64,000 nt of DNA from positions 984,082 to 1,048,081 of the forward strand of contig NZ_JDTH01000002.1 in the NCBI RefSeq assembly GCF_000710615.1, written 5' to 3'. Below, in pieces: positions 1 through 64,000 of the stretch (positions are counted from its first letter, which is position 1; each line of letters begins with the position of its first letter). The notes beneath the pieces are model-generated. The model made no database searches. It was given only the letters and a program-made list of their open reading frames with translations, and had not been told where the DNA came from. Made by a program: the position numbers and the translations under genes. The stretch is from Haladaptatus cibarius D43 (GTDB taxonomy: Archaea > Halobacteriota > Halobacteria > Halobacteriales > Haladaptataceae).

Positions 1-405
1 GAAGCCTTCGAGGTAATGGCCGACACCTATCCCGACCTCAAAGAACGGGGAATCTTCTACCACGATGCAATCGAAAATGTCGTGGGCGATTTCGAAGACG
101 GGCAGTTCGACGCCGTATTTTCGGTCGAGACGCTTCAGCATCTCCATCCCGACGACGAGTGGGTGTTTACAGAACTCGCCCGAATTACCGACGACCTGCT
201 CATCACGGTGGAAAACGAAGGCGGTGACGCCGCTGACGACCACGACTCGAATTCGGCGGAACTCGGCGTCAACTACGTCAACGACGACTTTCCGCTCTAC
301 TATCGGAACTGGAATCGGATTTTCACCGACCTCGGCCTCGTTGAGGTCGATTCCGAAGTTGGAGAACAGGACACGATTCGGGTGTTTCGAGCCGGTGGGA
401 AGTAG
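1..405 (+). CDS. SAM-dependent methyltransferase, 3' part
   Basis: The reading frame is open from the first base, so the gene begins upstream of the window and only its C-terminal 134 residues are present. The segment FDAVFSVETLQHLHPDD (about residues 34-50 of the visible part) is the post-II/motif III region of class I S-adenosylmethionine methyltransferases, in which a hydrophobic strand is followed by the LQHL helix. The glycine-rich SAM-binding loop lies outside the window. The rest, with a YYRNWNRIF segment, suits the small-molecule Methyltransf_11/25 type. The substrate cannot be told. A short hairpin follows the stop. Confidence 0.75.
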   Translation, partial: EAFEVMADTYPDLKERGIFYHDAIENVVGDFEDGQFDAVFSVETLQHLHPDDEWVFTELARITDDLLITVENEGGDAADDHDSNSAELGVNYVNDDFPLYYRNWNRIFTDLGLVEVDSEVGEQDTIRVFRAGGK

Positions 406-445
406 TTAACAAGAGTTGATACCATGATTTTAGCTGGAACTCCCC

Positions 446-467
446 CTGTATTCACTGCGCAATACAG
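446..467. terminator. Hairpin downstream of the methyltransferase gene
   Basis: A perfect 7-bp stem (CTGTATT / AATACAG) closes an 8-nt loop about 40 bp after the methyltransferase stop. It could mark the transcript end. Archaeal termination depends mainly on T-tracts, and none follows here, so the role is uncertain. Confidence 0.25.
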
Positions 468-618
468 AGGCTTTACCGACTAATGTACGGCATGATCCTC
501 ACAAACTGAATGAAAACGGCGCGTTTCCGAATACCAAACACATTCAGAGAACGCACCTATCTGTCGAGGAGACAGAGACGGAGAAAATGATTTACAGGCG
601 CGTCTGCAACTACCAATC

Positions 619-773
619 ATGGGTAGCTATGCGAGAGCACCGAGTTGGGTTGAAGAGTCGGTCGATGAGAGCGACGGGTCAGAAACACAATTCGGGGATC
701 TACTTTCGGGCCGATTAGCAGACGTGACATTGATTCCGTTGAGGCGGTGCGCGACGAACGGAAACGAGAATGA
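619..773 (+). pseudogene. Antitoxin of PIN module, apparently frameshifted
   Basis: Two short open frames join into one plausible antitoxin of about 50 residues. The first starts at ATG 619 (MGSYARAPSWVEESVDESD, then FGDLLSGRLADVT). The second ends DSVEAVRDERKRE with TGA at 771-773. Moving between them needs one missing base near 730. The second frame's stop overlaps the ATG of the PIN gene by 4 nt (ATGA), as expected for a translationally coupled antitoxin-toxin pair. Known: VapB-type antitoxins precede and overlap VapC genes. Inferred: the antitoxin is broken, or one base was lost in sequencing. The family assignment rests mainly on context. Confidence 0.5.
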
Positions 774-1162
774 AGCTCTTTGTCGATACGAACGTCTTCA
801 CCGCGAGCTTGACTGACGAACCGACCCGGGGCAAAATTGCGACACGGGTGCTCAATGAAGAGCACGACTTCTGTACGTCGATTATAAACCTCATGGAAAT
901 TCGATCTGTGATAACGAAAAAGAAGCACGTTGAGCAAGAACGAGTCGAAGACGTATTATCAGATATCTATAATAATATCGACATCTACGCACCTGAAATC
1001 AGTGACCAAATCACGGCGTATGAACTACAGCGAGAGAATCTACTCTATACAATGAATTGTATTCTGCTCGCCTTAGCGAACGACGTCGATGCGACGCTAG
1101 TAACCTTCGACGGAGAACTTCTTGATCACGGTGAGGTTGCGCCAGAAGAGTTGCTTGAGTAA
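770..1162 (+). CDS. PIN-domain protein (VapC-like toxin)
   Basis: A 130-residue single-domain PIN protein, the normal VapC size. It opens MKLFVDTNVF with the first catalytic aspartate at D6, has the conserved acidic E43 in LMEIRSV, and ends with the LVTFD strand (D115). The third canonical acidic position, usually Asp before the ILLALA helix, is Asn (N97), which could weaken metal binding. Known VapC toxins are Mg-dependent ribonucleases that cleave tRNA or rRNA. The ATG overlaps the stop of the putative antitoxin, so the two would be co-translated. With the antitoxin frameshifted, survival of the toxin frame may mean it is inactive or controlled in another way. Confidence 0.8.
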   Translation: MKLFVDTNVFTASLTDEPTRGKIATRVLNEEHDFCTSIINLMEIRSVITKKKHVEQERVEDVLSDIYNNIDIYAPEISDQITAYELQRENLLYTMNCILLALANDVDATLVTFDGELLDHGEVAPEELLE

Positions 1163-1215
1163 TGCCGTTTTTAGCAACAGCAAAGGTTTAGTCCATCTAA
1201 AATCTTTGCTGAATA

Positions 1216-1734
1216 ATGACTATGTCTAGTAATTTTCAGCAAGAAGTTGGTGAATGGAGTAAGGCAAACTTTGGTACTCAACCGACTGTCAACCCACTGC
1301 TCGGTGTCACCGAAGAATTAGGTGAACTCGTAGAACACATCGAGACTCGTGACCGAGTCACCGAACACGAACTCGACTGCGTCGGTGATATGCTCGTCTA
1401 TCTGGCAGACTTTTGCTACCGCCGTGGTCTCCACTGTCAGACGACGTCTAAAAGCGAGAATCTCGATGACGGATACTATGACGACCCACTGAATGGCGTG
1501 AATATTGCCATCGGCTATCTCAACCGATCCGTCCTCAAACGACGGCAGGGCATCCATCTGGACGAATCCCGTGTTGATGATGAGGCTGAGCAACGGGCCA
1601 TTGCAATGCTTCTCAGTTACCTCGCTGACTTTGCGCGAGCACGTGGTTATACACTCGAAGACTGCATCCAAGTTGTGTGGTATCAAGAAGTCATCGACCG
1701 TGAATGGGACAGCACTTTCATCGAAAAGACGTAG
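1216..1734 (+). CDS. MazG-like nucleotide pyrophosphohydrolase
   Basis: A 172-residue all-helical protein. Residues 31-58 contain EELGELVEH (metal-binding EExxE type) followed by DCVGD, the MazG/dUTPase-like active-site pattern. Such enzymes hydrolyse NTPs to NMP plus pyrophosphate, often as house-cleaning. The helix YLADFCYRRG (62-71) has a second, similar copy, YLADFARARG (135-144), separated by about 65 residues. The tail VWYQEVIDREW matches the usual C-terminal helix of haloarchaeal MazG-like proteins. The start at ATG 1216 or the ATG two codons later is equally possible. The gene stands alone after the PIN module. Confidence 0.75.
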   Translation: MTMSSNFQQEVGEWSKANFGTQPTVNPLLGVTEELGELVEHIETRDRVTEHELDCVGDMLVYLADFCYRRGLHCQTTSKSENLDDGYYDDPLNGVNIAIGYLNRSVLKRRQGIHLDESRVDDEAEQRAIAMLLSYLADFARARGYTLEDCIQVVWYQEVIDREWDSTFIEKT

Positions 1735-1929
1735 ATTATTTTATCAGATTTATCCATTTTGCATCCATTGTTCCGTTACTTGGCTATTTTCAATCCAGAA
1801 TGGGAGATTCACACCATGAATTGAGCAAACCGCCGAATCAGTTACGGGCTATAGACTTCCTCAAGAAATCGTACACCAACTACTGTCAAAACCACTTCAT
1901 GGGGCGACTGAGCGCGACCATGGCCGCGC

Positions 1930-3651
1930 TCAGTCGTGAACCAACACATCGACCACGCTCGGCCCGGCCTCCGCGAGCGCGGTTTCGAGCGTCCCTGCAA
2001 TGTCCTCGACTGACTCCGCGAGATGGCCGCTCGCACCGTGGCTTTCGGCGTTTTTCGGAATATCGACCGGGGGGTCGAAATCCATCCCGACGAACTCGTG
2101 GTCGTCGTCCTCGCCGCCGAACAGCTTTTTCGTGTTGTCCTTCAGGATTCGATAGTTGCGGTTGTCGGAGACGACGACGGTCAAATCCACGTCGTATCGA
2201 GCCGCCGAGTAGAGCGAATGCGGGTAGTAGAGATACGACCCGTCGCCGATGAAACCGACGACCTGCCGAGGGTCGTCTTTCTCGGCTTCGGCCATTCCCG
2301 CGCCGACGGCGGCGGGTAGGCCGTAACCCAATCCCCCGCCCTTGTTCGAGATGTAGCCTTCGCGTTCGAAGGCCCAGCGCGTCAGCATGGCGTATTTCGA
2401 GGTAACGCCTTCGTCCACGATGTAGGGGTTCGGCACGGTTTCGCGTAGTGTATCCACGAGTTCGGCTTTCGAAGCGCGAGGGTCGTCGGCGTCCGATTCA
2501 TCTTCGGCGTCTTCGCGCCTCGGTTCGTCTTCGCCCATCTCGGCCATCTTCTGCTGTGCGAAGGTCTTGAACTGCTGGACGCGCTCCAGTCGTTCGTCTA
2601 ACTCCTCCCCGCCAATCTCTACCTGTTCCGCGATTTCGTCCATCACGAGTCCGAGGTCGCCCGTTACCGCAACGTCCGCGGGCGTGTTCTTCCCGACCTG
2701 CCACGGGTCGTCGTTCAGGTCGATATTCGTCGCGTGGTCGGGAACCAAATCGCGGTCGTGGCGCGTGAGCGTCGTATTGGTCGAACAGCCCGCGAAGACG
2801 ACCGTGTCGCTGTTCATCACGGCCGCCGCGAGGTCTTCGTCCGGCGGGACGTGGGACACCCACTGCTCGTGTTCGCCCGGGTAGGAAACCTCACAGGTCA
2901 GGATTTCGGCGTGAACGCGCGCGCCGGTCGCTTCCGCCAGTCGAACCGCGGCATCGACCGGGTCAGTGTCCGAATAGGCTCCGTGACGAGGGATGTGGTC
3001 GCCGACGACGAGGACGGGGTCGCTCGCTTCTTCGAGTAAACCCGCCGCCTCCGAAATTCCTTCCGGATCGCCAGCGCCCGAATTTTGAATCCGCCCGAGA
3101 CGTTGCGGTTCGGCGTCGGTTTCGGTCATCATCACGTCCAGCGGCAGGGAGAGAAACACCGGCCCCGTTGGGGGTGTCTGAGCCACCCGAAACGCCCGGC
3201 GGAGCATCGTCGGGAGGGCCGAAACGTCGGTCACTTCCGCGCTCCATTTCGTGAACTGGTCGGTCATGGCGAGCAAATCGCCCGACAGAATCGGTTCCTC
3301 GTGGCGGAAATCGAGGCTGTGCGCCCCCGCGGTGACGACGAGTGGTGCGCCCGTTACCGACGCGCCGTAGAGGTTGCCGAGTCCGTGCGCGACGCCCGGC
3401 GCGACGTGGAGGTTGACGACGCCGACTGGGCAGTTGTCCTCGTTGGCGTCGTACTGCCGAGTACTGGCGTATCCTGCGGCCATTCCGACCGCGATGTCCT
3501 CGTGTGGAGCGAGGACGTATTCCAACTTGCTGTCACCCAATGCGCGCATGACGGGCAGTTCCGTCGTTCCGGGGTTGCCGAAGACGTATCGAACGCCGTA
3601 AGATTCGACTGCTTCGGTGAACAAATCCGCCCCCGTGCGTGTATCTACCAT
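1930..3651 (-). CDS. Thiamine-diphosphate enzyme (acetolactate synthase / benzoylformate decarboxylase type)
   Basis: From the ATG at 3651 the protein is 573 residues, the usual length for the family. The N-terminal Pyr domain shows GNPGTTELP (about 25-33) and the catalytic Glu in PHEDIA (E51), which activates ThDP. A middle domain follows. The C-terminal PP domain has GDGSYLYYPH and ends the metal/ThDP motif with SDNRNY. These enzymes decarboxylate 2-oxo acids or make acetolactate. The short motif set resembles benzoylformate decarboxylase or MdlC-like haloarchaeal proteins more than true IlvB, and no IlvN gene is adjacent. The upstream frame extension has no good start and overlaps the divergent promoter. 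It is divergently arranged with an EamA transporter gene. Confidence 0.85.
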   Translation of the reverse strand: MVDTRTGADLFTEAVESYGVRYVFGNPGTTELPVMRALGDSKLEYVLAPHEDIAVGMAAGYASTRQYDANEDNCPVGVVNLHVAPGVAHGLGNLYGASVTGAPLVVTAGAHSLDFRHEEPILSGDLLAMTDQFTKWSAEVTDVSALPTMLRRAFRVAQTPPTGPVFLSLPLDVMMTETDAEPQRLGRIQNSGAGDPEGISEAAGLLEEASDPVLVVGDHIPRHGAYSDTDPVDAAVRLAEATGARVHAEILTCEVSYPGEHEQWVSHVPPDEDLAAAVMNSDTVVFAGCSTNTTLTRHDRDLVPDHATNIDLNDDPWQVGKNTPADVAVTGDLGLVMDEIAEQVEIGGEELDERLERVQQFKTFAQQKMAEMGEDEPRREDAEDESDADDPRASKAELVDTLRETVPNPYIVDEGVTSKYAMLTRWAFEREGYISNKGGGLGYGLPAAVGAGMAEAEKDDPRQVVGFIGDGSYLYYPHSLYSAARYDVDLTVVVSDNRNYRILKDNTKKLFGGEDDDHEFVGMDFDPPVDIPKNAESHGASGHLAESVEDIAGTLETALAEAGPSVVDVLVHD

Positions 3652-3814
3652 AGCAGTGACTAAACGCGAGACGCTAAACCGTTTCCGGGGGGAATCCCTC
3701 ATCATATTTGATGTGTGTGACTGTGTGAATTGGTATACCATTTCCGAGAATTTTGAAGTATCACAAGCCGTTAGGCGTATTCCACAACTACGAAGGAGTG
3801 TTCGAGAAAACCTC
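3652..3814. promoter_or_regulatory. Shared divergent promoter region
   Basis: 163 bp separate the starts of the ThDP enzyme (minus) and the EamA transporter (plus). The stretch is clearly more AT-rich than its flanks (around 3700-3740), as expected for haloarchaeal TATA/BRE promoters. No exact box is assigned. Confidence 0.45.
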
Positions 3815-4804
3815 ATGAATCTGTCACGCTATCGAAATTCAGTGTTGTTCGTTCTGCTGTCGGTTATCTGGGGGTCGTCGTTCGTCGCCATCGAAGCCGG
3901 TCTGCGCACCTTCCCGCCCGTACTGTTCGCGGCGCTCCGGTACGACGTTGCCAGCGTAGTGATGCTGGTCGTCGTGGTCGGACTCGGCATCCGCAGAGAG
4001 AGCTATCAGTGGCGACCAGCGACCCGTACCGACTGGCTCTACGTCGCCATCGGCGGCGTGTTCCTCTTCGGTTTCTACCTCGCGCTCGTTTTCACCGGTC
4101 AGCAGTACGTCACGAGCGGCGTCTCCGCAGTCGTCCTGAGTTTGAAACCGGTCGTCACGCCGCTGTTCGCGGTGACGCTCCTGCCGAGCGAGCGATTCGG
4201 GCGGTTCCAAATCGCGGGTGTGGTGGTCGCACTTCTCGGCGTCGTCGTGGTTGCTAACCCGACATCGCTCGGCGGTGGAACCGTCGGCGTCGGCTTGCTG
4301 TTCGTCGCCGCGCTCGTCTTCGCCGTCGCGTCGGTGCTGACCCAGAAAATTCAGACGACGCTTCCAGTGCTGACCCAACAGACGTGGATGATGGTCGTCG
4401 GGGCGGTGTTCCTCCACGCGACGAGTGCCGCGATTCGCGGGGTTCCGAGCGTTTCGCCGTCTCCCACTGCACTCGTCTCGCTCGCCTATCTCGCCTTCGT
4501 CGTCAGCATCGTCGGCTACTTCGTCTACTTCGACCTGTTGGAGAAAATCGGTGCCAGCGAAGCAAATCTCGTGAACTACGTCGTTCCGGTGGTCGCCACC
4601 CTGTTCGGCTGGCTCCTCCTCGGCGAACCGATAACCGAGAACACGATACTCGGCTTCCTCGTCATCGTCGCCGGATTCGTCCTGCTGAAGTGGGCGACGT
4701 TGAAACGCGGCGTCGTCGCGGTTCGCAGGCCGTCGCGGTCGCTTCCGGGCGGCTCGTCGTCCGAAACCGTGGTCGTTTCGGGCAACGTCTATTACCGTCA
4801 ATAA
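3815..4804 (+). CDS. EamA/DMT-family transporter
   Basis: A 329-residue membrane protein made of two EamA repeats of five helices each. The first runs from LFVLLSVIWGSSFVAI to about residue 145. The second starts at GVGLLFVAALVFAVASVLTQ. WGSSF and the GEPI motif near the end of repeat two are typical of drug/metabolite exporters of the RhaT/YdcZ type. The ATG at 3815 is chosen because it puts the first helix at the N-terminus. The longer frame overlaps the divergent gene. The substrate is unknown. It is paralogous to the transporters at 24035 and 42436. Confidence 0.85.
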   Translation: MNLSRYRNSVLFVLLSVIWGSSFVAIEAGLRTFPPVLFAALRYDVASVVMLVVVVGLGIRRESYQWRPATRTDWLYVAIGGVFLFGFYLALVFTGQQYVTSGVSAVVLSLKPVVTPLFAVTLLPSERFGRFQIAGVVVALLGVVVVANPTSLGGGTVGVGLLFVAALVFAVASVLTQKIQTTLPVLTQQTWMMVVGAVFLHATSAAIRGVPSVSPSPTALVSLAYLAFVVSIVGYFVYFDLLEKIGASEANLVNYVVPVVATLFGWLLLGEPITENTILGFLVIVAGFVLLKWATLKRGVVAVRRPSRSLPGGSSSETVVVSGNVYYRQ

Positions 4805-4853
4805 GGAGTCATTCACCCGAACCTACAAGTCGAACAGCGTTGACACGGGTTGC

Positions 4854-4997
4854 ATGGCGATTTGTCCGAACTGCGAGACTGACATCACCCAGTGGGCAGA
4901 ACGACTCGAACGCGCCGCCGCCGCTAGTACACCGAAAGTGTGGACATGTCCCGACTGCGATGCGGTTCTCGGCATCACGGATTGGGGGTCGTCGTAG
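4854..4997 (+). CDS. Small zinc-ribbon protein (47 aa)
   Basis: ATG 4854 to TAG 4995-4997 encodes 47 residues. Two Cys pairs are present, CPNC near the start (C4, C7) and CPDC near the end, spaced about 26 residues apart as in a four-Cys zinc ribbon. Small CPxCG-type zinc-finger proteins are common in haloarchaea and mostly uncharacterised. The stop TAG overlaps the GTG start of the next gene by one base, which argues for a real, translationally coupled pair. The codons are GC-rich like those of the neighbours. Confidence 0.7.
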   Translation: MAICPNCETDITQWAERLERAAAASTPKVWTCPDCDAVLGITDWGSS

Positions 4998-5227
4998 TGT
5001 CCATTTCGGGCTGGCGACGACGCGAGGATTTGGAAGGTGGAAAGCAGATTCGGGTCTGGTTGAGCGAGGACGACGAGACGGAACTGTACGTCGAAAACCT
5101 GACCTACCGCGACGAAGGGTACGCCGTCTACGCCTACGACGTGGACGCAGACGAGTGGAACACCATCGCGGAAACCGATTCGAGGGCGGATGCCGTCGAA
5201 AAAGCAACCGAATGGGCGGGAAGTTGA
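4997..5227 (+). CDS. Haloarchaeal hypothetical protein (76 aa)
   Basis: The chosen GTG start at 4997 sits in a TAGTG overlap with the zinc-ribbon gene. This gives a compact acidic protein, MSISGWRRREDL through ATEWAGS. It contains alternating strands (KQIRVWL, TELYVENL, GYAVYAYD) and a C-terminal helix (SRADAVEKATEWA). No catalytic motif is recognised. An earlier ATG at 4940 would extend into the zinc-ribbon gene and is less likely. Function unknown. The coupling suggests it works with the 47-residue zinc protein. Confidence 0.65.
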   Translation: MSISGWRRREDLEGGKQIRVWLSEDDETELYVENLTYRDEGYAVYAYDVDADEWNTIAETDSRADAVEKATEWAGS

Positions 5228-5243
5228 GAAAAAAGCCTGAACC

Positions 5244-5663
5244 CTACAGCACCGCCCGCAGTTCGTCGCTCGGTTCGAGGGTTGCCAGTTCGCTCCCCAC
5301 GTCGAGTTTCGAGAGTGTATTCTCACCTGCGTTCGCTTCCGCCGACTTCTTCATGATTTTCGCGTGACTCAGGTACGACAGTCGCAGTAACCAGAGCGCA
5401 TCATCCACGTCACCCGTCTCCCCGACGCGAAACGTCGTCCATCCCGATTCGGGATAGACGTGGTGTGCCCCGGTTTTTCCCTCGTCCACCAATTGGTCGC
5501 GCACCCGGCGCGGAAACGCAATGTCGAGGATGCCCCATTCGTGGACGTGGCCGACTTCCCGCGGGCCGAGGCGGAACTCCGTTCCGCCGAATCGGTGTTC
5601 GGCCGCCTCGATTCCGTCCCAGTTCGACACCTCGGCGACGGTTCGGTCGATTTCCTCAGTCAT
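5244..5663 (-). CDS. Luciferase-domain-like protein (DUF5519 type)
   Basis: A 139-residue soluble protein. The run GPREVGHVHEWGILDIAFPRRVRDQL and the later HHVYPESGWTTFRV match the pattern of the small luciferase-domain/DUF5519 family as I recall it: a GH-H pair, a D-FP segment, then a His and SGW-T. No enzymatic role is established for the archaeal members. Its start overlaps the end of the upstream ferredoxin gene by 8 bp, so the two form an operon on the minus strand. Confidence 0.6.
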   Translation of the reverse strand: MTEEIDRTVAEVSNWDGIEAAEHRFGGTEFRLGPREVGHVHEWGILDIAFPRRVRDQLVDEGKTGAHHVYPESGWTTFRVGETGDVDDALWLLRLSYLSHAKIMKKSAEANAGENTLSKLDVGSELATLEPSDELRAVL

Positions 5664-6000
5664 TTTCCTTTCCTGCCTCGACCGGCCCTCCCTTCTGTCC
5701 CCAGAACCCGCTGTACTTTTCCACAGTTACGTCGCCGAGAACGCGGGTTTGACAGGAAAGTCGAAGTCCCGATTCGGGGTCGTGGGGCGGTTTCGAGAGC
5801 CGACTTTTTTCTTTCGCGTTTCGGTCGCTGACCGCACCATCCACGGCCACCGCACAGGTTCCGCAAACGCCGTTTCCGCGGCAGTTCAGATAGTCGGCTG
5901 TGCCGTTGTGCGGTGTCTCGCCTGCATCGAGAAGCACGTTTCTTAGCACTGCACCTTCCTCGCAGTCGATTTCCCGTTCACGAAATCGGACAGTTGGCAT
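5656..6000 (-). CDS. 2Fe-2S ferredoxin, plant type
   Basis: A 114-residue plant-type ferredoxin. The cluster ligands appear as C-RGNGVCGTC followed by a distal Cys in LRLSCQTRV, giving the CX5CX2C...C pattern around residues 39-47 and near residue 83. It would carry single electrons in the cytoplasm. It is shorter than the main haloarchaeal ferredoxin with its acidic insertion, so it is probably an accessory ferredoxin. It is the first gene of a two-gene operon with the DUF5519-like gene, and the coding regions overlap by 8 bp. Confidence 0.85.
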   Translation of the reverse strand: MPTVRFREREIDCEEGAVLRNVLLDAGETPHNGTADYLNCRGNGVCGTCAVAVDGAVSDRNAKEKSRLSKPPHDPESGLRLSCQTRVLGDVTVEKYSGFWGQKGGPVEAGKEND

Positions 6001-6185
6001 ACTGTGCTAGTTGTTGGCAGGTGACTTTGCTCTTTTCGCAGAATGATATGCGACCACGTCCGAACCGAACTGAGAATCAACGAAGTACGGCTGAGGATGT
6101 CTACCGCCGGGGGCACCCTCAACCGTCGTCGTAACTGTTGTCGAGAACGTGGCCATCATCGAAGAGTAAAGTCGGAAGTCTGGCT

Positions 6186-6285
6186 GTACTCGGGTGAGGT
6201 GTGACCCGAGAAGCCACGGTCGGATGGGCGCGAAGGGGAATGCCCCGGAACCTCCCCAGTCCCCGCTTCGTCTGTCCGAAAAATG
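6186..6285. other. Structured intergenic segment, possible small RNA
   Basis: Within the 296-bp gap between ferredoxin and the F420 enzyme, three stems can be drawn. CTCGGGT/ACCCGAG has an 8-nt loop (about 6190-6211). GGGG/CCCC has a short loop (about 6236-6247). An outer pairing joins CGGA..CGAAG (about 6220-6234) to CTTCG..TCCG (about 6276-6288). The strand is undetermined. It matches no riboswitch or stable RNA that I recognise. Confidence 0.25.
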
Positions 6286-6296
6286 TGCCTGCGGCC

Positions 6297-7304
6297 TTAC
6301 TCGTTGGGCGCTAACGCGGCCATCGTCTCTCGGGCGTCTTCGACCGTCGCACCGCGTGGGAACCCGACCGCGACCGCATCGACGCCCTCGATGTCGGCGA
6401 ATTTTTGAAACTCTTTGCGGGCGCGCTCGGGCGTCCCCGCGGCGCAGAGGTCGTCCAGCAGTTCGTCGCCGACGAGTTCGGTCGCTCGCTCCTTGTCGCC
6501 GCTTCCCCACGCCGAGGAGATGTCGTTTGCCAGTTCCTCGTAGCCCTGCCGGGCCAGCGAATCGCGGTAGTAGGTGCCCATCCCGCCGACGTAGAAGGCC
6601 GAGTGCTGGCGGGCGAGTTTTCGGGCGCGTTCGCCGTCCTCCAGCGCACAGCAGGTCAAAGAAAGCGTCACCCGAACGTCGTCAGAGTCGCGGTCGCCGA
6701 GTTCGACACCACGCCGAAGGTCTTCCAGTCGGTCGCGCATCCCATCCGGAGTGAAGACGGTTGCGTGCCACCCGTCCGCGAATCTCCCTGCCAACTCGAC
6801 CGACTTCGGTCCCATCCCGGCCGCATCGATTGCTGGCGGCGTTTCCGGCGCGTCACAGCGCAGTCGGAATCCGGCCAGCGTGAAGCAGTCGCCGTCGTAG
6901 TTCACCGTTTCTCCCGACAGCACGTTTTTCACGATGTCGATGGTTTCGCGGGTGCGCCGGAGCGGGCGGTCGAACTCCGCGCCGTGCCAGCCCTGAATGA
7001 CGACCGGGCCGCTCGGCCCGAGACCGATTCGCATGCGGCCGTCCGAAACCTCTTGGAGGGTGGCGGCGGTTTGCCCGATGAGTGCGGGCGAGCGCGAATA
7101 GACGTTTAGAATCGACGGCCCGAGGCCGATTTCCTCGGTGCCGAGGGCCATCGCGGTGAGGCTGGTTACTGCATCCCTGCCCCACGTTTCAGGAAGCCAC
7201 GCGCGTTCGTAGCCCAACTCTTCTGCCTGCTGAGTCAGGTCAACGAGGGTTTCGACGCTGGGTTGTGCCGCGACCGGAAGATGAACCGTTCTCTCTGCGG
7301 ACAT
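6297..7304 (-). CDS. F420-dependent LLM-class oxidoreductase (NP1902A type)
   Basis: From the ATG at 7304 the protein has 335 residues, typical of luciferase-like monooxygenase folds. Visible family features are EELGYERAWLPETWGRD near the N-terminus, GPSILNVYSRSP, RMRIGLGPSGP and the ADGWHAT region. The N-terminal VHLPVAAQPS and overall layout resemble haloarchaeal coenzyme F420-dependent oxidoreductases of the NP1902A family. It would use F420 for hydride transfer on an unknown substrate. No partner gene is adjacent, and an unusual repeat-bearing intergenic region lies upstream. Confidence 0.8.
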   Translation of the reverse strand: MSAERTVHLPVAAQPSVETLVDLTQQAEELGYERAWLPETWGRDAVTSLTAMALGTEEIGLGPSILNVYSRSPALIGQTAATLQEVSDGRMRIGLGPSGPVVIQGWHGAEFDRPLRRTRETIDIVKNVLSGETVNYDGDCFTLAGFRLRCDAPETPPAIDAAGMGPKSVELAGRFADGWHATVFTPDGMRDRLEDLRRGVELGDRDSDDVRVTLSLTCCALEDGERARKLARQHSAFYVGGMGTYYRDSLARQGYEELANDISSAWGSGDKERATELVGDELLDDLCAAGTPERARKEFQKFADIEGVDAVAVGFPRGATVEDARETMAALAPNE

Positions 7305-7463
7305 TCGTGAACGGTGATTTTTCGTGTAGCTTCCTATCAGTATCGGTGTTTTCGATGAGGTGGGTTTCGTGAGGGTGTGGAGTAGGTGGTTTCGATGAGA
7401 CGCTCGATAGCAGGTCATTCAAACGGTTCTGGGAATGCCGTCAGCAGTTGCCGACAACACATG

Positions 7464-7750
7464 ACCGCAACCGCCACCGCAGTCACCCCACTCCTCCCCG
7501 CCAGCGCGGAGTTGCACTCATGCCTCACTGTCGTTCAGCACTCGTGCGAGCGCGCTGGCGCACCCTTTCGGAAAGTAAATCATCCACAGTAAATCGGCTA
7601 TTCGTCTTGCCGATAGGACGCGCCGGATACGAGGTGGCTGTGTAACCTCGGAGAGCGAACGGTGAAACCGTGAGCAGGCGGGGAGGACTGGGGCGACGAG
7701 GGCAGGTGGCCCAGTGGTCGGGCCACCTGCCCGCATGCGGTGGCGGTTTT
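7464..7750. repeat. Intergenic element with inverted GC-rich arms (copy 1)
   Basis: The 526-bp gap 7305-7830 has no credible gene and holds this element. The left arm (7464-7509) reads ACCGCAACCGCCACCGC, then CTCCCCGCC. The right arm (about 7676-7750) is a diverged inverted copy of it. Between them sits a perfect 13-bp stem with a 7-nt loop at 7700-7732. The same arm sequence recurs in inverted orientation near 53955-54070, where CTCCCCGCCAGCGCAGGA and GTCGTTCGGCACTC align closely with 7492-7560. This looks like a dispersed, non-coding family. Confidence 0.7.
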
Positions 7751-7830
7751 CAGTGGAGTCGTGACTTGCCCGTACCAACTCCACAACTCGGAAATCGAGA
7801 ACTGACTGAAATTCCCCACACTTGCTACTC

Positions 7831-8619
7831 TCAGAGTTCGGGGGATTCCATGATATCGGGAACGCCCGCCGCGGCAATCGTTTCGCCGACGACGTAGGAG
7901 GAGGCCGGACTGGCCAAAAACTGCACCACGTCGGCGATTTCCTCGCTCAATCCGACCCGGCGCTCTACGTCCTCGCGCGCCACATCGTCCGCGCTAATTC
8001 CCATCTGGGATTCCAATCCCTTTGTGGCGACGAATCCCGGCGCGACGCAGTTCACCCGGACGCCCGACCCGGCCCACTCGAACGCCAGCGAGCGCGTGAA
8101 GTTGATGACCCCGGCTTTCGCCGCCCCGTAGTGGCTCATGTACGGCGACCCCTGCTGGCCCGCGACGCTGGCGATGTTGATGACGGACGCACCAGCGTGT
8201 CCACCGTTTTCGTTCTCAGATTCTTCCTTCAGTGCCTCGCCCGCTGCTTGCGTGCAGTGATAGGTTCCGTTCAGGTTGATGTCCATCACCTTCGCCCACC
8301 CGTTCGGGCTGATGTCGTCGAAGCCTGCCATGAAACTCGCCCCGGCGTTGTTCACCAGCACGTCGAGTCCGCCGAACTCGGAAACGGTGGCGGAGACGAG
8401 TGCATCGACCGCACCGCGGTCGGTCACGTCGCATTCGACCGCGAGCGCGTTTTCTCCGATTTCCTCAGCTACCGGGTCAACGTTTGCCTGCTCACGCGAA
8501 CAGACCACGACGTTCGCGCCGTCGTCCGCGAACCGCTCCGCGACGATCCTGCCGATTCCGCTGGATGCGCCGGTGATGATGGCCGTCTTCCCGGCGACAG
8601 AAAACTGGTCGGTGGTCAA
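7831..8619 (-). CDS. Short-chain dehydrogenase/reductase
   Basis: A 262-residue classical SDR. TGASSGIG (Rossmann glycine motif) lies near residues 16-23, NNAG is near 90, and the catalytic Ser region is followed by YGAAK (Tyr/Lys). NAD(P)-dependent oxidation or reduction of an alcohol or ketone is expected, resembling FabG-like 3-oxoacyl reductases. The start is the TTG at 8619, preceded by a GGAGG-like sequence. The nearest upstream ATG is out of frame and stops early. The C-terminus (SSYVVGETI) is typical of the family. No operon partner. Confidence 0.85.
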   Translation of the reverse strand: MTTDQFSVAGKTAIITGASSGIGRIVAERFADDGANVVVCSREQANVDPVAEEIGENALAVECDVTDRGAVDALVSATVSEFGGLDVLVNNAGASFMAGFDDISPNGWAKVMDINLNGTYHCTQAAGEALKEESENENGGHAGASVINIASVAGQQGSPYMSHYGAAKAGVINFTRSLAFEWAGSGVRVNCVAPGFVATKGLESQMGISADDVAREDVERRVGLSEEIADVVQFLASPASSYVVGETIAAAGVPDIMESPEL

Positions 8620-8838
8620 CGCTTCCCGCCTCCCGCGCGAAATTCGAACATAGCTGTCAGTAGCCTAGCCAAAACGAAAGGTCTTGCCGTGCCGGAAATT
8701 CGATTAGGAAGACGAAATCGGGCGTAAAAGCGAAACCGACCACCGAATAGAAACCCATTCCAGTTACGAAATACTCGGATTGTGGCCAAAATGGGTTTCT
8801 GAGTAAACCTATACCAGTTGCGTCCGTGCCTCCTCCAA

Positions 8839-9921
8839 ATGGCCGAAGCCGCGTTCGGCGACGACCGGCAGTTCAAACTCACGGTCGGCGAGGTGACCGG
8901 CGCGGTGGGCGATTCGATAACCGTCCTGCCAGTCGTCGTGGCGGTGGCCGCGCTGACCGATTTAGACCTCGCAGTTCTCCTGCTCGGTTTCGCCGTCTTT
9001 CAGGTCGTCTGGGGCGTTCGCTACGGCCTGCCGATGTCGGTCGAACCGATGAAGGCGCTCGCCGCGCTGGCAATCGCGGGTGCGCTTTCGGGCGACGAAC
9101 TGCTGACCGCTGGCCTGCTCGCCGGTTTCGTCCTCCTCGTTCTCGGGAAAACGGGAAGTCTCGAACGACTCACAAATCACGTCGGCGAACCGGTCGTTCG
9201 GGGGATTCAGGTCGCGGTCGCGCTCCTCCTCGCCGAGACGGCAGTCGGCCTCGTGCTCTCGAATCCAACGCTCGCGGGACTCGCACTCGGCGTTGCAATC
9301 GTCATCGCTGGAGTCGGCTATCGAAAAACCAGCGCACTCGTGATACTCGCGCTCGGGTTCGCGTTCGCCGGGTTTCGCGCCGGATTGCCGACGGCCAGCA
9401 TTCCGGCGGTTTCGTTCGTTCTCCCTCGCGCGTCGGCGCTCGGGTCGGGCGTCCTCTCGGCGACCGCCGGGCAGTTGGCCATGACGGTCGGAAACGCGGC
9501 GGTTGCGACCTCACTGCTCCTGTCAGACCTGCTGGACGCCGAGGTGTCCCCGGACGAACTGGCGACCAGTATGGGCGTGATGAACCTCCTTGCGGTTCCC
9601 TTCGGCGCGATGCCGATGTGCCACGGAAGCGGCGGCGTCGCCGGAAAGTACACCTTCGGCGCACGAACCGCCACCGCGAACATCGTTCTCGGCCTGTTCT
9701 ACGCCCTTGCGGCCCTGTTTGCGGTGCATCTCGTCGCGGCGTTTCCGCTATCCGTCTTGGGCGTCGTCCTCCTCCTCGTCGCGTACGAACTCGGACGCGC
9801 GGGGCTTCGAACCGACGACCGTTCGCTGGCGGTCGGAATCGGGATTCTCGGCCTGCTCACGAACGTCGGAATCGCGTTCATCATCGGCGTTCTCGGCTGG
9901 CGGCTCCGGAGAAAAGTATAA
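8839..9921 (+). CDS. MOT1-like molybdate/sulfate transporter
   Basis: A 360-residue protein with about ten hydrophobic segments. Two signatures of the MOT1 branch of the SulP superfamily are visible: SVEPMKALAALAIAG (about residues 68-82) and PMCHGSGGVAGKYTFG (about 255-270). The STAS domain of bacterial sulfate permeases is absent. Known MOT1 proteins carry molybdate, and sulfate cannot be excluded. The ATG at 8839 is preferred over a TTG 21 nt upstream because MAEAAFGD gives a normal N-terminus. An FMN oxidase gene begins 26 bp downstream, possibly co-transcribed. Confidence 0.75.
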   Translation: MAEAAFGDDRQFKLTVGEVTGAVGDSITVLPVVVAVAALTDLDLAVLLLGFAVFQVVWGVRYGLPMSVEPMKALAALAIAGALSGDELLTAGLLAGFVLLVLGKTGSLERLTNHVGEPVVRGIQVAVALLLAETAVGLVLSNPTLAGLALGVAIVIAGVGYRKTSALVILALGFAFAGFRAGLPTASIPAVSFVLPRASALGSGVLSATAGQLAMTVGNAAVATSLLLSDLLDAEVSPDELATSMGVMNLLAVPFGAMPMCHGSGGVAGKYTFGARTATANIVLGLFYALAALFAVHLVAAFPLSVLGVVLLLVAYELGRAGLRTDDRSLAVGIGILGLLTNVGIAFIIGVLGWRLRRKV

Positions 9922-9946
9922 TCGTTGCGCTCCTGTCAACTATGCT

Positions 9947-11137
9947 ATGAGTGACCCCTCGGAACCCTACGGCCCGAATCGCCAGCGAGAAGTGTACGCT
10001 GGCGGGATGCTCGCAAATCAGACCCCTGACCTCCCGACATCGCCCGAAAAACTCGCGGAACTCGCCCGCGAATCGCTCTCGCCGGAAGCCCACGCCTACG
10101 TCGCGGGGTCGGCCGGTGCTGAGAGCACGAAAGGCGAAAATCGCCGGGCGTTCGACCGCTGGCGAATCGTCCCGCGAATGCTCCGGGACGTGGCAGAGCG
10201 CGATTTGTCGGTGGAACTGTTCGGACGAGAACTGCCAGTTCCCGTCCTGCTCGCGCCCATCGGCGTCCAGTCCATCATCCACGAGGAGGGTGAACTCGCC
10301 GCCGCACGGGCCGCGAAATCGATGGACGTTCCGCTCGTCTTGAGTTTGGCGTCGTCGGAGACGATGGAGGACGTGGCCGACGAACTCGGCGACACCCTCG
10401 CATGGTTCCAACTCTACTGGAGCGCCGACCGCGACGTAACCGTGAGTTTTCTCGAACGGGCCGAAGACGTCGGATTCGAGGCTATCGTCGTCACGCTCGA
10501 CACGCCGATTATGGGCTGGCGGGAGCGCGACGTGAAACACGCCTACCTCCCCTTCCTCGACCAAGAGGGCGTGGCGAACTACTTCAGCGACCCCGCCTTT
10601 CGAGAATCCCTCGATTCCCCGCCGGAGGACGACCCGAACGCCGCGGTCTGGCGGTTCACCGAAATCTTCGGCGACCCGAGTCTGACGTGGAACGACCTCG
10701 ATTTCCTCCGCGAGCACACCGACCTCCCAATCGTGCTGAAGGGCATCCTCCACCCGGAAGATGCCCGCGAGGCGGTCGAACGCGACGTGGATGGCCTCGT
10801 CGTTTCGAACCACGGTGGACGACAGGTTGACGGCGCGATTGGCGCACTGTCTGCCCTCCCCGGCGTCGTGGATGAAGTCGGCGACGAGGTTCCCGTGCTG
10901 TTCGACAGCGGCATCCGCCGAGGTGCGGATGCCTTCCGAGCAATCGCCTTGGGTGCGGATGCGGTTCTGCTCGGTCGTCCCTACGTCTATGGCCTCGCAA
11001 TCGACGGCGAGGACGGGGTTCGGGAAGTGTTACAGAACTTCCTCGCCGACCTCGATTTGACCCTCGCGCTGTCTGGTCACGATTCGTTCGAAACCGTAGA
11101 CCGGTCGGTGCTGGTCGAGTCCGATTCTCGTCCCTGA
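9947..11137 (+). CDS. FMN-dependent alpha-hydroxyacid oxidase (lactate 2-monooxygenase-like)
   Basis: A 396-residue TIM-barrel flavoprotein. The catalytic base is visible in SNHGGRQ (H289). The FMN-phosphate region FDSGIRRGADAFRAIALGADAVLLGRP follows, and APIGVQ lies near residue 105. The N-terminus (RQREVYAGGM) and GIRR rather than GVRR resemble lactate 2-monooxygenase and related mycobacterial or haloarchaeal proteins. It oxidises L-2-hydroxy acids to 2-oxo acids. The ATG at 9947 lies just after an out-of-frame ATG at 9942. It could form an operon with the MOT1-like transporter. Confidence 0.85.
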   Translation: MSDPSEPYGPNRQREVYAGGMLANQTPDLPTSPEKLAELARESLSPEAHAYVAGSAGAESTKGENRRAFDRWRIVPRMLRDVAERDLSVELFGRELPVPVLLAPIGVQSIIHEEGELAAARAAKSMDVPLVLSLASSETMEDVADELGDTLAWFQLYWSADRDVTVSFLERAEDVGFEAIVVTLDTPIMGWRERDVKHAYLPFLDQEGVANYFSDPAFRESLDSPPEDDPNAAVWRFTEIFGDPSLTWNDLDFLREHTDLPIVLKGILHPEDAREAVERDVDGLVVSNHGGRQVDGAIGALSALPGVVDEVGDEVPVLFDSGIRRGADAFRAIALGADAVLLGRPYVYGLAIDGEDGVREVLQNFLADLDLTLALSGHDSFETVDRSVLVESDSRP

Positions 11138-11190
11138 CCGCTGAATCGACCGCAACAACCGATTTGCATCTGGCGGACGTAGCGCCCGTG

Positions 11191-12150
11191 ATGGACGACC
11201 CCGAGAACAGAATCGAGACGCGAGAGGACGCATACGACATCGAATCGTGGGAGCCACGGACGACGACCGACCGACTCGCGCTTCGCCTCTATCGACTGCT
11301 CACGGGCGCGACTCGTGGACTAACGTTGTTTCTCGCGCTCACCTTCGTCCTCGCCGAACTCGTTCTGGTCGGCGCGACGGTCGCAGAGCGCCCACTGCTC
11401 GGTGTGTTTTCGTTTCTCTCGGTGATTCCGGCGCTCCTGCTCGCGTTCTACATTTGGCGGGCCGACCCGACCGAACGAGAGCCGCTTCCGACGCTCGTGG
11501 TCACGTTCCTTCTCGGCGTGGTGTTCGCCGCGTTCGCCGCGATAATCAACACCGTCGGCGCGTTCGCGTTGTCCGGACTCGGGGTCGGCGTCCTCGCCAT
11601 CGTTCCGTTTTTCTTCCTCGTCGTCGGGCCGGTCGAGGAAACAGTCAAATGGCTCGCAGTGCGGTTTCACGCCTACCGAACGCCGCATTTTCAGACCGCA
11701 GTCGATGGCGCGGTGTACGGCGCGATGGCCGGACTGGGCTTTGCGACTATCGAAAACCTGACCTACGTCGTCGGGTCGGTGGAAATGAACGGCGGAGTCG
11801 GAACCTCGGTTACGGTTTCCGGAGTCGCAGTGACGCGGGCAATCGTCGGGCCGAACCACGTTCTTTGGGCCGCGATTTCGGGGTACTACCTCGGATTAGC
11901 CAAAATCGTCCCCGCCAACCGCGGGCCGATAATCGTCAAGGGAATCGCCATTCCCGCGGTGCTCCACGGTTTCTACAACTCGACTGCCGGACTCGTCACC
12001 GAAACGATGGCGTCGGTTGCGGGCGGGAGTGCACTGCTCTGGTTGCTCGTTTACGTTCTCGTCTTTGCCGGACTCGTCGGTGGCTATCTGTTCCAAAAGA
12101 TTCGTCGGGCGCGGGAGTATTACGAAGGACAGATTCGATTAGGCTGGTAG
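11191..12150 (+). CDS. PrsW-family intramembrane metalloprotease
   Basis: A 319-residue protein with about eight transmembrane helices. Family motifs appear in order: PVEETVKW (E149-E150, metal/catalytic region), DGAVYGAMAGLGFATIEN, HVLWAAISGYYLG and LHGFYN. The Glu-Glu and two His segments match the PrsW and CPBP-superfamily active site. In Bacillus PrsW cleaves an anti-sigma factor, but archaea lack sigma factors, so the target here is unknown. The ATG at 11191 is favoured over upstream non-ATG starts. Confidence 0.85.
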   Translation: MDDPENRIETREDAYDIESWEPRTTTDRLALRLYRLLTGATRGLTLFLALTFVLAELVLVGATVAERPLLGVFSFLSVIPALLLAFYIWRADPTEREPLPTLVVTFLLGVVFAAFAAIINTVGAFALSGLGVGVLAIVPFFFLVVGPVEETVKWLAVRFHAYRTPHFQTAVDGAVYGAMAGLGFATIENLTYVVGSVEMNGGVGTSVTVSGVAVTRAIVGPNHVLWAAISGYYLGLAKIVPANRGPIIVKGIAIPAVLHGFYNSTAGLVTETMASVAGGSALLWLLVYVLVFAGLVGGYLFQKIRRAREYYEGQIRLGW

Positions 12151-12209
12151 ACTATAATTGTGTTCTTGCTGGCCGTACCTATCTTAGGGTTTCCCGTCGA
12201 TGAACCGGT

Positions 12210-13280
12210 ATGACAAAATTTACTGGCATAACGACAATCGGAAAACGGGTGTTCTCGGATCTTTCGGAAAAGAACGTGACACTCATGGCGGCGGGCATCG
12301 CCTACAACGCGTTTATTTCGCTCGCGCCGATACTGCTGTTGCTCCTCATCGTTGCGAACGTGGTCGGAGGCGGCCTCGAAGAGCGAATCATCGAGGTTGC
12401 CAGCGGGTCGCTTCCCGGCCCTATTTCCAACATCATTGAGCAGGTGTTTGAAGGAGAATCGGCCGCGGCGGGGGCGTCGTTCATCGGACTCGTTGTCCTC
12501 GTCTGGGGGTCGCTAAAGATATTCCGGAGCCTCGACACGGCCTTCTCCGAAATTTACGATTCCGAGGCAGAGAACTCTATCACCGATCAGATTCGAGATG
12601 GCATCGTCGTCCTCGCCGGACTCACGTTCGCCATCTTTGCCACAGTCGCCGTCAGCGCCGTGTTTAGCGTGTTTTCGGACACGGCTCCGTATCTCGGGCT
12701 GCTGACTCCGCTGATACTCATCGGAGGGCTGATTCTCGCATTTTTCCCGATGTATTACCTGTTCCCGGACGTGGAACTGGAGTGGAGACAAGTCCTCCCC
12801 GGAACCATCTTCGCGGCGGTCGGGTGGGCCGCACTCCAAGCGCTCTTTCAGGTGTATCTGACGTTCAAAGGCGGCGGCTCCGCCAGCCTATTCGGTGGCG
12901 TCATCGTCATCATAACGTGGCTTTACTTCTCGGGACTCGTTCTCCTGCTAGGTGCGGTTATCAACTCCATCGTCGGTGGATTCTCGGCGAGCGTTCCCGG
13001 AAACTCCGGCCGAACTGCGGCAGATCAGGCCATCGAACGCGAAACGTCCCTGTCCCGCGACGAACTCGCGGCGTACCTTCGCACCCTCCGCGAGGAACTC
13101 ACTGGCCGCTACGAGGGAATGCGCCCGACCGAGAGCGACCCTGCGGAGAGGCTCCCCAAACCGAGCGGTGATGTCGAATTGGTCGAGCACTCGTCTCCAT
13201 CAGATGGCGGGGACGAATGGTTCGTCACGCTCCGCTGGCAGTCCGCGCCGGAAGACGAACCCATCACGACCGAAAAATAG
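12210..13280 (+). CDS. YihY/BrkB-family membrane protein
   Basis: A 356-residue protein. The N-terminal EKNVTLMAAGIAYNAFISLAPILL is the characteristic YihY/BrkB start, followed by about six membrane helices, FFPMYYLFPDVELEWRQVLPG, and a hydrophilic C-tail of about 85 residues. The family is annotated as an inner-membrane protein of unknown activity; the older name ribonuclease BN is erroneous. It is a single-gene unit between the PrsW-like gene and a convergent acyl-CoA ligase gene. Confidence 0.85.
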   Translation: MTKFTGITTIGKRVFSDLSEKNVTLMAAGIAYNAFISLAPILLLLLIVANVVGGGLEERIIEVASGSLPGPISNIIEQVFEGESAAAGASFIGLVVLVWGSLKIFRSLDTAFSEIYDSEAENSITDQIRDGIVVLAGLTFAIFATVAVSAVFSVFSDTAPYLGLLTPLILIGGLILAFFPMYYLFPDVELEWRQVLPGTIFAAVGWAALQALFQVYLTFKGGGSASLFGGVIVIITWLYFSGLVLLLGAVINSIVGGFSASVPGNSGRTAADQAIERETSLSRDELAAYLRTLREELTGRYEGMRPTESDPAERLPKPSGDVELVEHSSPSDGGDEWFVTLRWQSAPEDEPITTEK

Positions 13281-13301
13281 AGTTTCGGCAACTTGCCCGG
13301 A

Positions 13302-14861
13302 TTATCCCTGTTCGACCAACTCGAACTTCTGTACCTTTCCGGTCGTCGTCCGCGGCAGTTCCTCCACGAACGCGACTTCCCGCGGATGTTTGTACGCCGC
13401 GATGTTGTTCAGACAGTACTCCTGAATTTCCTCCGCCGTGATGTCGGCATCCGGAACCGGGACGATGAACGCTTTCACCGTCTCGTTGCGGCGGTTGTCG
13501 GGAATCCCGACGACCGCTGCGTCGGCCACGGCTTCGTGTTCGAAGAGAAGTTCCTCGACCTCTCGCGGGTAGACGTTGTAGCCCGCGGTGTTTATCATGT
13601 GTTTCTTGCGGTCTACCACGTAGAAAAAGCCGTCTTCGTCCCAGTAGCCGATGTCTCCGGTGTGGAACCAGCGCTTTCCGTCAGTTTCGGTAAACGCCTC
13701 TTTCGTCGCCCCCGAGAGTCCGGCATAGCCGCGCATCACGTTCGGCCCGGAGACGACGATTTCGCCGATTACGTCGTCCAGTTCCGCGTCGTCCTCCGCC
13801 AGCGGGCCTTCTGGAACGGGAGACTGTTCTTCGAAATCCCCATCCACGACGCGCGCATCGACTCTCTCAATCGTGGTTCCGATGCTTCCGACTCGGCGTC
13901 CGTTGTCTGGCGTGTTGAAATGTGTCACCGGACTCGTCTCAGTCAGGCCGTAGCCCTCGTAGATTTTCGCGTCGTACAGTTCCTCGAAGCGTCGGAGCAC
14001 TTCGATTGGGATACCACCCCCGCCGACCCCGGCGAGTCGAACCGAGGACAAATCGAACTCCGCTGCGTTCGGTTGGTTGATAACGTCGTTGTACATCGCA
14101 GGCACGCCGTGCATTATCGTCAGCTCTTCCTCCTCGACCACGGAAAGCGCCTGCTGGGCGTCCCACGTCGGCAGGGGATAGAACGCCCCGCCGCGGAACA
14201 GGGTACCGTTCATACAGACCGTCATGCCGTAGATGTGGAACAACGGAAGCACGCCTAGCAAGGAGTCTTCCGTTCCGATTCCGCCGGGAACCAGTTCCGC
14301 GGAGGCCTCCGCGTTCGACGTGAGGTTTTCGTGCGTGAGTTCCACGCCTTTCGGGGTGCCGGTCGTCCCGCTGGTGTACGGTTGGACTGCGAGGTCGTCG
14401 TCCGCTCTGTCCGCGATTTCGCCGTCGCTCTCGGCGAGGAAGTCGCCGAAGAAAATATCGTCGCCGTCAGTCTCGCCGAGCGTGACGACGTGTTCGACAG
14501 CCGTTTCGTCTTGCACTTCCTCCACGAAGGGGACGAGGTCGGGAAGCGTCACGACGACTTCCGCGCCGCTGTCTGCGAGCAGGTGACTGATTTCGCGTGA
14601 CCTGTACTGTGGATTCATCGGAACCACGACGCCGCCTGCCATGAGCGTTCCGTGGAACGTGACGACGAACTGTGGAACGTTCGGGAGATAGATTGCTACT
14701 CGGTCGTCCTCGCCGATACCTCGCTCCGCGAGTCCGCCAGCAAACCCACTGATTTGTGCCCACAGCTCTTCGTAGGTCAGCGTCTGGTCGTCGGTGACGA
14801 TGGCCGGTTCGTCCGGGTGGTCGGAAACCGTGTTCGCAACGGACGCGGCAAGATTTACCAT
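13302..14861 (-). CDS. Long-chain acyl-CoA ligase (AMP-forming)
   Basis: A 519-residue ANL-superfamily enzyme. The phosphate-binding loop YTSGTTGTPKGVELTH lies near residues 170-185. YEGYGLTETSP, the adenine/Mg site, is near 310. GWxHTGD is present as RWFHTGDIGYWDEDGF, and the C-terminal lysine motif appears as PRTTTGKVQKFEL. It activates a carboxylic acid, probably a fatty acid, to acyl-AMP and then acyl-CoA. The start is the ATG at 14861 (MVNLAASV). The longer upstream frame is GC-poor non-coding sequence facing the photolyase promoter. Confidence 0.88.
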   Translation of the reverse strand: MVNLAASVANTVSDHPDEPAIVTDDQTLTYEELWAQISGFAGGLAERGIGEDDRVAIYLPNVPQFVVTFHGTLMAGGVVVPMNPQYRSREISHLLADSGAEVVVTLPDLVPFVEEVQDETAVEHVVTLGETDGDDIFFGDFLAESDGEIADRADDDLAVQPYTSGTTGTPKGVELTHENLTSNAEASAELVPGGIGTEDSLLGVLPLFHIYGMTVCMNGTLFRGGAFYPLPTWDAQQALSVVEEEELTIMHGVPAMYNDVINQPNAAEFDLSSVRLAGVGGGGIPIEVLRRFEELYDAKIYEGYGLTETSPVTHFNTPDNGRRVGSIGTTIERVDARVVDGDFEEQSPVPEGPLAEDDAELDDVIGEIVVSGPNVMRGYAGLSGATKEAFTETDGKRWFHTGDIGYWDEDGFFYVVDRKKHMINTAGYNVYPREVEELLFEHEAVADAAVVGIPDNRRNETVKAFIVPVPDADITAEEIQEYCLNNIAAYKHPREVAFVEELPRTTTGKVQKFELVEQG

Positions 14862-15022
14862 GGTGGTTTGTAACGCGGGCGGGTGGCATAAAACATCACT
14901 GAAAATCGTGCGCGGGAACCGATGTTCGGAAACGGTGTCTGACCATCCTGCGGAACTGCCGTCCGGGGCGAACCACACAAAGTGGGTTCGCCCCTTAAGA
15001 GGGTGCTCGTTGTTCACCCGCC

Positions 15023-16426
15023 ATGAACCTTCACTGGCATCGCCGCGACCTTCGGGTTGAAGACAACCGGGCGCTTTCCTCCGGTGACCCCGTCGTTCCT
15101 GTGTTCGTGTTCGACCGCGAGGTGCTCGCGCACGCCGCCCCACCGCGCGTCTCGTTCATGCTTTCCGCGCTCGAATCGCTCCGCGAATCGTACCGCGAGC
15201 GAGGCGGGGATTTGCTGGTCGTCCACGGCGACCCACGCGAGGAGATTCCGCGAATCGCGGACTCGCTCGACGTGGAGCAGGTCGTCTGGAACCGCGACTA
15301 CTCCGGATTGGCAAAGCGCCGCGACAGCGAGGTGCGGGATGCGCTTTCCGACGAGGAAATCGTCCAGCAGAGTTTCCATGATTCCCTGCTCCACACCCCC
15401 GGAAGCATCACGACGAATCAGGGCGACTACTACTCGGTTTTCACCTACTTCTGGAAGAAGTGGCGCGACCGAGGAAAGGACGATTCGTTCGACGCGCCGG
15501 GGGAAGTCGTGGACGGTGCCGATTTAGAGGGAAGCGAGGTCGAAAAGCGAGACCTACCGACGCTCGCCGACCTCGGCTTCGATGAACCGGAAGCCGAAGT
15601 TCCAGCAGGGAGTACCGAAACCGCCCGGGAACTGCTTTCCGCGTTCTGTGAAAACGAGGTGTATTCCTACGACGATGAGCGTGATTACCCCGCGCGAGAA
15701 TGCACTTCCCGCCTCTCTCCGCATCTCAAGTTCGGCACCATCGGAATCCGGGACGTGTGGGAAACGACCGAGCAGGCGAAAAACGACGCCGGGAGTGCCG
15801 AGGATGCGGATTCCGTCGATGGCTTTCAACGCCAACTCGCGTGGCGCGATTTCTACGCACACGTCCTCGACAATCGCCCGGATGTGGTCGTGGAGAACTA
15901 CAAGGACTACCAGTACGACATCGCGTGGCACGACGACCCCGAGGGCGTACAGGCGTGGAAAGACGGAAAAACGGGCTACCCCATCGTGGACGCCGGAATG
16001 CGCCAACTGCGCGAGGAGGCGTGGGTTCACAACCGCGTTCGGATGATAGTTGCGGCCTTTCTGACGAAAGACCTGCTTGTGGACTGGCGCGAGGGCTACG
16101 ACTGGTATCGCCAGAAACTCGTTGACCACGACACCGCGAACGACAACGGCGGGTGGCAGTGGGCCGCCTCGACCGGCACGGACGCCCAACCGTACTTCCG
16201 CATCTTCAACCCGATGACGCAGGGCGAGCGATTCGATTCGGACGCAGAATACATCAAACGGTTCGTCCCGGAACTGGAAGGCGTACCGCCGAAGAAGATT
16301 CACAAGTGGAACGAACTGGACGAAGAAGAGCGCGAGAATCTCGCTCCGGACTATCCCGGCCCAATCGTTGACCACTCCGAACGGCGCGAAGATGCGATTG
16401 CGATGTTCGAAAACGCGAAAGGATAG
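15023..16426 (+). CDS. phr: Deoxyribodipyrimidine photolyase
   Basis: A 467-residue class I CPD photolyase. The N-terminal Rossmann domain (MNLHWHRRDLRVEDNRAL) binds the antenna cofactor. The C-terminal FAD domain shows TGYPIVDAGMRQL, W-HNRVRM, FLTKDLLVDWREG and the NGGWQWAASTGTDAQPYFRIFNP block, which includes the tryptophan electron-transfer region. It repairs cyclobutane dimers using blue light, important for sun-exposed haloarchaea. The length and complete motifs suggest it is intact. A DUF2270 gene follows 46 bp downstream on the same strand. Confidence 0.92.
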   Translation: MNLHWHRRDLRVEDNRALSSGDPVVPVFVFDREVLAHAAPPRVSFMLSALESLRESYRERGGDLLVVHGDPREEIPRIADSLDVEQVVWNRDYSGLAKRRDSEVRDALSDEEIVQQSFHDSLLHTPGSITTNQGDYYSVFTYFWKKWRDRGKDDSFDAPGEVVDGADLEGSEVEKRDLPTLADLGFDEPEAEVPAGSTETARELLSAFCENEVYSYDDERDYPARECTSRLSPHLKFGTIGIRDVWETTEQAKNDAGSAEDADSVDGFQRQLAWRDFYAHVLDNRPDVVVENYKDYQYDIAWHDDPEGVQAWKDGKTGYPIVDAGMRQLREEAWVHNRVRMIVAAFLTKDLLVDWREGYDWYRQKLVDHDTANDNGGWQWAASTGTDAQPYFRIFNPMTQGERFDSDAEYIKRFVPELEGVPPKKIHKWNELDEEERENLAPDYPGPIVDHSERREDAIAMFENAKG

Positions 16427-16472
16427 TTAGAGCGCCATCACCGCAAAGTACGACAACGGTGTCGGTTCCGGT

Positions 16473-17160
16473 ATGACCGACGGGGAAACCCGGGATTACG
16501 ACCCCGGCGCTCGGGAAAACAGGGGAATCGGACGGGAGTTGGCGGAGGGAAACACCGAACTGAGGAGTGCGCTCGCACACTTTTATCGCGGCGAAATGGA
16601 TAGGACGAACACGTGGCGACAACGACTCAACCAGACGACGTACTGGGCGATAACGCTCATGGCGGCCATCCTGACGTGGGCGTTTTCGAGTCGGGAGAAT
16701 CCACACTACTTGCTCCTCATCGAGATGCTCGTCGTGACTGCATTCCTCGGGATGGAAGCGCGGCGATACCGTGGTTACGACATTTGGCGCTCCCGAATTC
16801 GCACGCTACAGGAAAACGTGTTCTCTCCCGCACTGAACCCGGCGACGGACGTGGAGACGATCGATTGGCGCGACGATCTAAGTGAGGACGTTCGCCGACC
16901 GACGCCGAAGATTTCCATCGTGGCGGCGCTCGCCCACCGTCTCCACCGGGTGTACCTTCCACTCCTGTCCCTGATTCTCGTCGCGTGGGTCGTCCGCGTC
17001 ACGACGTTCGAAGTGACCGAAACGCAGGAGTCGGGACAATCCACGGCACCGCCGTCGTATCAGCCGTCACTCTCTTCTACATTGGACTGCTGGTCATCAC
17101 GTTCTGGCCGGGGGCGCACCACGTGAAGGGCGAAATCTACGACGACTACCGGACGATTTC
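16473..17160 (+). pseudogene. DUF2270 membrane protein, apparently frameshifted
   Basis: The frame from ATG 16473 follows the DUF2270 pattern: AHFYRGEMDR, a first helix pair (TTYWAITLMAAILTWAFSSRENPH), ARRYRGYDIWRSRIR, and ALAHRLHRVYLPLL. After about residue 186 it ends in Ser/Arg-rich nonsense at TGA 17124-17126. The expected last helix, GTAVVSAVTLFYIGLLVITFWPG, sits in the frame shifted by one, beginning around 17030. One missing G near GAGTCGGG would restore one continuous protein. The 3' end is approximate because the restored frame stays open to 17458, over a convergent gene. It may be a true lesion or a sequencing error. Confidence 0.7.
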
Positions 17161-17282
17161 GGTGGAGTTTGTGCAAGCAGCCGGCGGCTGGATGCGAAGG
17201 AGCGAACCGGTCGAAAACTTCGGCAGGTGTAGCTTTCGAAATCGAGCAGAAGTCGGTGTCTTTCGGGTGCTCGTCTCCCGTC

Positions 17283-17819
17283 TCAAATGTCGAGGCGGCA
17301 TTCACGCGGGTCGCCTGCTCGTACGAGGAAGAACAACAGAAGGACAAGACCACCGACGCGAAGCAGGTCACCGTGGAAGGGCATGGCCGCCAGCGCGCCC
17401 GCAAACCCGAGGAATCCGAGCAGTCCGGCCCCGCAGCTCGCACATCCGGAAGCGATGAGGCCGGGAAGCACGCCAGTCAGGTCGGAAAGGCTGGAAACCC
17501 CGCCGACCTGCACTTGCGCGACGGTGTTCGTCACCGCAACGCCCGTCAATATTGCGTAGCTGACGATGAGTGCGATTCCGAAGATTCCGTTCGTCGCTAG
17601 CACGTTTTCGGTGAGGAGGACAACTGTGTCGTCAAACCAGTGCATTCCCGCCCCGAGCATCTGCATCGACATCTCGGGAAACGTCGAGAGGATGAGCAGG
17701 AGATACGTTAGCCCCGCAACGATAGCAGTCACGGTCACTCGCCGAACGGAGGTCAGCGGGTATCTGAGGGCCGCGGCGAGTTCCGACAGTATTCGTCGGG
17801 TGCGCGTTCGGACAGTCAT
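17283..17819 (-). CDS. Polytopic membrane protein with CxxC, thioredoxin partner
   Basis: A 178-residue protein with about four hydrophobic helices: AIVAGLTYLLLILS, IFGIALIVSYAILTGVAV, LTGVLPGLIASG and LVLLLFFLVRAG. The third helix leads into GCASCGAGLLGFLGF, a CxxC pair in or next to the membrane. Its start overlaps the stop of the Tat-exported DsbA-like gene by 4 nt, so the two are co-translated. Inference: the CxxC pair could exchange electrons with the extracytoplasmic thioredoxin, in the manner of CcdA or DsbB, although it is not a recognisable member of either family. Confidence 0.7.
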   Translation of the reverse strand: MTVRTRTRRILSELAAALRYPLTSVRRVTVTAIVAGLTYLLLILSTFPEMSMQMLGAGMHWFDDTVVLLTENVLATNGIFGIALIVSYAILTGVAVTNTVAQVQVGGVSSLSDLTGVLPGLIASGCASCGAGLLGFLGFAGALAAMPFHGDLLRVGGLVLLLFFLVRAGDPRECRLDI

Positions 17820-18589
17820 GCGTTCTGAATCTTCTGAATCGAACTTTCGAACCGCTTGTAGGGCTGTGCGCCGACGATTTTTCCGGCCTTTTCGGACTCG
17901 CGGTTGAACAGGATGAATCCCGGCGTTACGCTTATGTCACTTTCTTTGCCGGTGTTGATGTCGCCCGAGACGCTCGATTTGAGCGACCCCTGTTCGTCTT
18001 TCAAACACGATTGAACCGCCTCCGCGTCCACGCCGTCCACGGAACGGGTGATGTCGAGTAGGTTCGATTTCGACGCCCAACCGGTGTTCGGCTTTTCCTG
18101 CTCATCGAACACCGTCGAATGCCAGCGTTTGAATGCGCCCGGATTGTCGTCCCGAACCTGCCGCCAGACGCATTTCGACATTCTGGCCGCCGTTTCCGAT
18201 GCATTCCCGACGTTCGGCAGTTCGAGGACGACGAACCGAACGGTTCCGGGCTGAATCTGCTTGTCAACCAACCGTGGAAACGTCATCTGTTCGAACCGAT
18301 TGCAGAACGGACACTGATAGTCAGTCCAGTAGTAGATGTCCACGGTGGCGTCCTCCGACCCGAGAATGGGGTTGTCCTGCAAGTCGATTCCGTATCCCGT
18401 CGTCTCGTCGCTCGCATACGAAAGCGACCCACCGGATTCGCCAGTCCTCGTATCTCCTTGTGCCGGTTCTGAACGAGGGGTCGTCGTGTTGTCCGATTGC
18501 GGTAGGCTACTCGTGCATCCGGCCAGTCCGACGAGTGTTGCAGTCGCACCGAGAAACTGCCTCCGTCTCTTCATCGTATCGTCAGTCAT
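17816..18589 (-). CDS. Tat-exported lipoprotein thioredoxin (DsbA-like)
   Basis: A 257-residue protein. The N-terminus has twin arginines (KRRRQFLG) and a lipobox, LAGC, around residues 22-25, so export by Tat and lipid anchoring on the outer face are expected. The thioredoxin fold begins with VDIYYWTDYQCPFCNRF, with redox cysteines C93 and C96 (CPFC, as in DsbA/DsbG-like proteins). A distal cis-Pro region is present as ISVTPGFILF. It probably makes or isomerises disulfides in secreted proteins. It is operonic with the CxxC membrane protein downstream (4-nt overlap). Confidence 0.85.
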   Translation of the reverse strand: MTDDTMKRRRQFLGATATLVGLAGCTSSLPQSDNTTTPRSEPAQGDTRTGESGGSLSYASDETTGYGIDLQDNPILGSEDATVDIYYWTDYQCPFCNRFEQMTFPRLVDKQIQPGTVRFVVLELPNVGNASETAARMSKCVWRQVRDDNPGAFKRWHSTVFDEQEKPNTGWASKSNLLDITRSVDGVDAEAVQSCLKDEQGSLKSSVSGDINTGKESDISVTPGFILFNRESEKAGKIVGAQPYKRFESSIQKIQNA

Positions 18590-18698
18590 ATGCGTCTCAG
18601 TTCGAGTGACAGTGCCCGCAGTTATATTTACGGAGGAGCGTTTTCAGAGTCGGAAGTCGTTCGATGCGTTTTAACCCCCGAACTGACCTTATGAACGT

Positions 18699-19049
18699 GT
18701 GAGTGGGGAGCCGAGTCCAGCCGAGTTGTTCCGCTTGCTGGACGACGAGTACGCCCGGGCCATCCTCACCAAAACGAGCGAACGACCGATGTCAGCACAG
18801 ACCTTAAGCACCGAATGTGATGCCTCGCTCCCGACCATCTACCGGCGGCTCAACGATTTAGAAGCGTGCAATTTAATCGAGAAGTTCACCCGACCGGAAC
18901 CGGACGGAAACCACCGTTCGATGTACGAATCGACAGTCGGACACGTCGAAATCGACATCGAGGAGGGTGTGCTCGACGTTGAGATGACCAAACGAGAGGA
19001 CGTGGCCGACCGCTTCACTCGCGTGTGGAGCGACATGCGAGGTGACTGA
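18699..19049 (+). CDS. Winged-helix transcriptional regulator (ArsR-like)
   Basis: A 116-residue regulator starting at GTG 18699; the upstream ATG at 18691 stops after three codons. FRLLDDEYARAILTKTSERPMSAQTLSTECDASLPTIYRRLNDL is a standard winged helix of the ArsR/HTH_20 kind used widely in haloarchaea, with a short acidic C-terminus and no metal-binding cysteines of ArsR type. It is followed after 2 bp by a DUF7521 membrane gene. This HTH-plus-DUF7521 pair recurs in haloarchaea and suggests the membrane protein senses or modulates the regulator. Confidence 0.8.
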   Translation: MSGEPSPAELFRLLDDEYARAILTKTSERPMSAQTLSTECDASLPTIYRRLNDLEACNLIEKFTRPEPDGNHRSMYESTVGHVEIDIEEGVLDVEMTKREDVADRFTRVWSDMRGD

Positions 19050-19051
19050 CG

Positions 19052-19315
19052 ATGCGTATCGAACTCCTCGCTGGAAAGCTGCTCGTCATGGCGCTCGGAT
19101 TGCTTATCGCCTATCAGGGCTTTCGCGGCTATCGACGCAATCACAGCGAACCGATGTTTTTCGTCGCCATCGGGTTCTTGTTTCTCACCGCGGGCGGAAC
19201 GATGGGTTGTACGCTCATCCACACGCTCGGCATTTCGGCGTTTTCGCTCGGCATCGCACAGACGGTGCTGGTCGCAACCGGGATGGGGTTCGTTCTCTAC
19301 TCGCTGTATGGGTGA
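19052..19315 (+). CDS. DUF7521-type small membrane protein
   Basis: An 87-residue protein with three hydrophobic helices: LLVMALGLLIAYQGFRGYRR, MFFVAIGFLFLTAG and VLVATGMGFVLYSLYG. A conserved polar turn lies after the first helix. The ATG begins 2 bp after the regulator's TGA, so the two genes are one transcription unit. The family has no known activity. A role in signalling to the adjacent winged-helix protein is inferred from context only. Confidence 0.75.
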   Translation: MRIELLAGKLLVMALGLLIAYQGFRGYRRNHSEPMFFVAIGFLFLTAGGTMGCTLIHTLGISAFSLGIAQTVLVATGMGFVLYSLYG

Positions 19316-19643
19316 GTAAGTCGAAATTTTCGCGGCCTCGAAAGACTGTGTCTTTCGGCAATTCCGTTTGAACCGGCATCAGTTGAAGAAGTAGTCGGTC
19401 GTTCTGAATCAGCGAAAAAAGCAACTAACGTCACCGATACTTGCTGGCTCAAACGGAGCCCTCAGTCGGGTTTCGCTCCTTTCAGTCGCTTGAACCTCCT
19501 TCGCCCTCCATCCACCAGGACAGCCCGTGGTTAGCGAAAATTCCATCGCAAACGTGTTCGCCAGATACGTCTCAAACGCTCCCGCTGTCGTTTGCCTCAA
19601 CACTTAACACGACCACCGTTGACCAGAGTTGACGGGGGTAATT
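19316..19643. other. Intergenic region with one hairpin
   Basis: 328 bp without a gene. A 7-bp stem CGAAAGA/TCTTTCG with a 5-nt loop at about 19339-19357 could end the regulator operon transcript. The last 60 bp should hold the sod promoter (CTTAAC near 19604), but no exact box can be assigned. Nothing else is seen. Confidence 0.4.
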
Positions 19644-20243
19644 ATGGCAACCTACGAACTACCGGAGTTACCGTACGACTACGATGCACTGGAACCGTCC
19701 ATCGACGCGCGAATCATGGAACTGCACCACGACAAGCACCACCAAGGCTACGTCGATGGTGCGAACTCGGCGCTCGACACACTGGAAACGATGCGCGATA
19801 ACGACGACTGGGGTGACGTGAAGGGCGTCGAACGAAACCTCGCGTTCAACCTCTCGGGGCACGTAAACCACAGCGTCTTCTGGGAAAACATGTCTCCGGA
19901 CGGCGGCGGGGAACCCGGCGGCGAACTCGCCGACGCGATGGACGAGCATTTCGGCGGTTTCGACCAGTTCAAGAGCCACTTTTCGGCGGCCGCAAAGGGT
20001 GTCGAAGGTTCGGGATGGGGGATGTTAGTGTACGACTTCGTGGCGGACAAACCCATCGTAACCATGGCCGAGAACCACCAGAACCAGAGTCCGATGGCGG
20101 AACCGCTGCTCGTGCTGGACGTGTGGGAACACGCCTACTACCTCCAGTACGAGAACAACCGGGGCGAGTACGTGGACAACTTCTGGGACGTGGTGAACTG
20201 GGACGATGTGGCGGAGCGATTCGATGCAGCCCAAAGCATGTAA
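19644..20243 (+). CDS. sod: Superoxide dismutase [Fe/Mn], first copy
   Basis: A 199-residue Fe/Mn SOD. Metal ligands are visible: His in MELHHDKHHQGY, His in NLSGHVNHSVFW, Asp and His in LVLDVWEHAYYLQY. It converts superoxide to peroxide and oxygen. The ATG at 19644 is taken because it gives the family N-terminus MATYELPELPYDYDALEP. It lies 119 bp upstream of a second SOD gene in the same direction. The two proteins share the fold and motifs but differ clearly in the middle third: this copy has the QNQSPMAEPLL loop where the second has QGALWGSHPIL. Confidence 0.92.
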   Translation: MATYELPELPYDYDALEPSIDARIMELHHDKHHQGYVDGANSALDTLETMRDNDDWGDVKGVERNLAFNLSGHVNHSVFWENMSPDGGGEPGGELADAMDEHFGGFDQFKSHFSAAAKGVEGSGWGMLVYDFVADKPIVTMAENHQNQSPMAEPLLVLDVWEHAYYLQYENNRGEYVDNFWDVVNWDDVAERFDAAQSM

Positions 20244-20348
20244 TCTCCGTCGAAGCGCCCTAAATAGGTATTTTTTGCCGGAATATCGTGTTGTGTGTTA
20301 GCGAACTTCTCCTCAAGGTTTAACAGCGAGTGGCGAGATGTATTTGAC

Positions 20349-20354
20349 GGAGGT
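20349..20354 (+). promoter_or_regulatory. Strong Shine-Dalgarno of second SOD gene
   Basis: GGAGGT lies 8 nt before the ATG at 20363. Many haloarchaeal messages are leaderless, so a full SD indicates a leadered transcript, and it fixes the start of this gene. Confidence 0.7.
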
Positions 20355-20362
20355 ATACATAT

Positions 20363-20974
20363 ATGCCAGAACAATCGAACGCGGAACTGCCGCCACTTCC
20401 GTACGACTACGACGCGCTGGAACCCCACATCTCCGAACAGGTGCTCGAATGGCACCACGACACGCACCATCAGGGCTACGTAAACGGCCTCAACAGTGCC
20501 GAGGAAACCCTCGCGGAGAACCGCGAATCCGGCGACTACTCCAGCACGGCGGGTGCGCTGGGTAACATCACCCACAACGGCTGTGGACATTACCTCCACA
20601 CCCTGTTCTGGGACAACATGGACGAGAACGGCGGCGGCGAACCCGAGGGCGACCTCGCAGACCGCATCGCCGAGGACTTCGGCTCCTACGAGGGTTGGAA
20701 GGGCGAGTTCAAGGCTGCCGCGAGCGCCGCAGGTGGCTGGGCGCTTCTCGTGTACGACCCAGTCGCAAAACAGCTTCGCAACGTCAAAGTTGGCAAGCAC
20801 GACCAGGGCGCACTCTGGGGTAGCCACCCGATTCTCGCACTCGACGTGTGGGAGCACTCCTACTACTACGACTACGGTCCAGACCGCGGCGACTTCATCG
20901 ACAACTTCTTCGAGGTCGTCGATTGGGACGAGGTTGCTGACCAGTACGAAAACGTCGCGCCGCGGTTCGAATAA
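20363..20974 (+). CDS. sod: Superoxide dismutase [Fe/Mn], second copy
   Basis: A 203-residue Fe/Mn SOD. Ligand motifs are EWHHDTHHQGYVNGLN, GCGHYLHTLFWDNM, and LALDVWEHSYYYDYG. It is close to the well-studied haloarchaeal Mn-SODs, which share the NGCGHYLHTLFWDNM block. The upstream SOD lacks the cysteine-containing form of that block. It has its own Shine-Dalgarno and a 119-bp leader region, so it may be expressed independently of the first copy. The tandem arrangement suggests duplication or acquisition followed by divergence. Confidence 0.93.
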   Translation: MPEQSNAELPPLPYDYDALEPHISEQVLEWHHDTHHQGYVNGLNSAEETLAENRESGDYSSTAGALGNITHNGCGHYLHTLFWDNMDENGGGEPEGDLADRIAEDFGSYEGWKGEFKAAASAAGGWALLVYDPVAKQLRNVKVGKHDQGALWGSHPILALDVWEHSYYYDYGPDRGDFIDNFFEVVDWDEVADQYENVAPRFE

Positions 20975-21045
20975 CGGGCCGAACCAACCGATATTTTTGC
21001 GCAGAAAATTCACGAGCGACCGCTGTACCGCGTCCGCGAGTTCAC

Positions 21046-21480
21046 TTACTGACGTTCGGATTCCGTTGCCACCGTCGGCACGTCGTACCCGGACGCGATA
21101 TCGGTGACGTGCTGAAAGAGCGCTTCGTAATCGTGGCCGCCTGATTGGAGGTCGAGGCTGGCGAATACGCCGACGTTTCGCTCGTCGTCCGCGAAAAACA
21201 TCCGGAACTGTTCAAAATCGTCGAATCCCCGAACCGTGTACTGGTAGGATGCGTAGTACAATTGGTCGTAGGTGTCCCGAGTGACGAATCCGAACCGTTC
21301 GTTATCGACGAACTTCGAAACGTCGATTTCGTCGAGTTTGTCCGCAACGTCGTCGCGGAGATACAACATTTCGAAATCCGACTGGTCGAACAACCAGATA
21401 TCTCGTAGGTTTTCGCCGCCAAATTCGGCAAATGCCGATACGAGAGCCTCTTTCGTCTCGCTCCCCTGCTCCTCGGGCAT
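21046..21480 (-). CDS. Haloarchaeal hypothetical protein
   Basis: A 144-residue acidic soluble protein starting at ATG 21480 (MPEEQGSETKEALVSAF). It has predicted helices at both ends and a central run ENLRDIWLFDQSDFEMLYLRDDVADKL, followed by YQYTVRGFDDFEQFRMFFADDE. This resembles a lineage-specific haloarchaeal family (DUF7522-like), but the match is from memory. No catalytic residues stand out. The frame continues upstream without a better start. Convergent with the second SOD gene. Confidence 0.65.
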   Translation of the reverse strand: MPEEQGSETKEALVSAFAEFGGENLRDIWLFDQSDFEMLYLRDDVADKLDEIDVSKFVDNERFGFVTRDTYDQLYYASYQYTVRGFDDFEQFRMFFADDERNVGVFASLDLQSGGHDYEALFQHVTDIASGYDVPTVATESERQ

Positions 21481-21624
21481 GTCATTCTCTATCTCGAACG
21501 CTCCATTATAAAAACTCGGATATGAATGTAATTTGTTATATCCACGACCGAGTGGCAAGAATATTCTCCGTCGGCCCATCGCCGATTCGTGAGGTTTTAC
21601 GCCGGGAAGAACGTATCCCCGCGC

Positions 21625-21891
21625 ATGCCGAAAGCGAAGGACGACTTCGAGCAGTTGTATCCGTGCGATTTCTACGAACCGGGCGAACTGCTCGACGCGG
21701 ACATGATGTACAGCGTGTACGAAATCGCGCGACTCCTGCAAGGACTCGACCCCGATGCAGAAATCGACGTCGAGACGGAAACCATCCTCCTCGACTGGGC
21801 GATTCCGTGGATTATGCGCAACGCGGACGAACTCGTCGTGGCGGAACCGCCGAGCGACGAGGAACCCGGCTACTACGGCCTGAAGACATGA
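21625..21891 (+). CDS. DUF5827 family protein
   Basis: An 88-residue protein from ATG 21625 (MPKAKDDFEQLYPCDFYEPGELL). The run MMYSVYEIARLLQGLDPDAEIDVETETILLDWAIPWIM and the tail VVAEPPSDEEPGYYGLK are the hallmark of the haloarchaeal DUF5827 family. A GTG at 21589 would add 12 residues and is less likely. The TGA overlaps the next gene's ATG by 4 nt, so it is coupled to the downstream P-loop ATPase gene. Function unknown. Confidence 0.8.
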   Translation: MPKAKDDFEQLYPCDFYEPGELLDADMMYSVYEIARLLQGLDPDAEIDVETETILLDWAIPWIMRNADELVVAEPPSDEEPGYYGLKT

Positions 21892-22676
21892 CGATTCTCG
21901 TCGCGGGAAGCGACCGAGTGGATGCGGGCAAGACGACGTTCACGGTCGGACTGCTCTCACACCTCGACGCCGTCGGGTTCAAACCCCGCGCTGGCAACGA
22001 CTTCTGGTTCGACCACGACGACGCCATGACCGCCATCTCGGAGGGGCGACTCTACGGCAAGGATTCCACCCGCCTCGCGGAGGCAAGCGCGGGCGACCAT
22101 GCCCCGGAAGACGTGAATCCGGTTCACCGACTGTGGTGGCCTGCACCGGGAAAAGGGAAAGGCCTACTCGGCCAAACTCACCGCGAGTTCCTCGTTGACC
22201 GCGTCGGCAAAAGTTTCGTCGTGAACGGAACGACCGAGCTCCCAACGACTGTCCAAGAAAATCTGCCCCTGTCCGACGCCGTCACCATCGAATCGGTTCC
22301 GGAACTGAACGACCAGACAGAACGGCGCTATTTGCCGCACTTTCGCGCGCTGGCGGAGCGGATCGAAAAAGAAGACCGCGCCGTCGTGGAATCCTACAGC
22401 GACATCGCCCGCCCGATTCAGGGTATCGAATTCGAGACGGTCGCGGTCGTCGAACCGCGACGACTCCGCGTGTACGACGGGAGACGCTACGCGAAGGCCT
22501 GTGAAGTCGCGGACAGCAGTGCTAGAGACGGGTCGCTCGAAAAGCGCGTCGAAAACGTGGTGAATCTGCTCGAACCAACGGAGACGCACACGCTCGAACC
22601 ACTGACGAAGGCGGAGCGTTCCGCCCCCGAGAAGACGACGGCGGTGTACGAGAGCGCATACGAGACGCTTCGATAG
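21888..22676 (+). CDS. P-loop ATPase of MobB/BioD-like type
   Basis: A 262-residue protein opening MTILVAGSDRVDAGKTTFTVGLL. GSDRVDAGKTT is a Walker A loop of the SIMIBI class, as in dethiobiotin synthase and MobB. Further acidic patches (FWFDHDD, residues 43-49) could bind metal. The middle part does not match BioD or MobB closely enough for a specific name. Coupled by a 4-nt ATGA overlap to the DUF5827 gene, an arrangement that suggests the two proteins act together. Confidence 0.7.
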   Translation: MTILVAGSDRVDAGKTTFTVGLLSHLDAVGFKPRAGNDFWFDHDDAMTAISEGRLYGKDSTRLAEASAGDHAPEDVNPVHRLWWPAPGKGKGLLGQTHREFLVDRVGKSFVVNGTTELPTTVQENLPLSDAVTIESVPELNDQTERRYLPHFRALAERIEKEDRAVVESYSDIARPIQGIEFETVAVVEPRRLRVYDGRRYAKACEVADSSARDGSLEKRVENVVNLLEPTETHTLEPLTKAERSAPEKTTAVYESAYETLR

Positions 22677-22687
22677 AACGACAAAAA

Positions 22688-23266
22688 TCAGTACATCCGG
22701 GCCGCCTTCCCCGCGAGTTCGATGTCGTGATACGGATTCGTCGTCACGCTCGGCCCGTGGCCGGTGTGCATCTCCTGTAAATCCTCGTCCGCCGTGACCG
22801 CCACGCGGTCGATGCTCTTGATGAGTGCCTCCCGGTCACCCTCTTCCAAGTCGGTGCGCCCGAAACTGCCGTTCTGGAAGATGAGGTCGCCAGCGAACAG
22901 GATTCCCGCCGATTCCGAGTAGAAACAGAGATGGTCGTTTTTGTGTCCCGGCGTGTGGAGCGCGAGATAATCGTCGTCGCCGACTGTCACGGTCTCTTCG
23001 TCCTCAATTGCGACATCCACGCCGGACTGGTCGGTGTCGAAACCATACGCCTCCACGTCGAAGGCGTCTTTGACGCTTTCGAGATTTCCGACGTGGTCGG
23101 GGTGGGTGTGCGTGAGGACGACGGCGTCCAAATCGTCTACGTGTTCCTCGATTTTTCCGACAGCATCGAAATTTGCGCCAGTATCGACGAGCACGGTTCG
23201 CTCGCCGGTCACGAGAAAGGCGTTGCTGGTGAACGACTGGACGCCCGCCGCGATGTTTCGAATCAT
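22688..23266 (-). CDS. MBL-fold metallohydrolase (glyoxalase II-like)
   Basis: A 192-residue protein with the full metallo-beta-lactamase metal motif THTHPDHVGN (HxHxDH) near residues 51-57. H110 follows in LHTPGHKNDH, then FAGDLIF with the bridging Asp, and a late His in HTGHGPS. Such compact MBL proteins include glyoxalase II-like and persulfide dioxygenase-like enzymes, and the substrate is not clear. The start is the ATG at 23266. The upstream in-frame extension is rich in Arg and Ser and non-coding in character. Convergent with the ATPase gene. Confidence 0.85.
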   Translation of the reverse strand: MIRNIAAGVQSFTSNAFLVTGERTVLVDTGANFDAVGKIEEHVDDLDAVVLTHTHPDHVGNLESVKDAFDVEAYGFDTDQSGVDVAIEDEETVTVGDDDYLALHTPGHKNDHLCFYSESAGILFAGDLIFQNGSFGRTDLEEGDREALIKSIDRVAVTADEDLQEMHTGHGPSVTTNPYHDIELAGKAARMY

Positions 23267-23342
23267 GGGTAATCGTGTGGTCGTACAACGAGGGTGGCTT
23301 TCCGGTTTTCGTTCCGTTCTTCCTGATTCCGCCGAGGATTTG

Positions 23343-23828
23343 CTACTCCTCCGCGAGTTCCTCGACCAGCGTGTCCAAACTGTAGCTCTGGAGGACACGG
23401 TGGGAGTCTCGAAGTGTGGAGATGACGAACGTCGAGTTCGTCCGGTCTACCTCCTCGATGCTCTCGAAATCGCTGATGAGTCGTTCGACCATCTCGCGCC
23501 CGGAGAGATGAGCGACGACGATGAAGTCCGTCTCACCCATGGTGAAGTACGCCTGCGTGACGCCTTCGATGTCCAGAATCTTCTCGCCGAAATCGGCGTA
23601 TGACCCGGTGTAGTCGGCGAACACTTCGACGACGACGGTGACGCCGAGGCCGAACGCCTCTAAGTCGATGTCGTAGAGGTCGTTTTCGATGACGCCAGCA
23701 TCTCTGAGGTTGTTCAGTCGGTAGTGAATGGTCGAAACCGGGATTCCGGTTTCCTCGTTGAGTTTTTCGGGACTTCCGGTTTCCAAGTCCGAAATCGCCT
23801 TGAGCAGTGTAACGTCGCGCTCGTCCAT
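23343..23828 (-). CDS. Lrp/AsnC-family transcriptional regulator
   Basis: A 161-residue regulator: an N-terminal HTH (DERDVTLLKAISDLETGSPEKLNEETGIPVSTIHYRLNNLRDAGVI) and a C-terminal RAM/AsnC ligand domain (GVTQAYFTMGETDFIVVAHL). Lrp proteins form octamers and respond to amino acids. It is divergent from an EamA transporter gene, an arrangement common for amino-acid exporters. A palindrome lies between its TATA-like element and its start, consistent with autoregulation. Confidence 0.88.
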   Translation of the reverse strand: MDERDVTLLKAISDLETGSPEKLNEETGIPVSTIHYRLNNLRDAGVIENDLYDIDLEAFGLGVTVVVEVFADYTGSYADFGEKILDIEGVTQAYFTMGETDFIVVAHLSGREMVERLISDFESIEEVDRTNSTFVISTLRDSHRVLQSYSLDTLVEELAEE

Positions 23829-23838
23829 TGCCCTGAAT

Positions 23839-23860
23839 TGTCGGTGCCGACACTTAATAT
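23839..23860 (-). promoter_or_regulatory. TATA box and palindromic operator of the lrp gene
   Basis: On the minus strand, ATATTAAG (23853-23860) is about 29 nt before the ATG at 23828, the spacing expected for a leaderless transcript. Just downstream, TGTCGG-CA-CCGACA (23839-23852) is a 6-bp inverted repeat, placed so that a bound regulator would block the promoter. Confidence 0.5.
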
Positions 23861-24034
23861 CTGGATTTTACCCGTGGGAGTGCGACACACTAACGCCCTC
23901 AAAATCCTATCGAATAAAAATTGGAGAAATATTACTCCCACATACTCGCCAAAAATTGCCTATGAATCAGTATCGAACGATAATGTTGTAGAAGGATTTA
24001 ACAACCCGTACCGAATAGAGTTGAATAGAAATCC

Positions 24035-24979
24035 ATGATTACGTCTAAAGTTGGTAGACTTCTACCACGAACCGAGGTATTGTTCGTATTGCTAGCCGGA
24101 TTCTGGGGAACGTCGTTCGTCACCATCGAAGTCGGCCTTCACCACTTTCCGCCGATTCTGTTTGCCGCGCTCCGGTACGACGTGGCCGGACTGGCGATTC
24201 TCGGCTACGCGGTTGCGACGACTGACCGCTGGAAGCCACAGAGCAGAGCCGACATCCTCTCGATTTTGGCCATCGGCGTGTTCATCATCGCGGGTCACCA
24301 CGGCTTTCTCTATCTCGGTCAACAGTACGTTCCCGGCGCGCTCGCGTCGGTCATCATCAGCCTTACGCCAGTCCTGACTGCCGTCTTCGCCAGCGCGATG
24401 CTCGCGGACGAACACATCACGCCGCTCGGGATTCTCGGATTCGCCTTCGGCGTCGCTGGTGTCGCCATCGTCGCCGACCCGAACCCGGAAAACTTGCTTT
24501 CTGTCGGTATCATCGGAATCGGCCTCGTCTTCCTCGGCGGCGTGTCGTTCGCGCTGGGTTCGGTTCTCACCCAACCGCTCGAAACCGACCTCTCGCTCCC
24601 CGCGCTTCAGGGCTGGTCGATGATGCTCGGGTCCGGCCTGCTCCACATCTTGAGCGGTGCGCGCGGTGAATCCTTCGCTGCAATCGACTGGTCGTTCACC
24701 GCCATCGCTTCGCTGGTGTACCTGACTCTCGTTTCCGGCGTCGTCGCGTTTCTGCTCTACTTCCACCTGCTGGACGAAATCGGCCCGACGGAACTCAATC
24801 TCGTCGCCTATCTCGAACCCGTGGTTGCGACCATCCTCACGTGGGCGTTGTTCGGTCAACTGGTGGCGTCAACGACGCTCGTCGGATTTGGTGCGATTTT
24901 CGCCGGATTCGCTCTGCTGAAACGCGATGCGCTGTTCGAAGTCGTGCGCTCGCTTTCGCCGACCGCTGGTCGGGCCTGA
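24035..24979 (+). CDS. EamA/DMT-family transporter
   Basis: A 314-residue protein with two five-helix EamA repeats. FWGTSFVTIEVGLHHFPPILFAALRYD at the N-terminus closely parallels the transporter at 3815 (VIWGSSFVAIEAGLRTFPPVLFAALRYD), so the two are paralogues. Repeat two begins at IGIGLVFLGGVSFALGSVLTQ. The divergent Lrp-type regulator suggests an amino acid or related metabolite as substrate or inducer. Export is the usual direction for the family, but this is inferred. Confidence 0.85.
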   Translation: MITSKVGRLLPRTEVLFVLLAGFWGTSFVTIEVGLHHFPPILFAALRYDVAGLAILGYAVATTDRWKPQSRADILSILAIGVFIIAGHHGFLYLGQQYVPGALASVIISLTPVLTAVFASAMLADEHITPLGILGFAFGVAGVAIVADPNPENLLSVGIIGIGLVFLGGVSFALGSVLTQPLETDLSLPALQGWSMMLGSGLLHILSGARGESFAAIDWSFTAIASLVYLTLVSGVVAFLLYFHLLDEIGPTELNLVAYLEPVVATILTWALFGQLVASTTLVGFGAIFAGFALLKRDALFEVVRSLSPTAGRA

Positions 24980-25021
24980 TTCCCCACATCACTTTTCGCC
25001 CCCCTCGCCCTACGCCTTCGC

Positions 25022-28000
25022 ATGGCAACACGCAACGTGGGTGACACGGGGAGCGCGGATGACGCGACCGACCCGGCCCGTGACGACCGGGCGAACTACG
25101 ACTATCACGATGAAACCGTGAAACGCCCCGGACTCGTCTCCGACCTCGAAAGAGTGGTCGAGGGCGAAGTCCGGTTCGACGAATACTCTCGACAACTGTA
25201 CGCGACGGACGCGAGCGCCTACGAAGTGACTCCTATCGGGGTCGTTTTCCCGACTTCCACCGCGGACGTTTCCGCGGTGATGTCCTACTGCGCGGAACGC
25301 GAAATTCCGGTGCTGCCGCGCGGTGGCGGGACGAGTCTCGCCGGACAGTCCGTCAACGAAGCAGTCGTGCTTGATTTCACTCGGCATATGGACGGTCTGC
25401 TCGATTTCGACCCCAAGAATCGAATCGCCCGCGCGCAACCCGGCATTGTCCTCGGCGAACTGAACCGAACCCTTGCAGACCACGAGTTGAAGTTCGCACC
25501 CGACCCCGCGTGGGGCGACAAAAGCGCACTCGGCGGGGCTATCGGGAACAACTCGACCGGTTCCCATTCACTGAAATACGGGAAAACGGACGCCTACGTA
25601 GAAGAATGTGAAGTCGTCCTCGCGGACGGAACCGTGACGCGGTTCGGCGAGATTACGATGGCCGAACTTCGAGAAAGGGCGGATCCGGAGTCGCCCGGCG
25701 ACCCCGGATCCGTCGATGGAAACGACGCGAAATCGGACGCCAAAACCGACCTCGAAACGCGAATCTACGCCGAAATCCTGCGAATCGTGGAGGAAGAATC
25801 CGACGCGATTCAGGACGTGTTTCCGCAGTTGAAGCGCAACGTTTCGGGGTACAATCTGGATAGACTGGTAGAGGAGAGCGAAGACGGGACAATCAACGTC
25901 GCCAGACTGCTCGCCGGAAGCGAGGGGACGCTGGCCATCATCACGGAGGCGACCGTGAGCCTCGAACCGGTTCCGGAAACGAAGTCGATAGCACTCCTCA
26001 CCTACGACAACCTCATCGACGCGATGGCGGACGTGGCTCCGATTCTCGACCACGAACCGTCGGCCGTGGAAGTGCTGGACGACGTGCTGATTTCGCTCGC
26101 CCGCGACACCGAGGAGTTTCGCGATGTAGTCGAAATGCTGCCCGAGGGAACCGACTCGGTTCTGCTCGTGGAGTTCTACGCCGAAAACGACGAAGAGGGG
26201 CGAGAAAAAGTCGCAAAACTGCGGGACGACCGCGAAGGAAAAACCGCACTGTCGGCGATGGAAGCCCACGACAAGGACGAGCGCGCGCGGTTCTGGAAAC
26301 TCCGGAAATCCGGGCTTCCGATTTTGCTCTCGCGTACTTCCGACGCGAAACACATCTCCTTTATCGAGGACGCGGCGGTTCCCCCCGAGAATCTGCCGGA
26401 GTACATCGAGGATTTTCAGCGGGTGTTGGAGGAAAACGACACGTTCGCCAGCTTTTACGCGCACGCCGGGCCGGGGTGCCTGCACATTCGGCCCCTCGTC
26501 AACACGAAAAGTCCGGCAGGAGTGAACCAGATGGAAGCCATCGCTGACGGCGTGACAGACCTTGTGGTCGAGTACGGCGGGAGCGTGTCGGGCGAACACG
26601 GCGACGGACGCGCCAGAACGCAGTGGAACCGAAAACTGTACGGCGACCACGTCTGGGGCGTCTTCCGCGACCTCAAAACCGCATTCGACCCGGATTGGCT
26701 CCTCAATCCGGGGCAGGTCTGCGGCGACGTGGATATGACCGAAAACCTGCGATTCGACCCAAAATACGAGTTCGATTCAGGGTTCGACCCCGTTCTCGAT
26801 TGGCAGAACGAAAATGGCTTTCAGGGCATGGTCGAACTCTGTCACGGCTGTGGCGGCTGTCGCGGCGGGCAGGAAACCACGGGCGGCGTGATGTGTCCGA
26901 CCTATCGCGCGGCGGACGAGGAAATCACGAGTACGCGAGGCCGAGCGAACATGCTCCGACAGGCGATGAGCGGGGAGTTGGAGACGGTCGCCTCCACCTC
27001 CCCGGGACAGAACGCCGCCGACTCGGAGCAGGCCTCGCCCGCGGAGAAAGGAAACGAGCAGTTCGACGTGGAGTTCATGCACGAGGTGTTAGACCTCTGT
27101 ATCGGCTGTAAGGGCTGTGCCCGCGACTGCCCCTCGGGCGTCGATATGGCGAAACTCAAAGCCGAAGTCGAACACGAACACCACGAGCGACACGGCGCGA
27201 GCCTCCGCGACAAACTGTTCGCCAACATCAACCGACTGTCCGCGCTCGGGAGCAAACTCGCACCGGTTTCGAACTGGGCGACGAAAGTTCCGGGGTCGCG
27301 CCTCCTCGCCGAGAAGACGGTCGGAATCGCGCGCGAACGAAGCCTGCCAAAATTCCACGAGGAGAGCCTCGAAGAGTGGTTCGAAAGTCGTGGTGGTGGG
27401 CGCGTCCCCGAGCAGGACGCGACGCGTCGCGTCGTGCTCTTTCCGGACACCTACACGAACTACAACCATCCCGAGGCCGGAAAGGCCGCAATTCGCGTGC
27501 TCGAATCGGCGGGCGTGCACGTCAGGATTCCGGACGACGTGACGGCGAGCGGACGACCTGCCCACTCCAAAGGCTTCCTCGACACCGCGCGCGACCAAGC
27601 CGAGACGAACGTCTCGGCGCTCGCGCCCTTCGTCCGGGACGGATGGGACGTCGTCGTGGTCGAACCCTCCGACGCCGTGATGTTCCAGTCGGACTACCTA
27701 GATTTGCTCCCCGCGACGGAAGAATCGGGTTCCTCAAGCGGCCAGTACACCGAACCGCGCGCCGCCGACCCGGATGCGGGTGGCCTCCGAACCGAAGCGG
27801 AACGACTGGCCGCGAACGCCTACGGAATTTGTGAGTATCTCGATGAGTACGACTTCGACCTCCCGCTCGCCGGAACCGGGTCGCTGACCTACCACGGTCA
27901 CTGCCACCAGAAGGCGACCAAAAAAGACCATCACGCGGTCGGTGTCCTCCGCAGAGCAGGATACGAGGTAGACCCGTTGGATTCGGGATGCTGTGGCATG

Positions 28001-28195
28001 GCGGGCAGTTTCGGCTACGAGGCCGAACATTACTCGATGAGCAAGGCAGTTGGCTCCATCCTGTTCGACCAAGTCGAAGAAAGCGACGGAACTGAAGTCG
28101 TCGCGCCCGGCGCGTCCTGCCGCACCCAACTCGGCGACTGGCAGGGTGCGGAACCGCCACATCCAATCGAGAAAATCGCCGACGCGCTTCGATGA
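25022..28195 (+). CDS. FAD-linked oxidase / 4Fe-4S / CCG fusion (D-lactate dehydrogenase-like)
   Basis: A 1057-residue fusion. The N-terminal part is a PCMH-type FAD domain: LPRGGGTSLAGQSV near residue 100, and GGAIGNNSTGSHSLKYGKTDAYV. It continues into an FAD oxidase C domain with GCLHIRP and GEHGDGR. Next come two 4Fe-4S motifs (C607/C610/C613, and C693/C696/C699/C703 followed by P). The C-terminal heterodisulfide-reductase-like CCG domain has C990-C991 in SGCCGMAGSFGYE and YHGHCHQK. Such fused proteins oxidise D-lactate or D-2-hydroxyglutarate and pass electrons to quinone. The two halves are often separate genes (GlcD and GlcF types). It starts at ATG 25022. Confidence 0.9.
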   Translation: MATRNVGDTGSADDATDPARDDRANYDYHDETVKRPGLVSDLERVVEGEVRFDEYSRQLYATDASAYEVTPIGVVFPTSTADVSAVMSYCAEREIPVLPRGGGTSLAGQSVNEAVVLDFTRHMDGLLDFDPKNRIARAQPGIVLGELNRTLADHELKFAPDPAWGDKSALGGAIGNNSTGSHSLKYGKTDAYVEECEVVLADGTVTRFGEITMAELRERADPESPGDPGSVDGNDAKSDAKTDLETRIYAEILRIVEEESDAIQDVFPQLKRNVSGYNLDRLVEESEDGTINVARLLAGSEGTLAIITEATVSLEPVPETKSIALLTYDNLIDAMADVAPILDHEPSAVEVLDDVLISLARDTEEFRDVVEMLPEGTDSVLLVEFYAENDEEGREKVAKLRDDREGKTALSAMEAHDKDERARFWKLRKSGLPILLSRTSDAKHISFIEDAAVPPENLPEYIEDFQRVLEENDTFASFYAHAGPGCLHIRPLVNTKSPAGVNQMEAIADGVTDLVVEYGGSVSGEHGDGRARTQWNRKLYGDHVWGVFRDLKTAFDPDWLLNPGQVCGDVDMTENLRFDPKYEFDSGFDPVLDWQNENGFQGMVELCHGCGGCRGGQETTGGVMCPTYRAADEEITSTRGRANMLRQAMSGELETVASTSPGQNAADSEQASPAEKGNEQFDVEFMHEVLDLCIGCKGCARDCPSGVDMAKLKAEVEHEHHERHGASLRDKLFANINRLSALGSKLAPVSNWATKVPGSRLLAEKTVGIARERSLPKFHEESLEEWFESRGGGRVPEQDATRRVVLFPDTYTNYNHPEAGKAAIRVLESAGVHVRIPDDVTASGRPAHSKGFLDTARDQAETNVSALAPFVRDGWDVVVVEPSDAVMFQSDYLDLLPATEESGSSSGQYTEPRAADPDAGGLRTEAERLAANAYGICEYLDEYDFDLPLAGTGSLTYHGHCHQKATKKDHHAVGVLRRAGYEVDPLDSGCCGMAGSFGYEAEHYSMSKAVGSILFDQVEESDGTEVVAPGASCRTQLGDWQGAEPPHPIEKIADALR

Positions 28196-28209
28196 GTAGC
28201 ATTTGACCG

Positions 28210-28964
28210 TCAGAATCCGATGAATTTGTCCCGGCGGTACACGTCAAGTTCGCTGACGGTCGAATTTTCCATTTTCGCCGCAAACGCAATCGCGTCCGCG
28301 ACTTCTTCCGGTTCAGTCACCTCGCCCTCGGCGAACCGCTCTTCGAACGATTCGCCGTAAGCGGAGCCGAACTCGGTGCGGACTTCTGACGGATTGACCA
28401 CGGTAACCGCCACGTCGTCGTCCCCGACCTGCCCCTCCAGACTGTGTGCGAACCCGCGAACCCACCACTTCGTCGCGGCGTAGACGGGGTTGAACGGCCG
28501 CGGATACTGGCCCGCGAAACTGCCGACGAAAATCAGATTTCCGCCCGACTCGCGGAGGTGAGGGAGTGCGGTTCTCGTCGCAAAGAAGACGCCATCGACG
28601 TTCGTCTCCTGCATGGTTCGAAACTCCTCCGTCGAGAGGTCGTCTACCACTTCTCCGCGCGCGAGTCCGGCGTTGTTCACGAGAATGTCCAAGCCACCGA
28701 ATTCAGATACTGTTTCTTCGACCATCGAAGAAACGGCGTCCTCGTCGCGCACGTCTGCGGGGCAGACGTTCGTTCCGGCGTCGTACTCCGATTCGAGTGT
28801 TTCCGCGATTTCGGTTAGTTTTCCTTCGCGCCGCGCCGAGAGCGCGACGCGTGCGCCGTCGCGCGCGCGCCGTCGCGCGCGAGGGCGTGGGCAGTCGCCC
28901 GTCCGATACCCGAACTCGCACCCGTTATCAGCGCGCTCTTTCCGGAGAGTGGTGTTTCTGCCAT
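28210..28964 (-). pseudogene. Short-chain dehydrogenase broken by a 14-bp tandem duplication
   Basis: The start MAETPLSGKSALITGASSGIGRATAHALARDGAR (ATG 28964) and the rest (VRDEDAVSSMVEETV, NNAG, YAATK) are in different frames. An exact 14-bp tandem repeat, GCGCCGTCGCGCGC twice, lies at 28853-28880. Removing one copy gives a seamless SDR of 246 residues through ...GARVALSARREGKLTEI. As it stands, translation from 28964 ends soon after residue 45. A downstream ATG at 28752 could make only the C-terminal part without the cofactor-binding loop. It may be replication slippage, reversible, or a sequencing artefact. Convergent with the D-lactate dehydrogenase-like gene. Confidence 0.85.
28853..28880. 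repeat. Exact 14-bp tandem duplication
   Basis: GCGCCGTCGCGCGC occurs twice without a mismatch. The unit is not a multiple of three and lies inside the SDR coding region, where it causes the frameshift. Confidence 0.95.
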
Positions 28965-29087
28965 ACCTTTCGTTCTTCGTCGGAGAGGTTCGTTCTTTCC
29001 CCTGTTTCCGACGAACGTCGTCGAGTCGCTCTCCGCTCCCTGCCGCGACCCGGACAGTTTTCTTGGTAGCGATTCACATGCTGCGTA

Positions 29088-30239
29088 ATGCTCGTACTCC
29101 GCGGTGCGGACGTGGTGGATGCAAACGGAATCAGGGAAGCTGACGTGGCAATCAAAGACGGAACAATCGTCTCCGTGGGGGACGCGCCCGACGACACCGA
29201 GGAAATCGACGCCAGCGGGAAGTTCGTCGCGCCGGGACTCATCGACGCGCACGTTCACTTGATGATGGACGGTCGTCCGGACGTGACCTCCATCGTGGAC
29301 GACAACGAAACCATGTTGGCCTACCGCGCGGCCGCAAATCTCAGGTCGGCACTCGAAGCGGGCGTAACGGCAGTCCGCGACCTCGGCGCGCCACGGTCGC
29401 TCGCAATCGACGCACGAGACGCCGTCGATGAAGGCGTCCTCAACGGCCCACAGGTAGTCGCCTGCGGGGAAAACATCGTGATGACCGGCGGACACGGCCA
29501 CTGGTTCGGACGCGAAGCCGACGGTGGCGCGGAAGTCAGAAAGGCGGTCAGAGAGCAACTCAAGCGCGGCGCGGACGTTATCAAATGTATGGCGACCGGG
29601 GGCGTTCTCACCGAGGGCGCAATTACCGGCGCGCCGGAACTCGACGAAGACGAACTGTCCGCGCTCGTTGAAGCCGCGAGTGCGAAATACGTCCCGACCG
29701 CGGCCCACGCGCACGGAACGGAAGGTATCAAAAACGCCGTCCACGCCGGAATTTCGAGCATCGAACACGGAACGTTCATGGACAGAGACGCGGCGGAGCT
29801 GATGGCCGAGAAGGGCACGTACTGGGTACCAACTGTCAAAGCATCGGACGGAATTTTGACCGAAGGTGTCGAAGCTGGAATCCCCGAATACGCCGTCGAG
29901 AAAGGAGAAGAGGCCGCGAACGCCATGGCGGATGCGTTCGAGTACGCACTCGACGCGGACGTGAAAATTGCGATGGGAACCGACGCCGGGACGCCGTTCA
30001 ACTTCCACGGAGATATTCCGGAAGAACTGGAATTGATGGTCAAGTACGGACTGACGCCGGAGCATGCACTGGAAGCCGCGACGGTCAACGCCGCAGACCT
30101 GCTTGGACTGTCGGATGTCGGACTGGTCAAAGAAGGGTGTCGAGCAGACCTCGTCGTCCTCGACGCTGACCCCCGCGAGAACGTGACTGCGTGGCAATCG
30201 CCAGCACATGTCGTGTCACATGGAACCATTGTTCGCTGA
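29088..30239 (+). CDS. Amidohydrolase (imidazolonepropionase-like)
   Basis: A 383-residue metal-dependent amidohydrolase. APGLIDAHVHL (HxH metal pair) lies at about residues 48-58 and VIKCMATGG supplies the Lys. AHAHG and IEHGT give two more His, and AMGTDAG the catalytic Asp. The composite N- and C-terminal beta-sandwich (LRGADVV and CRADLVVLDADP) is also complete. The subgroup includes prolidase-like Xaa-Pro dipeptidases and imidazolonepropionase-related enzymes. There is no hut gene nearby, so the substrate is open. Confidence 0.87.
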   Translation: MLVLRGADVVDANGIREADVAIKDGTIVSVGDAPDDTEEIDASGKFVAPGLIDAHVHLMMDGRPDVTSIVDDNETMLAYRAAANLRSALEAGVTAVRDLGAPRSLAIDARDAVDEGVLNGPQVVACGENIVMTGGHGHWFGREADGGAEVRKAVREQLKRGADVIKCMATGGVLTEGAITGAPELDEDELSALVEAASAKYVPTAAHAHGTEGIKNAVHAGISSIEHGTFMDRDAAELMAEKGTYWVPTVKASDGILTEGVEAGIPEYAVEKGEEAANAMADAFEYALDADVKIAMGTDAGTPFNFHGDIPEELELMVKYGLTPEHALEAATVNAADLLGLSDVGLVKEGCRADLVVLDADPRENVTAWQSPAHVVSHGTIVR

Positions 30240-30258
30240 CGCGCGCACGTCACAAGGT

Positions 30259-30267
30259 CTTTTATAT
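30259..30267 (+). promoter_or_regulatory. TATA box of the membrane HTH gene
   Basis: TTTTATAT lies 24-30 nt before the ATGs at 30285 and 30291. This spacing puts the transcription start at or next to the codon, as in leaderless haloarchaeal genes. Confidence 0.55.
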
Positions 30268-30284
30268 CCGGGCATGGACGAATA

Positions 30285-31457
30285 ATGTACATGAGACGGC
30301 TCCTGGCTGTCGGCCTCATCACGGTACTCCTCATCGGGTCGCTTCCCGCGTTCGGAGCGACTCAGAGCGATGCCCCGACGACTCCGCAGACGATTACCAC
30401 CTCCCAGGAGTTCGACGATGTCGAGTTTCACATTCTCGTCTACGACAACGGGTCTGCTCAATGGACGTTTCGGTACGAACGAACCTTAGCCAACGAGCAG
30501 GAACGAAACCAGTTCCAACAGTTCGCACAGGAGTTCAACAACTCGCAGACGGAACTCTACACGGACTTTCAGAAGAACGCCGTCGAATTGACTAACACAG
30601 GTGGAAACGCAACCGGGCGGGTGATGAAGGCCGAAAACTTCTCGAAAAATGCCTATATTGGCGGTGGCGGTCTGAACAAGAATCGCGGTATCGTTGAAAT
30701 GTCATTCAAATGGAGTTCCTTCGCCGCACAGGACTCCGGTTCCATCGTTATCGGTGACGTGTTCAAAGGTGGTCTCTATCTCGGAGAGAACCAAACCCTC
30801 GTCGTCGAACCGGAAGAGGGGATGATATTCAAATCTGCGGAACCGACGGAACAGCGGAACATGACCGACGAGACGCTCGCAGAAAGTGACACCGTCTCGT
30901 GGAGCGGCCCATACGAGTTCAACGACCAACGACCGAAAGTGGCGTTTAACTCCGTGCAAGAAACCACGACCGTTTCGGGGACGACAACTCCGGGTTCCGG
31001 TGCACCACCGGGAAGCGGCGGTGAAGAGCCGAACGCACAATCACCGATGATGTTGTTCATCGCCGCCGTCGTCCTGCTCATTGGATTGGCCGCGGTGTTT
31101 GCGTGGCGACAGGGCAACCTCGGCTCGCTTTCGTCCACACAGAGCACTCCCCGCGGTGGCGGCGGCGGTGCGACCACGCCGGAATCGAACAGCGGCGGGA
31201 ACGCCAAACCGGCTGTCAGCGACGAGGAACTGCTAACCGACGAGGCCCGCGTGAAGAAACTGCTCCGCGAAAACGGCGGTCGGATGAAGCAGGTGAACAT
31301 CGTGGATGAAACCGGTTGGTCGAAATCCAAGGTGAGCATGCTCCTCTCCGAGATGGAAGACGAAGGCGAAATCAGCAAACTCCGAGTTGGCCGCGAGAAC
31401 ATCATCAGTTTGGACGGGCACGAACCGGATGCCGCCGGGTCGCCGCTCGACCGCTGA
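30285..31457 (+). CDS. Membrane-anchored HTH protein with exported sensor domain
   Basis: A 390-residue protein with a signal peptide or first helix (MRRLLAVGLITVLLIGSLPAFG). An extracellular domain of about 210 residues with many Asn and Thr follows. Then come a Gly/Pro-rich linker, one transmembrane helix (MMLFIAAVVLLIGLAAVFAW), a Gly-rich spacer, and a C-terminal winged helix (EARVKKLLRENGGRMKQVNIVDETGWSKSKVSMLLSEMEDEGEISKL). This layout of sensor outside, DNA-binding inside is a haloarchaeal one-component signalling type (DUF7345/DUF7343-like). It starts at ATG 30285 or 30291. The signal it senses is unknown. Confidence 0.8.
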   Translation: MYMRRLLAVGLITVLLIGSLPAFGATQSDAPTTPQTITTSQEFDDVEFHILVYDNGSAQWTFRYERTLANEQERNQFQQFAQEFNNSQTELYTDFQKNAVELTNTGGNATGRVMKAENFSKNAYIGGGGLNKNRGIVEMSFKWSSFAAQDSGSIVIGDVFKGGLYLGENQTLVVEPEEGMIFKSAEPTEQRNMTDETLAESDTVSWSGPYEFNDQRPKVAFNSVQETTTVSGTTTPGSGAPPGSGGEEPNAQSPMMLFIAAVVLLIGLAAVFAWRQGNLGSLSSTQSTPRGGGGGATTPESNSGGNAKPAVSDEELLTDEARVKKLLRENGGRMKQVNIVDETGWSKSKVSMLLSEMEDEGEISKLRVGRENIISLDGHEPDAAGSPLDR

Positions 31458-31585
31458 CGAGCTATCTTTTTGTTGGCAGGTTGTACTTCGACTTGCGTCT
31501 GTTTGCGGGTCTGAATATGCCATCCCGGGCCACAGTGTCGCCAAAACGCAACTGTTAAACAGTCCGTGCGATTATCCAAGAATGC

Positions 31586-31660
31586 GCTCCGTTGGTGTAG
31601 TCCGGCCAATCATCTTGCCCTCTCACGGCAAGGACCAGGGTTCGAATCCCTGACGGAGCA
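31586..31660 (+). tRNA. tRNA-Glu (anticodon CUC)
   Basis: 75 nt. The acceptor stem GCTCCGT pairs with ACGGAGC and is followed by discriminator A. The anticodon stem TTGCC/GGCAA encloses loop CTCTCAC, whose central triplet CTC reads GAG codons. The T-arm is CAGGG-TTCGAAT-CCCTG. No CCA is encoded. The 3' half serves as the integration site of the adjacent element: its last 42 nt are repeated at 37374-37415. Confidence 0.95.
31619..31660. other. att site, tRNA-side copy (attL)
   Basis: 42 bp from the anticodon loop to the tRNA 3' end, identical to 37374-37415. This is the usual target region of haloarchaeal tyrosine integrases. Confidence 0.85.
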
Positions 31661-31680
31661 CTCAACTTCTTCCAGTCTCC

Positions 31681-31704
31681 CAGTTTCGAGCGGTGGCAGT
31701 AGGT
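31681..31704. repeat. Left-arm repeat of the integrated element
   Basis: CAGTTTCGAGCGGTGGCAGT plus AGGT lies 21 bp after the tRNA. The same 24 bp with one mismatch occurs at 37558-37581, again 21 bp after a tRNA-end fragment. It therefore marks the left arm of a related element. Confidence 0.75.
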
Positions 31705-31933
31705 GTATCACGATGCCCCTTCAGGGCAATCACGAAACTCGGACGACCGCATCACGCCGCAGTATAGCGATTCCACCAAATTGTCCGGCACCCAGACTCG
31801 CCGGATTCACAAGTCATCGATGGGAGCGCCGTCTGTCGACTTTTACAAATTGTCGAGATAGAGTGAACGTCGATCAGACAGGGACACTCTTAGTTGGCCG
31901 ACGCGCAATCAGCAAGGAGTCTGTGAGCCACAT

Positions 31934-32278
31934 ATGAGCAACTTAGACGGCCTCACTATCGTCTCTGGCGTATCGGAACAACAGCTCAATCGACGCCAGC
32001 TCGTCGACTACCGATCGCAACGCACCGACTGTCTAAACTGGTTGCTGCACTTCGGAAAGAACCCAGTACACGTCGAGGGATATGCCTTCGAGACGGTTCG
32101 CGCGCGAGCGAATCGGATGGACATCTTCTATCGGTGGGTGTGGGAGCAAGAAGGTCGATACGTTTCGGACGTCACCCACGACCACGCCGATGAGTACATG
32201 AAATTTCTCGCTTACAAGGACACGAGCAACGTGGACAAAGCTAATCACCAGAAAGCGGTGAAGAAAACAGATCCATAG
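31934..32278 (+). pseudogene. Tyrosine integrase, N-terminal fragment
   Basis: 114 residues corresponding to the core-binding, SAM-like domain of haloarchaeal phage-type integrases. Recognisable stretches are YRSQRTDCLNWLL, ETVRARANRMDIFYRWVWEQEGRYV and THDHADEYMKFLAYKDTSNVDKANHQKAV. It then stops, with KKTDP. The catalytic domain (R..HxxR..Y) is absent here and not found elsewhere in the window. Position and direction beside the tRNA att site fit the element's own integrase. The fragment might still bind arm sites. Confidence 0.75.
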
Positions 32279-32443
32279 CCGGGAATTCCCGTCTTTCATT
32301 GTCCAGCGCGGCGGGGATGCCTATGACAGATACCAACGATCCTGAAGGCATTGTTTCAATGGCGATAGCAAACGTACCTGCTCAGTATGCTGAATCCTAT
32401 GTACGACAAGAGTTAATACACTATACATAGAATATGGACTGTG

Positions 32444-33010
32444 ATGTCGACGGACGACCAAACACCCACAGCGGCGAACCCAGAGGAGACGTTCAATAAT
32501 CTCCTCACGTACGCTGAACTTCTCAATACACCACGGCTGGCTCGTCTCTACATCTATATTCTTCAGAATGGCCCTGTCGAAATCGAGACGATCAAGCAAG
32601 ACCTCGGAATGGCACATTCAACGACCTACAAGTACGTTGGTCAACTCGAAGAGATGGATGTCCTGTCTCGAAATGAGGATGCGACGCCAACAACGGTTAC
32701 CGTCGTTCCAATTCGTCTGCAACTCGATACCGAACATGGAGATATTCTTGCGACACCCACACTGATCGATGCAATTGGACGGCAACTCGCGTCCGAGGAC
32801 ATCCGGGTGTTCGTCGAACGACAGGGAATCGCCAAATTGGCTGCTGCACTCCACTACACCCTTCGCGTTATGGATGGTGAGCTCACACAACGAACCGCAG
32901 CAAAGAAGCTCGGTGTCCATCCTGTCGAAGGAATGACCGTGTTCACGGCGCTCCAAGACGTCGTTGAGGATGCTGCATCCTATGACCCGTACTTGGAGCG
33001 TTCCAAATAA
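32444..33010 (+). CDS. HTH regulator / antitoxin-like partner of PIN protein
   Basis: About 188 residues from ATG 32444. TPRLARLYIYILQNGPVEIETIKQDLGMAHSTTYKYVGQLEEMDVL is a winged helix, and the C-terminal half includes EDIRVFVERQGIAKLAAALHYTLRVMDGELTQRTAAKKLGVHPVEGMTV, perhaps a second HTH. This resembles the DUF7437-type proteins found with PIN genes in haloarchaeal mobile elements. The stop TAA overlaps the PIN gene's ATG by one base, so the two are coupled. It is likely the antitoxin or repressor of the pair. A GTG one codon upstream is possible. Confidence 0.75.
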   Translation: MSTDDQTPTAANPEETFNNLLTYAELLNTPRLARLYIYILQNGPVEIETIKQDLGMAHSTTYKYVGQLEEMDVLSRNEDATPTTVTVVPIRLQLDTEHGDILATPTLIDAIGRQLASEDIRVFVERQGIAKLAAALHYTLRVMDGELTQRTAAKKLGVHPVEGMTVFTALQDVVEDAASYDPYLERSK

Positions 33011-33537
33011 TGGCCGGGACAACGATTCCAAGCGACAGCAAGGCCATTATCGACAGTAGCGTTCTCTTCGCGATGGGCGGCCCGTCGAATGGCAAATACC
33101 AAGCCTTCGAGCGGTTCGTCCGTCGGCAAAATATCACAGTGATTGTCCCTGAACAAGTAGCTGAAGAACTGGGTGAAAGTCCCGGCGCATACGAGTATCA
33201 ACGCGACCGGCTTCGAGCAGCCCAAGACGCTGGTTGGTTGTCGCCCGGTCACATCGATTTTTCCGTCTCGCGTGTTTCCGAAGTTGTAGACACGACCCGG
33301 ACGCGAATGGCAGCACTCTCAGCGGACGACGTCACGGAAGACGAGATCGAAAAGACGGACACGATTCTTGCGGGGTTGGCATATCAGTACGTTGCAGAGG
33401 GTGCCTCCCACGTCACGGTGTTTGTAAGCGACCGAATCGCAGAACGAGCGATTACTGATGCACTAGCGGCAGTTGATATCGAGGACCGAACGTCGGTCGT
33501 CGAAGGACGAGAGTTTTTAGGGAAACTTGTTGAGTAA
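33010..33537 (+). CDS. PIN-like nuclease, putative toxin
   Basis: A 175-residue protein. KAIIDSSVLFAMG starts the PIN fold (acidic D15). EQVAEELGE supplies the next acidic pair, ILAGLAYQYVAEGASHVTVFVSDRIAERAI the last strand with VSD. It is larger than VapC and nearer to the PIN-like domains paired with DUF7437 HTH proteins. Ribonuclease activity is inferred. Coupled by 1-nt overlap to the upstream HTH gene, in the integrated element next to the integrase fragment. Such pairs may stabilise the island. Confidence 0.75.
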   Translation: MAGTTIPSDSKAIIDSSVLFAMGGPSNGKYQAFERFVRRQNITVIVPEQVAEELGESPGAYEYQRDRLRAAQDAGWLSPGHIDFSVSRVSEVVDTTRTRMAALSADDVTEDEIEKTDTILAGLAYQYVAEGASHVTVFVSDRIAERAITDALAAVDIEDRTSVVEGREFLGKLVE

Positions 33538-33711
33538 TAATCATACGCCAAAAATCACTGCTTGTCTCCATGGGAACTGCCCCATACTGTAGTAGAGGAA
33601 TCGAATGTATTCGCTATTCAGATTGACTATTGTTTTCTATCTCCGCCTTAGAACTGCTTGTATTGTTCGTCGTTAAAATCATAACCCCAAATTATCAAGT
33701 TATATTGGGTA

Positions 33712-33736
33712 GTGAAACAGATTTACGTTGTTCCAC
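33712..33736. repeat. Palindromic 25-bp repeat, copy 1
   Basis: GTGAAACAG-ATTTACG-TTGTTCCAC. It matches 37120-37144 with two differences in the right arm and lies in the same orientation. The two copies bracket the AT-rich cassette. Confidence 0.75.
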
Positions 33737-33905
33737 AAGAAATCCTACTAGTCTACCAAAATAGTACGCCGTTAACATACCTAATACCTTCGGCGATTTT
33801 CTTGTAGTTCATAAAAAGCATGCTCGGCCTTTTCAGATGTCTATTACCAATTTGCCTTATTTTGAATCACGGGTTTGGCTGTTGTGTTCCTGGGTGGCAA
33901 GTTTC

Positions 33906-33936
<31 letters not shown>

Positions 33937-34032
33937 CTTAAGCCCATCTTTGAGAACAATTTCGCCAAGTGAGGTAAGCGTCTAGTACGAATACAGTTCG
34001 TCGGTTCCTAGTACCCAAATTCATTAGAAATA

Positions 34033-34857
34033 TTAAACAAACTTGGAAAGATAATCTACAACTGTTTCAATATCTTTTGAAGAGACATATAGCTTGTTTG
34101 GCTTACTACTAAGAAAATAACTTCGAATATTCTGTACTATGGGTATATGATATTCATCTTCGGCGGACTTCTCTTTCCATTTCAACGTAACAAAACCACG
34201 TTTTTTATCGGCGATTATTGCATCCAAATTTGTCAAATCATGACACGTATGTGGTGAATACTGTCGTTCTGATTTTGACAATTGGGAAACATCCTTTTCA
34301 TAGATTCGAAGTTCATGCGAGTTTATTTCGTAATGTTCACCCTTATCTAGCCACTCAAATACCGTTTTTTCAGGAACAACAATCCCTCCAGTTTCCTCAA
34401 GCATTCGTTCAAAATATTCGAAGTCAAAGTCACTTTTTATATCTAAATTTAGCTTTGCTATATGACTGTGGCTTTTACTAGCAGTAATAAAACACATCCA
34501 TTTCCCGGAATCATAAAATACGATTTCATGTGGAAACCAAAAATCAAGGCGTATTGCGATTTCTTTGATAGTTTGTATAACATCAACATTGCAAGGTAAT
34601 TCACCATAGTATTCCGTGAATCCTTCTTCTAATTCTGGCCAAAATCGTTTATTGTCTTCATTGATAATATTCAGACGTTTATTAAGGTCATTCATAACAT
34701 CACGATATTTGTCTAAAATCCTATCTTCGAATAGTATGGAGAATTCATTAGAATTTTGACAGAAAATATCAAGTAGTTGTATTTTACAATTTAGCACTTT
34801 TTTATCTGAAGAACTAACTACTCTATGGGTCGAATTTAAGTCATTATATCCTACCAT
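34033..34857 (-). CDS. Unrecognised 274-aa protein of the AT-rich cassette
   Basis: I do not recognise this protein. It is 274 residues, soluble, rich in Lys, Ile, Asn and Phe, and poor in the GC-rich codons of the flanking genes, pointing to recent transfer. The N-terminal half is helical (IQLLDIFCQNSNEF, DKYRDVMNDLNKRLNIINEDNKRF). The C-terminal half has short strands and an acidic/aromatic stretch, DFDFEYFERMLEETGG, before EKTVFEWLDKGEHYE. There is no signal peptide or membrane segment. It begins 52 bp after the Tat-exported Cys-rich gene on the same strand, so the two are probably co-transcribed, and an immunity or maturation role is possible. Confidence 0.65.
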   Translation of the reverse strand: MVGYNDLNSTHRVVSSSDKKVLNCKIQLLDIFCQNSNEFSILFEDRILDKYRDVMNDLNKRLNIINEDNKRFWPELEEGFTEYYGELPCNVDVIQTIKEIAIRLDFWFPHEIVFYDSGKWMCFITASKSHSHIAKLNLDIKSDFDFEYFERMLEETGGIVVPEKTVFEWLDKGEHYEINSHELRIYEKDVSQLSKSERQYSPHTCHDLTNLDAIIADKKRGFVTLKWKEKSAEDEYHIPIVQNIRSYFLSSKPNKLYVSSKDIETVVDYLSKFV

Positions 34858-34909
34858 ACTATCTACTAGTTACTATCTGCGAGAGCAAATAAGAACGTGG
34901 GTTGGAAAA

Positions 34910-35815
34910 TTAGACCAAGGGAACTCCTGTCGGTGGAGCGAGAGTCGATGCTGCAAGGTAATAAGCAAGGGCGATGACAACAAATGAGGGAATGGCAACA
35001 CCTGCTGCTGCTGCTCTGTCAATTACGTCTTCATAGAGATCGACAAGTGCAGATATACTAGGGAGTCCATTTTCAGGTCCACAAACGTCACAACATATTC
35101 TTGACTTGTTTTCTTCACCAGCCCACACACAGTTTTGATGGTGACCAGCCCAAAGGTTAAATCCTGAACCATTATAGTTCCCACTTTTATAAACAGCAAA
35201 ATGCCCGTGATTCATCGGGGGTACTGTTGTCGGTCCACGACAAATGTTTGTTTCACACAACAGAGAGCCATAGTCATCGGAATCAATACGCACACACCAT
35301 CCCATACCGCAAGCAACTCCGTTGCCTTTATAATCAACTAATAATGGCTCATCACTAATCTTTGTAAAATCACTGCTTTCTTTTGAAACATCATTTTGGA
35401 CTATGGGGTCACTTGATTCTGGCATTGGCCCTACATATCCTTCATAAGTAGCACCATCCATCGAAAACTGAATAGTGTCTGAATCTTTCCAGGACAAATT
35501 GTGTACACCATGATCAGCAGCCGTCCACGTTACCACCTGATCTGGTGAATCACTTTCCGAGTATACACCTGATACTCTGTACATTTGAAACCCATCACCA
35601 AGAATTGATGTCGTACAAAATGCATTTCCGTTAGAGCCAAAAAGAATCTCACCAGTATTTTGACTAAGTGGCTCGCTTTTAAATTCAGCCAATGATATCG
35701 TCTCATCACCGTACGCAGCACTTGATACGCTTGTTGCACCAAGTGTAGTAAGAACGGCTCCGAAGCCGATGTTTTTAATAATTGAACGCCGGTCGAATTT
35801 TTCGTTTCCACTCAT
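34910..35815 (-). CDS. Tat-exported Cys-rich protein, possible halocin-like precursor
   Basis: A 301-residue protein. DRRSIIKNIGFGAVLTTLGATSVSSA is a Tat signal (RR at 9-10) with a likely cleavage site after residue 33. The mature part is beta-rich to about residue 160. It then has nine cysteines in total (67, 169, 174, 187, 192, 229, 241, 242, 245), eight of them clustered at 169-245 and including CCDVC. A small helix follows, then a hydrophobic, Ala-rich tail (about 267-293). Known halocin C8 is made as a Tat-exported precursor of similar length, with an N-terminal immunity part and a Cys-rich C-terminal peptide. The sequences are not obviously homologous. A secreted antimicrobial or toxin is an inference from architecture. 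Confidence 0.65.
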   Translation of the reverse strand: MSGNEKFDRRSIIKNIGFGAVLTTLGATSVSSAAYGDETISLAEFKSEPLSQNTGEILFGSNGNAFCTTSILGDGFQMYRVSGVYSESDSPDQVVTWTAADHGVHNLSWKDSDTIQFSMDGATYEGYVGPMPESSDPIVQNDVSKESSDFTKISDEPLLVDYKGNGVACGMGWCVRIDSDDYGSLLCETNICRGPTTVPPMNHGHFAVYKSGNYNGSGFNLWAGHHQNCVWAGEENKSRICCDVCGPENGLPSISALVDLYEDVIDRAAAAGVAIPSFVVIALAYYLAASTLAPPTGVPLV

Positions 35816-36002
35816 ACATTATATTATATATGATAGTAATTTTATACTTTACTATTTTATTATAGTATCAAATACTAAGTCAAATTTATAATAAACCAAT
35901 CATATATTACCAATTAGTGTTACAAATCACAATTAAAATCTATTTAAAAATTTTTAATGTATGTGGGATTGTATGATGGAGTCTAATTATGAGGAATACG
36001 CC

Positions 36003-36027
36003 GAGTCAAGATTGCCTATAGGTCAAT
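36003..36027. repeat. 25-bp repeat, copy 1
   Basis: GAGTCAAGATTGCCTATAGG then TCAAT. It recurs at 37234-37258 with two differences. The right half of copy 2 is a palindrome (ATTGCC-TAGAG-GGCAAT). Confidence 0.7.
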
Positions 36028-36045
36028 CACGTAATTCGGACGATT

Positions 36046-36743
36046 CTACCATGGTGTTGCCATCGACGTGGCTGAGCAGGAGTTGCCAGCAGATGACATC
36101 AAAGTTCCTGCAGGGAGATTCTCAGCGAGAACGTCGCTGATCTGATTGTGGCTCGATGCCGATTCCCTGGTTGAAACGATGATGTGTGGCTCGTACCGCT
36201 CACCGCTAAACTGCTCGCTGCCGACTTCTTGCTCGATACTGTGCGCTTCACGCTGTGCCTGCATTCTACTGTCTTCGACCACGACGAACAGGTCGATGTC
36301 GCTTCTCCGATCAGCAGTGCCTCAAGCGACGCTGCCGAAGAGTGTAACGCCAATGTTCTCAGCGATTTGCTCTTCAAGTCGAGAGAGAGAGTCGCTCTGA
36401 CTGGGGCATGGTACTCCGGTTGCGGAATGGCTGTCACCGGATCACTCGGTTTGACGAGCATCACGGGATTAATCCGAACGGCGTTTGCTCGCCCGGATCG
36501 GTCAACATCAATTATACCGAGCGCGTCAAGGATGTTGACAGCAGCATTCACACCACTCATTCATCGACCCGTCACTCGATGGAGTGCTCGGTTTGTGAGG
36601 CTTCGCTCCGGATTATCAACAAGGAGATGGAGAATGTCGGCGGTTGCTCTGTGCCGGAAAGCGTCTGGATCACCAACCGGAATGGGAAGTCGGATGTATG
36701 CTCCGTCAGTTACCCGCTCTGTCTGAACCGTATTACGGTTCAT
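36046..36743 (-). pseudogene. HTH-nucleotidyltransferase protein, decayed
   Basis: Remains of one protein in two frames. From 36743: MNRNTVQTERVTDGAYIRLPIP with a winged helix (LHLLVDNPERSLTNRALHRVTGR), then an in-frame TGA and MSGVNAAVNILDALGIIDVDR. After a frame change near 36405 comes a MNT-type nucleotidyltransferase, ENIGVTLFGSVA-stop-GTADRRSDIDLFVVVED, where TGA replaces the Arg expected after GSVA (a CGA to TGA change would explain it). GS and D-D are the catalytic elements of minimal nucleotidyltransferases of MNT-HEPN toxin systems. At least three lesions make it a genuine pseudogene. Confidence 0.8.
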
Positions 36744-36853
36744 GAATGCTAATACGGTTCGATTGTTCGTAAAGAAGCTGGTTTAAAACGGGGTACTGCT
36801 TAGTTCTGTGCCTTCTCGGCAGGAGTTCGTCAATTAGCGTCCGATTCGGCCGG

Positions 36854-37144
36854 TCATGGCATGAACTCGTCTTCTATATTCTGCACAAACATTGCCACGG
36901 CGATCGCGACAGAATCCTTGAAGAGATTGAGACCGAGGTCACCGAACTGTTGTGCCTCCGCTTTCACCGTCCTGACAGTAAGGTCTTCGGTGTTGATGTG
37001 GCCGCATCGAAAATTTCTCCGAGAAGCCACGGGCGTGCCATTCGTTGGCATAGACTCGTTTGAAAATCGGTGAACTGGGTGACTAGACCAATTGTGGTAG
37101 TCTCGATTGCCAGCTCTGAGTGAAACAGATTTACGCTGTTTCAC
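36854..37144 (-). CDS. Short ORF, possible fragment
   Basis: 96 codons with no recognised domain. The C-terminal part (TVKAEAQQFGDLGLNLFKDSVAIAVAMFVQNIEDEF) looks like a real amphipathic helix pair, but the N-terminus reads through the palindromic repeat at 37120-37144. It may be the end of a gene truncated by that repeat. Listed with low confidence. Confidence 0.25.
   Translation of the reverse strand: MKQRKSVSLRAGNRDYHNWSSHPVHRFSNESMPTNGTPVASRRNFRCGHINTEDLTVRTVKAEAQQFGDLGLNLFKDSVAIAVAMFVQNIEDEFMP
37120..37144. repeat. Palindromic 25-bp repeat, copy 2
   Basis: GTGAAACAG-ATTTACG-CTGTTTCAC, a perfect 9-bp inverted repeat around a 7-nt centre. It is the pair of 33712-33736. Confidence 0.8.
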
Positions 37145-37233
37145 GCAACTTCACCACTCCCAGCTCTAACGGAGAACTGCTCAAATCCAGAGGGCAGTTA
37201 GTTTGTTCCTCAACCACTCCAATGGAACCCGCT

Positions 37234-37258
37234 GAGTCAAGATTGCCTAGAGGGCAAT
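37234..37258. repeat. 25-bp repeat, copy 2
   Basis: GAGTCAAGATTGCCTAGAGG then GCAAT. It pairs with 36003-36027 in direct orientation. The two bracket the nucleotidyltransferase remains. Confidence 0.7.
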
Positions 37259-37373
37259 GAACAGGTGCTTTATAAGTATCTACATCGAAATTCCGTTTGT
37301 CACCAGTTCATACTGGGGGAATCGGGAGGAAGTTCGGGTAGATTAGTCGGTTGAATGTGGTGAGTCGGGTTGG

Positions 37374-37415
37374 CCTCTCACGGCAAGGACCAGGGTTCGA
37401 ATCCCTGACGGAGCA
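37374..37415. other. att site, distal copy (attR)
   Basis: Exact 42-bp repeat of the tRNA-Glu 3' end at 31619-31660. It lacks the 5' half, so it is not a tRNA gene. Confidence 0.85.
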
Positions 37416-37516
37416 TTTTCCGAATGAAATGAGGAAAAGCGGACGCTCAGGGATTCGAGCAGACGAGTCGCACGCCCGGAACGGCCAAAGGCCGCATGCC
37501 CGGAACGTCTTGACGA

Positions 37517-37581
37517 GTTCGAATCCCTGACGGAGCATTCTTCTTTCCAACGTCACTCAGTTTTGAGCGGTGGCAGTAGGT
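37517..37581. other. Second tRNA-end fragment with left-arm repeat
   Basis: 21 bp of tRNA-Glu 3' end (37517-37537) are followed 20 bp later by the 24-bp left-arm repeat (37558-37581). This repeats the arrangement just downstream of the true tRNA and points to another, mostly lost, integration. Confidence 0.7.
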
Positions 37582-37694
37582 CGATTGTGTACGAGGTGCT
37601 GTCGTGGTTGTAACCTAACTACGGCAAATTTCGCTCGAATCGAGAGCAGTACTCCATTGCTCCCAGTGTTGCTACAAATCGTTTATTAGCCTGT

Positions 37695-37871
37695 TTAGGG
37701 ATTAAGAGCCCTTTTAACACACACTGCTCCGGGCAACACAAGGAAAAGAAGAGCGACAACATCGTTGAGAGTCACATCTGGGGCTGTGTAGTATAGCCAG
37801 AGGCCATAAACGACTCCACCGAAGCAGATGAGGGCTCCTATCGTAAACAGGGCTTTTTCATTTGAGCTCAT
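37695..37871 (-). CDS. Small two-helix membrane protein (58 aa)
   Basis: ATG 37871 to TAA at 37695-37697 encodes 58 residues with two hydrophobic helices (ALFTIGALICFGGVVYGLWLYY and DVVALLFLVLPGAVCV) separated by TAPDVTLN. Haloarchaea have many such short membrane proteins of unknown function. Its codons are less GC-rich than those of the glycosyltransferase downstream, and it lies just outside the tRNA-end fragments, so it may belong to a lost element. Confidence 0.6.
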   Translation of the reverse strand: MSSNEKALFTIGALICFGGVVYGLWLYYTAPDVTLNDVVALLFLVLPGAVCVKRALNP

Positions 37872-37959
37872 ATTCTGTGTAGCGTTCCTCCAAAAATATA
37901 ATTTCGCTTATATATAAACGGTTAGCACCCGGCGAGTGAACCGTTTCTCGGCGGAACAC

Positions 37960-38874
37960 CTACTCGACCACCGTCACGTCGAACTTCCCGCGCCAACGGT
38001 ACCGACGGTCGCCCCAGACGAACGTTCGACTGGCAAGTCCGTACAGAACGAGAGGTACGAACACGAATAGCGCCGGGTAAGCCAGCACGGCCGTCCATCG
38101 ACGGACGCCAAGAACCTCGTTGACGGCGAAATGTAGCACCGTTAGGATGACCAGCGCTGGGAGCGGGGCCAGGATTGCCCCTACGAGAACGAGTAGCGAC
38201 ACCAGCCACGTCCCGGCGACGGAACCGGGGAAATGCCATCGGAGAATCTGTGTCCACCGAACCGGGCGCTCGACCGACTCGCGGACGGTTCCCCCGATGG
38301 GGACGATGCGCGTCCGACCGACCGTCGTCACTTGGAGGTATTCCATGAGGAGTCCGTCGTCGCTGACAGTCCGTCGAAGTTCGCCAAGAAACGCGGCCTC
38401 GTCGATGTCACCGCGCTCGAACACGACCGCGCCGCCCCAAATCTGGTTGCCGAGATAGAGGGGCAACGAACCAGCGGAGGCGTATAGCGGTTCGAGTAAC
38501 ACCGATAAGGGGTCTTGCCCGACGAAGTACGGCACCTCCGACACCGGCCCGTGGTTCTCGTAGTCCGCGTTGAAGGTCGCCAGCCAGTCCGGAGGGTGGT
38601 GGTAGTCATCATCGGTCCAGACGAGACGGTCGTGGCGCGCGGCCTTCATTCCGGCGGCAATGGCATTGGCTTTCCCCGAACAGCCTTCCGGCTCTCCGGC
38701 AACGACGAATCGGACACCTTCGGGGTGGTCTTCCTGCTCGATGACGGGGTCATCCTCGTCATCGTGGATTATCAACAGTTCGTCGCTGTCTCCGAGCTGA
38801 GCGGCTAGTTCCGCACATGCGTCGGTCCACCTCGTCGTCGGTAGAAGGACACTCGTCGGCGGTCGGTCAGACAT
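37960..38874 (-). CDS. Family 2 glycosyltransferase
   Basis: A 304-residue GT-A enzyme. TSVLLPTTRWTDACAEL opens the nucleotide-sugar domain. ELLIIHDDEDD, a Gly/Lys region (GCSGKANAIAAGMKAA), and LVWTDDDYHH form the donor and metal site. A late region (VSDDGLLMEYLQ) corresponds to the D/E-D acceptor motif. Two or three C-terminal membrane helices (WLVSLLVLVGAILAPLPALVI and AYPALFVFVPLVLYGL) anchor it. The form resembles ceramide glucosyltransferase-like or dolichol-phosphate sugar transferases. Product unknown. It is divergent from a Bat-type regulator gene 98 bp away. Confidence 0.82.
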   Translation of the reverse strand: MSDRPPTSVLLPTTRWTDACAELAAQLGDSDELLIIHDDEDDPVIEQEDHPEGVRFVVAGEPEGCSGKANAIAAGMKAARHDRLVWTDDDYHHPPDWLATFNADYENHGPVSEVPYFVGQDPLSVLLEPLYASAGSLPLYLGNQIWGGAVVFERGDIDEAAFLGELRRTVSDDGLLMEYLQVTTVGRTRIVPIGGTVRESVERPVRWTQILRWHFPGSVAGTWLVSLLVLVGAILAPLPALVILTVLHFAVNEVLGVRRWTAVLAYPALFVFVPLVLYGLASRTFVWGDRRYRWRGKFDVTVVE

Positions 38875-38972
38875 GATGGTTACCCTTCCTCGTCCGGGGA
38901 TGATGAGCGCGTTGCCGGTAATCCACGGACGTTTATGATCAACGATTAGAAGATGGCACCCAATCGTAGCAT

Positions 38973-39635
38973 ATGCGTTATGTTACCGTCGTAGCCTATC
39001 CTGACGAGGAGGGAGTCAACCGACTCGACCGACGGGTCAACGAGTTGGAGCTGGAGTACCGGGCGATTCACCGCATGGAACTCCTCGCCGACGACACCGT
39101 CGCAATGTTCGCCGAGAGCCGCGGCGACATCGAAGGGGTTCGTCGAGTTCTCTCGGAGTCCCCCGAGGTCTTCGAGTTCTCGATTACCGGCGACGATGCC
39201 GGGTTCTTCTCCTACACGCGCTATGCGGCGGACGACCTGACCCGGATGCTCATGGAAGACCGGCGTGAATCGTCGTATTTGATAGATATGCCGGTAGAAC
39301 ACACCGACGACGGTGGTCTCCGAGTGACATACATCGGGACGCAGGCGGCCTTCACCGACGCCCTCTCCGAACAGCCGAAGGGCGTCCGGATTGAAGTCGA
39401 GCGAACCGGCCCGTACACGCCCGGCCCGCGTGATATCGTCTCTCGGCTAACCGAGCGCCAGCGCGAAGTACTTCAGGTAGCTGTCTGCCTCGGCTACTAC
39501 CAAGAACCCCGCGAAACGACTCACAACGAAATCGCGGCGACGACCGGCCTCTCCGAGACGACCGTCGGTGAGCACCTCCGAAAGATTGAGGCGGCCGTGT
39601 TCTCCTCGCTTCACGTCGGCGCTACCGACCGGTGA
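38973..39635 (+). CDS. Bat-type HTH transcriptional regulator
   Basis: A 220-residue protein. An N-terminal sensory domain (to about residue 150) is followed by a Bat HTH_10 domain: LTERQREVLQVAVCLGYYQEPRETTHNEIAATTGLSETTVGEHLRKIEAAVFSSL. The pattern from LT-RQ-EVL to TVGEHLR-E is diagnostic. These haloarchaeal regulators respond to redox, light or nutrient signals, and the ligand here is not evident. It is divergent from the glycosyltransferase gene and may control it. Confidence 0.87.
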   Translation: MRYVTVVAYPDEEGVNRLDRRVNELELEYRAIHRMELLADDTVAMFAESRGDIEGVRRVLSESPEVFEFSITGDDAGFFSYTRYAADDLTRMLMEDRRESSYLIDMPVEHTDDGGLRVTYIGTQAAFTDALSEQPKGVRIEVERTGPYTPGPRDIVSRLTERQREVLQVAVCLGYYQEPRETTHNEIAATTGLSETTVGEHLRKIEAAVFSSLHVGATDR

Positions 39636-40084
39636 TGCGACTGATTGTCTCGGATAACTTCGACTCTAGTTGGTTGTTTGTTACCGTTTACCGTGTGGTT
39701 TTATAGCACCGGCTCGTGACTCTGGGGCTGTGTTAGTCCTTAACGTCGTCCTCGCGTTCATCCCTGAACGTCCCGTAGACACGAATCAATACCCGAGCGT
39801 TTCCGCCTGGTGAACTTCGAATCCTCTCCGAGATAGTTCTAAACGAGATACCGTACTCCGAGTAAGGGAAAGAATGCGTTCATATGGTGAATAAATGACT
39901 ATCTAGCCAACAATATTGGATATCTTGCCATATTTAGTACAGAAAGTCAGACGATACTGCGTGAACCATTGGTGAATAACTATTCAGAATGGAGAAGAGT
40001 CGTGACCTGACCCAGTCGTCGGCCGTTGCCGAACCACGAGCAATGCGGCCGCATCCACGACTCGAAGTCGGCGATGAGAGAAAT
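39636..40084. other. Intergenic region, nothing recognised
   Basis: 449 bp between the Bat-type regulator and a truncated hydrolase. Short AT-rich stretches near 39880-39960 could hold the hydrolase promoter. No gene, repeat or stable structure is seen. Confidence 0.4.
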
Positions 40085-40432
40085 ATGATGCAGATTGACC
40101 ACACCCAACCAGAGATCGATACCGGTACCCTCCGCGCTGACGAACTTGATTCGGATGCACGAGCACTGTTAGATGCGCTGCAGGACGCAGGTGCACCGGA
40201 TCTCACGCAGCTGTCGCCCGAACAAACTCGAACGCTCCTCGGTGACCTGTTCACTCCAGATGTTGAACCCGAACCGGTTGCGTCGGTTAACCAACGAAAG
40301 ATTTCGGCGTACGCACGCGACATTCGTGTGCGAATCTACGACCCGAATCCAGACCAGATGCTCCCCGGAGTGGTCTACTTCCACGGTGGCGGGTGGGTCG
40401 TCGGCAACCTCGACACTGTAGTCTCCCGCTAA
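40085..40432 (+). pseudogene. Alpha/beta hydrolase (lipase family), 3'-truncated
   Basis: The intact N-terminal part (ALLDALQDAGAPDLTQLSPEQTRTLL, FTPDVEPEPVASV, RVRIYDP, VVYFHGGGWVVGNLDT) matches haloarchaeal HSL-type esterases up to and including the HGGGW oxyanion motif. The frame then ends within a few codons at 40430-40432. The catalytic GDSAGG, Asp and His are missing. The break falls just before CTCCGAGTGACACAGCTTAA, suggesting an insertion or deletion scar. The missing 3' half is not elsewhere in the window. Confidence 0.75.
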
Positions 40433-40476
40433 CTCCGAGTGACACAGCTTAAGTATTCTCCAGATAATCTTCGGAT

Positions 40477-40914
40477 ATGCCCGAGTCTGTATCGGAATCT
40501 TCTCCAGAACGAACCCTCCACATCGGACGCGACCGTCCGATTCGAATCAGCACCGGCCATCGACTGCTCCACCACGACGGAAAATGTAGCCGACCGCACG
40601 GTCACAACTACGAAATTGAAGTGACCATCACCGGCGAACTCACCGAGGAAGGATGGGTCGTGGACAAGGGAGAGATTACCTCGATAATCTCCGAGTGGGA
40701 TCATCGATTCCTGTTGGAGGCGGGCGACCCGCTTATCGACGCGTTCGAGAAAAGCGGTGATTCGGATGCTGTCGTAGTGTTCGATTCGCCACCGACGGCA
40801 GAAGTCATGAGTTTGGAACTCGAACGCCGACTTCGGGAGGAACTGCCGGACACCATCTCCGACGTTGGGGTCACGGTGGGAGAAACCGCGGAACTCTGTG
40901 GCGGCCCGGTGTAA
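40477..40914 (+). CDS. queD: 6-carboxytetrahydropterin synthase (QueD)
   Basis: A 145-residue 6-pyruvoyltetrahydropterin-synthase fold. The zinc ligands sit in STGHRLLHHDGKCSRPHGHNY, where Cys is the general base in QueD-type enzymes. The later DHRFLLEAGDPL and PTAEVMSLEL segments complete the site. It makes 6-carboxy-tetrahydropterin for the 7-deazaguanine pathway (preQ0, then archaeosine in tRNA). It is the first gene of a queD-queE-queC operon, and the queE ATG lies 2 bp after the stop. Confidence 0.88.
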   Translation: MPESVSESSPERTLHIGRDRPIRISTGHRLLHHDGKCSRPHGHNYEIEVTITGELTEEGWVVDKGEITSIISEWDHRFLLEAGDPLIDAFEKSGDSDAVVVFDSPPTAEVMSLELERRLREELPDTISDVGVTVGETAELCGGPV

Positions 40915-40916
40915 CC

Positions 40917-41681
40917 ATGCCGGTGAACACCATTTCGGGAATCGATACGAAGGCAGACGCACAATCGCTCCCCATCAACGAATTGTTCTACTCGCTTCAA
41001 GGGGAGGGAAAACTGGCGGGAGTCCCGACCGTATTCGTCCGAACGAGTGGCTGTAACCTGCGCTGTTGGTTCTGTGACTCTTACCACACGTCGTGGGAAC
41101 CGACGCACGCCCAGATGACGATTTCCGAAATCGTGGACGAGGTCGAATCCTACGACGCGAATCACGTCGTCGTCACGGGCGGCGAACCGCTGGTTCACGA
41201 AGAGACGAGCATCCTGCTCGACCGACTTTCCGACGCGGGCTATCACACGACGGTTGAGACGAACGGAACCCTCTTTCGGAAGACGGCTATCGACTTGGCG
41301 AGCATCAGCCCGAAACTCGCGTCTTCGACGCCGACCGCGGAACGCGACCCAAAGGGCGACGGTGAATGGGCAAAACGCCACGAAGAACGGCGAATCGACA
41401 TCGACGCGCTCGGGAAATTCGTGGATAGCTACGAAACGCAACTGAAGTTCGTCGTCACGAACGAATCGGATTTGGAAGAAATCGAAACGCTGGTTTCGAA
41501 AATCCGTGCCGCCGCCGATGCTCCAATCCGCGATACCGACGTCCTGTTGATGCCGGAAGGGGCGACCCGCGAACGACTGGACGAAAACCGCGAGCGGGTC
41601 GCGGAACTGGCGATGGAGTACGGCTACCGATACACTCCGCGACTGCACGTCGATTTGTGGAACGACGCACCGGGAACGTAA
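40917..41681 (+). CDS. queE: 7-carboxy-7-deazaguanine synthase (QueE)
   Basis: A 254-residue radical SAM enzyme with cluster cysteines C46, C50, C53 in CNLRCWFC, the usual CxxxCxxC arrangement. LFYSLQGEGKLAGVPTVFVRTSGC, VVTGGEPL and VETNGT are standard for QueE. It converts 6-carboxytetrahydropterin to 7-carboxy-7-deazaguanine. Tightly packed between queD and queC. Confidence 0.9.
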   Translation: MPVNTISGIDTKADAQSLPINELFYSLQGEGKLAGVPTVFVRTSGCNLRCWFCDSYHTSWEPTHAQMTISEIVDEVESYDANHVVVTGGEPLVHEETSILLDRLSDAGYHTTVETNGTLFRKTAIDLASISPKLASSTPTAERDPKGDGEWAKRHEERRIDIDALGKFVDSYETQLKFVVTNESDLEEIETLVSKIRAAADAPIRDTDVLLMPEGATRERLDENRERVAELAMEYGYRYTPRLHVDLWNDAPGT

Positions 41682-41691
41682 GGATTTGACA

Positions 41692-42417
41692 ATGGCACAC
41701 AACACGACGACAGACGACGACAGCACCGACGAATCGACCCCAAAACGCGCCGTGATTCTGGCCTCCGGCGGGATGGACAGCGCGACTGCGGCCTACGAAG
41801 CCCAAGAACGAGGATACGAACCGTATTTCATGCACACCTCTTACGGCCAGCGAACCGAGGGCAAGGAGTTCGAGTGTGCGAAACAGCAAGCGGACGAACT
41901 CGACGTTTCGTTCCTTCACGTCGAAACGAGTCATCTCGCAACGATTGGCGGGTCGAGCCTGACCGACGACGAGATGGCCGTCGAAGACGCGGATTTGGAC
42001 AGCGAGGAGGTTCCGGACACCTACGTTCCATTCCGTAACGCGAACCTACTTTCGATGGCGGTGTCCTGCGCCGAAGCGAACGACTGCGATGCCGTCTTCA
42101 TCGGCGCGCACAGCGAGGACTTTTCGGGCTACCCCGACTGTCGTCCTGCGTTTTTCGAGGCGTTTCAGCAGGTAGTGAACGTCGGGACGAAAGACGACAC
42201 GACCATCGGCCTCATCGCGCCGTTCGTCGAGTGGAGCAAAACCGATATTGCTGAACGAGGAACCGAACTCGGCGTCCGCTACGAATTTACGTGGAGTTGC
42301 TACCGCGAGGAGGAACCCGCCTGTGGTACCTGTGACGCCTGTGCGTTCCGGTTGCAGGCGTTCCAGAACATCGGCGTACGCGACCCGATAGAGTACGAAA
42401 AGCGTCCGGACTACTGA
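41692..42417 (+). CDS. queC: 7-cyano-7-deazaguanine synthase (QueC)
   Basis: A 241-residue ATP-pyrophosphatase-fold enzyme. ASGGMDSATAAY is the PP-loop. Four zinc cysteines appear in the tail SCYREEEPACGTCDACAFRL. It turns 7-carboxy-7-deazaguanine plus ammonia into preQ0. The ATG at 41692 lies 8 bp after the queE stop and is preferred over the TTG at 41686. The haloarchaeal destination is archaeosine at tRNA position 15, made with ArcTGT and ArcS-type enzymes encoded elsewhere. Confidence 0.92.
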   Translation: MAHNTTTDDDSTDESTPKRAVILASGGMDSATAAYEAQERGYEPYFMHTSYGQRTEGKEFECAKQQADELDVSFLHVETSHLATIGGSSLTDDEMAVEDADLDSEEVPDTYVPFRNANLLSMAVSCAEANDCDAVFIGAHSEDFSGYPDCRPAFFEAFQQVVNVGTKDDTTIGLIAPFVEWSKTDIAERGTELGVRYEFTWSCYREEEPACGTCDACAFRLQAFQNIGVRDPIEYEKRPDY

Positions 42418-42435
42418 TCCGAATTTTGCGATTAT

Positions 42436-43410
42436 TCAATCCTGATTTTCGGCGGATTCCGCGGTTTCCCGTCGCATTTTCTGTTCGCTCGCCTCCGCAG
42501 TCTCGCTCTCAGCAGTCGATGTGACATAGATTCCGCCGAGGACGACGATTCCGCCGAGAATAGTCGCGCCTCCCGGAACTTGTCCGAGGATGAACAGTGC
42601 GAGGAGGGTACTGCCAAGGGGTTCGCCGAGGAGCGAGACGCTGACGACGCTCGATTCGACGTATTTCAGCACCCAGTTGATGACCGTGTGGCCGAAGATT
42701 CCCGGCCCGATTGCCATCCCGAGGAACAGAAGCCATTCCACTGGCGGATAAGCAGTGAGCGCAATCGTCGCATCGCTCGTCAGCGCGACACTGAACAGAA
42801 CGACCGTACAGACGGTGTAGACGACGGTCACGTATGGAATGAGTGACACACGCTGACGGAGCGACCGTCCCGCGAGGACGTATCCCGCCGCGGCGATTGC
42901 GCCGACGACTGCCAGCGCGTTGCCGTACAGTGGGTTTTCCCCGGCGACTGCGGCACCGGAAATCACCTCGGCGAACGACATTCCAACCATTCCGACCAGC
43001 GCGATGCCGATGCCGATGACCGTCCGGCGGGTAACGCGCTCGTCCAGTAGTGCCCACGCGCCGAAGGCGACGAACAGCGGTTGTGACTGGACGAGCGTCA
43101 CTGATGCGGCGACTGTCGTCCACTCCAGACTCTCGAACCACGTCACGAAGTGGGCCGCGAGCGCGCCGCCGGTGACGACTGCGATTAGCAAGTCTCGGGG
43201 GGAGAACGCTTTGAGGTCGTCACGATAGCGCGTGACTGCGAGCGGCGCGAGCAGGAGCGTCGTGAACAGCACCCGGTAGAATGCCTTGATGATACTGGGC
43301 GCACTGCTGAGTTCGATGAGAATCGCGCTCGTGCTCACGGCGACGATTGCGACGGCGAGCGCGGCCATCGGAGGGACTTCGTCTTCGACCCGCTCTGCCA
43401 ACTGTACCAT
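42436..43410 (-). CDS. EamA/DMT-family transporter
   Basis: A 324-residue protein with two EamA repeats. SAPSIIKAFYRVLFTTLLLAP, SLEWTTVAASVTLVQSQPLFVAFGAWALLDERV and the end GEPLGSTLLALFILGQVPGGATILGGIVVLGGIY are typical for the family. It is the third such transporter in the window and belongs to a subgroup different from the other two: the starts are dissimilar, and the tail is long and acidic. Substrate unknown. Convergent with queC. Confidence 0.85.
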   Translation of the reverse strand: MVQLAERVEDEVPPMAALAVAIVAVSTSAILIELSSAPSIIKAFYRVLFTTLLLAPLAVTRYRDDLKAFSPRDLLIAVVTGGALAAHFVTWFESLEWTTVAASVTLVQSQPLFVAFGAWALLDERVTRRTVIGIGIALVGMVGMSFAEVISGAAVAGENPLYGNALAVVGAIAAAGYVLAGRSLRQRVSLIPYVTVVYTVCTVVLFSVALTSDATIALTAYPPVEWLLFLGMAIGPGIFGHTVINWVLKYVESSVVSVSLLGEPLGSTLLALFILGQVPGGATILGGIVVLGGIYVTSTAESETAEASEQKMRRETAESAENQD

Positions 43411-43482
43411 TCCTCGTCACTCACTGGTTCCGGCATCCGATTTAAACTTCCGGGTGAGGGACGGTGGGTACAGAATTTTCCT

Positions 43483-44169
43483 TCACAGGGGAATCGGAAG
43501 CCACGACAGCCAGTTGACCACCGTCTCCGGTCGAATCAGCGGGTCGTGGAGTACCAACCAGTCGAGCAGAACGAGTCCGAGTCCGTGCGCCACGACCGAG
43601 GGAAGGAGCGAATTACAGTCGTAATCTGCCGCGCCGAACAGCACGTCGGTCGGCCCGGAAAGGATGAGTTCTATCGGTGGCTTGCCGAGGTGGTGGAATG
43701 CGTAGACGACCGGACTGATGAACACGCTCTTGAAGCCGATTTTTCTGACGCCGACACAGAGCAGGCCACGGTAGTACGTTTCAGCGGCCAGAACGACGAT
43801 GAACTGCTTGATTGCGTGCGGGACGAAGATCCCGAACGCGGGCGTCGCCTCCCACATCGGGTAGTAGGTTCGAATCGACGGAAGCGACGACCCGACGACG
43901 TAAAACGGAATCACGAATGCGGCCAGCAGAAGGCTGTTGCGAATCGCTCTACGGTCGATTCGATAGCCGAGATGTCGCCCGTGCGTCACCGCGAGGACGC
44001 CGGGAATGGCGATGAACAGCGTCACATCGCGGACGAGTCGGGCGTTTAAGCTATCGCTCGGAACTTCCCACCACGACCACGCGAGGGTGAGCAGTGCGCC
44101 GACGAGGAGCGATAGCTGCACCCACGTCAGCCCGAGCGTTCGCTCTTCTGCCGACCGAACGATGCTCAC
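43483..44169 (-). CDS. CPBP-family intramembrane protease-like protein
   Basis: A 228-residue protein with about seven hydrophobic helices. AAETYYRGLL corresponds to the EExxxR motif of CPBP (Abi/CAAX) proteases but has only one Glu before the Arg. YAFHHLGKPPIE and VVAHGLGLVLLDW provide the two His motifs. Activity is plausible but the missing Glu casts some doubt. The ATG overlaps the stop of the upstream DUF5789 gene by 4 nt. Confidence 0.78.
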   Translation of the reverse strand: MSIVRSAEERTLGLTWVQLSLLVGALLTLAWSWWEVPSDSLNARLVRDVTLFIAIPGVLAVTHGRHLGYRIDRRAIRNSLLLAAFVIPFYVVGSSLPSIRTYYPMWEATPAFGIFVPHAIKQFIVVLAAETYYRGLLCVGVRKIGFKSVFISPVVYAFHHLGKPPIELILSGPTDVLFGAADYDCNSLLPSVVAHGLGLVLLDWLVLHDPLIRPETVVNWLSWLPIPL

Positions 44170-44456
44170 GAATCGTCCGCAGTCGGAATCGGGCCGGTGC
44201 CGATAGTGTCTCGAATGTTCGCCGTGAACTCGTGTTCGGTCTGGAAGTACGTCTCGTCAACGTCCTCCAGCACATCGGTGAGCGTCCGCGGGCCGTCGGG
44301 CGTTCGAATCGTCTCGTCGCCTTCCTTTCGGACGACTTCGCTTTTTTTAACGGGCCAGTGCAATCGGGAGGAGATCCGTGCGACCGGAATACCCTCGACG
44401 GGGTCGCGCTCTCCGAGTTCGACGGCGGGACTCTCGTCCTCGTTGTCGTCAGCCAT
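44166..44456 (-). CDS. DUF5789 family protein
   Basis: A 96-residue acidic protein. The core VARISSRLHWPVKKSEVVRKEGDETIRTPDGPRTLTDVLEDVDETYFQT closely follows the haloarchaeal DUF5789 pattern of a small wing-like domain. Function unknown. It is the first gene of a two-gene operon with the CPBP-like gene (ATGA overlap). Confidence 0.8.
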   Translation of the reverse strand: MADDNEDESPAVELGERDPVEGIPVARISSRLHWPVKKSEVVRKEGDETIRTPDGPRTLTDVLEDVDETYFQTEHEFTANIRDTIGTGPIPTADDS

Positions 44457-44939
44457 ACCGAGGCGTTTGACAGCACGGGGATTATGCTTTTCGGACCCAC
44501 CTTTTGCCGCGTTCGCGCGGCGGAGTCGCGCTCTCTGGCAAAATCAGGACCAAAAGCAGGGCGCTCCTCCCTCGGCTTGCGGTTTCGCCGCTCGCTTTTC
44601 GAGACGCTCCGCGCCTCGTACTGGTCGTCGCTTGGCCCGCTCGCTCGTCACTGCGCTCCTCGGTCGCGGAAGAACTGCTAGCCCTCTGCAGTTGTGTAGT
44701 TTGGCGATTTCTGCGGTTGTGAAAATTCGATATTCCGGCGGTTGTGTCGATTGTCGAAAATCGGAGGTTGGTCGGCCTGCCGAAAATCGCCATTGTAGCC
44801 TGTTCAAATGAGTCACAAAAATGTCTTTTACTCGACGCCTCTACGCATCCTGCTTTTCCGCCTATTTTGCTCAAACAAATGCAAAATCTGACATCCGTCT
44901 GACGCAGTAGTTTTGTATCAGGGGTTCAATAACGGACAC
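44457..44939. other. Intergenic region with phased short repeats
   Basis: 483 bp without a gene. The left part (44500-44660) is rich in short GC-heavy inverted pieces such as CGCTCCTC and GCTCGC. The right part has three GC(A/G)GTTGTG motifs and then AT-rich sequence before the next ATG at 44940, where a promoter is expected. Confidence 0.5.
44688..44746. repeat. Three phased GCRGTTGTG motifs
   Basis: GCAGTTGTG (44688), GCGGTTGTG (44713) and GCGGTTGTG (44738) recur every 25 bp, with partly conserved flanks (TTCTGC / ATTCCG). They could be a regulator-binding array. Confidence 0.5.
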
Positions 44940-45782
44940 ATGACAAGCCTCGGGGAAACCTATCAAGGGCGCGACGGGGTCAAAAAGCGCCCGCGACGCC
45001 TCTACCTCGGCGTCGGTTGCTTCCTCGCCGGGTCACTGCTCGTCATCGTCGGTATTCTCGCCGCAACGACAACCACGTTCGCGGGTGTCGGAGTGGGCCA
45101 GTACGGTTCGTACAAAATCGCGGGAATCACGGCCGGATTGGGCATTCCTGCGGTGTTCGTCGGTATCTTCACCGTCCTTCCGGCGACGAGCAATCGGGTT
45201 CGCGCGGCGGTCGCAATCGGGTCGAGCATTTCCGTTCTCGGCGTTGCGATGTTCTGGTACGCCTACCCACTGCACTGGCGGGGACACGGACAACACCTCA
45301 CGCTTCCAGTTGTCGCGGTGTACTTCATCGGCCTCATCACGACGTTCTGCTGTCTGTTCGTCGCCGTCGTGAACTTCAAAACGCGCAACGACCCCGGCGG
45401 CACCGTGACGATGGAAGTGACGCGCAAGGGCGAAACGAAAATCGTCGAAGTGGAGCGAAACGCCGGATTCGGAAGCGTCGGCATCTTCGGCGACCCACCG
45501 GAAGACGTAGCCGCCGTCAGCGACGGCGGCGCGACGACCGACGATATTTCGTCGCCGATAGATTCGGGACGAACCCAAACTGCGGACGGCGTAACCGCAA
45601 CCACGGCAGGCACAACGACCACGAACTCTACATCCCCAGCGAATCCAACCGACGCCTACTGCGGCAACTGCACCCACTTCGATTACGTTCGCACGGACAG
45701 CGGAATGACGCCGTACTGCGGTCTCCACGACCAGCGAATGACCGACATGGATGCCTGCAAGCAGTGGCAGTCGAATCGCTAA
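44940..45782 (+). CDS. Haloarchaeal membrane protein with C-terminal Cys motif (DUF7139-like)
   Basis: A 280-residue protein. The N-terminal half has four membrane helices (YLGVGCFLAGSLLVIVGILA, AGITAGLGIPAVFVGIFTVLP, AAVAIGSSISVLGVAMFWY, LTLPVVAVYFIGLITTFCCLFVAVVNF). A Thr/Gly-rich linker follows, then a small CGNCTHFDYVRT...PYCGLHDQRMTDMDACKQW module with four Cys that could bind metal. The type recurs in haloarchaea, and I recall it as DUF7139. Function unknown. The start is taken at ATG 44940. Confidence 0.75.
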   Translation: MTSLGETYQGRDGVKKRPRRLYLGVGCFLAGSLLVIVGILAATTTTFAGVGVGQYGSYKIAGITAGLGIPAVFVGIFTVLPATSNRVRAAVAIGSSISVLGVAMFWYAYPLHWRGHGQHLTLPVVAVYFIGLITTFCCLFVAVVNFKTRNDPGGTVTMEVTRKGETKIVEVERNAGFGSVGIFGDPPEDVAAVSDGGATTDDISSPIDSGRTQTADGVTATTAGTTTTNSTSPANPTDAYCGNCTHFDYVRTDSGMTPYCGLHDQRMTDMDACKQWQSNR

Positions 45783-45796
45783 TCTGTCTTCGAATT

Positions 45797-46261
45797 TTAC
45801 AGGTCGGCAAGCGTCCGTTCCACCGACTCCCAGTGGCTTCCTTTCCAGAATCGCTTTCCACAGTCCGCACACCGCCAAATTTGTGTTCCATCGGGTGCGT
45901 GTTCAGGAGACTCGCCGTCGTTCCGAACCAATTCCCCATTACACGAAGAACACCGCGAAGGCTCGGAAAGCGACAGGTCGAATCCTCGCGTGTCCAGTTC
46001 TCGCAATTGTTCGGTCACGTCCAACGAGGTGAGCAAAATCCCGTTTTCGGTGCGCTCCGAAAGCCGTTCGTCTCGGGTGATGAGCGTTTTTCCCTCTTTC
46101 TGCGCCAGTTCCAGAATCTCGTCGTCGTCCTCGACACCCCTATCGAGCGCGTAGGCCGTATCGTAGCCACACATCCGCAGATAGGTCGCAAGCTTTCCGA
46201 GCATCACGTCGAGAAAGAGCGTCGGGCGAGTCGAAGACGAGGCCGACGAGGGTGAACCCAT
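45797..46261 (-). CDS. Mut7-C RNAse domain protein
   Basis: A 154-residue protein. It begins with a PIN-fold-like half (FLDVMLGKLATYLRMCGYDTAYALDRGVEDDDEILELAQKEGKTLITRDERL). It ends with a zinc ribbon (CSSCNGEL and CADCGKRFWKGSHW). This is the Mut7-C (DUF82) architecture, a predicted ribonuclease. Its ATG overlaps the TGA of polX by one base (TGATG), so it is translationally coupled to the repair polymerase. Confidence 0.85.
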   Translation of the reverse strand: MGSPSSASSSTRPTLFLDVMLGKLATYLRMCGYDTAYALDRGVEDDDEILELAQKEGKTLITRDERLSERTENGILLTSLDVTEQLRELDTRGFDLSLSEPSRCSSCNGELVRNDGESPEHAPDGTQIWRCADCGKRFWKGSHWESVERTLADL

Positions 46262-48000
46262 CAGTGGATGAAGTCGCGGACTGCCTCCGCATCCCACGTG
46301 TTCAGCACGTCTCCTGCTTCGGCCCATCCTCGTCGGGCGGTGTGAACGCCGTACCGAACGTTTCCGTATTCGGTGGGACTGTGTGCGTCGGTGTCGATTG
46401 CGATTGTCGCGCCCTCTTCGACTGCGACCTGTACCGCGCCGCCCCACAAATCGAGTCTGCTGGGATTGCTGTTGATTTCGAGCGCAACATTGTTTTCAAC
46501 TGCGGCCCTTGCCACCTCGCGCACGTCGAAATCGAGGCCGGGTCGCTGGTTGATGAGTCGGCCACTCGGATGGCCGAGTATATCCACGCTGGGATGTTCG
46601 ATGGCGCGAATCAGGCGCTCCGTGGCGTCTCCGTCCAGACCGCTGTGCGGAGAGGCGACGACGATGTCCAATTCGGCCAGCACGTCGTCCGCGACGCTGA
46701 TTCCGCCGTCTCCTTCGATGTTGGCTTCGACGCCCGCGAACACCTCGATTTCGGCGTCGTCTGCAACTGCCCGGATTTCGTCTATCTGTTCGCGGAGTTC
46801 GTCGTCGTCCAATCCGACGCCGCCGACCATTCCCGGCCCCGTCGCGTGGTCGGAGATGGAGATGTAGTCGTGGCCGAACTCGGCGGCACTTTCGACCATC
46901 TCCGCGATGGTGTTGTTTCCGTCCGACCATTCGGTGTGCAAGTGCAGGTCGCCGCTGACGTCGTCTTCCTCGATGAGGTCGGGGAGTTCCCCGGCGAGTG
47001 CGGCGTCGATTTCGCCGTTGTCCTCGCGCATTTCGGGCGCGATTAGTGGGAGGCCGAGCGCGTCGTACATGCTTGCTTCCGTCTCTCCCGCGACTTTCTC
47101 GCCGACTCGCTGGCCTGCATCCGGGTCGTCTACAGCCGAAATGTCGAACACGCCGTACTCGTTCACCTTCAATTCGCGCTCGATGGCGTGGTTCCGCAGG
47201 GTGATGTTGTGGTTCTTGCTTCCCGTAAAGTACTGAAGCGCACTGCCGAACTCCTCGGGAACCACGACGCGAAGGTCGATTCGCGTGTCCGAGACGCGAA
47301 TCGCGGCTTTGTCGGTTCCCGCCTCGATGACCTCCGTCGCACGCTCCCAATCGGCGAAGGCGTCCACGACGGCCTGTTTGTCCTCGCTTTCGGCCAGCAC
47401 GTCCACGTCGCCGATAGTTTCACACCAACGACGGATGGAACCGCCGAGTTCACAGCGGCCGACCGACGGAATATCGGAGACGAACGTTCGCACCTGCTCA
47501 CCGACGGGTCGCGCGTTTCCGAGCAGTTCCCGCCCTCGAATCGTGCGGGCGAACTCGATGCCGTCTACGATGTTCTCCTCCGTTTTCGGCCCGAAGCCCT
47601 TGATTTCCCGGATTTCTTTGGCGCGAGCGGCCGCCTCCAAATCGTCCAGCGTTTGCACCCCGAGTTCCTCGTAGAGGGTTCCGACCGTTTTCGGCCCGAC
47701 ACCCTCCACGCGCGTCAGTTCGGCCATCTGAACCGGGAGTTTTGCGCGCTCTTCCTCCAATTCCTCGATTTCGCCTGTCTCGAAATATTCGATGACCTTT
47801 CCGGCGATGGAGTCGCCGACCTGCGGTATCTGTCCGATGGCGTCCGGGCCGTCCTCTGCCAATTCTTCGATTGCTTCCGGATAGTCGCGGATGTTGTCTG
47901 CGGCCCTGCGATACGACTGTGGTTTGTACTGTACGTCCTGTGCGTCGAGCAAGTCTGCGTACTCCTCGAACAAATCGGCAATTTCTGCGTTTCGACTCAT
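46261..48000 (-). CDS. polX: DNA polymerase X with PHP domain
   Basis: A 579-residue protein. It has an N-terminal helix-hairpin-helix region (AIGQIPQVGDSIAGKV, VEGVGPKTVGTLYEELGV, IKGFGPKTEENI), a family X palm with LGGSIRRWCETIGDVDVLAE (GS and DxD) and LRVVVPEEFGSALQYFTGSKNHN, and a C-terminal PHP exonuclease domain (DLHLHTEWSDGNNTI, ISDHATGPG, ASPHSGL, GHPSGRL, DTDAHSP). It works in gap-filling base-excision repair with 3' proofreading. It overlaps the upstream DUF5788 gene by 4 nt and the downstream Mut7-C gene by one base. Confidence 0.92.
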   Translation of the reverse strand: MSRNAEIADLFEEYADLLDAQDVQYKPQSYRRAADNIRDYPEAIEELAEDGPDAIGQIPQVGDSIAGKVIEYFETGEIEELEEERAKLPVQMAELTRVEGVGPKTVGTLYEELGVQTLDDLEAAARAKEIREIKGFGPKTEENIVDGIEFARTIRGRELLGNARPVGEQVRTFVSDIPSVGRCELGGSIRRWCETIGDVDVLAESEDKQAVVDAFADWERATEVIEAGTDKAAIRVSDTRIDLRVVVPEEFGSALQYFTGSKNHNITLRNHAIERELKVNEYGVFDISAVDDPDAGQRVGEKVAGETEASMYDALGLPLIAPEMREDNGEIDAALAGELPDLIEEDDVSGDLHLHTEWSDGNNTIAEMVESAAEFGHDYISISDHATGPGMVGGVGLDDDELREQIDEIRAVADDAEIEVFAGVEANIEGDGGISVADDVLAELDIVVASPHSGLDGDATERLIRAIEHPSVDILGHPSGRLINQRPGLDFDVREVARAAVENNVALEINSNPSRLDLWGGAVQVAVEEGATIAIDTDAHSPTEYGNVRYGVHTARRGWAEAGDVLNTWDAEAVRDFIH

Positions 48001-48434
48001 AATCGTGACCGTTTACTGGCGTCTTTTTTCCCCAATGCTTTCTGGAGGAACGACATCCACCGTTTCTGGTCGGCCGCCTCCTTCGCTTTCTCTTCGGCTT
48101 CGAGGTTCGTTCCCCCGAGGCTTTCCAGCGCGTTCAGTGCACGGTCGATTCCGATGATGCTTTCGACCAGTCGCTCGCCCTCTTCGTGGGAAATGTCGCC
48201 CTCTTCGAGTCGTTGTTTTCGCTGAAGACGCTCCCGTCGAAGGTTCGTCTTCGCCTGTTCGACCCGGTCGTGCTCCCCGCGCGGAACTGTATCCCGGCGC
48301 TTGATTTCGAAGACGAATTCGCGCAGGTCGATGTCCTGTCCCTGCACCGTGATTTCCTCCGGAATGGATGCCCCGACGGTGGCACCCTCGCGCTCGACGC
48401 GCTCCAGTAGCCCTTTGCGCTCGTACTCTTTCAC
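47997..48434 (-). CDS. DUF5788 family protein
   Basis: A 145-residue protein from the GTG at 48434. The start MKEYERKGLLERVEREGATVGASIPEEI is the conserved DUF5788 N-terminus. A charged coiled-coil-like helix (VEQAKTNLRRERLQRKQRLEEGDISHEEGERLVESI) follows, with a basic tail. It overlaps polX by 4 nt (ATGA) and heads the DUF5788-polX-Mut7C operon, suggesting an accessory role in repair. Confidence 0.8.
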   Translation of the reverse strand: MKEYERKGLLERVEREGATVGASIPEEITVQGQDIDLREFVFEIKRRDTVPRGEHDRVEQAKTNLRRERLQRKQRLEEGDISHEEGERLVESIIGIDRALNALESLGGTNLEAEEKAKEAADQKRWMSFLQKALGKKDASKRSRL

Positions 48435-48557
48435 GCCCACTACTCGTCGTTCCGGGAGCAAAAACTTCCTGCCCTCCCCCTATGCGCTCGATGAATAAAT
48501 CTCGGCGCGAGAATGAGGCTTGAAAAAGCATTAACCACTCCGACGATAACAGGAAGC

Positions 48558-49247
48558 ATGAAGAAACCCGGAGAGGTGTTTGAGGATTCTCGCGTTTACG
48601 ACCCCGGTATCGAAGCCATCGTTCCACGGTACGACGAACTTCACGACGCGATTTTGAACGCACCGGTGCAGGGACGTGGCGAGGACATCCACGTTCTCGA
48701 ACTCGGCGCTGGCACTGGCGAACTCACCGCGAAACTGCTCACTCGATTTCCCGAAAGCACCGTCCTCGCGGTTGACCACAGCGAACGAATGCTCGCCGAG
48801 GCGGAGCGCAAACTGGAAACGTTCGGCGACCGCGTCCAAATCGAACAGGGGACGTTTCCGGACGACCACCCCAGTGGCGAATCGAAGTTCGACCTCGTCA
48901 TCTCCTCGCTCGCGGTTCACCACCTCACGTCAGACGAAAAACAAGCCCTGTTCAGCAACATTCACGAGGCGCTCGTTCCGGGCGGTTGGTTCTTCAACGG
49001 CGACGTCGTTCGGTTCGACGCAGACCACCTCGAAACGCTTTCCGACGCGATGATCAAAAACTGGGTTCGCTCGAAAGGGTGGGAAGAAGAGGAGTTCATG
49101 AACCGCTGGCAGGCCAGCGACGACTACGACGACCCCGACACGCTAACTGACCAGCTCGTCTGGCTCCGCGAGGCGGGATTCGACTCGGTCACCTCCATCT
49201 GGCAGTACTACAACTTCGCGGTCTACGGCGGACGAAAATCGGAATGA
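48558..49247 (+). CDS. Class I SAM-dependent methyltransferase
   Basis: A 229-residue methyltransferase from ATG 48558. Motif I is HVLELGAGTGELT, motif II VLAVDHSERMLAEAERKL, motif III DLVISSLAVHHLTSDEK, and a following helix HEALVPGGWFFNGD. The order and length match Methyltransf_12/25-type enzymes related to trans-aconitate or tellurite methyltransferases. The substrate is unknown. Monocistronic. Confidence 0.85.
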   Translation: MKKPGEVFEDSRVYDPGIEAIVPRYDELHDAILNAPVQGRGEDIHVLELGAGTGELTAKLLTRFPESTVLAVDHSERMLAEAERKLETFGDRVQIEQGTFPDDHPSGESKFDLVISSLAVHHLTSDEKQALFSNIHEALVPGGWFFNGDVVRFDADHLETLSDAMIKNWVRSKGWEEEEFMNRWQASDDYDDPDTLTDQLVWLREAGFDSVTSIWQYYNFAVYGGRKSE

Positions 49248-49315
49248 ATCGCTGTTTTTCGGTTTGCTGGCCACAAATTCCTTTTAGCTGAACCGCGAAG
49301 ATAGATGCAAATAGC

Positions 49316-49765
49316 ATGGCGTCGCACACTCCAGACTCTACGGCACTTTCTTCGACACGCCGGGACGACACCCTCAGCGTTTTGGTGTTCGCCTCGGGAG
49401 TGGCGCTGTTGACCCGCGGTGCCGCGAGTTCGTTCGCTGGGGCGTTGCCCGCGGATGGCCTTTTCGCCGTCTCGGGGGTGCAGGTGGGAACTCTCACGAT
49501 AGTACTTTCACTGTTCGTGTTCGGGGGTGCCACCGTTTACGCGAGCCGTGGCGGCTCACTGCTGGACTGTCTGGTTCTGGCGTCCGCACCGTGGGTCGGC
49601 CTCTTTCTCACAGTTCGGGATGGGATTCGTTCGTCCGGCGGTTCGATTTTCGGACTGCAATCGTTTGCGCTCTGTCTGCTCTCAGGGGCAGTGTTCGGAA
49701 CCGTCGCGTACTTCGTCGGCCTCGGAATCCCGCGACTCGTCGGTAAGCGTCGACCCCGACCGTAA
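49316..49765 (+). CDS. Four-helix membrane protein, unknown
   Basis: A 149-residue protein with hydrophobic segments LSVLVFASGVALLTRGAA, VGTLTIVLSLFVFGGATVYA, LDCLVLASAPWVGLFLTV and SFALCLLSGAVFGTVAYFVGLG. It has a short Ser/Thr-rich N-terminus and a basic tail (KRRPRP). Haloarchaeal-type hypothetical with no recognised motif. Confidence 0.6.
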   Translation: MASHTPDSTALSSTRRDDTLSVLVFASGVALLTRGAASSFAGALPADGLFAVSGVQVGTLTIVLSLFVFGGATVYASRGGSLLDCLVLASAPWVGLFLTVRDGIRSSGGSIFGLQSFALCLLSGAVFGTVAYFVGLGIPRLVGKRRPRP

Positions 49766-49823
49766 TCGGCGACCGGCACTCTCACCCAAACCCATTTGAC
49801 CTGTCGGTTCAAAAGTCGGAACA

Positions 49824-50732
49824 ATGGCGCAATGCGACGAGTGTGGGCAACACGAGAACATGCCGTACAAATGCCGGATGTGCGGCAACACGTTCTGTGG
49901 CGACCACCGCCTTCCGGAAAATCATTCCTGTCCGGGGCTGAACGAGTGGAACGACCCGAAAGGCGTCTTCGATAGCGGCTTTGACGACAGCGTGAACCAG
50001 CAGGGGCGGAACAGTAGTTTCGGCATCAACACCGGTACAGGCGGGCCGCTGGCCTACTTCCGTGGAAACATGACGTTCGTCTTCCTCGGCCTGATGTGGT
50101 TGACGTTTATTTTCCAATACGGTATTGCTCCGCTCCTATTAGGGATTTCAACGAACTCGCTCGAATGGTTCAATCTCTTCACGCTGAACACCGCGAACCC
50201 GTTTTACGTCTGGACGTGGGTCACCTCCGTCTTCGCGCACGGTGGCTTCGGCCACATTGCGATTAACAGCATCGTGCTGTACTTTTTCGGCCCTCTCGTG
50301 GAGCGACGAATCGGGAGCAAGAAGTTCACCGTCATGTTCCTCGTGACTGGTGCACTCGCGGGACTCGCGCAGGTCTGGGCGACCATTCTCACCGACCCTG
50401 GAGCTTTCGTCCCCGTTCTCGGGGCAAGCGGTGCGATTGCGGCCATCATGGGTGTGATGACGGTTCTGAATCCAAATCTCCGCATTTACATCTACTTCAT
50501 CCTCCCGATGCCGCTGTGGATTGCGACCCTGCTGTTCGCCATCTACTCGGCGTTCGTCAGCGTTTCCGGTGGGATTGGCGCGGGCGGCGTCGCACAACTG
50601 GCCCACCTGACAGGACTCGGACTAGGTCTGCTCTACGGCGCGAAACTGAAACGAGACGGCGAACGCGCACCGCAGGAACTCCAGTTCGGTGGCGGCGGCG
50701 GACGCGGCGGCATGGGCGGTAGACGGTTCTAA
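49824..50732 (+). CDS. Rhomboid protease with AN1 zinc finger
   Basis: A 302-residue protein. The N-terminal AN1-type finger has C-x2-C, C-x2-C-x4-C and H-x5-H/C (CDECGQ, CRMCGNTFCGDHRLPENHSC). The rest is a six-helix rhomboid: HGGFGHIAINSIVLYFFGPLVE, GASGAIAAIMG (catalytic Ser) and AHLTGLGLGLLYG (catalytic His). It ends with a Gly-rich tail. Rhomboids cleave membrane proteins in or near the bilayer. The AN1 fusion is characteristic of haloarchaea. The stop TAA shares one base with the ATG of endonuclease V. Confidence 0.88.
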   Translation: MAQCDECGQHENMPYKCRMCGNTFCGDHRLPENHSCPGLNEWNDPKGVFDSGFDDSVNQQGRNSSFGINTGTGGPLAYFRGNMTFVFLGLMWLTFIFQYGIAPLLLGISTNSLEWFNLFTLNTANPFYVWTWVTSVFAHGGFGHIAINSIVLYFFGPLVERRIGSKKFTVMFLVTGALAGLAQVWATILTDPGAFVPVLGASGAIAAIMGVMTVLNPNLRIYIYFILPMPLWIATLLFAIYSAFVSVSGGIGAGGVAQLAHLTGLGLGLLYGAKLKRDGERAPQELQFGGGGGRGGMGGRRF

Positions 50733-51535
50733 TGCGCGTCGTCCACCCCGAATTTGCACCCGACGCGTCGCTGTCGCGCGAGGAGATGGAAACGCTTCAA
50801 CACGAGGTGGCGGAGACGGCGATTTTCCGAGACAAGTTCGATTTCGACCCGGAGCGCGTTCGCGCTGGGTCGTCCGACGACGCCCAGCGCGAACTGCCGA
50901 CGAAAGCGGACACGGACGACGAACCAATCGTCGTCGGCGTAGACCAAGCCTTCGTGGGCGAGAAGGCGGTCAGCGCTATCGTCGCGGCGCGCGATGGCGA
51001 GGTCATCGAACGAACCCACGCAGTGGTTGAAACCGAGGTTCCGTACATTCCCGGCCTGCTGTCGTTCCGCGAGGGAACCGCAATTTTACGGGCCTTCGAA
51101 GAACTGTCGGTCGAACCCGACCTCGCAATCGTGGACGGAAGCGGACGAATCCACTATCGGGAGGCCGGAATCGCAACCCACATCGGCGTTATGCTCGACT
51201 TGCCCGCGATTGGGGTGGCGAAAAACCTGCTCTGCGGGAAACTGCGCGACCCAATACAGGGTCACCTGTCGGCAGGCGAGCGCGTTCCCGTACTCGCAAA
51301 CGAGCGCGTCAGCGCGCCTGACGGGACAGTCATCGGCTACGCGCTCCAATCGCGCCAGTACGACAATCCCGAGAAGCGCCACGTCAACCCGCTGTACGTC
51401 AGTCCGGGCCATCGCGTGAGCGCAGAAACGACCGCAGACCTCGTCTGGCAACTCTGTGCTGGCTACAAACTTCCCGAACCCACGCGGCGCGCGGACGCCT
51501 ACGCCGACGAGGTGAAGGAAACCGTTGGTTCTTAG
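50732..51535 (+). CDS. nfi: Endonuclease V
   Basis: A 267-residue protein. VVGVDQAF supplies the first catalytic Asp, and EVPYIPGLLSFREG the PYVPGLLSFRE signature. DLAIVDGSGRIHYREAGIATHIGV supplies the second Asp, and GVAKNLLCG the Lys. It cuts one nucleotide 3' of deoxyinosine to start repair of deaminated adenine. It is a little longer at the N-terminus than bacterial Nfi. Coupled to the rhomboid gene through a TAATG overlap. Confidence 0.9.
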   Translation: MRVVHPEFAPDASLSREEMETLQHEVAETAIFRDKFDFDPERVRAGSSDDAQRELPTKADTDDEPIVVGVDQAFVGEKAVSAIVAARDGEVIERTHAVVETEVPYIPGLLSFREGTAILRAFEELSVEPDLAIVDGSGRIHYREAGIATHIGVMLDLPAIGVAKNLLCGKLRDPIQGHLSAGERVPVLANERVSAPDGTVIGYALQSRQYDNPEKRHVNPLYVSPGHRVSAETTADLVWQLCAGYKLPEPTRRADAYADEVKETVGS

Positions 51536-51560
51536 CCACCCCCGTCCGAAAGAAGGGCCA

Positions 51561-52412
51561 ATGACTGAAACTGTGTTGATTACGGGTTGCTCGTCGGGAA
51601 TCGGTCGGGAAACCGCGCTCTCCTTCCTTGCGGACGGTTGGGAAGTGTACGCGACTGCGCGAAATCCCGCGGACATCGAAACGCTCGGCGACAAGGGCTG
51701 CAACATTGCTACGTTGGACGTAACCAAGGACGACGACATAGAGCGCGTCGTGTCCGAAATCGTGGACGACCACGGCCACATCGACTGCCTCGTGAACAAC
51801 GCAGGCTACGCTCAACCCGGCCCCGTGGAGGACGTGCCGATAGAGCAGGTTCAAGCGCAGTTCGACGTCAACGTCTACGGCCCGCTTCGCCTCGTCCGGG
51901 AAGCACTTCCGCACATGCGCGAACGCGGCAAAGGAACCATCATCAACGTCTCCAGCTCGGTCGGTCGCATCTCGGTGCCCGGCATGGGAATCTACAGCGG
52001 GTCGAAGTTCGCGCTGGAAGGGATTTCGGACGCGCTTCGCTCGGAAGTAGACGACTACGACGTGGACGTTGTCTTGGTCGAACCCGGCCCGGTCGATACG
52101 CAGTTCTACGACCGCGCGAACGGCGAAATCGAAGGCGTCGAGCGCTCCGGAGCCTACGAGCGATTTTACGAAATGTACGGCGACCGGCAGGCTATCGACG
52201 GCGGCATGCCCGGCGCAGTTCACCCGAAGGAAGTCGCCGACACGATTCTCGATTCGGCGAACGTCCAGCATCCGAACGCTCGGTATCCGGTCGGCACCGT
52301 CGCGGAACTCACCGACTACGCCCGAATCCTTCCCGCCGAATGGCTGGACAAAGTGTACGGCACGGTTGCGAGCCTTACGTCCAGCAATTGGGCGAAAAAA
52401 TTACTCGGCTGA
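51561..52412 (+). CDS. Short-chain dehydrogenase/reductase
   Basis: A 283-residue SDR. TGCSSGIGRETAL is the cofactor loop. NNAGYAQPGPVEDVP, INVSSSVG and YSGSKFALEG carry Asn, Ser and Tyr/Lys. The long C-terminus (VEPGPVDTQFYDRANGE) resembles retinol-dehydrogenase-like or DHRS-type members that act on lipids or sterol-like substrates. It lies 25 bp after endonuclease V and may be co-transcribed, but a functional link is not evident. Confidence 0.85.
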   Translation: MTETVLITGCSSGIGRETALSFLADGWEVYATARNPADIETLGDKGCNIATLDVTKDDDIERVVSEIVDDHGHIDCLVNNAGYAQPGPVEDVPIEQVQAQFDVNVYGPLRLVREALPHMRERGKGTIINVSSSVGRISVPGMGIYSGSKFALEGISDALRSEVDDYDVDVVLVEPGPVDTQFYDRANGEIEGVERSGAYERFYEMYGDRQAIDGGMPGAVHPKEVADTILDSANVQHPNARYPVGTVAELTDYARILPAEWLDKVYGTVASLTSSNWAKKLLG

Positions 52413-52556
52413 TTTCGAACCGGGGGTCGCTTCACTCGAACGACTCCGACCGGATTTTGGTCATCGAATAGCAATATCCAAACCGGATGACTCCCCGATA
52501 TTCCGTTTAATCTCCGTTACCCCGAGTTACGCCCGCGTTGAAATCCTCTTTAGATG

Positions 52557-53594
52557 CTACTCCAGACAGGCCGCGACGACGCGCAACATCTCTTCTCCCC
52601 GAACCTCGTCGGCGAACAGCGGAATCCGTTTGATGTCGTGGCCGCGGAACACCTCTTGTGCTTCCCGGAGAGCGCCCTGTTGAACGTCCCATCGCTGCTG
52701 GCAGAACTCGCAACTGTCGAGGTTCGGCGTGACGAACTGACTGGAATCCACCGCATCCGTCACGTCGGCCAGATTCTCCATCACGCGGTTGACGACCACG
52801 GTTCCGACGGGAATGTCGAAGTCGTCCAACTGCGTGAGTAGGCGTTTGGATTCGAAGACGCTCATCTCCTCGGGAATCATGACGACGCGGAAGTCCGTCT
52901 TCGACGGGTCGCGGAGCGTTGTTCGAAGGCGCTCGATTTGCGCTTTCATCGCGTCCAAATCGTCCATTCCTTCCTTTGGGTCGGCGTCGCCGCCGAACAT
53001 TCCCTTCATTCCGTCCATCATACCTTGGAATCGCTGGCGGAGTGAGACGATTCGGCCCACCATCGTATCCATGATTTCGGGCAGTTCGAGCAGTCGAAGC
53101 GTGTGCCCGGTCGGGGCGGTGTCCACCACGACGCGGTCGAACCGGTCGTCGTCTAAAAATTCGATGAGTTTCTGCATTGCGGCGGCCTCGTCGGCCCCAG
53201 GCATCGCTCCGCCGAGGAGGGACGCCATCGGCCCGTCCTCCTCGTCGCCGAGCATTCCGCCCAGCGGGCTGTCGGTTCCGAGCATTCCAGCTTGGTTTTC
53301 CAGCGCCGCATCCGGGTCGATTTCCGCGGCGTACAGCGGAATCTCCTCGCGGATTTTCGTCGCCTCCGCCGGAATCTCGCATTCGAACGTATCCGACAGC
53401 GAGTGCGCCGGGTCGGTCGAAACGACCAGCGTCCGGGTGCCGTCGCGGGCGCTCGCAAGCCCCGTCGCGGCGGCACAAGTCGTTTTCCCGACGCCTCCTT
53501 TTCCGCCGTACAGTACGTACTCCGGCGCGTCGATACCCGTCGGAACGTCCCCTTCGTCGATTCGTTCGACGGCCTCCACGTCGATTTCGGCCAT
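52557..53594 (-). CDS. ArsA/Get3-family ATPase
   Basis: A 345-residue single ArsA ATPase domain. The deviant Walker A YGGKGGVGKTT is at about residues 29-39. The A-loop STDPAHSLSDTF and switch II DTAPTGHTLRLLELP follow, then VVVNRVMENL, and the CEFC pair (C-x2-C) that in Get3 homodimers binds zinc. No ArsB or ArsR gene is near, so a Get3-like chaperone role for tail-anchored proteins is more probable than arsenite export. Halophilic archaeal Get3 proteins have this layout. Confidence 0.88.
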   Translation of the reverse strand: MAEIDVEAVERIDEGDVPTGIDAPEYVLYGGKGGVGKTTCAAATGLASARDGTRTLVVSTDPAHSLSDTFECEIPAEATKIREEIPLYAAEIDPDAALENQAGMLGTDSPLGGMLGDEEDGPMASLLGGAMPGADEAAAMQKLIEFLDDDRFDRVVVDTAPTGHTLRLLELPEIMDTMVGRIVSLRQRFQGMMDGMKGMFGGDADPKEGMDDLDAMKAQIERLRTTLRDPSKTDFRVVMIPEEMSVFESKRLLTQLDDFDIPVGTVVVNRVMENLADVTDAVDSSQFVTPNLDSCEFCQQRWDVQQGALREAQEVFRGHDIKRIPLFADEVRGEEMLRVVAACLE

Positions 53595-54306
53595 ACCGGA
53601 GGTATCCGGCGGAGGTTTGTGTAGCTTCTGTATCTCTCGTCGTCGCGTTTTGGTGGACGGGTTTTTCGAGCGAAATATTTTGATGCGCCTGTCGCTGTTA
53701 AAAGGGTTGTTTCAGGAATACCGACAGGTGTTCTCGACTCCAATCATACCGCAACCGCCCCGCATCAGCCACACCCTCCCCAACCGACTGCGCGCTTCAC
53801 TTCGTTCCAGTGCCTGCGGGCCACGGCCGCAGGTCAGCAAGACGCAACGCGTTTTGCAAGCCTCATCCCTCGCACGGTTTTGACTCGCCTTCTCGGAGGT
53901 GAACTCCTCGAAGCCTCGCCAGCGCGCGCCACATCGCTTGACTACTCAGCCGAATGGTTGCGCCAGCGCGTTCGGATGAGTGCCGAACGACAGAGACGTG
54001 AGTCCAATCCTGCGCTGGCGGGGAGGGTTGGGGAGACTGCGGTAACGGTGCGGAGGCGGTTCGATTGGAGTCGTGATTTGCTCGAAGCACTGGAAACGTA
54101 ATCAGTAGAGTAAAGATGATAATTCGATAGATTTCAATTCCTCACCCCAGAGTTCAAATACGGAGCCGAAACCAAACACGGCGGACGATTCCGGTTGACG
54201 GATGAAACTCCAATCCCGAAGACCGATAGTCTGCCTAACCCACCGTGCCGAAACCGGCTAGGGTGCGCCAATCCGAAGAGTGACGACCAAAGCAGTTCAG
54301 TAGCGC
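53595..54306. other. Gene-free region carrying repeat element copy 2
   Basis: 712 bp with no credible gene between Get3/ArsA and the aminotransferase, both on the minus strand. It contains the inverted-arm element at 53734-54082. The remaining 54083-54306 shows nothing recognisable beyond the expected transcript end of the aminotransferase. Confidence 0.6.
53734..54082. repeat. Intergenic element with inverted GC-rich arms (copy 2)
   Basis: About 349 bp. The left arm is CTCGACTCCAATC, then CCGCAACCGCC, then CCCTCCCCAACCG. The right arm, read on the minus strand, is CACGACTCCAATCG, then AACCGCC, then CTCCCCAACCCTCCCCGCC. The arms share GACTCCAATC and ACCGC..CCTCCCC. The interior has a CCTGCGG/CCGCAGG hairpin near 53813-53833. 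The right arm continues into sequence closely related to 7490-7575, so the two elements belong to one family. Confidence 0.7.
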
Positions 54307-55407
54307 CTATCCGAAATAATCCGCGAGTCGCTCCGCGGCCGCCTCCACTTCTGGCGTGACGAGCGCAAATCGAACCCAGTCGTCGCGCGACGAGCCGAAG
54401 GCTTCACCGGGCATGCCAGCCACGCCCGCCTCGTCGATGAGTTTCTCGACGTTCGAAAGCGTGCCGGGGAAGTCGGGAAATCGCGCCATGACGTAGAACG
54501 CGCCGTCCGGTTGCGAGTAGTCCGCGCCCGCGGCGTCCAGCGCGCTGGTGAACGTCTCCACCCGCGATTTCAACAGTTGTCGATTCTCCTCGTGGTACTC
54601 TGGCGTCGTTTCGCGGAGCGCGTGGAGCACGGCGTACTGCGCCGGGCGACTCGTCGCCACGTTGGTCAGCATGTGCCGGGTTTTCGCCACGTCTACGAGT
54701 TCCGGCGGGAAGATGGCGTAGCCGACCCGAAAACCGGTGATTGCCAAGGTTTTCGAAAACGAGTTCGTGACGATTCGGTGGTCGGAGTCGAACGAAAGCG
54801 CGCTGGTGAACGTGCCCGAGAAATCGAAGTGGTCGTACACCTCGTCGCTGATGAGCAGTGCGTCGTACTCCTCGGCGATACTGACGAGTTCGCGCATCGT
54901 TTCCTCGTCGTACACCGCTCCCGTCGGATTGTTCGGTGAATTTACCACGATTCCAGCGGTGTCCTCGCTGGCCTGCTCGCGGACGGCATCGGGCGAGAGC
55001 GTGCCGTCCTCGTCGGTGGCGACGAACCGCGCAGTTGCGTCGAGCATCTTGGTTTTGCCGGGGTAGTACGGATACACCGGGTCGGTCAGGATGAACTCGT
55101 CACCCGATTCGCGCTCCATCGCGCGGGCCATCGCCAGATAGTTCGCCTCGCCGCCGCCGCAGGTGACGATGACCTGCGACTGGTCAACGTCGCGCCGGGC
55201 GGCGATTTCTTCGCGCAATTCACGCAGACCTTCGCTCGGCGGGTACTGGAAATCAGCACCACCGAGGTCGGCGTACTCGTGCAGTCCGTCGGAAATTCCG
55301 GGTGGCGACCCCCAGTCGGGATTGCCGCTGACCATGTCGATAACGTCGTGTTCTGCCTCCATCGCGTAGGACATCACATGAAAGAACAACGGGGTATCGT
55401 AGTCCAT
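54307..55407 (-). CDS. PLP-dependent aminotransferase (class I/II)
   Basis: A 366-residue fold-type I aminotransferase from ATG 55407. VSGNPDWGSPPG is at the N-terminus, with VNSPNNPTGAVYD (PLP phosphate and Asn), LISDEVYDHFDF (Asp and Tyr), and the Schiff-base Lys in TNSFSKTLAITGFRVGY. R-LALVTPE at the end carries the carboxylate-binding arginine. It resembles archaeal aspartate- or aromatic-type aminotransferases. The specific substrate is not evident. The start at 55407 gives MDYDTPLFFHVMSYAMEAE, while further upstream residues are unlike the family. Confidence 0.87.
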   Translation of the reverse strand: MDYDTPLFFHVMSYAMEAEHDVIDMVSGNPDWGSPPGISDGLHEYADLGGADFQYPPSEGLRELREEIAARRDVDQSQVIVTCGGGEANYLAMARAMERESGDEFILTDPVYPYYPGKTKMLDATARFVATDEDGTLSPDAVREQASEDTAGIVVNSPNNPTGAVYDEETMRELVSIAEEYDALLISDEVYDHFDFSGTFTSALSFDSDHRIVTNSFSKTLAITGFRVGYAIFPPELVDVAKTRHMLTNVATSRPAQYAVLHALRETTPEYHEENRQLLKSRVETFTSALDAAGADYSQPDGAFYVMARFPDFPGTLSNVEKLIDEAGVAGMPGEAFGSSRDDWVRFALVTPEVEAAAERLADYFG

Positions 55408-55481
55408 ACCGGGTGGTTGCAGTACTGGCAAGTCTTTCTTTCGCCCGAAATCATTAGCTGTCCGGAAATCGCAGTGGAAGT

Positions 55482-55841
55482 ATGGAGCCAACTGTCAATC
55501 CGGATGCAGTGCGGTCGTACTACGACTACATCGACGCCGAAGCCTACGAGGACGTGTTTTCCCTGTTTGCGAGCGACATCGTGTACGCGCGTCCCGGCCA
55601 ACCGCCGCTTTCCGGAATGGCCGAGTTCCGCGAGTTCTACCTCGAAGGCCGACCGCTCGAAGACGGTGAACACGAAATCGAGCAGTTGATTGTCGGCGAC
55701 GACACGGTAGCCGTCCGCGGGCGATTCAGCGGCGTCCAAGACGGCGAGCGCGTTTCGTTCGGTTTTTCGGATTTTCACCGGTTCGATTCGGAGGGCAAGA
55801 TAACGGAGCGCACGACCTACACCGACCGCGATACGGTCTAA
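55482..55841 (+). CDS. SnoaL/NTF2-like protein
   Basis: A 119-residue NTF2-fold protein. VRSYYDYIDAEAYEDVFSLFASDIVYARPGQPPLSGMAEFREFYLEGRP and the later VRGRFSGVQDGERVSFGFSDFHRFDSEGKITERTTY follow the SnoaL-like (nuclear transport factor 2) cone-barrel pattern. Members may be isomerases, hydrolases or ligand binders. The role here is open. It is divergent from the aminotransferase gene, 74 bp between starts. Confidence 0.8.
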   Translation: MEPTVNPDAVRSYYDYIDAEAYEDVFSLFASDIVYARPGQPPLSGMAEFREFYLEGRPLEDGEHEIEQLIVGDDTVAVRGRFSGVQDGERVSFGFSDFHRFDSEGKITERTTYTDRDTV

Positions 55842-55906
55842 TAGGGTTCCCGATTTCGTCCGTTCGACCCCGTACCTTCTTTCTCGCCCGTCGCGTCTCC
55901 TCTCGC

Positions 55907-56410
55907 ATGAGCACCGACACCTCTCCAATCGAAGAACAACTCGGGGATGCCCTCAGGAATGCAGACGCGACCATTGCAACCGCCGAATCCTGTACGGGCG
56001 GCCTCATCGGGTCGCTGTTGACCGACGTGTCCGGGTCGAGTGACTACTTCGACCGCGGGTTCGTCACCTACTCCTACGACGCAAAAATGGAGCAACTCGG
56101 CGTCTCCCGCGAGATGCTGGACAAACACGGTGCCGTAAGCGAACCTGTGGGCCAACAGATGGCGCGCGGTGCGCGGGACGTTTCGGGGACGACGTGGGGA
56201 CTCGCCACCACCGGAATCGCAGGGCCGACCGGTGGAACGCCGGAAAAACCAGTCGGCACCGTCTTTATTGGGGTTGCCTACACAGGCGAATGGGGTACCG
56301 GAGATAGCTACGCGACCGTCGAACGCTACGAGTTCGGCGGGTCGCGGGGAGAAATCAAGGAAAAAATCGCGCGACAGGCGCTTGCCGATGTTCTCTCCGA
56401 ACTGAGATAA
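55907..56410 (+). CDS. CinA C-terminal-type nicotinamide-nucleotide amidase
   Basis: A 167-residue single-domain CinA/PncC protein. ATAESCTGGLIGSLLTDVSGSSDYFDRGFVTYSYDAKMEQLGVSREMLDKHGAVSEPV contains the catalytic Ser (ESCTGG) and the Lys/Tyr residues of the family, and TTGIAGPTGGTPEKPVGTVFI completes the site. It would deamidate nicotinamide mononucleotide. It lacks the MoCF domain of full-length bacterial CinA, as is normal in archaea. Confidence 0.87.
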   Translation: MSTDTSPIEEQLGDALRNADATIATAESCTGGLIGSLLTDVSGSSDYFDRGFVTYSYDAKMEQLGVSREMLDKHGAVSEPVGQQMARGARDVSGTTWGLATTGIAGPTGGTPEKPVGTVFIGVAYTGEWGTGDSYATVERYEFGGSRGEIKEKIARQALADVLSELR

Positions 56411-56451
56411 AAAGGAAAACCTTGATACTGCGGGGTGGGACGTGCAATCGA

Positions 56452-56928
56452 ATGAATCGGAAAGAACACGTCCTGAACGCCGCACTGCTGGCTATCGGAC
56501 TCGGATACGTGCTTCATCCGTCCGGCGATACGGTCACGTTCTACACCATCATCGAAGTCGGGGTTCCGGTCATCCTCGGGGCACTCTTTCCCGACGTTGA
56601 TACGGCCTTCGGCAAACACAGAAAGACGCTCCACAATCTTCCCGTTCTGGGGCTGTTCTACGTCTTCCCGATGGTGTTCGGCAACCTCGAATACGTTTGG
56701 GTAGGTGTCCTTACTCACTACGTGCTTGACATGCTCGGAAGCAAGCGCGGACTCGCGTGGTTTTACCCCTACGAGAAGGAGTTCGGCGCGCCGTTCGGCG
56801 TCGCCGTGAGTAGCAATCATGCGACGAGCGTCACGCTCCTCGTCACGACCTTCGAACTCGTGGTCGCGGCGCTGTTGGTTCACCACCAGTTAGTCGTGGA
56901 CGCCGGTCTGACGGCTGTTGGAATGTAG
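56452..56928 (+). CDS. YdjM-type membrane-bound metal-dependent hydrolase
   Basis: A 158-residue protein. MNRKEHVLNAALLAIGLGYVLHP starts with the NRKxH motif. LGALFPDVDTAFGKHRKTLHNLPVLG supplies the HRxxTHS-like region, and LTHYVLDMLGSKRGLAWFYP the HxxxD motif of the YdjM/LexA-binding membrane hydrolase family. Four helices. ATG 56452 is preferred. It stands alone on the plus strand after CinA. Confidence 0.8.
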   Translation: MNRKEHVLNAALLAIGLGYVLHPSGDTVTFYTIIEVGVPVILGALFPDVDTAFGKHRKTLHNLPVLGLFYVFPMVFGNLEYVWVGVLTHYVLDMLGSKRGLAWFYPYEKEFGAPFGVAVSSNHATSVTLLVTTFELVVAALLVHHQLVVDAGLTAVGM

Positions 56929-56964
56929 TAAGTCGAGAGGCGGCGACCTGCCCGGAGAAACTAT

Positions 56965-57729
56965 TCAGTACACGCTCACGTCGTCGAATCGACCGTCGTA
57001 TTCGTCGCGGTCTGGATGGGTCGCTTCCATCCCCGAGAGAATCAGTCGGTTGAATTTCCCCCACGTGTTTTCCCAACCGAGGTGCGCGAACTCGGCCCGT
57101 CGGCGGAGTTCGTGCGAACGCCCGCTTCGGTGGACGACGCGAGTGAGGCCGCCGTCCCGGATTCGCTCCACCAGTTCTGCCGCAGTTTTGACGTGCGTGT
57201 CGAGTGTCGTCCACGCCTCGCCGACGCTCCGGCGGAGGTGTGCATACGACGACCCGAATGCGGGTTTGTCGGTGTCTTCTACGATTTCTTTTGCTCGGCG
57301 ATTGTGTCGGCCAAGCTGTTTCGGATTGTACGTTTCGACGGCGTGGATGACATCGCCGTGAACGCGGATGTCCGCTTCCGACAGGCCGACGTTGAGAAAT
57401 TCAGGATGGGGAATCAGAACGGCGGCACCCTGCCGGTCGAGTTCCTGCATAGCTCCGGTGAGCGTGATGAAATCCGGAACGGGTTCGGTGAGTCCCACCG
57501 CGAGGACGTGTTTTCGGTTGCGCCACGTCCCAGTGAACACCTCCCGCGCCGGAACGATGAGCAGTTCATCGTCCGAAAACCGCTCCGCCTGGCGACGTAT
57601 CTCCGGAAGCCGAACGAAATGCGGCGCGTAGACTAATGCATCGAGACGACGGTCTTTTGCCCGTTGGACGACCTGCTCGTCCAGCACTTTCACGTGCATA
57701 TCGACACGAAACTCGTCGCAGTCGGTCAC
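56965..57729 (-). CDS. PHP-domain metal-dependent phosphoesterase
   Basis: A 254-residue protein from the GTG at 57729. DMHVKVLDEQVVQRAKDRRLDALVYAPHFVRLP is a PHP-type start in which the HxH is reduced to MHV. REVFTGTWRNRKHVLAVGL, IPHPEFLNVG and FGSSYAHLRRSVGEAWT follow, the last being the PHP-associated module. It may be a RecJ-like or histidinol-phosphatase-like phosphoesterase. The changed first motif casts doubt on full metal occupancy. Haloarchaeal proteins of this type are common and uncharacterised. Confidence 0.8.
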   Translation of the reverse strand: MTDCDEFRVDMHVKVLDEQVVQRAKDRRLDALVYAPHFVRLPEIRRQAERFSDDELLIVPAREVFTGTWRNRKHVLAVGLTEPVPDFITLTGAMQELDRQGAAVLIPHPEFLNVGLSEADIRVHGDVIHAVETYNPKQLGRHNRRAKEIVEDTDKPAFGSSYAHLRRSVGEAWTTLDTHVKTAAELVERIRDGGLTRVVHRSGRSHELRRRAEFAHLGWENTWGKFNRLILSGMEATHPDRDEYDGRFDDVSVY

Positions 57730-57808
57730 GCCGTACTTTTGTGAAGGTCGGACGATAGTGGTTCTGGTTTCGAGAGCTAGAAGTAGGGATGTGTGAAAGT
57801 CAACACCG

Positions 57809-58450
57809 ATGACGGCTCTGTATTTCGACCTCGATGGAACGTTGATACATCACGCGATTTCCTTCGAGGAGATGTTCGAGCGAGCGCGGCGCGAAGTGGG
57901 AGTTTCCGACCACGATGGCCTCCACGATGAATACGTGGCATTCTTTCTCGACTACTTCGGGGACTGCCATCCGGAACCGTATCGGACTGCGCTTGCCGAC
58001 CTCTGTCACGATTTCTCCCTCGACACTAACGGCGAAACGTTCGCCGACGCACTCATCGAGGTAGAACTGTCGTACACGGAACTCGCGGATGGCGCGCACG
58101 AACTGCTCGCTTCGCTCGCGGACGACCCCAACCGTAAACTCGGTGTTGTGACGAACGGCGCTGGACACGTCCAGCGAGCGAAATTGGAGCGACACGACCT
58201 CGACTCCTATTTCGATGCTGTCGTCGTTTCCTGCGAGGTCGGCGTCGGCAAACCGGAATCGGGGATTTTCGAGGTTGCCAAAGAGGAACTGTCCGATGAT
58301 GGGTTCGTGTTCGTCGCGGACGACGTCGAACGGGATGTACTTCCGGCCCAACGAGCAGGGTTTACCGGTGTTTTACTCTCGGAATCGCTCGACTCACGGC
58401 CTGACCACCGTGTCGAAGAGCTTTCTGCTGTTCGAACGCTTCTCGCCTGA
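57809..58450 (+). CDS. HAD-superfamily hydrolase
   Basis: A 213-residue HAD phosphatase. Motif I is YFDLDGTLI (D7, D9), motif II VVTNG, and motif III and IV KPESGIFEVAKEEL and VADDVERDV. The cap is a small helical insert after motif I (C1 type). The closest classes are haloacid dehalogenase-like and phosphoglycolate phosphatase-like enzymes. Divergent from the PHP gene. Confidence 0.87.
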   Translation: MTALYFDLDGTLIHHAISFEEMFERARREVGVSDHDGLHDEYVAFFLDYFGDCHPEPYRTALADLCHDFSLDTNGETFADALIEVELSYTELADGAHELLASLADDPNRKLGVVTNGAGHVQRAKLERHDLDSYFDAVVVSCEVGVGKPESGIFEVAKEELSDDGFVFVADDVERDVLPAQRAGFTGVLLSESLDSRPDHRVEELSAVRTLLA

Positions 58451-58497
58451 CGAGCAGGAAAAGGTTTTATCATCGGGATTACAGAGTCAACACACGA

Positions 58498-58809
58498 ATG
58501 CCCGCCTGGGAATGTGACATCGACGGCTGTGGGGAACACTTCGACAGCGTCGAGAACGCCATCGTCCACCAGACCACGGAGCACGAGCGCCGCGAGTGTA
58601 AGGTCTGCGGAGCGGTCGTACCGGATGGCTATTTCGCCATCCGGCACGCCTTCGAAGAACACTCGCGCGCCGAATACGTCCGCGCCTACGACGCCGATTC
58701 GAGCGACGTTCGAACGCGGGAGCGAATCCGAGACGAAATCGAGGATTCGGCGAACCTCCAGCAGGTGGTCGAGCGACTCGACGGAACCAACGGAACCGAA
58801 CTCCCCTGA
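58498..58809 (+). CDS. Haloarchaeal zinc-finger protein (DUF7565-like)
   Basis: A 103-residue protein. WECDIDGCGEHFDSVENAIVHQTTEHERRECKVCGAVVPDGYFAIRHAFEEHSRAEYVRAY contains C-x4-C then H-x4-H, and C-x2-C then H-x5-H, two C2H2-like zinc sites. The C-terminal half is a helix with SSDVRTRERIRDEIED. Known only from haloarchaea to my knowledge. DNA or RNA binding is a guess. It starts at ATG 58498, 47 bp after the HAD stop and 46 bp before the acyl-CoA synthetase. Confidence 0.75.
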   Translation: MPAWECDIDGCGEHFDSVENAIVHQTTEHERRECKVCGAVVPDGYFAIRHAFEEHSRAEYVRAYDADSSDVRTRERIRDEIEDSANLQQVVERLDGTNGTELP

Positions 58810-58855
58810 CGGGACGAAGTAAACTATTTTGAGGCGGGTACGCAATCGTTCCAAT

Positions 58856-60826
58856 ATGGATACGCTTGCGGACGTAAACGAAATCGTCCACGAACCGACA
58901 GAGGAGTTCGTGGAGTCCACGAACGTCTGGCAGTTCATGCAGGAACACGACATCGCGGACTACGAGGAACTAATCGAGAAAACCTGTGGCGAGGTCGATT
59001 GGTTCTGGGACGAACTGGTGGAGTACCTCGGGATCGAGTTCTACGAAGAGTACGACGCTGTTCGGGACGATACGGATGGGCCACAGTTTTCCGACTGGTA
59101 TCCCGGCGGGAAAATCAACATTGCGCACAATACGCTCGACCGGCACGCGCAGGTTGACAGTCCGAACCGGAACAACGTGGCCTGTATCTGGGAGGGAGAG
59201 CCGGGCGACGTTCGGGAAATCACGTACCACGAACTCCACCGCGAAGCGAACAAGGTGGCGAACGCGCTAGAAGCGCGCGGTATCGGCAAAGGCGACACCG
59301 TCGGCCTCTACATGCCGATGGTGCCGGAAGTCAACTCGATTCTGTACGGCATCTTCAAAGTCGGTGCGATTGCGGTGCCCATCTTCTCCGGATTTGGCAC
59401 CGACGCGACCGCGACGCGAATCGAGGATTCCGAATGTTCGGTGCTGTTCACGGGCGACGGTTTCTACCGCCGAGGAAGCAACATCGTGCTGAAAGACACG
59501 GCGGACGAAGCAATCGAACAGGTCGGCCACGTCGAACACACTATCGTTTACGAGCGATTGGGCGCTGACACGGACATTCCGTGGGACGACGAACGGGATG
59601 AGTGGTGGGACGAGGCCGTCCTCACACAGGACGACGAGTACGAGACGAAAGAACTCGATTCCAGCGACGAGGCAATGCTGCTGTACTCCTCGGGCACGAC
59701 GGGCAAGCCGAAAGGCATCGTCCACACGCACGCCGGGCAGTTGATGCAGTGTGCCAAAGAAATCTACTTCGGCTTCGACCACAAGGATTCTGACCGCTTC
59801 TTCTGGGTGTCCGACATCGGGTGGATGATGGGGCCGTGGACGCTCATCGGCAACCACGCCTTCGGTGGTACCATCTTTATGTACGAAGGTGCGCCCGACT
59901 ACCCCGACCCGGATAGGTTCTGGGAAATGATAGACCGACACGGACTGACGACGTTTGGCATCTCGCCGACTGCGATTCGAGCGCTCCGGCAGTACGGCGA
60001 CGAATGGCTGGAAAATCACGACCTGTCGTCGCTTCGCCTGCTCGGTTCGACCGGCGAACCGTGGGACCCGGAATCGTGGCAGTGGTTCTACGAAAACGTC
60101 GGCGGGAGCGAAGCGCCAATCATCAACATCTCCGGCGGCACCGAAATCTGCGGCTGTTTCCTCATGCCGATGCCGATTCAGTCGCTCAAACCGTGCACCC
60201 TCGGCGGGCCAGGACTCGGTATGGACATCGACATCGTGAACGAACAGGGCGAATCCATCGTGGACACCCACGAACGCGGCTACCTCGTCGCTCGTGATTC
60301 TTGCCCGAGTATGACGAAATCACTCTGGTCGGGCGACGAGCGCTATCTGAACACTTACTGGTCTACGTTTGACGACATGTGGAACCACGGTGACTGGGCG
60401 CAGAAGGACGAGGACGGCTTCTGGTTCCTCCACGGGCGCTCCGACGACGCCATCAACGTGGCCGGTCGAAAAGTTGGCCCTGCCGAAGTCGAAGGCGCGC
60501 TGATGGACCACGACGCGGTGAATCAGGCCGCCGCGGTCGGCGTACCGGACGATACGACCGGACAGGCAGTCGTCACCTACGTCATCCTCGAAGGGGACGT
60601 GACCGGCAACGACGACCTGCGCGCGGAACTGCGCGAACAAGTCGGCGACGAACTCGGCAAGCCGTTCCGCCCCCGCGAAATCCTGTTCGTGGACGAGTTC
60701 CCGAAAACCCAGTCGGGCAAAATCATTCGCCGGGCCATCGAAGCGGCCTACACGGGCGAGGAGTTGGGCGACATGAGCAGTATCGAGAATCCGGAGTCGC
60801 TCGACAAACTGGCAGACGCAAAGTAA
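58856..60826 (+). CDS. Acetyl-CoA synthetase-like AMP-forming ligase
   Basis: A 656-residue enzyme with ACS-type N-terminal extension (VWQFMQEHDIADYEELI, INIAHNTLDRH). The P-loop is YSSGTTGKPKGIVHTHAG. FWVSDIGWMMGPW, NISGGTEICGCF, DHDAVNQAAAVGVPD and FPKTQSGKIIRRAI (catalytic, acetylatable Lys) complete it. The substrate pocket differs from classic Acs in the W-Q-T-E region. Propionate or other short or branched acids are possible. The nearby AtoE-like transporter and a truncated ligase-like gene fit carboxylate use. Confidence 0.88.
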   Translation: MDTLADVNEIVHEPTEEFVESTNVWQFMQEHDIADYEELIEKTCGEVDWFWDELVEYLGIEFYEEYDAVRDDTDGPQFSDWYPGGKINIAHNTLDRHAQVDSPNRNNVACIWEGEPGDVREITYHELHREANKVANALEARGIGKGDTVGLYMPMVPEVNSILYGIFKVGAIAVPIFSGFGTDATATRIEDSECSVLFTGDGFYRRGSNIVLKDTADEAIEQVGHVEHTIVYERLGADTDIPWDDERDEWWDEAVLTQDDEYETKELDSSDEAMLLYSSGTTGKPKGIVHTHAGQLMQCAKEIYFGFDHKDSDRFFWVSDIGWMMGPWTLIGNHAFGGTIFMYEGAPDYPDPDRFWEMIDRHGLTTFGISPTAIRALRQYGDEWLENHDLSSLRLLGSTGEPWDPESWQWFYENVGGSEAPIINISGGTEICGCFLMPMPIQSLKPCTLGGPGLGMDIDIVNEQGESIVDTHERGYLVARDSCPSMTKSLWSGDERYLNTYWSTFDDMWNHGDWAQKDEDGFWFLHGRSDDAINVAGRKVGPAEVEGALMDHDAVNQAAAVGVPDDTTGQAVVTYVILEGDVTGNDDLRAELREQVGDELGKPFRPREILFVDEFPKTQSGKIIRRAIEAAYTGEELGDMSSIENPESLDKLADAK

Positions 60827-60892
60827 GAGCGGGAGAGTCAGAATACGCGAGTCAGTCGCCGTCGGCGACTGACTCGCCCATCCCAATTGAAT

Positions 60893-61660
60893 CTATTCGA
60901 ACAACTTCTTTTCGCGGTCGATTGATTCGATTGTGTCTACATCCTCCGATGTGAATTCGATGTCTCCTGCGACCAAATTCTCGCGGAGATGGCTGTCACT
61001 TTGCGAGCGCGGAATCGGAACCGCACCCGTCTCCACAACCCACGCCAGTGCGATTTGCGCTTCCGTCGCGTCGTGTTTCTCGGCGAGGGTGGTCAGTTCC
61101 GGCAGGTCGAACACCTCGCCCTGTGCGATTGGCGAGTAGGCCACGAGATTCGTGCCGTGCCGACGAGCGTCAGCGAGGAGGTCGGCCTGCCGAAACAGGG
61201 GGTGCATCTCGACTTGATGGGCGAAAATCGGCGCGTCGAGAACGTTTCGAGCGGTATCGAGTTCTTCGGCCGTGAAATTACTCACGCCGACGTGCCGGAT
61301 TCGTTCTTGCTCCATCAGTGCGTCGAAGGCGAGAAGCGTTTCTTGCGGTTCGTAGGCTTCGATTGGTCGATGAACGTAGAGCAGGTCAACGTAGTCGAGG
61401 CCGAGTTTCGAGAGGCTGGTTTCCGTACTCGCAATCACGTCGTCGTGCGCGAGGCTGTCGGCCCAGACTTTCGTGGCGACGAAAAGTTCCTCTCGGGAAA
61501 CGTCCGCGAGTTCGATTCCTTTCCCGACGACGTCCTCATTTTCGTAAATCTGTGCAGTGTCGAGGTGGCGATAGCCCATTTCGATGGCGCTGGCGATTCG
61601 CTCGGGGTCGGAAATACCCATCGTCCCGAGTCCGATTTCCGGAAGCGCGTCGGGTGACAT
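60893..61660 (-). CDS. Aldo/keto reductase
   Basis: A 255-residue AKR with a TIM barrel. GYRHLDTAQIYENEDVVGKGI carries the catalytic Asp and Tyr. FVATKVW has the Lys, and VDLLYVHRP the His. IRHVGVSNFTAEELD and IPIPRSQSDSHLREN (NADPH-binding) follow. It resembles 2,5-diketo-D-gluconate reductase-like proteins. It reduces an aldehyde or ketone with NADPH, and the substrate is unknown. Convergent with the ligase gene. Confidence 0.88.
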   Translation of the reverse strand: MSPDALPEIGLGTMGISDPERIASAIEMGYRHLDTAQIYENEDVVGKGIELADVSREELFVATKVWADSLAHDDVIASTETSLSKLGLDYVDLLYVHRPIEAYEPQETLLAFDALMEQERIRHVGVSNFTAEELDTARNVLDAPIFAHQVEMHPLFRQADLLADARRHGTNLVAYSPIAQGEVFDLPELTTLAEKHDATEAQIALAWVVETGAVPIPRSQSDSHLRENLVAGDIEFTSEDVDTIESIDREKKLFE

Positions 61661-61708
61661 AGCGGAAAATTCACGCGGCAGGAACCTAACCGATGCGGTT
61701 CCGGAACC

Positions 61709-62416
61709 TCACAGCCCGATTTCGTCCGGCACGAAAGCGACGGGTTCCGGCGCTGCTTCAGCATCACGAGCAACCGCGAAATCGCCGGTTCGGTCGGCGT
61801 CGAGGACGATTTCAGCCCCGGCAACCAGCGGCGCGACGATTCCGCCAGCGACAACTCGTGGGTCGGAAAGCGGCGCACGAACGACGACGGAGTCGCCGGA
61901 TTCGAGTTCCCACCGGTCACGAACCGCGGTTCCTACCGCGAGCAGTTCCGCGTGCGAAACGTCCCGTTCGCCGGTCAGTGCAATCGTTTCGGGTGAGATG
62001 ACCGTCTCAGGAAACGTCGGATTTTCGCTCCACACGTCGGTTTCGAAATGCGAAACTGTCGGGTCGGCGGGTTTCTCCCCGTAGCCGACGTACTGGCCGC
62101 CGGGCGACAGTTCGTAGTCACCGACAGTTTCGGTCGGTGCGAGGAGCACCCGGGCGTCGATGTCCCGCGGCGGGTCGAATCGTACGTTTGCGCCCAGCAG
62201 AATCGCGCCGAGGAACCCGAGAATCGACTGGGGGGTACTGGACGGGGTGATGGCGACCGTGACGCCGTCTCGGACACCGAGATGGCGGAAGAAGTTCCCC
62301 GTTTTCCACGCGGTCGTACAGAGACGATGGTAGTCGTATCCCCGCGAGTCGGGAACGGAAAGCGCCGGGTCGTCGCTCCGTCGCTCGCGGGCGACGAGGT
62401 CAGAGAGTGCGTCCAT
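61709..62416 (-). CDS. Degenerate acyl-CoA ligase-like protein (N-terminal half only)
   Basis: A 235-residue acidic protein resembling the N-terminal half of AMP-forming ligases: DYHRLCTTAWKTGNFFRHLGVRDGVTVAITPSSTPQSILGFLGAILLGANVRF is the usual A1 pattern. The P-loop (SSGTTGKPKG) is absent: the corresponding stretch reads ETIALTGERDVSHAELL. The C-terminal domain is missing, so it cannot adenylate. Similar stand-alone halves occur in haloarchaea near acyl-CoA genes. A regulatory or binding role is inferred. Confidence 0.7.
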   Translation of the reverse strand: MDALSDLVARERRSDDPALSVPDSRGYDYHRLCTTAWKTGNFFRHLGVRDGVTVAITPSSTPQSILGFLGAILLGANVRFDPPRDIDARVLLAPTETVGDYELSPGGQYVGYGEKPADPTVSHFETDVWSENPTFPETVISPETIALTGERDVSHAELLAVGTAVRDRWELESGDSVVVRAPLSDPRVVAGGIVAPLVAGAEIVLDADRTGDFAVARDAEAAPEPVAFVPDEIGL

Positions 62417-62504
62417 GCCGGATTTCGGAGTGATGCGTGCAAAAGTTCGACGGTTCCGATGGTTTCGCCACCGTTCCGTCTGCCGTCACCGTGTCTGACC
62501 AACC

Positions 62505-62514
62505 TTTATATTTA
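62505..62514 (+). promoter_or_regulatory. TATA box of the AtoE-like gene
   Basis: TTTATATTTA lies 27-36 nt upstream of the ATG at 62541, the right distance for a short-leader or leaderless haloarchaeal transcript. Confidence 0.55.
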
Positions 62515-62540
62515 ATTGCTAGATACTCTCTCACGTAGCT

Positions 62541-63983
62541 ATGGCAAACGTAATTCGAAAGATGGCGGAAGGAAGTTCCCACGTCGTCGAACGCTACCTT
62601 CCGGACGCATTTCTGTTCGCAATCATTCTCACAGTCGTCACGTATGGACTTGCCTTCGTTACGGTTTCTCCCGGGGCGAATGGGTATTTCTCCCACGCGG
62701 AAAATATTCTCGTCACGGGTTGGTACGGCGGCTTTTGGGGATTGCTCACATTCGCGATGCAGATGACGCTCATCCTGATGACGGGCTACGGACTGGCAAA
62801 AACGGAATTCGTGGATGGCTTACTGACCCGAGCGGCGGCCATCCCGTCTAGCGAACGGAGTGCCGTCGCGTTCGTTCCCGTCGTTGCCGCACTCGCATCG
62901 TTCGTTCATTGGGGACTCGGCCTCGTCGTCGGCGGAATCTTCGCCCGGAAAGTGGCCGAGGAGATTCGAACCATCGACTTCCCCATCATCGTCGCTGGTG
63001 CGTATTCGGGGTTCATCGTCTGGCACGGCGGCCTCGCGGCGTCGATTCCGCTGAATTTGAACTCGGCTGGGGACAACGGCAACTTCCTCATCGCAAGCGG
63101 CGTTCTCAACGACACTATCGGTACGAGCCAGACGATTTTCACGACCGCAAATCTCGTGCTGTTCGTCGTGGTCGGCCTCGTCTTCCTCCCGCTCCTGTTC
63201 GTGCTGATGTACCCCGAGAGCGACGAGAAAAAGCGTCCCATCGACCCCGCCAAACTCGAAGTCGCAGCGGACGGCGGCGAGGCGGAAACCAAAGTAACGA
63301 CAGCACCCACCGGAACGACGACCCTCGCTGACCGAATTGAACACTCCCGCGCCGTTGCATGGGGAATCGGTCTAGGCGGCCTGTTGGCAGTTTTCGGCTA
63401 CTTTTGGCGGGGAATCGCGGACGGAATGATGCCGTGGAACAACCTTGACCTGAACATCGTCAACTTCACATTCCTCTTCCTCGGCATCCTCCTGCACGGT
63501 ACGCCCGCGAACTACATCGGGGCGATGAAAGAGGCAGTCGAAAACGTCTGGGGTATCATCCTTCAGTTCCCGTTCTACGCTGGTATCATGGGAATTATGG
63601 GCTACGCGCCGGAAGGTTCGACCAGCCTCGCCACGCAAATCGCGCAGGGAATGGTGCAGGTGTCCCCCGACGGCACCCTCCCCGCGGTGGCGTTTCTCAC
63701 CGCTGGCGTCGTAAACTTCTTTGTCCCGAGTGGCGGTGGCGAATGGGCAGTCATCGGCGAAACGCTCGTGACCGCCGCACAATCCAGCGGAACCAGCGTC
63801 CCCCGTGTCGCCATGGCCGCCTCGTGGGGTGACGCATGGACCAACATGATTCAGCCCTTCTGGGCCATTCCCCTCCTCGCAATCAGCGGTCTATCGGTTC
63901 GTGATATCATGGGCTACTGTGTACTCGTTCTGCTCGGCAGTGGCGTCATCATCGCGGTGGGAATTACGGTTCTGCCGATGTAG
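62541..63983 (+). CDS. atoE: Short-chain fatty acid transporter (AtoE-like)
   Basis: A 480-residue membrane protein with about twelve helices. It shows RYLPDAFLFAIILTVVTYGLAF, NWGLGLVVGG-like SFVHWGLGLVVGGIFARKVAEE, HGGLAASIPL and NFFVPSGGGEWAVIGE, motifs of the AtoE/TIGR00366 short-chain fatty-acid uptake family. It would import butyrate or similar acids, which the nearby ligase could activate. Mid-protein hydrophilic loop (SDEKKRPIDPAKLEVAADGGEAE) is haloarchaeal. The gene is complete and ends 17 bp before the window end. Confidence 0.87.
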   Translation: MANVIRKMAEGSSHVVERYLPDAFLFAIILTVVTYGLAFVTVSPGANGYFSHAENILVTGWYGGFWGLLTFAMQMTLILMTGYGLAKTEFVDGLLTRAAAIPSSERSAVAFVPVVAALASFVHWGLGLVVGGIFARKVAEEIRTIDFPIIVAGAYSGFIVWHGGLAASIPLNLNSAGDNGNFLIASGVLNDTIGTSQTIFTTANLVLFVVVGLVFLPLLFVLMYPESDEKKRPIDPAKLEVAADGGEAETKVTTAPTGTTTLADRIEHSRAVAWGIGLGGLLAVFGYFWRGIADGMMPWNNLDLNIVNFTFLFLGILLHGTPANYIGAMKEAVENVWGIILQFPFYAGIMGIMGYAPEGSTSLATQIAQGMVQVSPDGTLPAVAFLTAGVVNFFVPSGGGEWAVIGETLVTAAQSSGTSVPRVAMAASWGDAWTNMIQPFWAIPLLAISGLSVRDIMGYCVLVLLGSGVIIAVGITVLPM

Positions 63984-64000
63984 AACACCACCTTTTGCCA

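Follow-up and report, generated by a model that had tools for sequence, protein, structure and literature searches.

A tRNA-Glu(CTC) locus with three layers

The window, the whole 64-kb stretch of Haladaptatus cibarius D43 DNA analysed here, contains one tRNA gene, which ARAGORN identified as tRNA-Glu(CTC) (31586-31660). Three layers lie behind it: a 5.7-kb integrated element (element 1), a 122-bp unit (37416-37537, hereafter the tail unit), and the arm of a decayed, related element (element 2). The small hairpin unit here sits between two larger integrated elements (Table 1).

A 65-nt repeat pairs 31640-31704 with 37517-37581 at 82% identity. It comprises the 21-nt tRNA end (37517-37537) and a 24-bp repeat (37558-37581) that differs by one mismatch from 31681-31704, with a spacing of 20 nt from the tRNA end in both places. 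The alignment thus confirmed that, as the initial annotation had described, a second tRNA-end fragment is followed by the same repeat at the same spacing as behind the real tRNA. The inverted T-arm piece (37447-37460) and GC-rich repeats that it had placed between the att copies were likewise found, the direct repeats within the unit being 37469-37483 and 37493-37507.

Table 1 Features at the tRNA-Glu(CTC) locus, in window coordinates.
Feature	Position	Strand	Basis
tRNA-Glu(CTC), intact	31586..31660	+	ARAGORN; Rfam tRNA, 53.5 bits; repeated block is the 3' end, T54-73
Left arm N, element 1	31661..31800	+	Present in 7/28 family genomes; adjoins tRNA-Glu(CTC) in 6/6 loci examined
Tyrosine recombinase, truncated N-terminal fragment	31934..32278	+	74-84% amino acid identity to ORFs beside tRNA-Glu in G009, G023 and G024
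Element 1 body, integrated	31661..37369	.	Flanked by tRNA and 46-bp copy; absent here in congeners
Element 1 content: TrmB/DUF7437 and weak PIN gene pair; AT-rich part	31661..37369	.
attR of element 1: tRNA 3' part repeated over 46 bp	37370..37415	+	98% identity
Tail unit, hairpin 1 (TTTTCC...GGAAAA), beginning right after the tRNA end	37416..37438	+	Fold; same stretch in congeners
Tail unit, IR-L: inverted T-loop, T-stem and, weakly, acceptor strand	37439..37460	+	Complementarity tests
Tail unit, conserved core; stem 37464-37470 / 37506-37512	37461..37516	+	Model R1, 83.3 bits at 37449-37529; covariation
Tail unit, 21-bp tRNA 3'-end copy (G53/T54 to discriminator)	37517..37537	+	21/21 match; block edges
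Left arm N', element 2, including 24-bp repeat 37558-37581	37538..37581	+	Similar arm after tRNA-end copy in G006
Element 2 body, probable remnant	37582..40423	.	Without congener synteny until about 40416; Pfam; right att missing
Element 2 content: glycosyltransferase, HVO_0513-like regulator, truncated possible hydrolase with weak Pfam hit	37582..40423

The two integrated elements

The arm that follows the tRNA end was detected in 7 of 28 genomes of the family and adjoined tRNA-Glu(CTC) in all six loci examined; the initial annotation had proposed a comparison with other tRNA-Glu elements in haloarchaea. Integrase sequence lay close to it in three genomes: a complete tyrosine recombinase (Pfam Phage_integrase) stands beside the arm in G024, and broken ones are carried by G009 and G023. 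The recombinase fragment in the window (31934-32278) had no Pfam hit itself. In G006 the arm was placed after a tail copy and not after the tRNA itself. Judged from these sequence comparisons, the repeated arm is integrative-element sequence, not common chromosome. Alignments with congeners had raised the idea that the 24-bp repeat is native chromosome, the case that the initial annotation had named as fatal to its own reading; we rejected it, the arm being patchy and integrase-linked.

Given that the arm occurs in this minority of genomes, beside tRNA-Glu(CTC) and with integrases, we conclude that a second related element once lay here. It has in common with element 1 the left arm, the spacing of that arm after a tRNA end and the link of the arm to integrases. 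In a synteny comparison with eight congeners of the genus Haladaptatus, congener-like chromosome resumed to the right of the tRNA at about 40416. The missing body of the second element is probably the stretch from 37538 to about 40423, for which this is our candidate. Its right end is gone: a third tRNA-end copy, i.e., the right att of element 2, was sought and none was found. At 40380-40440, a weak alpha/beta hydrolase frame stops abruptly where the congener-like chromosome begins, and this join is probably a deletion junction.

Element 2 lies behind the tail copy of the unit and perhaps used that copy as its site. Since the start of the unit is common to most congeners, the sequences favour an order in which element 2 entered the tail copy, rather than one in which the unit was inserted later. 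Element 1 is proposed to have entered later, at the true tRNA end.

Within element 1, a TrmB-like/DUF7437 regulator is followed by a weak PIN-domain protein (32441-33537), a layout like that of a toxin-antitoxin pair. The element also holds two families of direct repeats (35993-36027 / 37224-37258, 86%; 33711-33736 / 37119-37144, 92%), which suggest that it may be composite. Its AT-rich part (34001-36000; 35-38% GC) has two minus-strand ORFs, neither with a Pfam hit.

The locus had initially been read as serial or nested integrations at one att site. A finding of this kind is ordinary, and here it is right in part. The second related element stands, with its patchy, integrase-linked arm and its body, whereas more than its scar is needed to explain the tRNA fragment and the preceding 100 bp. 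If the fragment were only a scar left at the attachment site of a second element, one would expect the left-arm repeat that follows 37537 to be specific to elements and similar in kind to the repeat after the real tRNA, and it is both. However, the 100 bp and the 21-bp tail form one unit of an order-wide family that also occurs at tRNAs without such an element, and congeners have a unit at tRNA-Glu(CTC) without the arm. A scar origin of the fragment is contradicted by these observations, and we regard it as very improbable.

Anatomy, edges and empty sites of the tail units

From 5' to 3', the unit consists of hairpin 1 at the oligo-T behind the tRNA, IR-L (the inverted T-arm), the core and the tail copy. 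The sequence of the window unit recurs behind other tRNAs, and its length of 122 bp compares with about 99-160 bp per repeat elsewhere. The unit is too short for an integrase gene, which T-loop class elements carry, and no cargo gene was seen in the units.

Each unit ends in a copy of the 3' end of its own tRNA, from G53/T54 to base 73, with sharp edges. Identity between tRNA and copy was 0.58 and 0.38 just before the block, 0.96 at G53, 0.92-1.0 over T54-73, and 0.49 right after it. This profile covers the 91 of 144 pooled tRNA loci that have a copy (25 tRNA types); the pool was enriched for hits and entry required at least 17/20 matches, therefore only the edges of the block are informative.

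Two pairs of filled and empty sites were compared. When 126 bp (the unit and one tail) were subtracted from the Glu-TTC locus of G000, the remainder aligned without a break to unit-free G003, at 90% over 859 bp; subtraction of 99 bp from the Glu-CTC locus of G005 gave a match to unit-free G007 across the junction. In both pairs the tRNA is intact and the empty site exact; such sites could stem from deletion between tails as well as from a lack of insertion.

At Glu-CTC, the hairpin-1/IR-L start is common to different species and the cores differ. Five 21/21 tails stand in tandem in each of L164 and L166, and the L164 array is a mixture of cassette types. In L164, L166, L170 and L183, at Arg, Glu, Gly and Lys tRNAs, two to five units follow one another in tandem, and their tails are perfect or nearly so. 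At the Glu-CTC locus of G003 the first unit is followed by the truncated start of another, the sole case that hints at growth next to the tRNA. At tRNA-Tyr (L055, L046, L091), a unit is present in G003 and G007 and none in the genome to which the window belongs. Type-C cores contain an inner GC-rich hairpin that was also observed away from tRNAs (L038, L045, L047 and four Haladaptatus plasmids); it may be a small repeat in its own right that lies within the core.

Distribution and association with tRNA genes

A covariance model (R1) was built from 30 cores of types A and C. R1 matched all 28 genomes of the family, 271 of 293 Halobacteriales genomes (79 of 87 genera), and 92 of the 97 genomes in a class sample; because the model represents type A/C cores, these counts miss the other core types, B and D being known from sequence only. 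In a phylum sample (n = 294) there were 50 matches, all 50 within Halobacteriales; three of the misses listed fell within the order and the others outside it, and 224 more misses came on top of those listed. An exact pattern was found in nine stretches of named genome contigs, all haloarchaeal (Halorussus, Haladaptatus and Natronolimnohabitans).

Nearly all inspected R1 matches (73 of 75) lie directly behind a tRNA gene on the same strand. This was the case for 33 of the 35 best matches (31 with a tail copy of at least 17/21), for 20 of 20 further strong matches, and for 20 of 20 weaker ones (19 with a copy of at least 17/21). The two best matches without a tRNA gene (L145 and L153) carry tRNA-end relics.

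The association also appears without the model. In the genome of the window, 14 of 45 tRNAs have their own 3' end (at least 19/21) within 280 nt downstream, compared with 2 of 1980 pairs in which a tRNA was set against the downstream region of another and with 1 of 45 upstream regions, thus the tail copies are not due to chance. The window tRNA is scored as a miss in this count, as element 1 lies between it and its unit. With a threshold of at least 17/20 within 300 nt downstream, tails were detected at 14 of 44 tRNAs in G000 and at 23 of 41 in G107, a genome of another family, compared with 2 of 46 in the non-haloarchaeal control G300 from another order. Upstream copies numbered 1, 0 and 4 in G000, G107 and G300, respectively.

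Rfam searches of six unit-bearing loci matched only the tRNAs, at E up to 0.1, and the window unit had no Rfam match beyond one to tmRNA (14.7 bits) on the tRNA copy. A viral origin of the units was considered and rejected: 22 viral contigs match a short core pattern, and the model gave only three weak matches there, the best at 23.1 bits. In plasmid records, only the inner GC-rich hairpin is common to the unit and four Haladaptatus plasmids (25-27% of the query).

The order tail, inverted tail, tail has the form expected of a replication slip, in which template switching at the T-arm would produce a direct-inverted-direct triplication of the tRNA end without any mobility. Such a slip does not account for the conserved core that, at many different tRNAs and in 79 of 87 genera, separates the inverted copy from the second direct one, nor for cores that are common to unrelated tRNAs, and we hold this origin to be highly unlikely.

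Pairing within the units

Among 107 distinct rows, 97.8% of the cells of the core stem are paired, compared with at most 47.2% in slid registers, and the stem has 96 double-change cells compared with 21.4 in shuffled data. The alignment behind these values was fitted to the model; an unfitted alignment also has double changes in five of the six pairs.

IR-L is matched to its own tRNA. Its T-loop base is complementary in 92 of 100 rows (shuffled maximum 70; the 7 of 107 rows without the motif were dropped), and its T-stem in 179 of 260 (shuffled mean 125, maximum 147). These counts are not independent, because rows of the same tRNA type are related. The energy of the arm formed by IR-L and the tail was -10.7 versus -8.0 kcal/mol (84 of 91 units; 7 dropped), and -10.8 versus -8.05 kcal/mol when each of the 25 tRNA types was represented by a single unit. 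The acceptor part of IR-L alone, again with one unit per type, did not go beyond all shuffles, and acceptor-strand pairing is only suggestive.

Hairpin 1 also folds better than its shuffles, with a median z of -2.35 in 91 units and of -0.03 behind 53 unit-free tRNAs. The window unit as a whole has a predicted fold of -51.9 kcal/mol (z -4.05), in which the discriminator base alone is left unpaired at the end.

These folds, the strong covariation of the core stem and the fixed orientation behind the tRNA would all suit a structured RNA. The tRNA and the unit would then share a transcript that RNase Z cuts behind each of the two tails, releasing a small RNA whose 3' end resembles that of a tRNA, or the role of the unit might be to tune tRNA end formation; copies would multiply through unequal crossing-over and be kept by selection. 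It is less easily reconciled with close relatives that cleanly lack the unit at the same tRNA, or with cores that differ at one locus, and RNase Z needs no exact tail copies. We regard an RNA role as a serious rival, a real prospect though short of probable, and one that is compatible with mobile cassettes, since both can hold.

The fit of IR-L to the local tRNA bears on a further candidate, transposition of the Cas1 (casposase-like) or another type, in which the tRNA 3' end would define a duplicated target of ~20 bp. Arrays, and duplication at the 3' ends of tRNAs, recall casposon or CRISPR-like growth, and casposases are described as inserting at tRNA 3' ends (PMC6977970). However, the casposon duplication described in that paper is 14-15 bp long and consists of the last 4 bp of tRNA-Leu and 10 bp beyond, whereas the block of the units is wholly within the tRNA, and a target duplication would leave the fit of IR-L unexplained. 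We therefore consider this kind of transposition unlikely.

Insertion at the T-loop as the favoured origin

On balance, we lean towards the units being non-coding cassettes inserted at the tRNA T-loop by site-specific recombination. The 5' edge of the block is constant at the T-loop in all tRNA types and the 3' edge is at the gene end, from which we infer recombination at the T-loop. The exchange point would be G53/T54, and the cassette would end up between two tail copies (T54-73), therefore leaving the tRNA intact and making the displaced tail the right end of the cassette. The inverted T-arm would pair with the tail and, together with the conserved core stem, form a folded site of fixed orientation; repeated insertion would build tandem arrays, and recombination between tails would result in exact loss. 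By analogy with other integrases that use this part of the tRNA, the enzyme may be a putative tyrosine recombinase that uses the T-loop and that, like integron integrases, perhaps works on folded single strands. We infer, with caution, that insertion and not copying in place made the units, and that they move between tRNAs.

Several observations weigh against such cassettes. No recombinase is tied to the units, and they carry no visible cargo. The tail always fits the local tRNA, so plain site-specific transfer between tRNAs would need later conversion; haloarchaea have many chromosome copies, and the tail of a new tRNA could be acquired via conversion between them. Hairpin 1 pairs the oligo-T tract behind the tRNA, which also fits an RNA role.

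A broader proposal is a tRNA-anchored cassette system across Halobacteriales, with a T-loop entry site, hairpin units, tail-repeat arrays and a putative T-loop-specific recombinase; we advance it tentatively, as a possibility that is rather doubtful in this complete form. Spare tail copies may also act as decoys, drawing integrating viruses and plasmids away from the tRNA genes, an idea that the position of element 2 behind its copy would suggest.

Implications

Transfer RNA genes are classic landing sites of integrating elements. Tests of the tRNA sets of two genomes placed units behind a third to half of the tRNAs. Should this hold for nearly every haloarchaeal genome, a widespread part of the biology of tRNA genes has escaped notice, be it a mobile cassette system or a class of tRNA-linked RNA, and new in either case. 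The window unit belongs to an order-wide family of tRNA-trailing units of which our literature searches, within the text they returned, found no description. Its mobility or RNA function is testable, both readings being open to experiment in Haloferax volcanii or other tractable haloarchaea. For annotation, a tRNA fragment behind a haloarchaeal tRNA is by itself no evidence of a provirus.

Comparison with known systems

The tandem repeats of the Escherichia coli tyrT operon, with rtT RNA, lie behind a tRNA gene and each carry a copy of the tRNA 3' end; they are known from one operon in one lineage. The tail units share the position and the 3'-end copies, and differ in that almost every genome of an order has them, at many of its tRNAs, and in having no Rfam match.

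Integron attC sites have a two-stem hairpin anatomy and the recombination motif GTTRRRY. The units resemble integron cassettes in layout only, i.e., in an imperfect two-stem hairpin with an internal loop and variable tip, in fixed orientation, and in site-specific tandem arrays. Unlike those cassettes, they have the motif GTTCRAA instead of GTTRRRY, contain no gene, and are anchored at a tRNA gene.

Haloquadratum SMR-A, as presented in PMC3119063, is a repeat of about 110 bp with inverted repeats whose mobiliser is not known; it makes no target duplication and targets the palindromes of IS605-type elements. The units are likewise haloarchaeal, of about that size and built with inverted repeats, whereas their duplication is of about 20-21 bp and their place is behind tRNAs, and we do not count them as SMR-A. 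In Methanopyrus kandleri, a palindrome downstream of many tRNAs is reported, in the account given by PMC5217627, only from that species. It is also archaeal and behind many tRNAs, and differs in being a short motif about 10 bp behind the tRNA without a tRNA-end copy. Casposons share insertion at the tRNA 3' end with target duplication, as described in PMC6977970, but their duplication falls mostly outside the tRNA and their terminal repeats are independent of the target, whereas the block of the units is T54-73.

The T stem-loop is listed in PMC8371274 as one of three known sub-sites for tyrosine integrases at tRNAs. As in the integrative elements of this T-loop class, the identity block of the units runs from the T-loop to the tRNA 3' end and the tRNA is reconstituted. 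In contrast to those elements, the units are about 100-160 bp long, have no integrase, carry an inverted T-arm hairpin, and stand behind many tRNA types per genome, in arrays.
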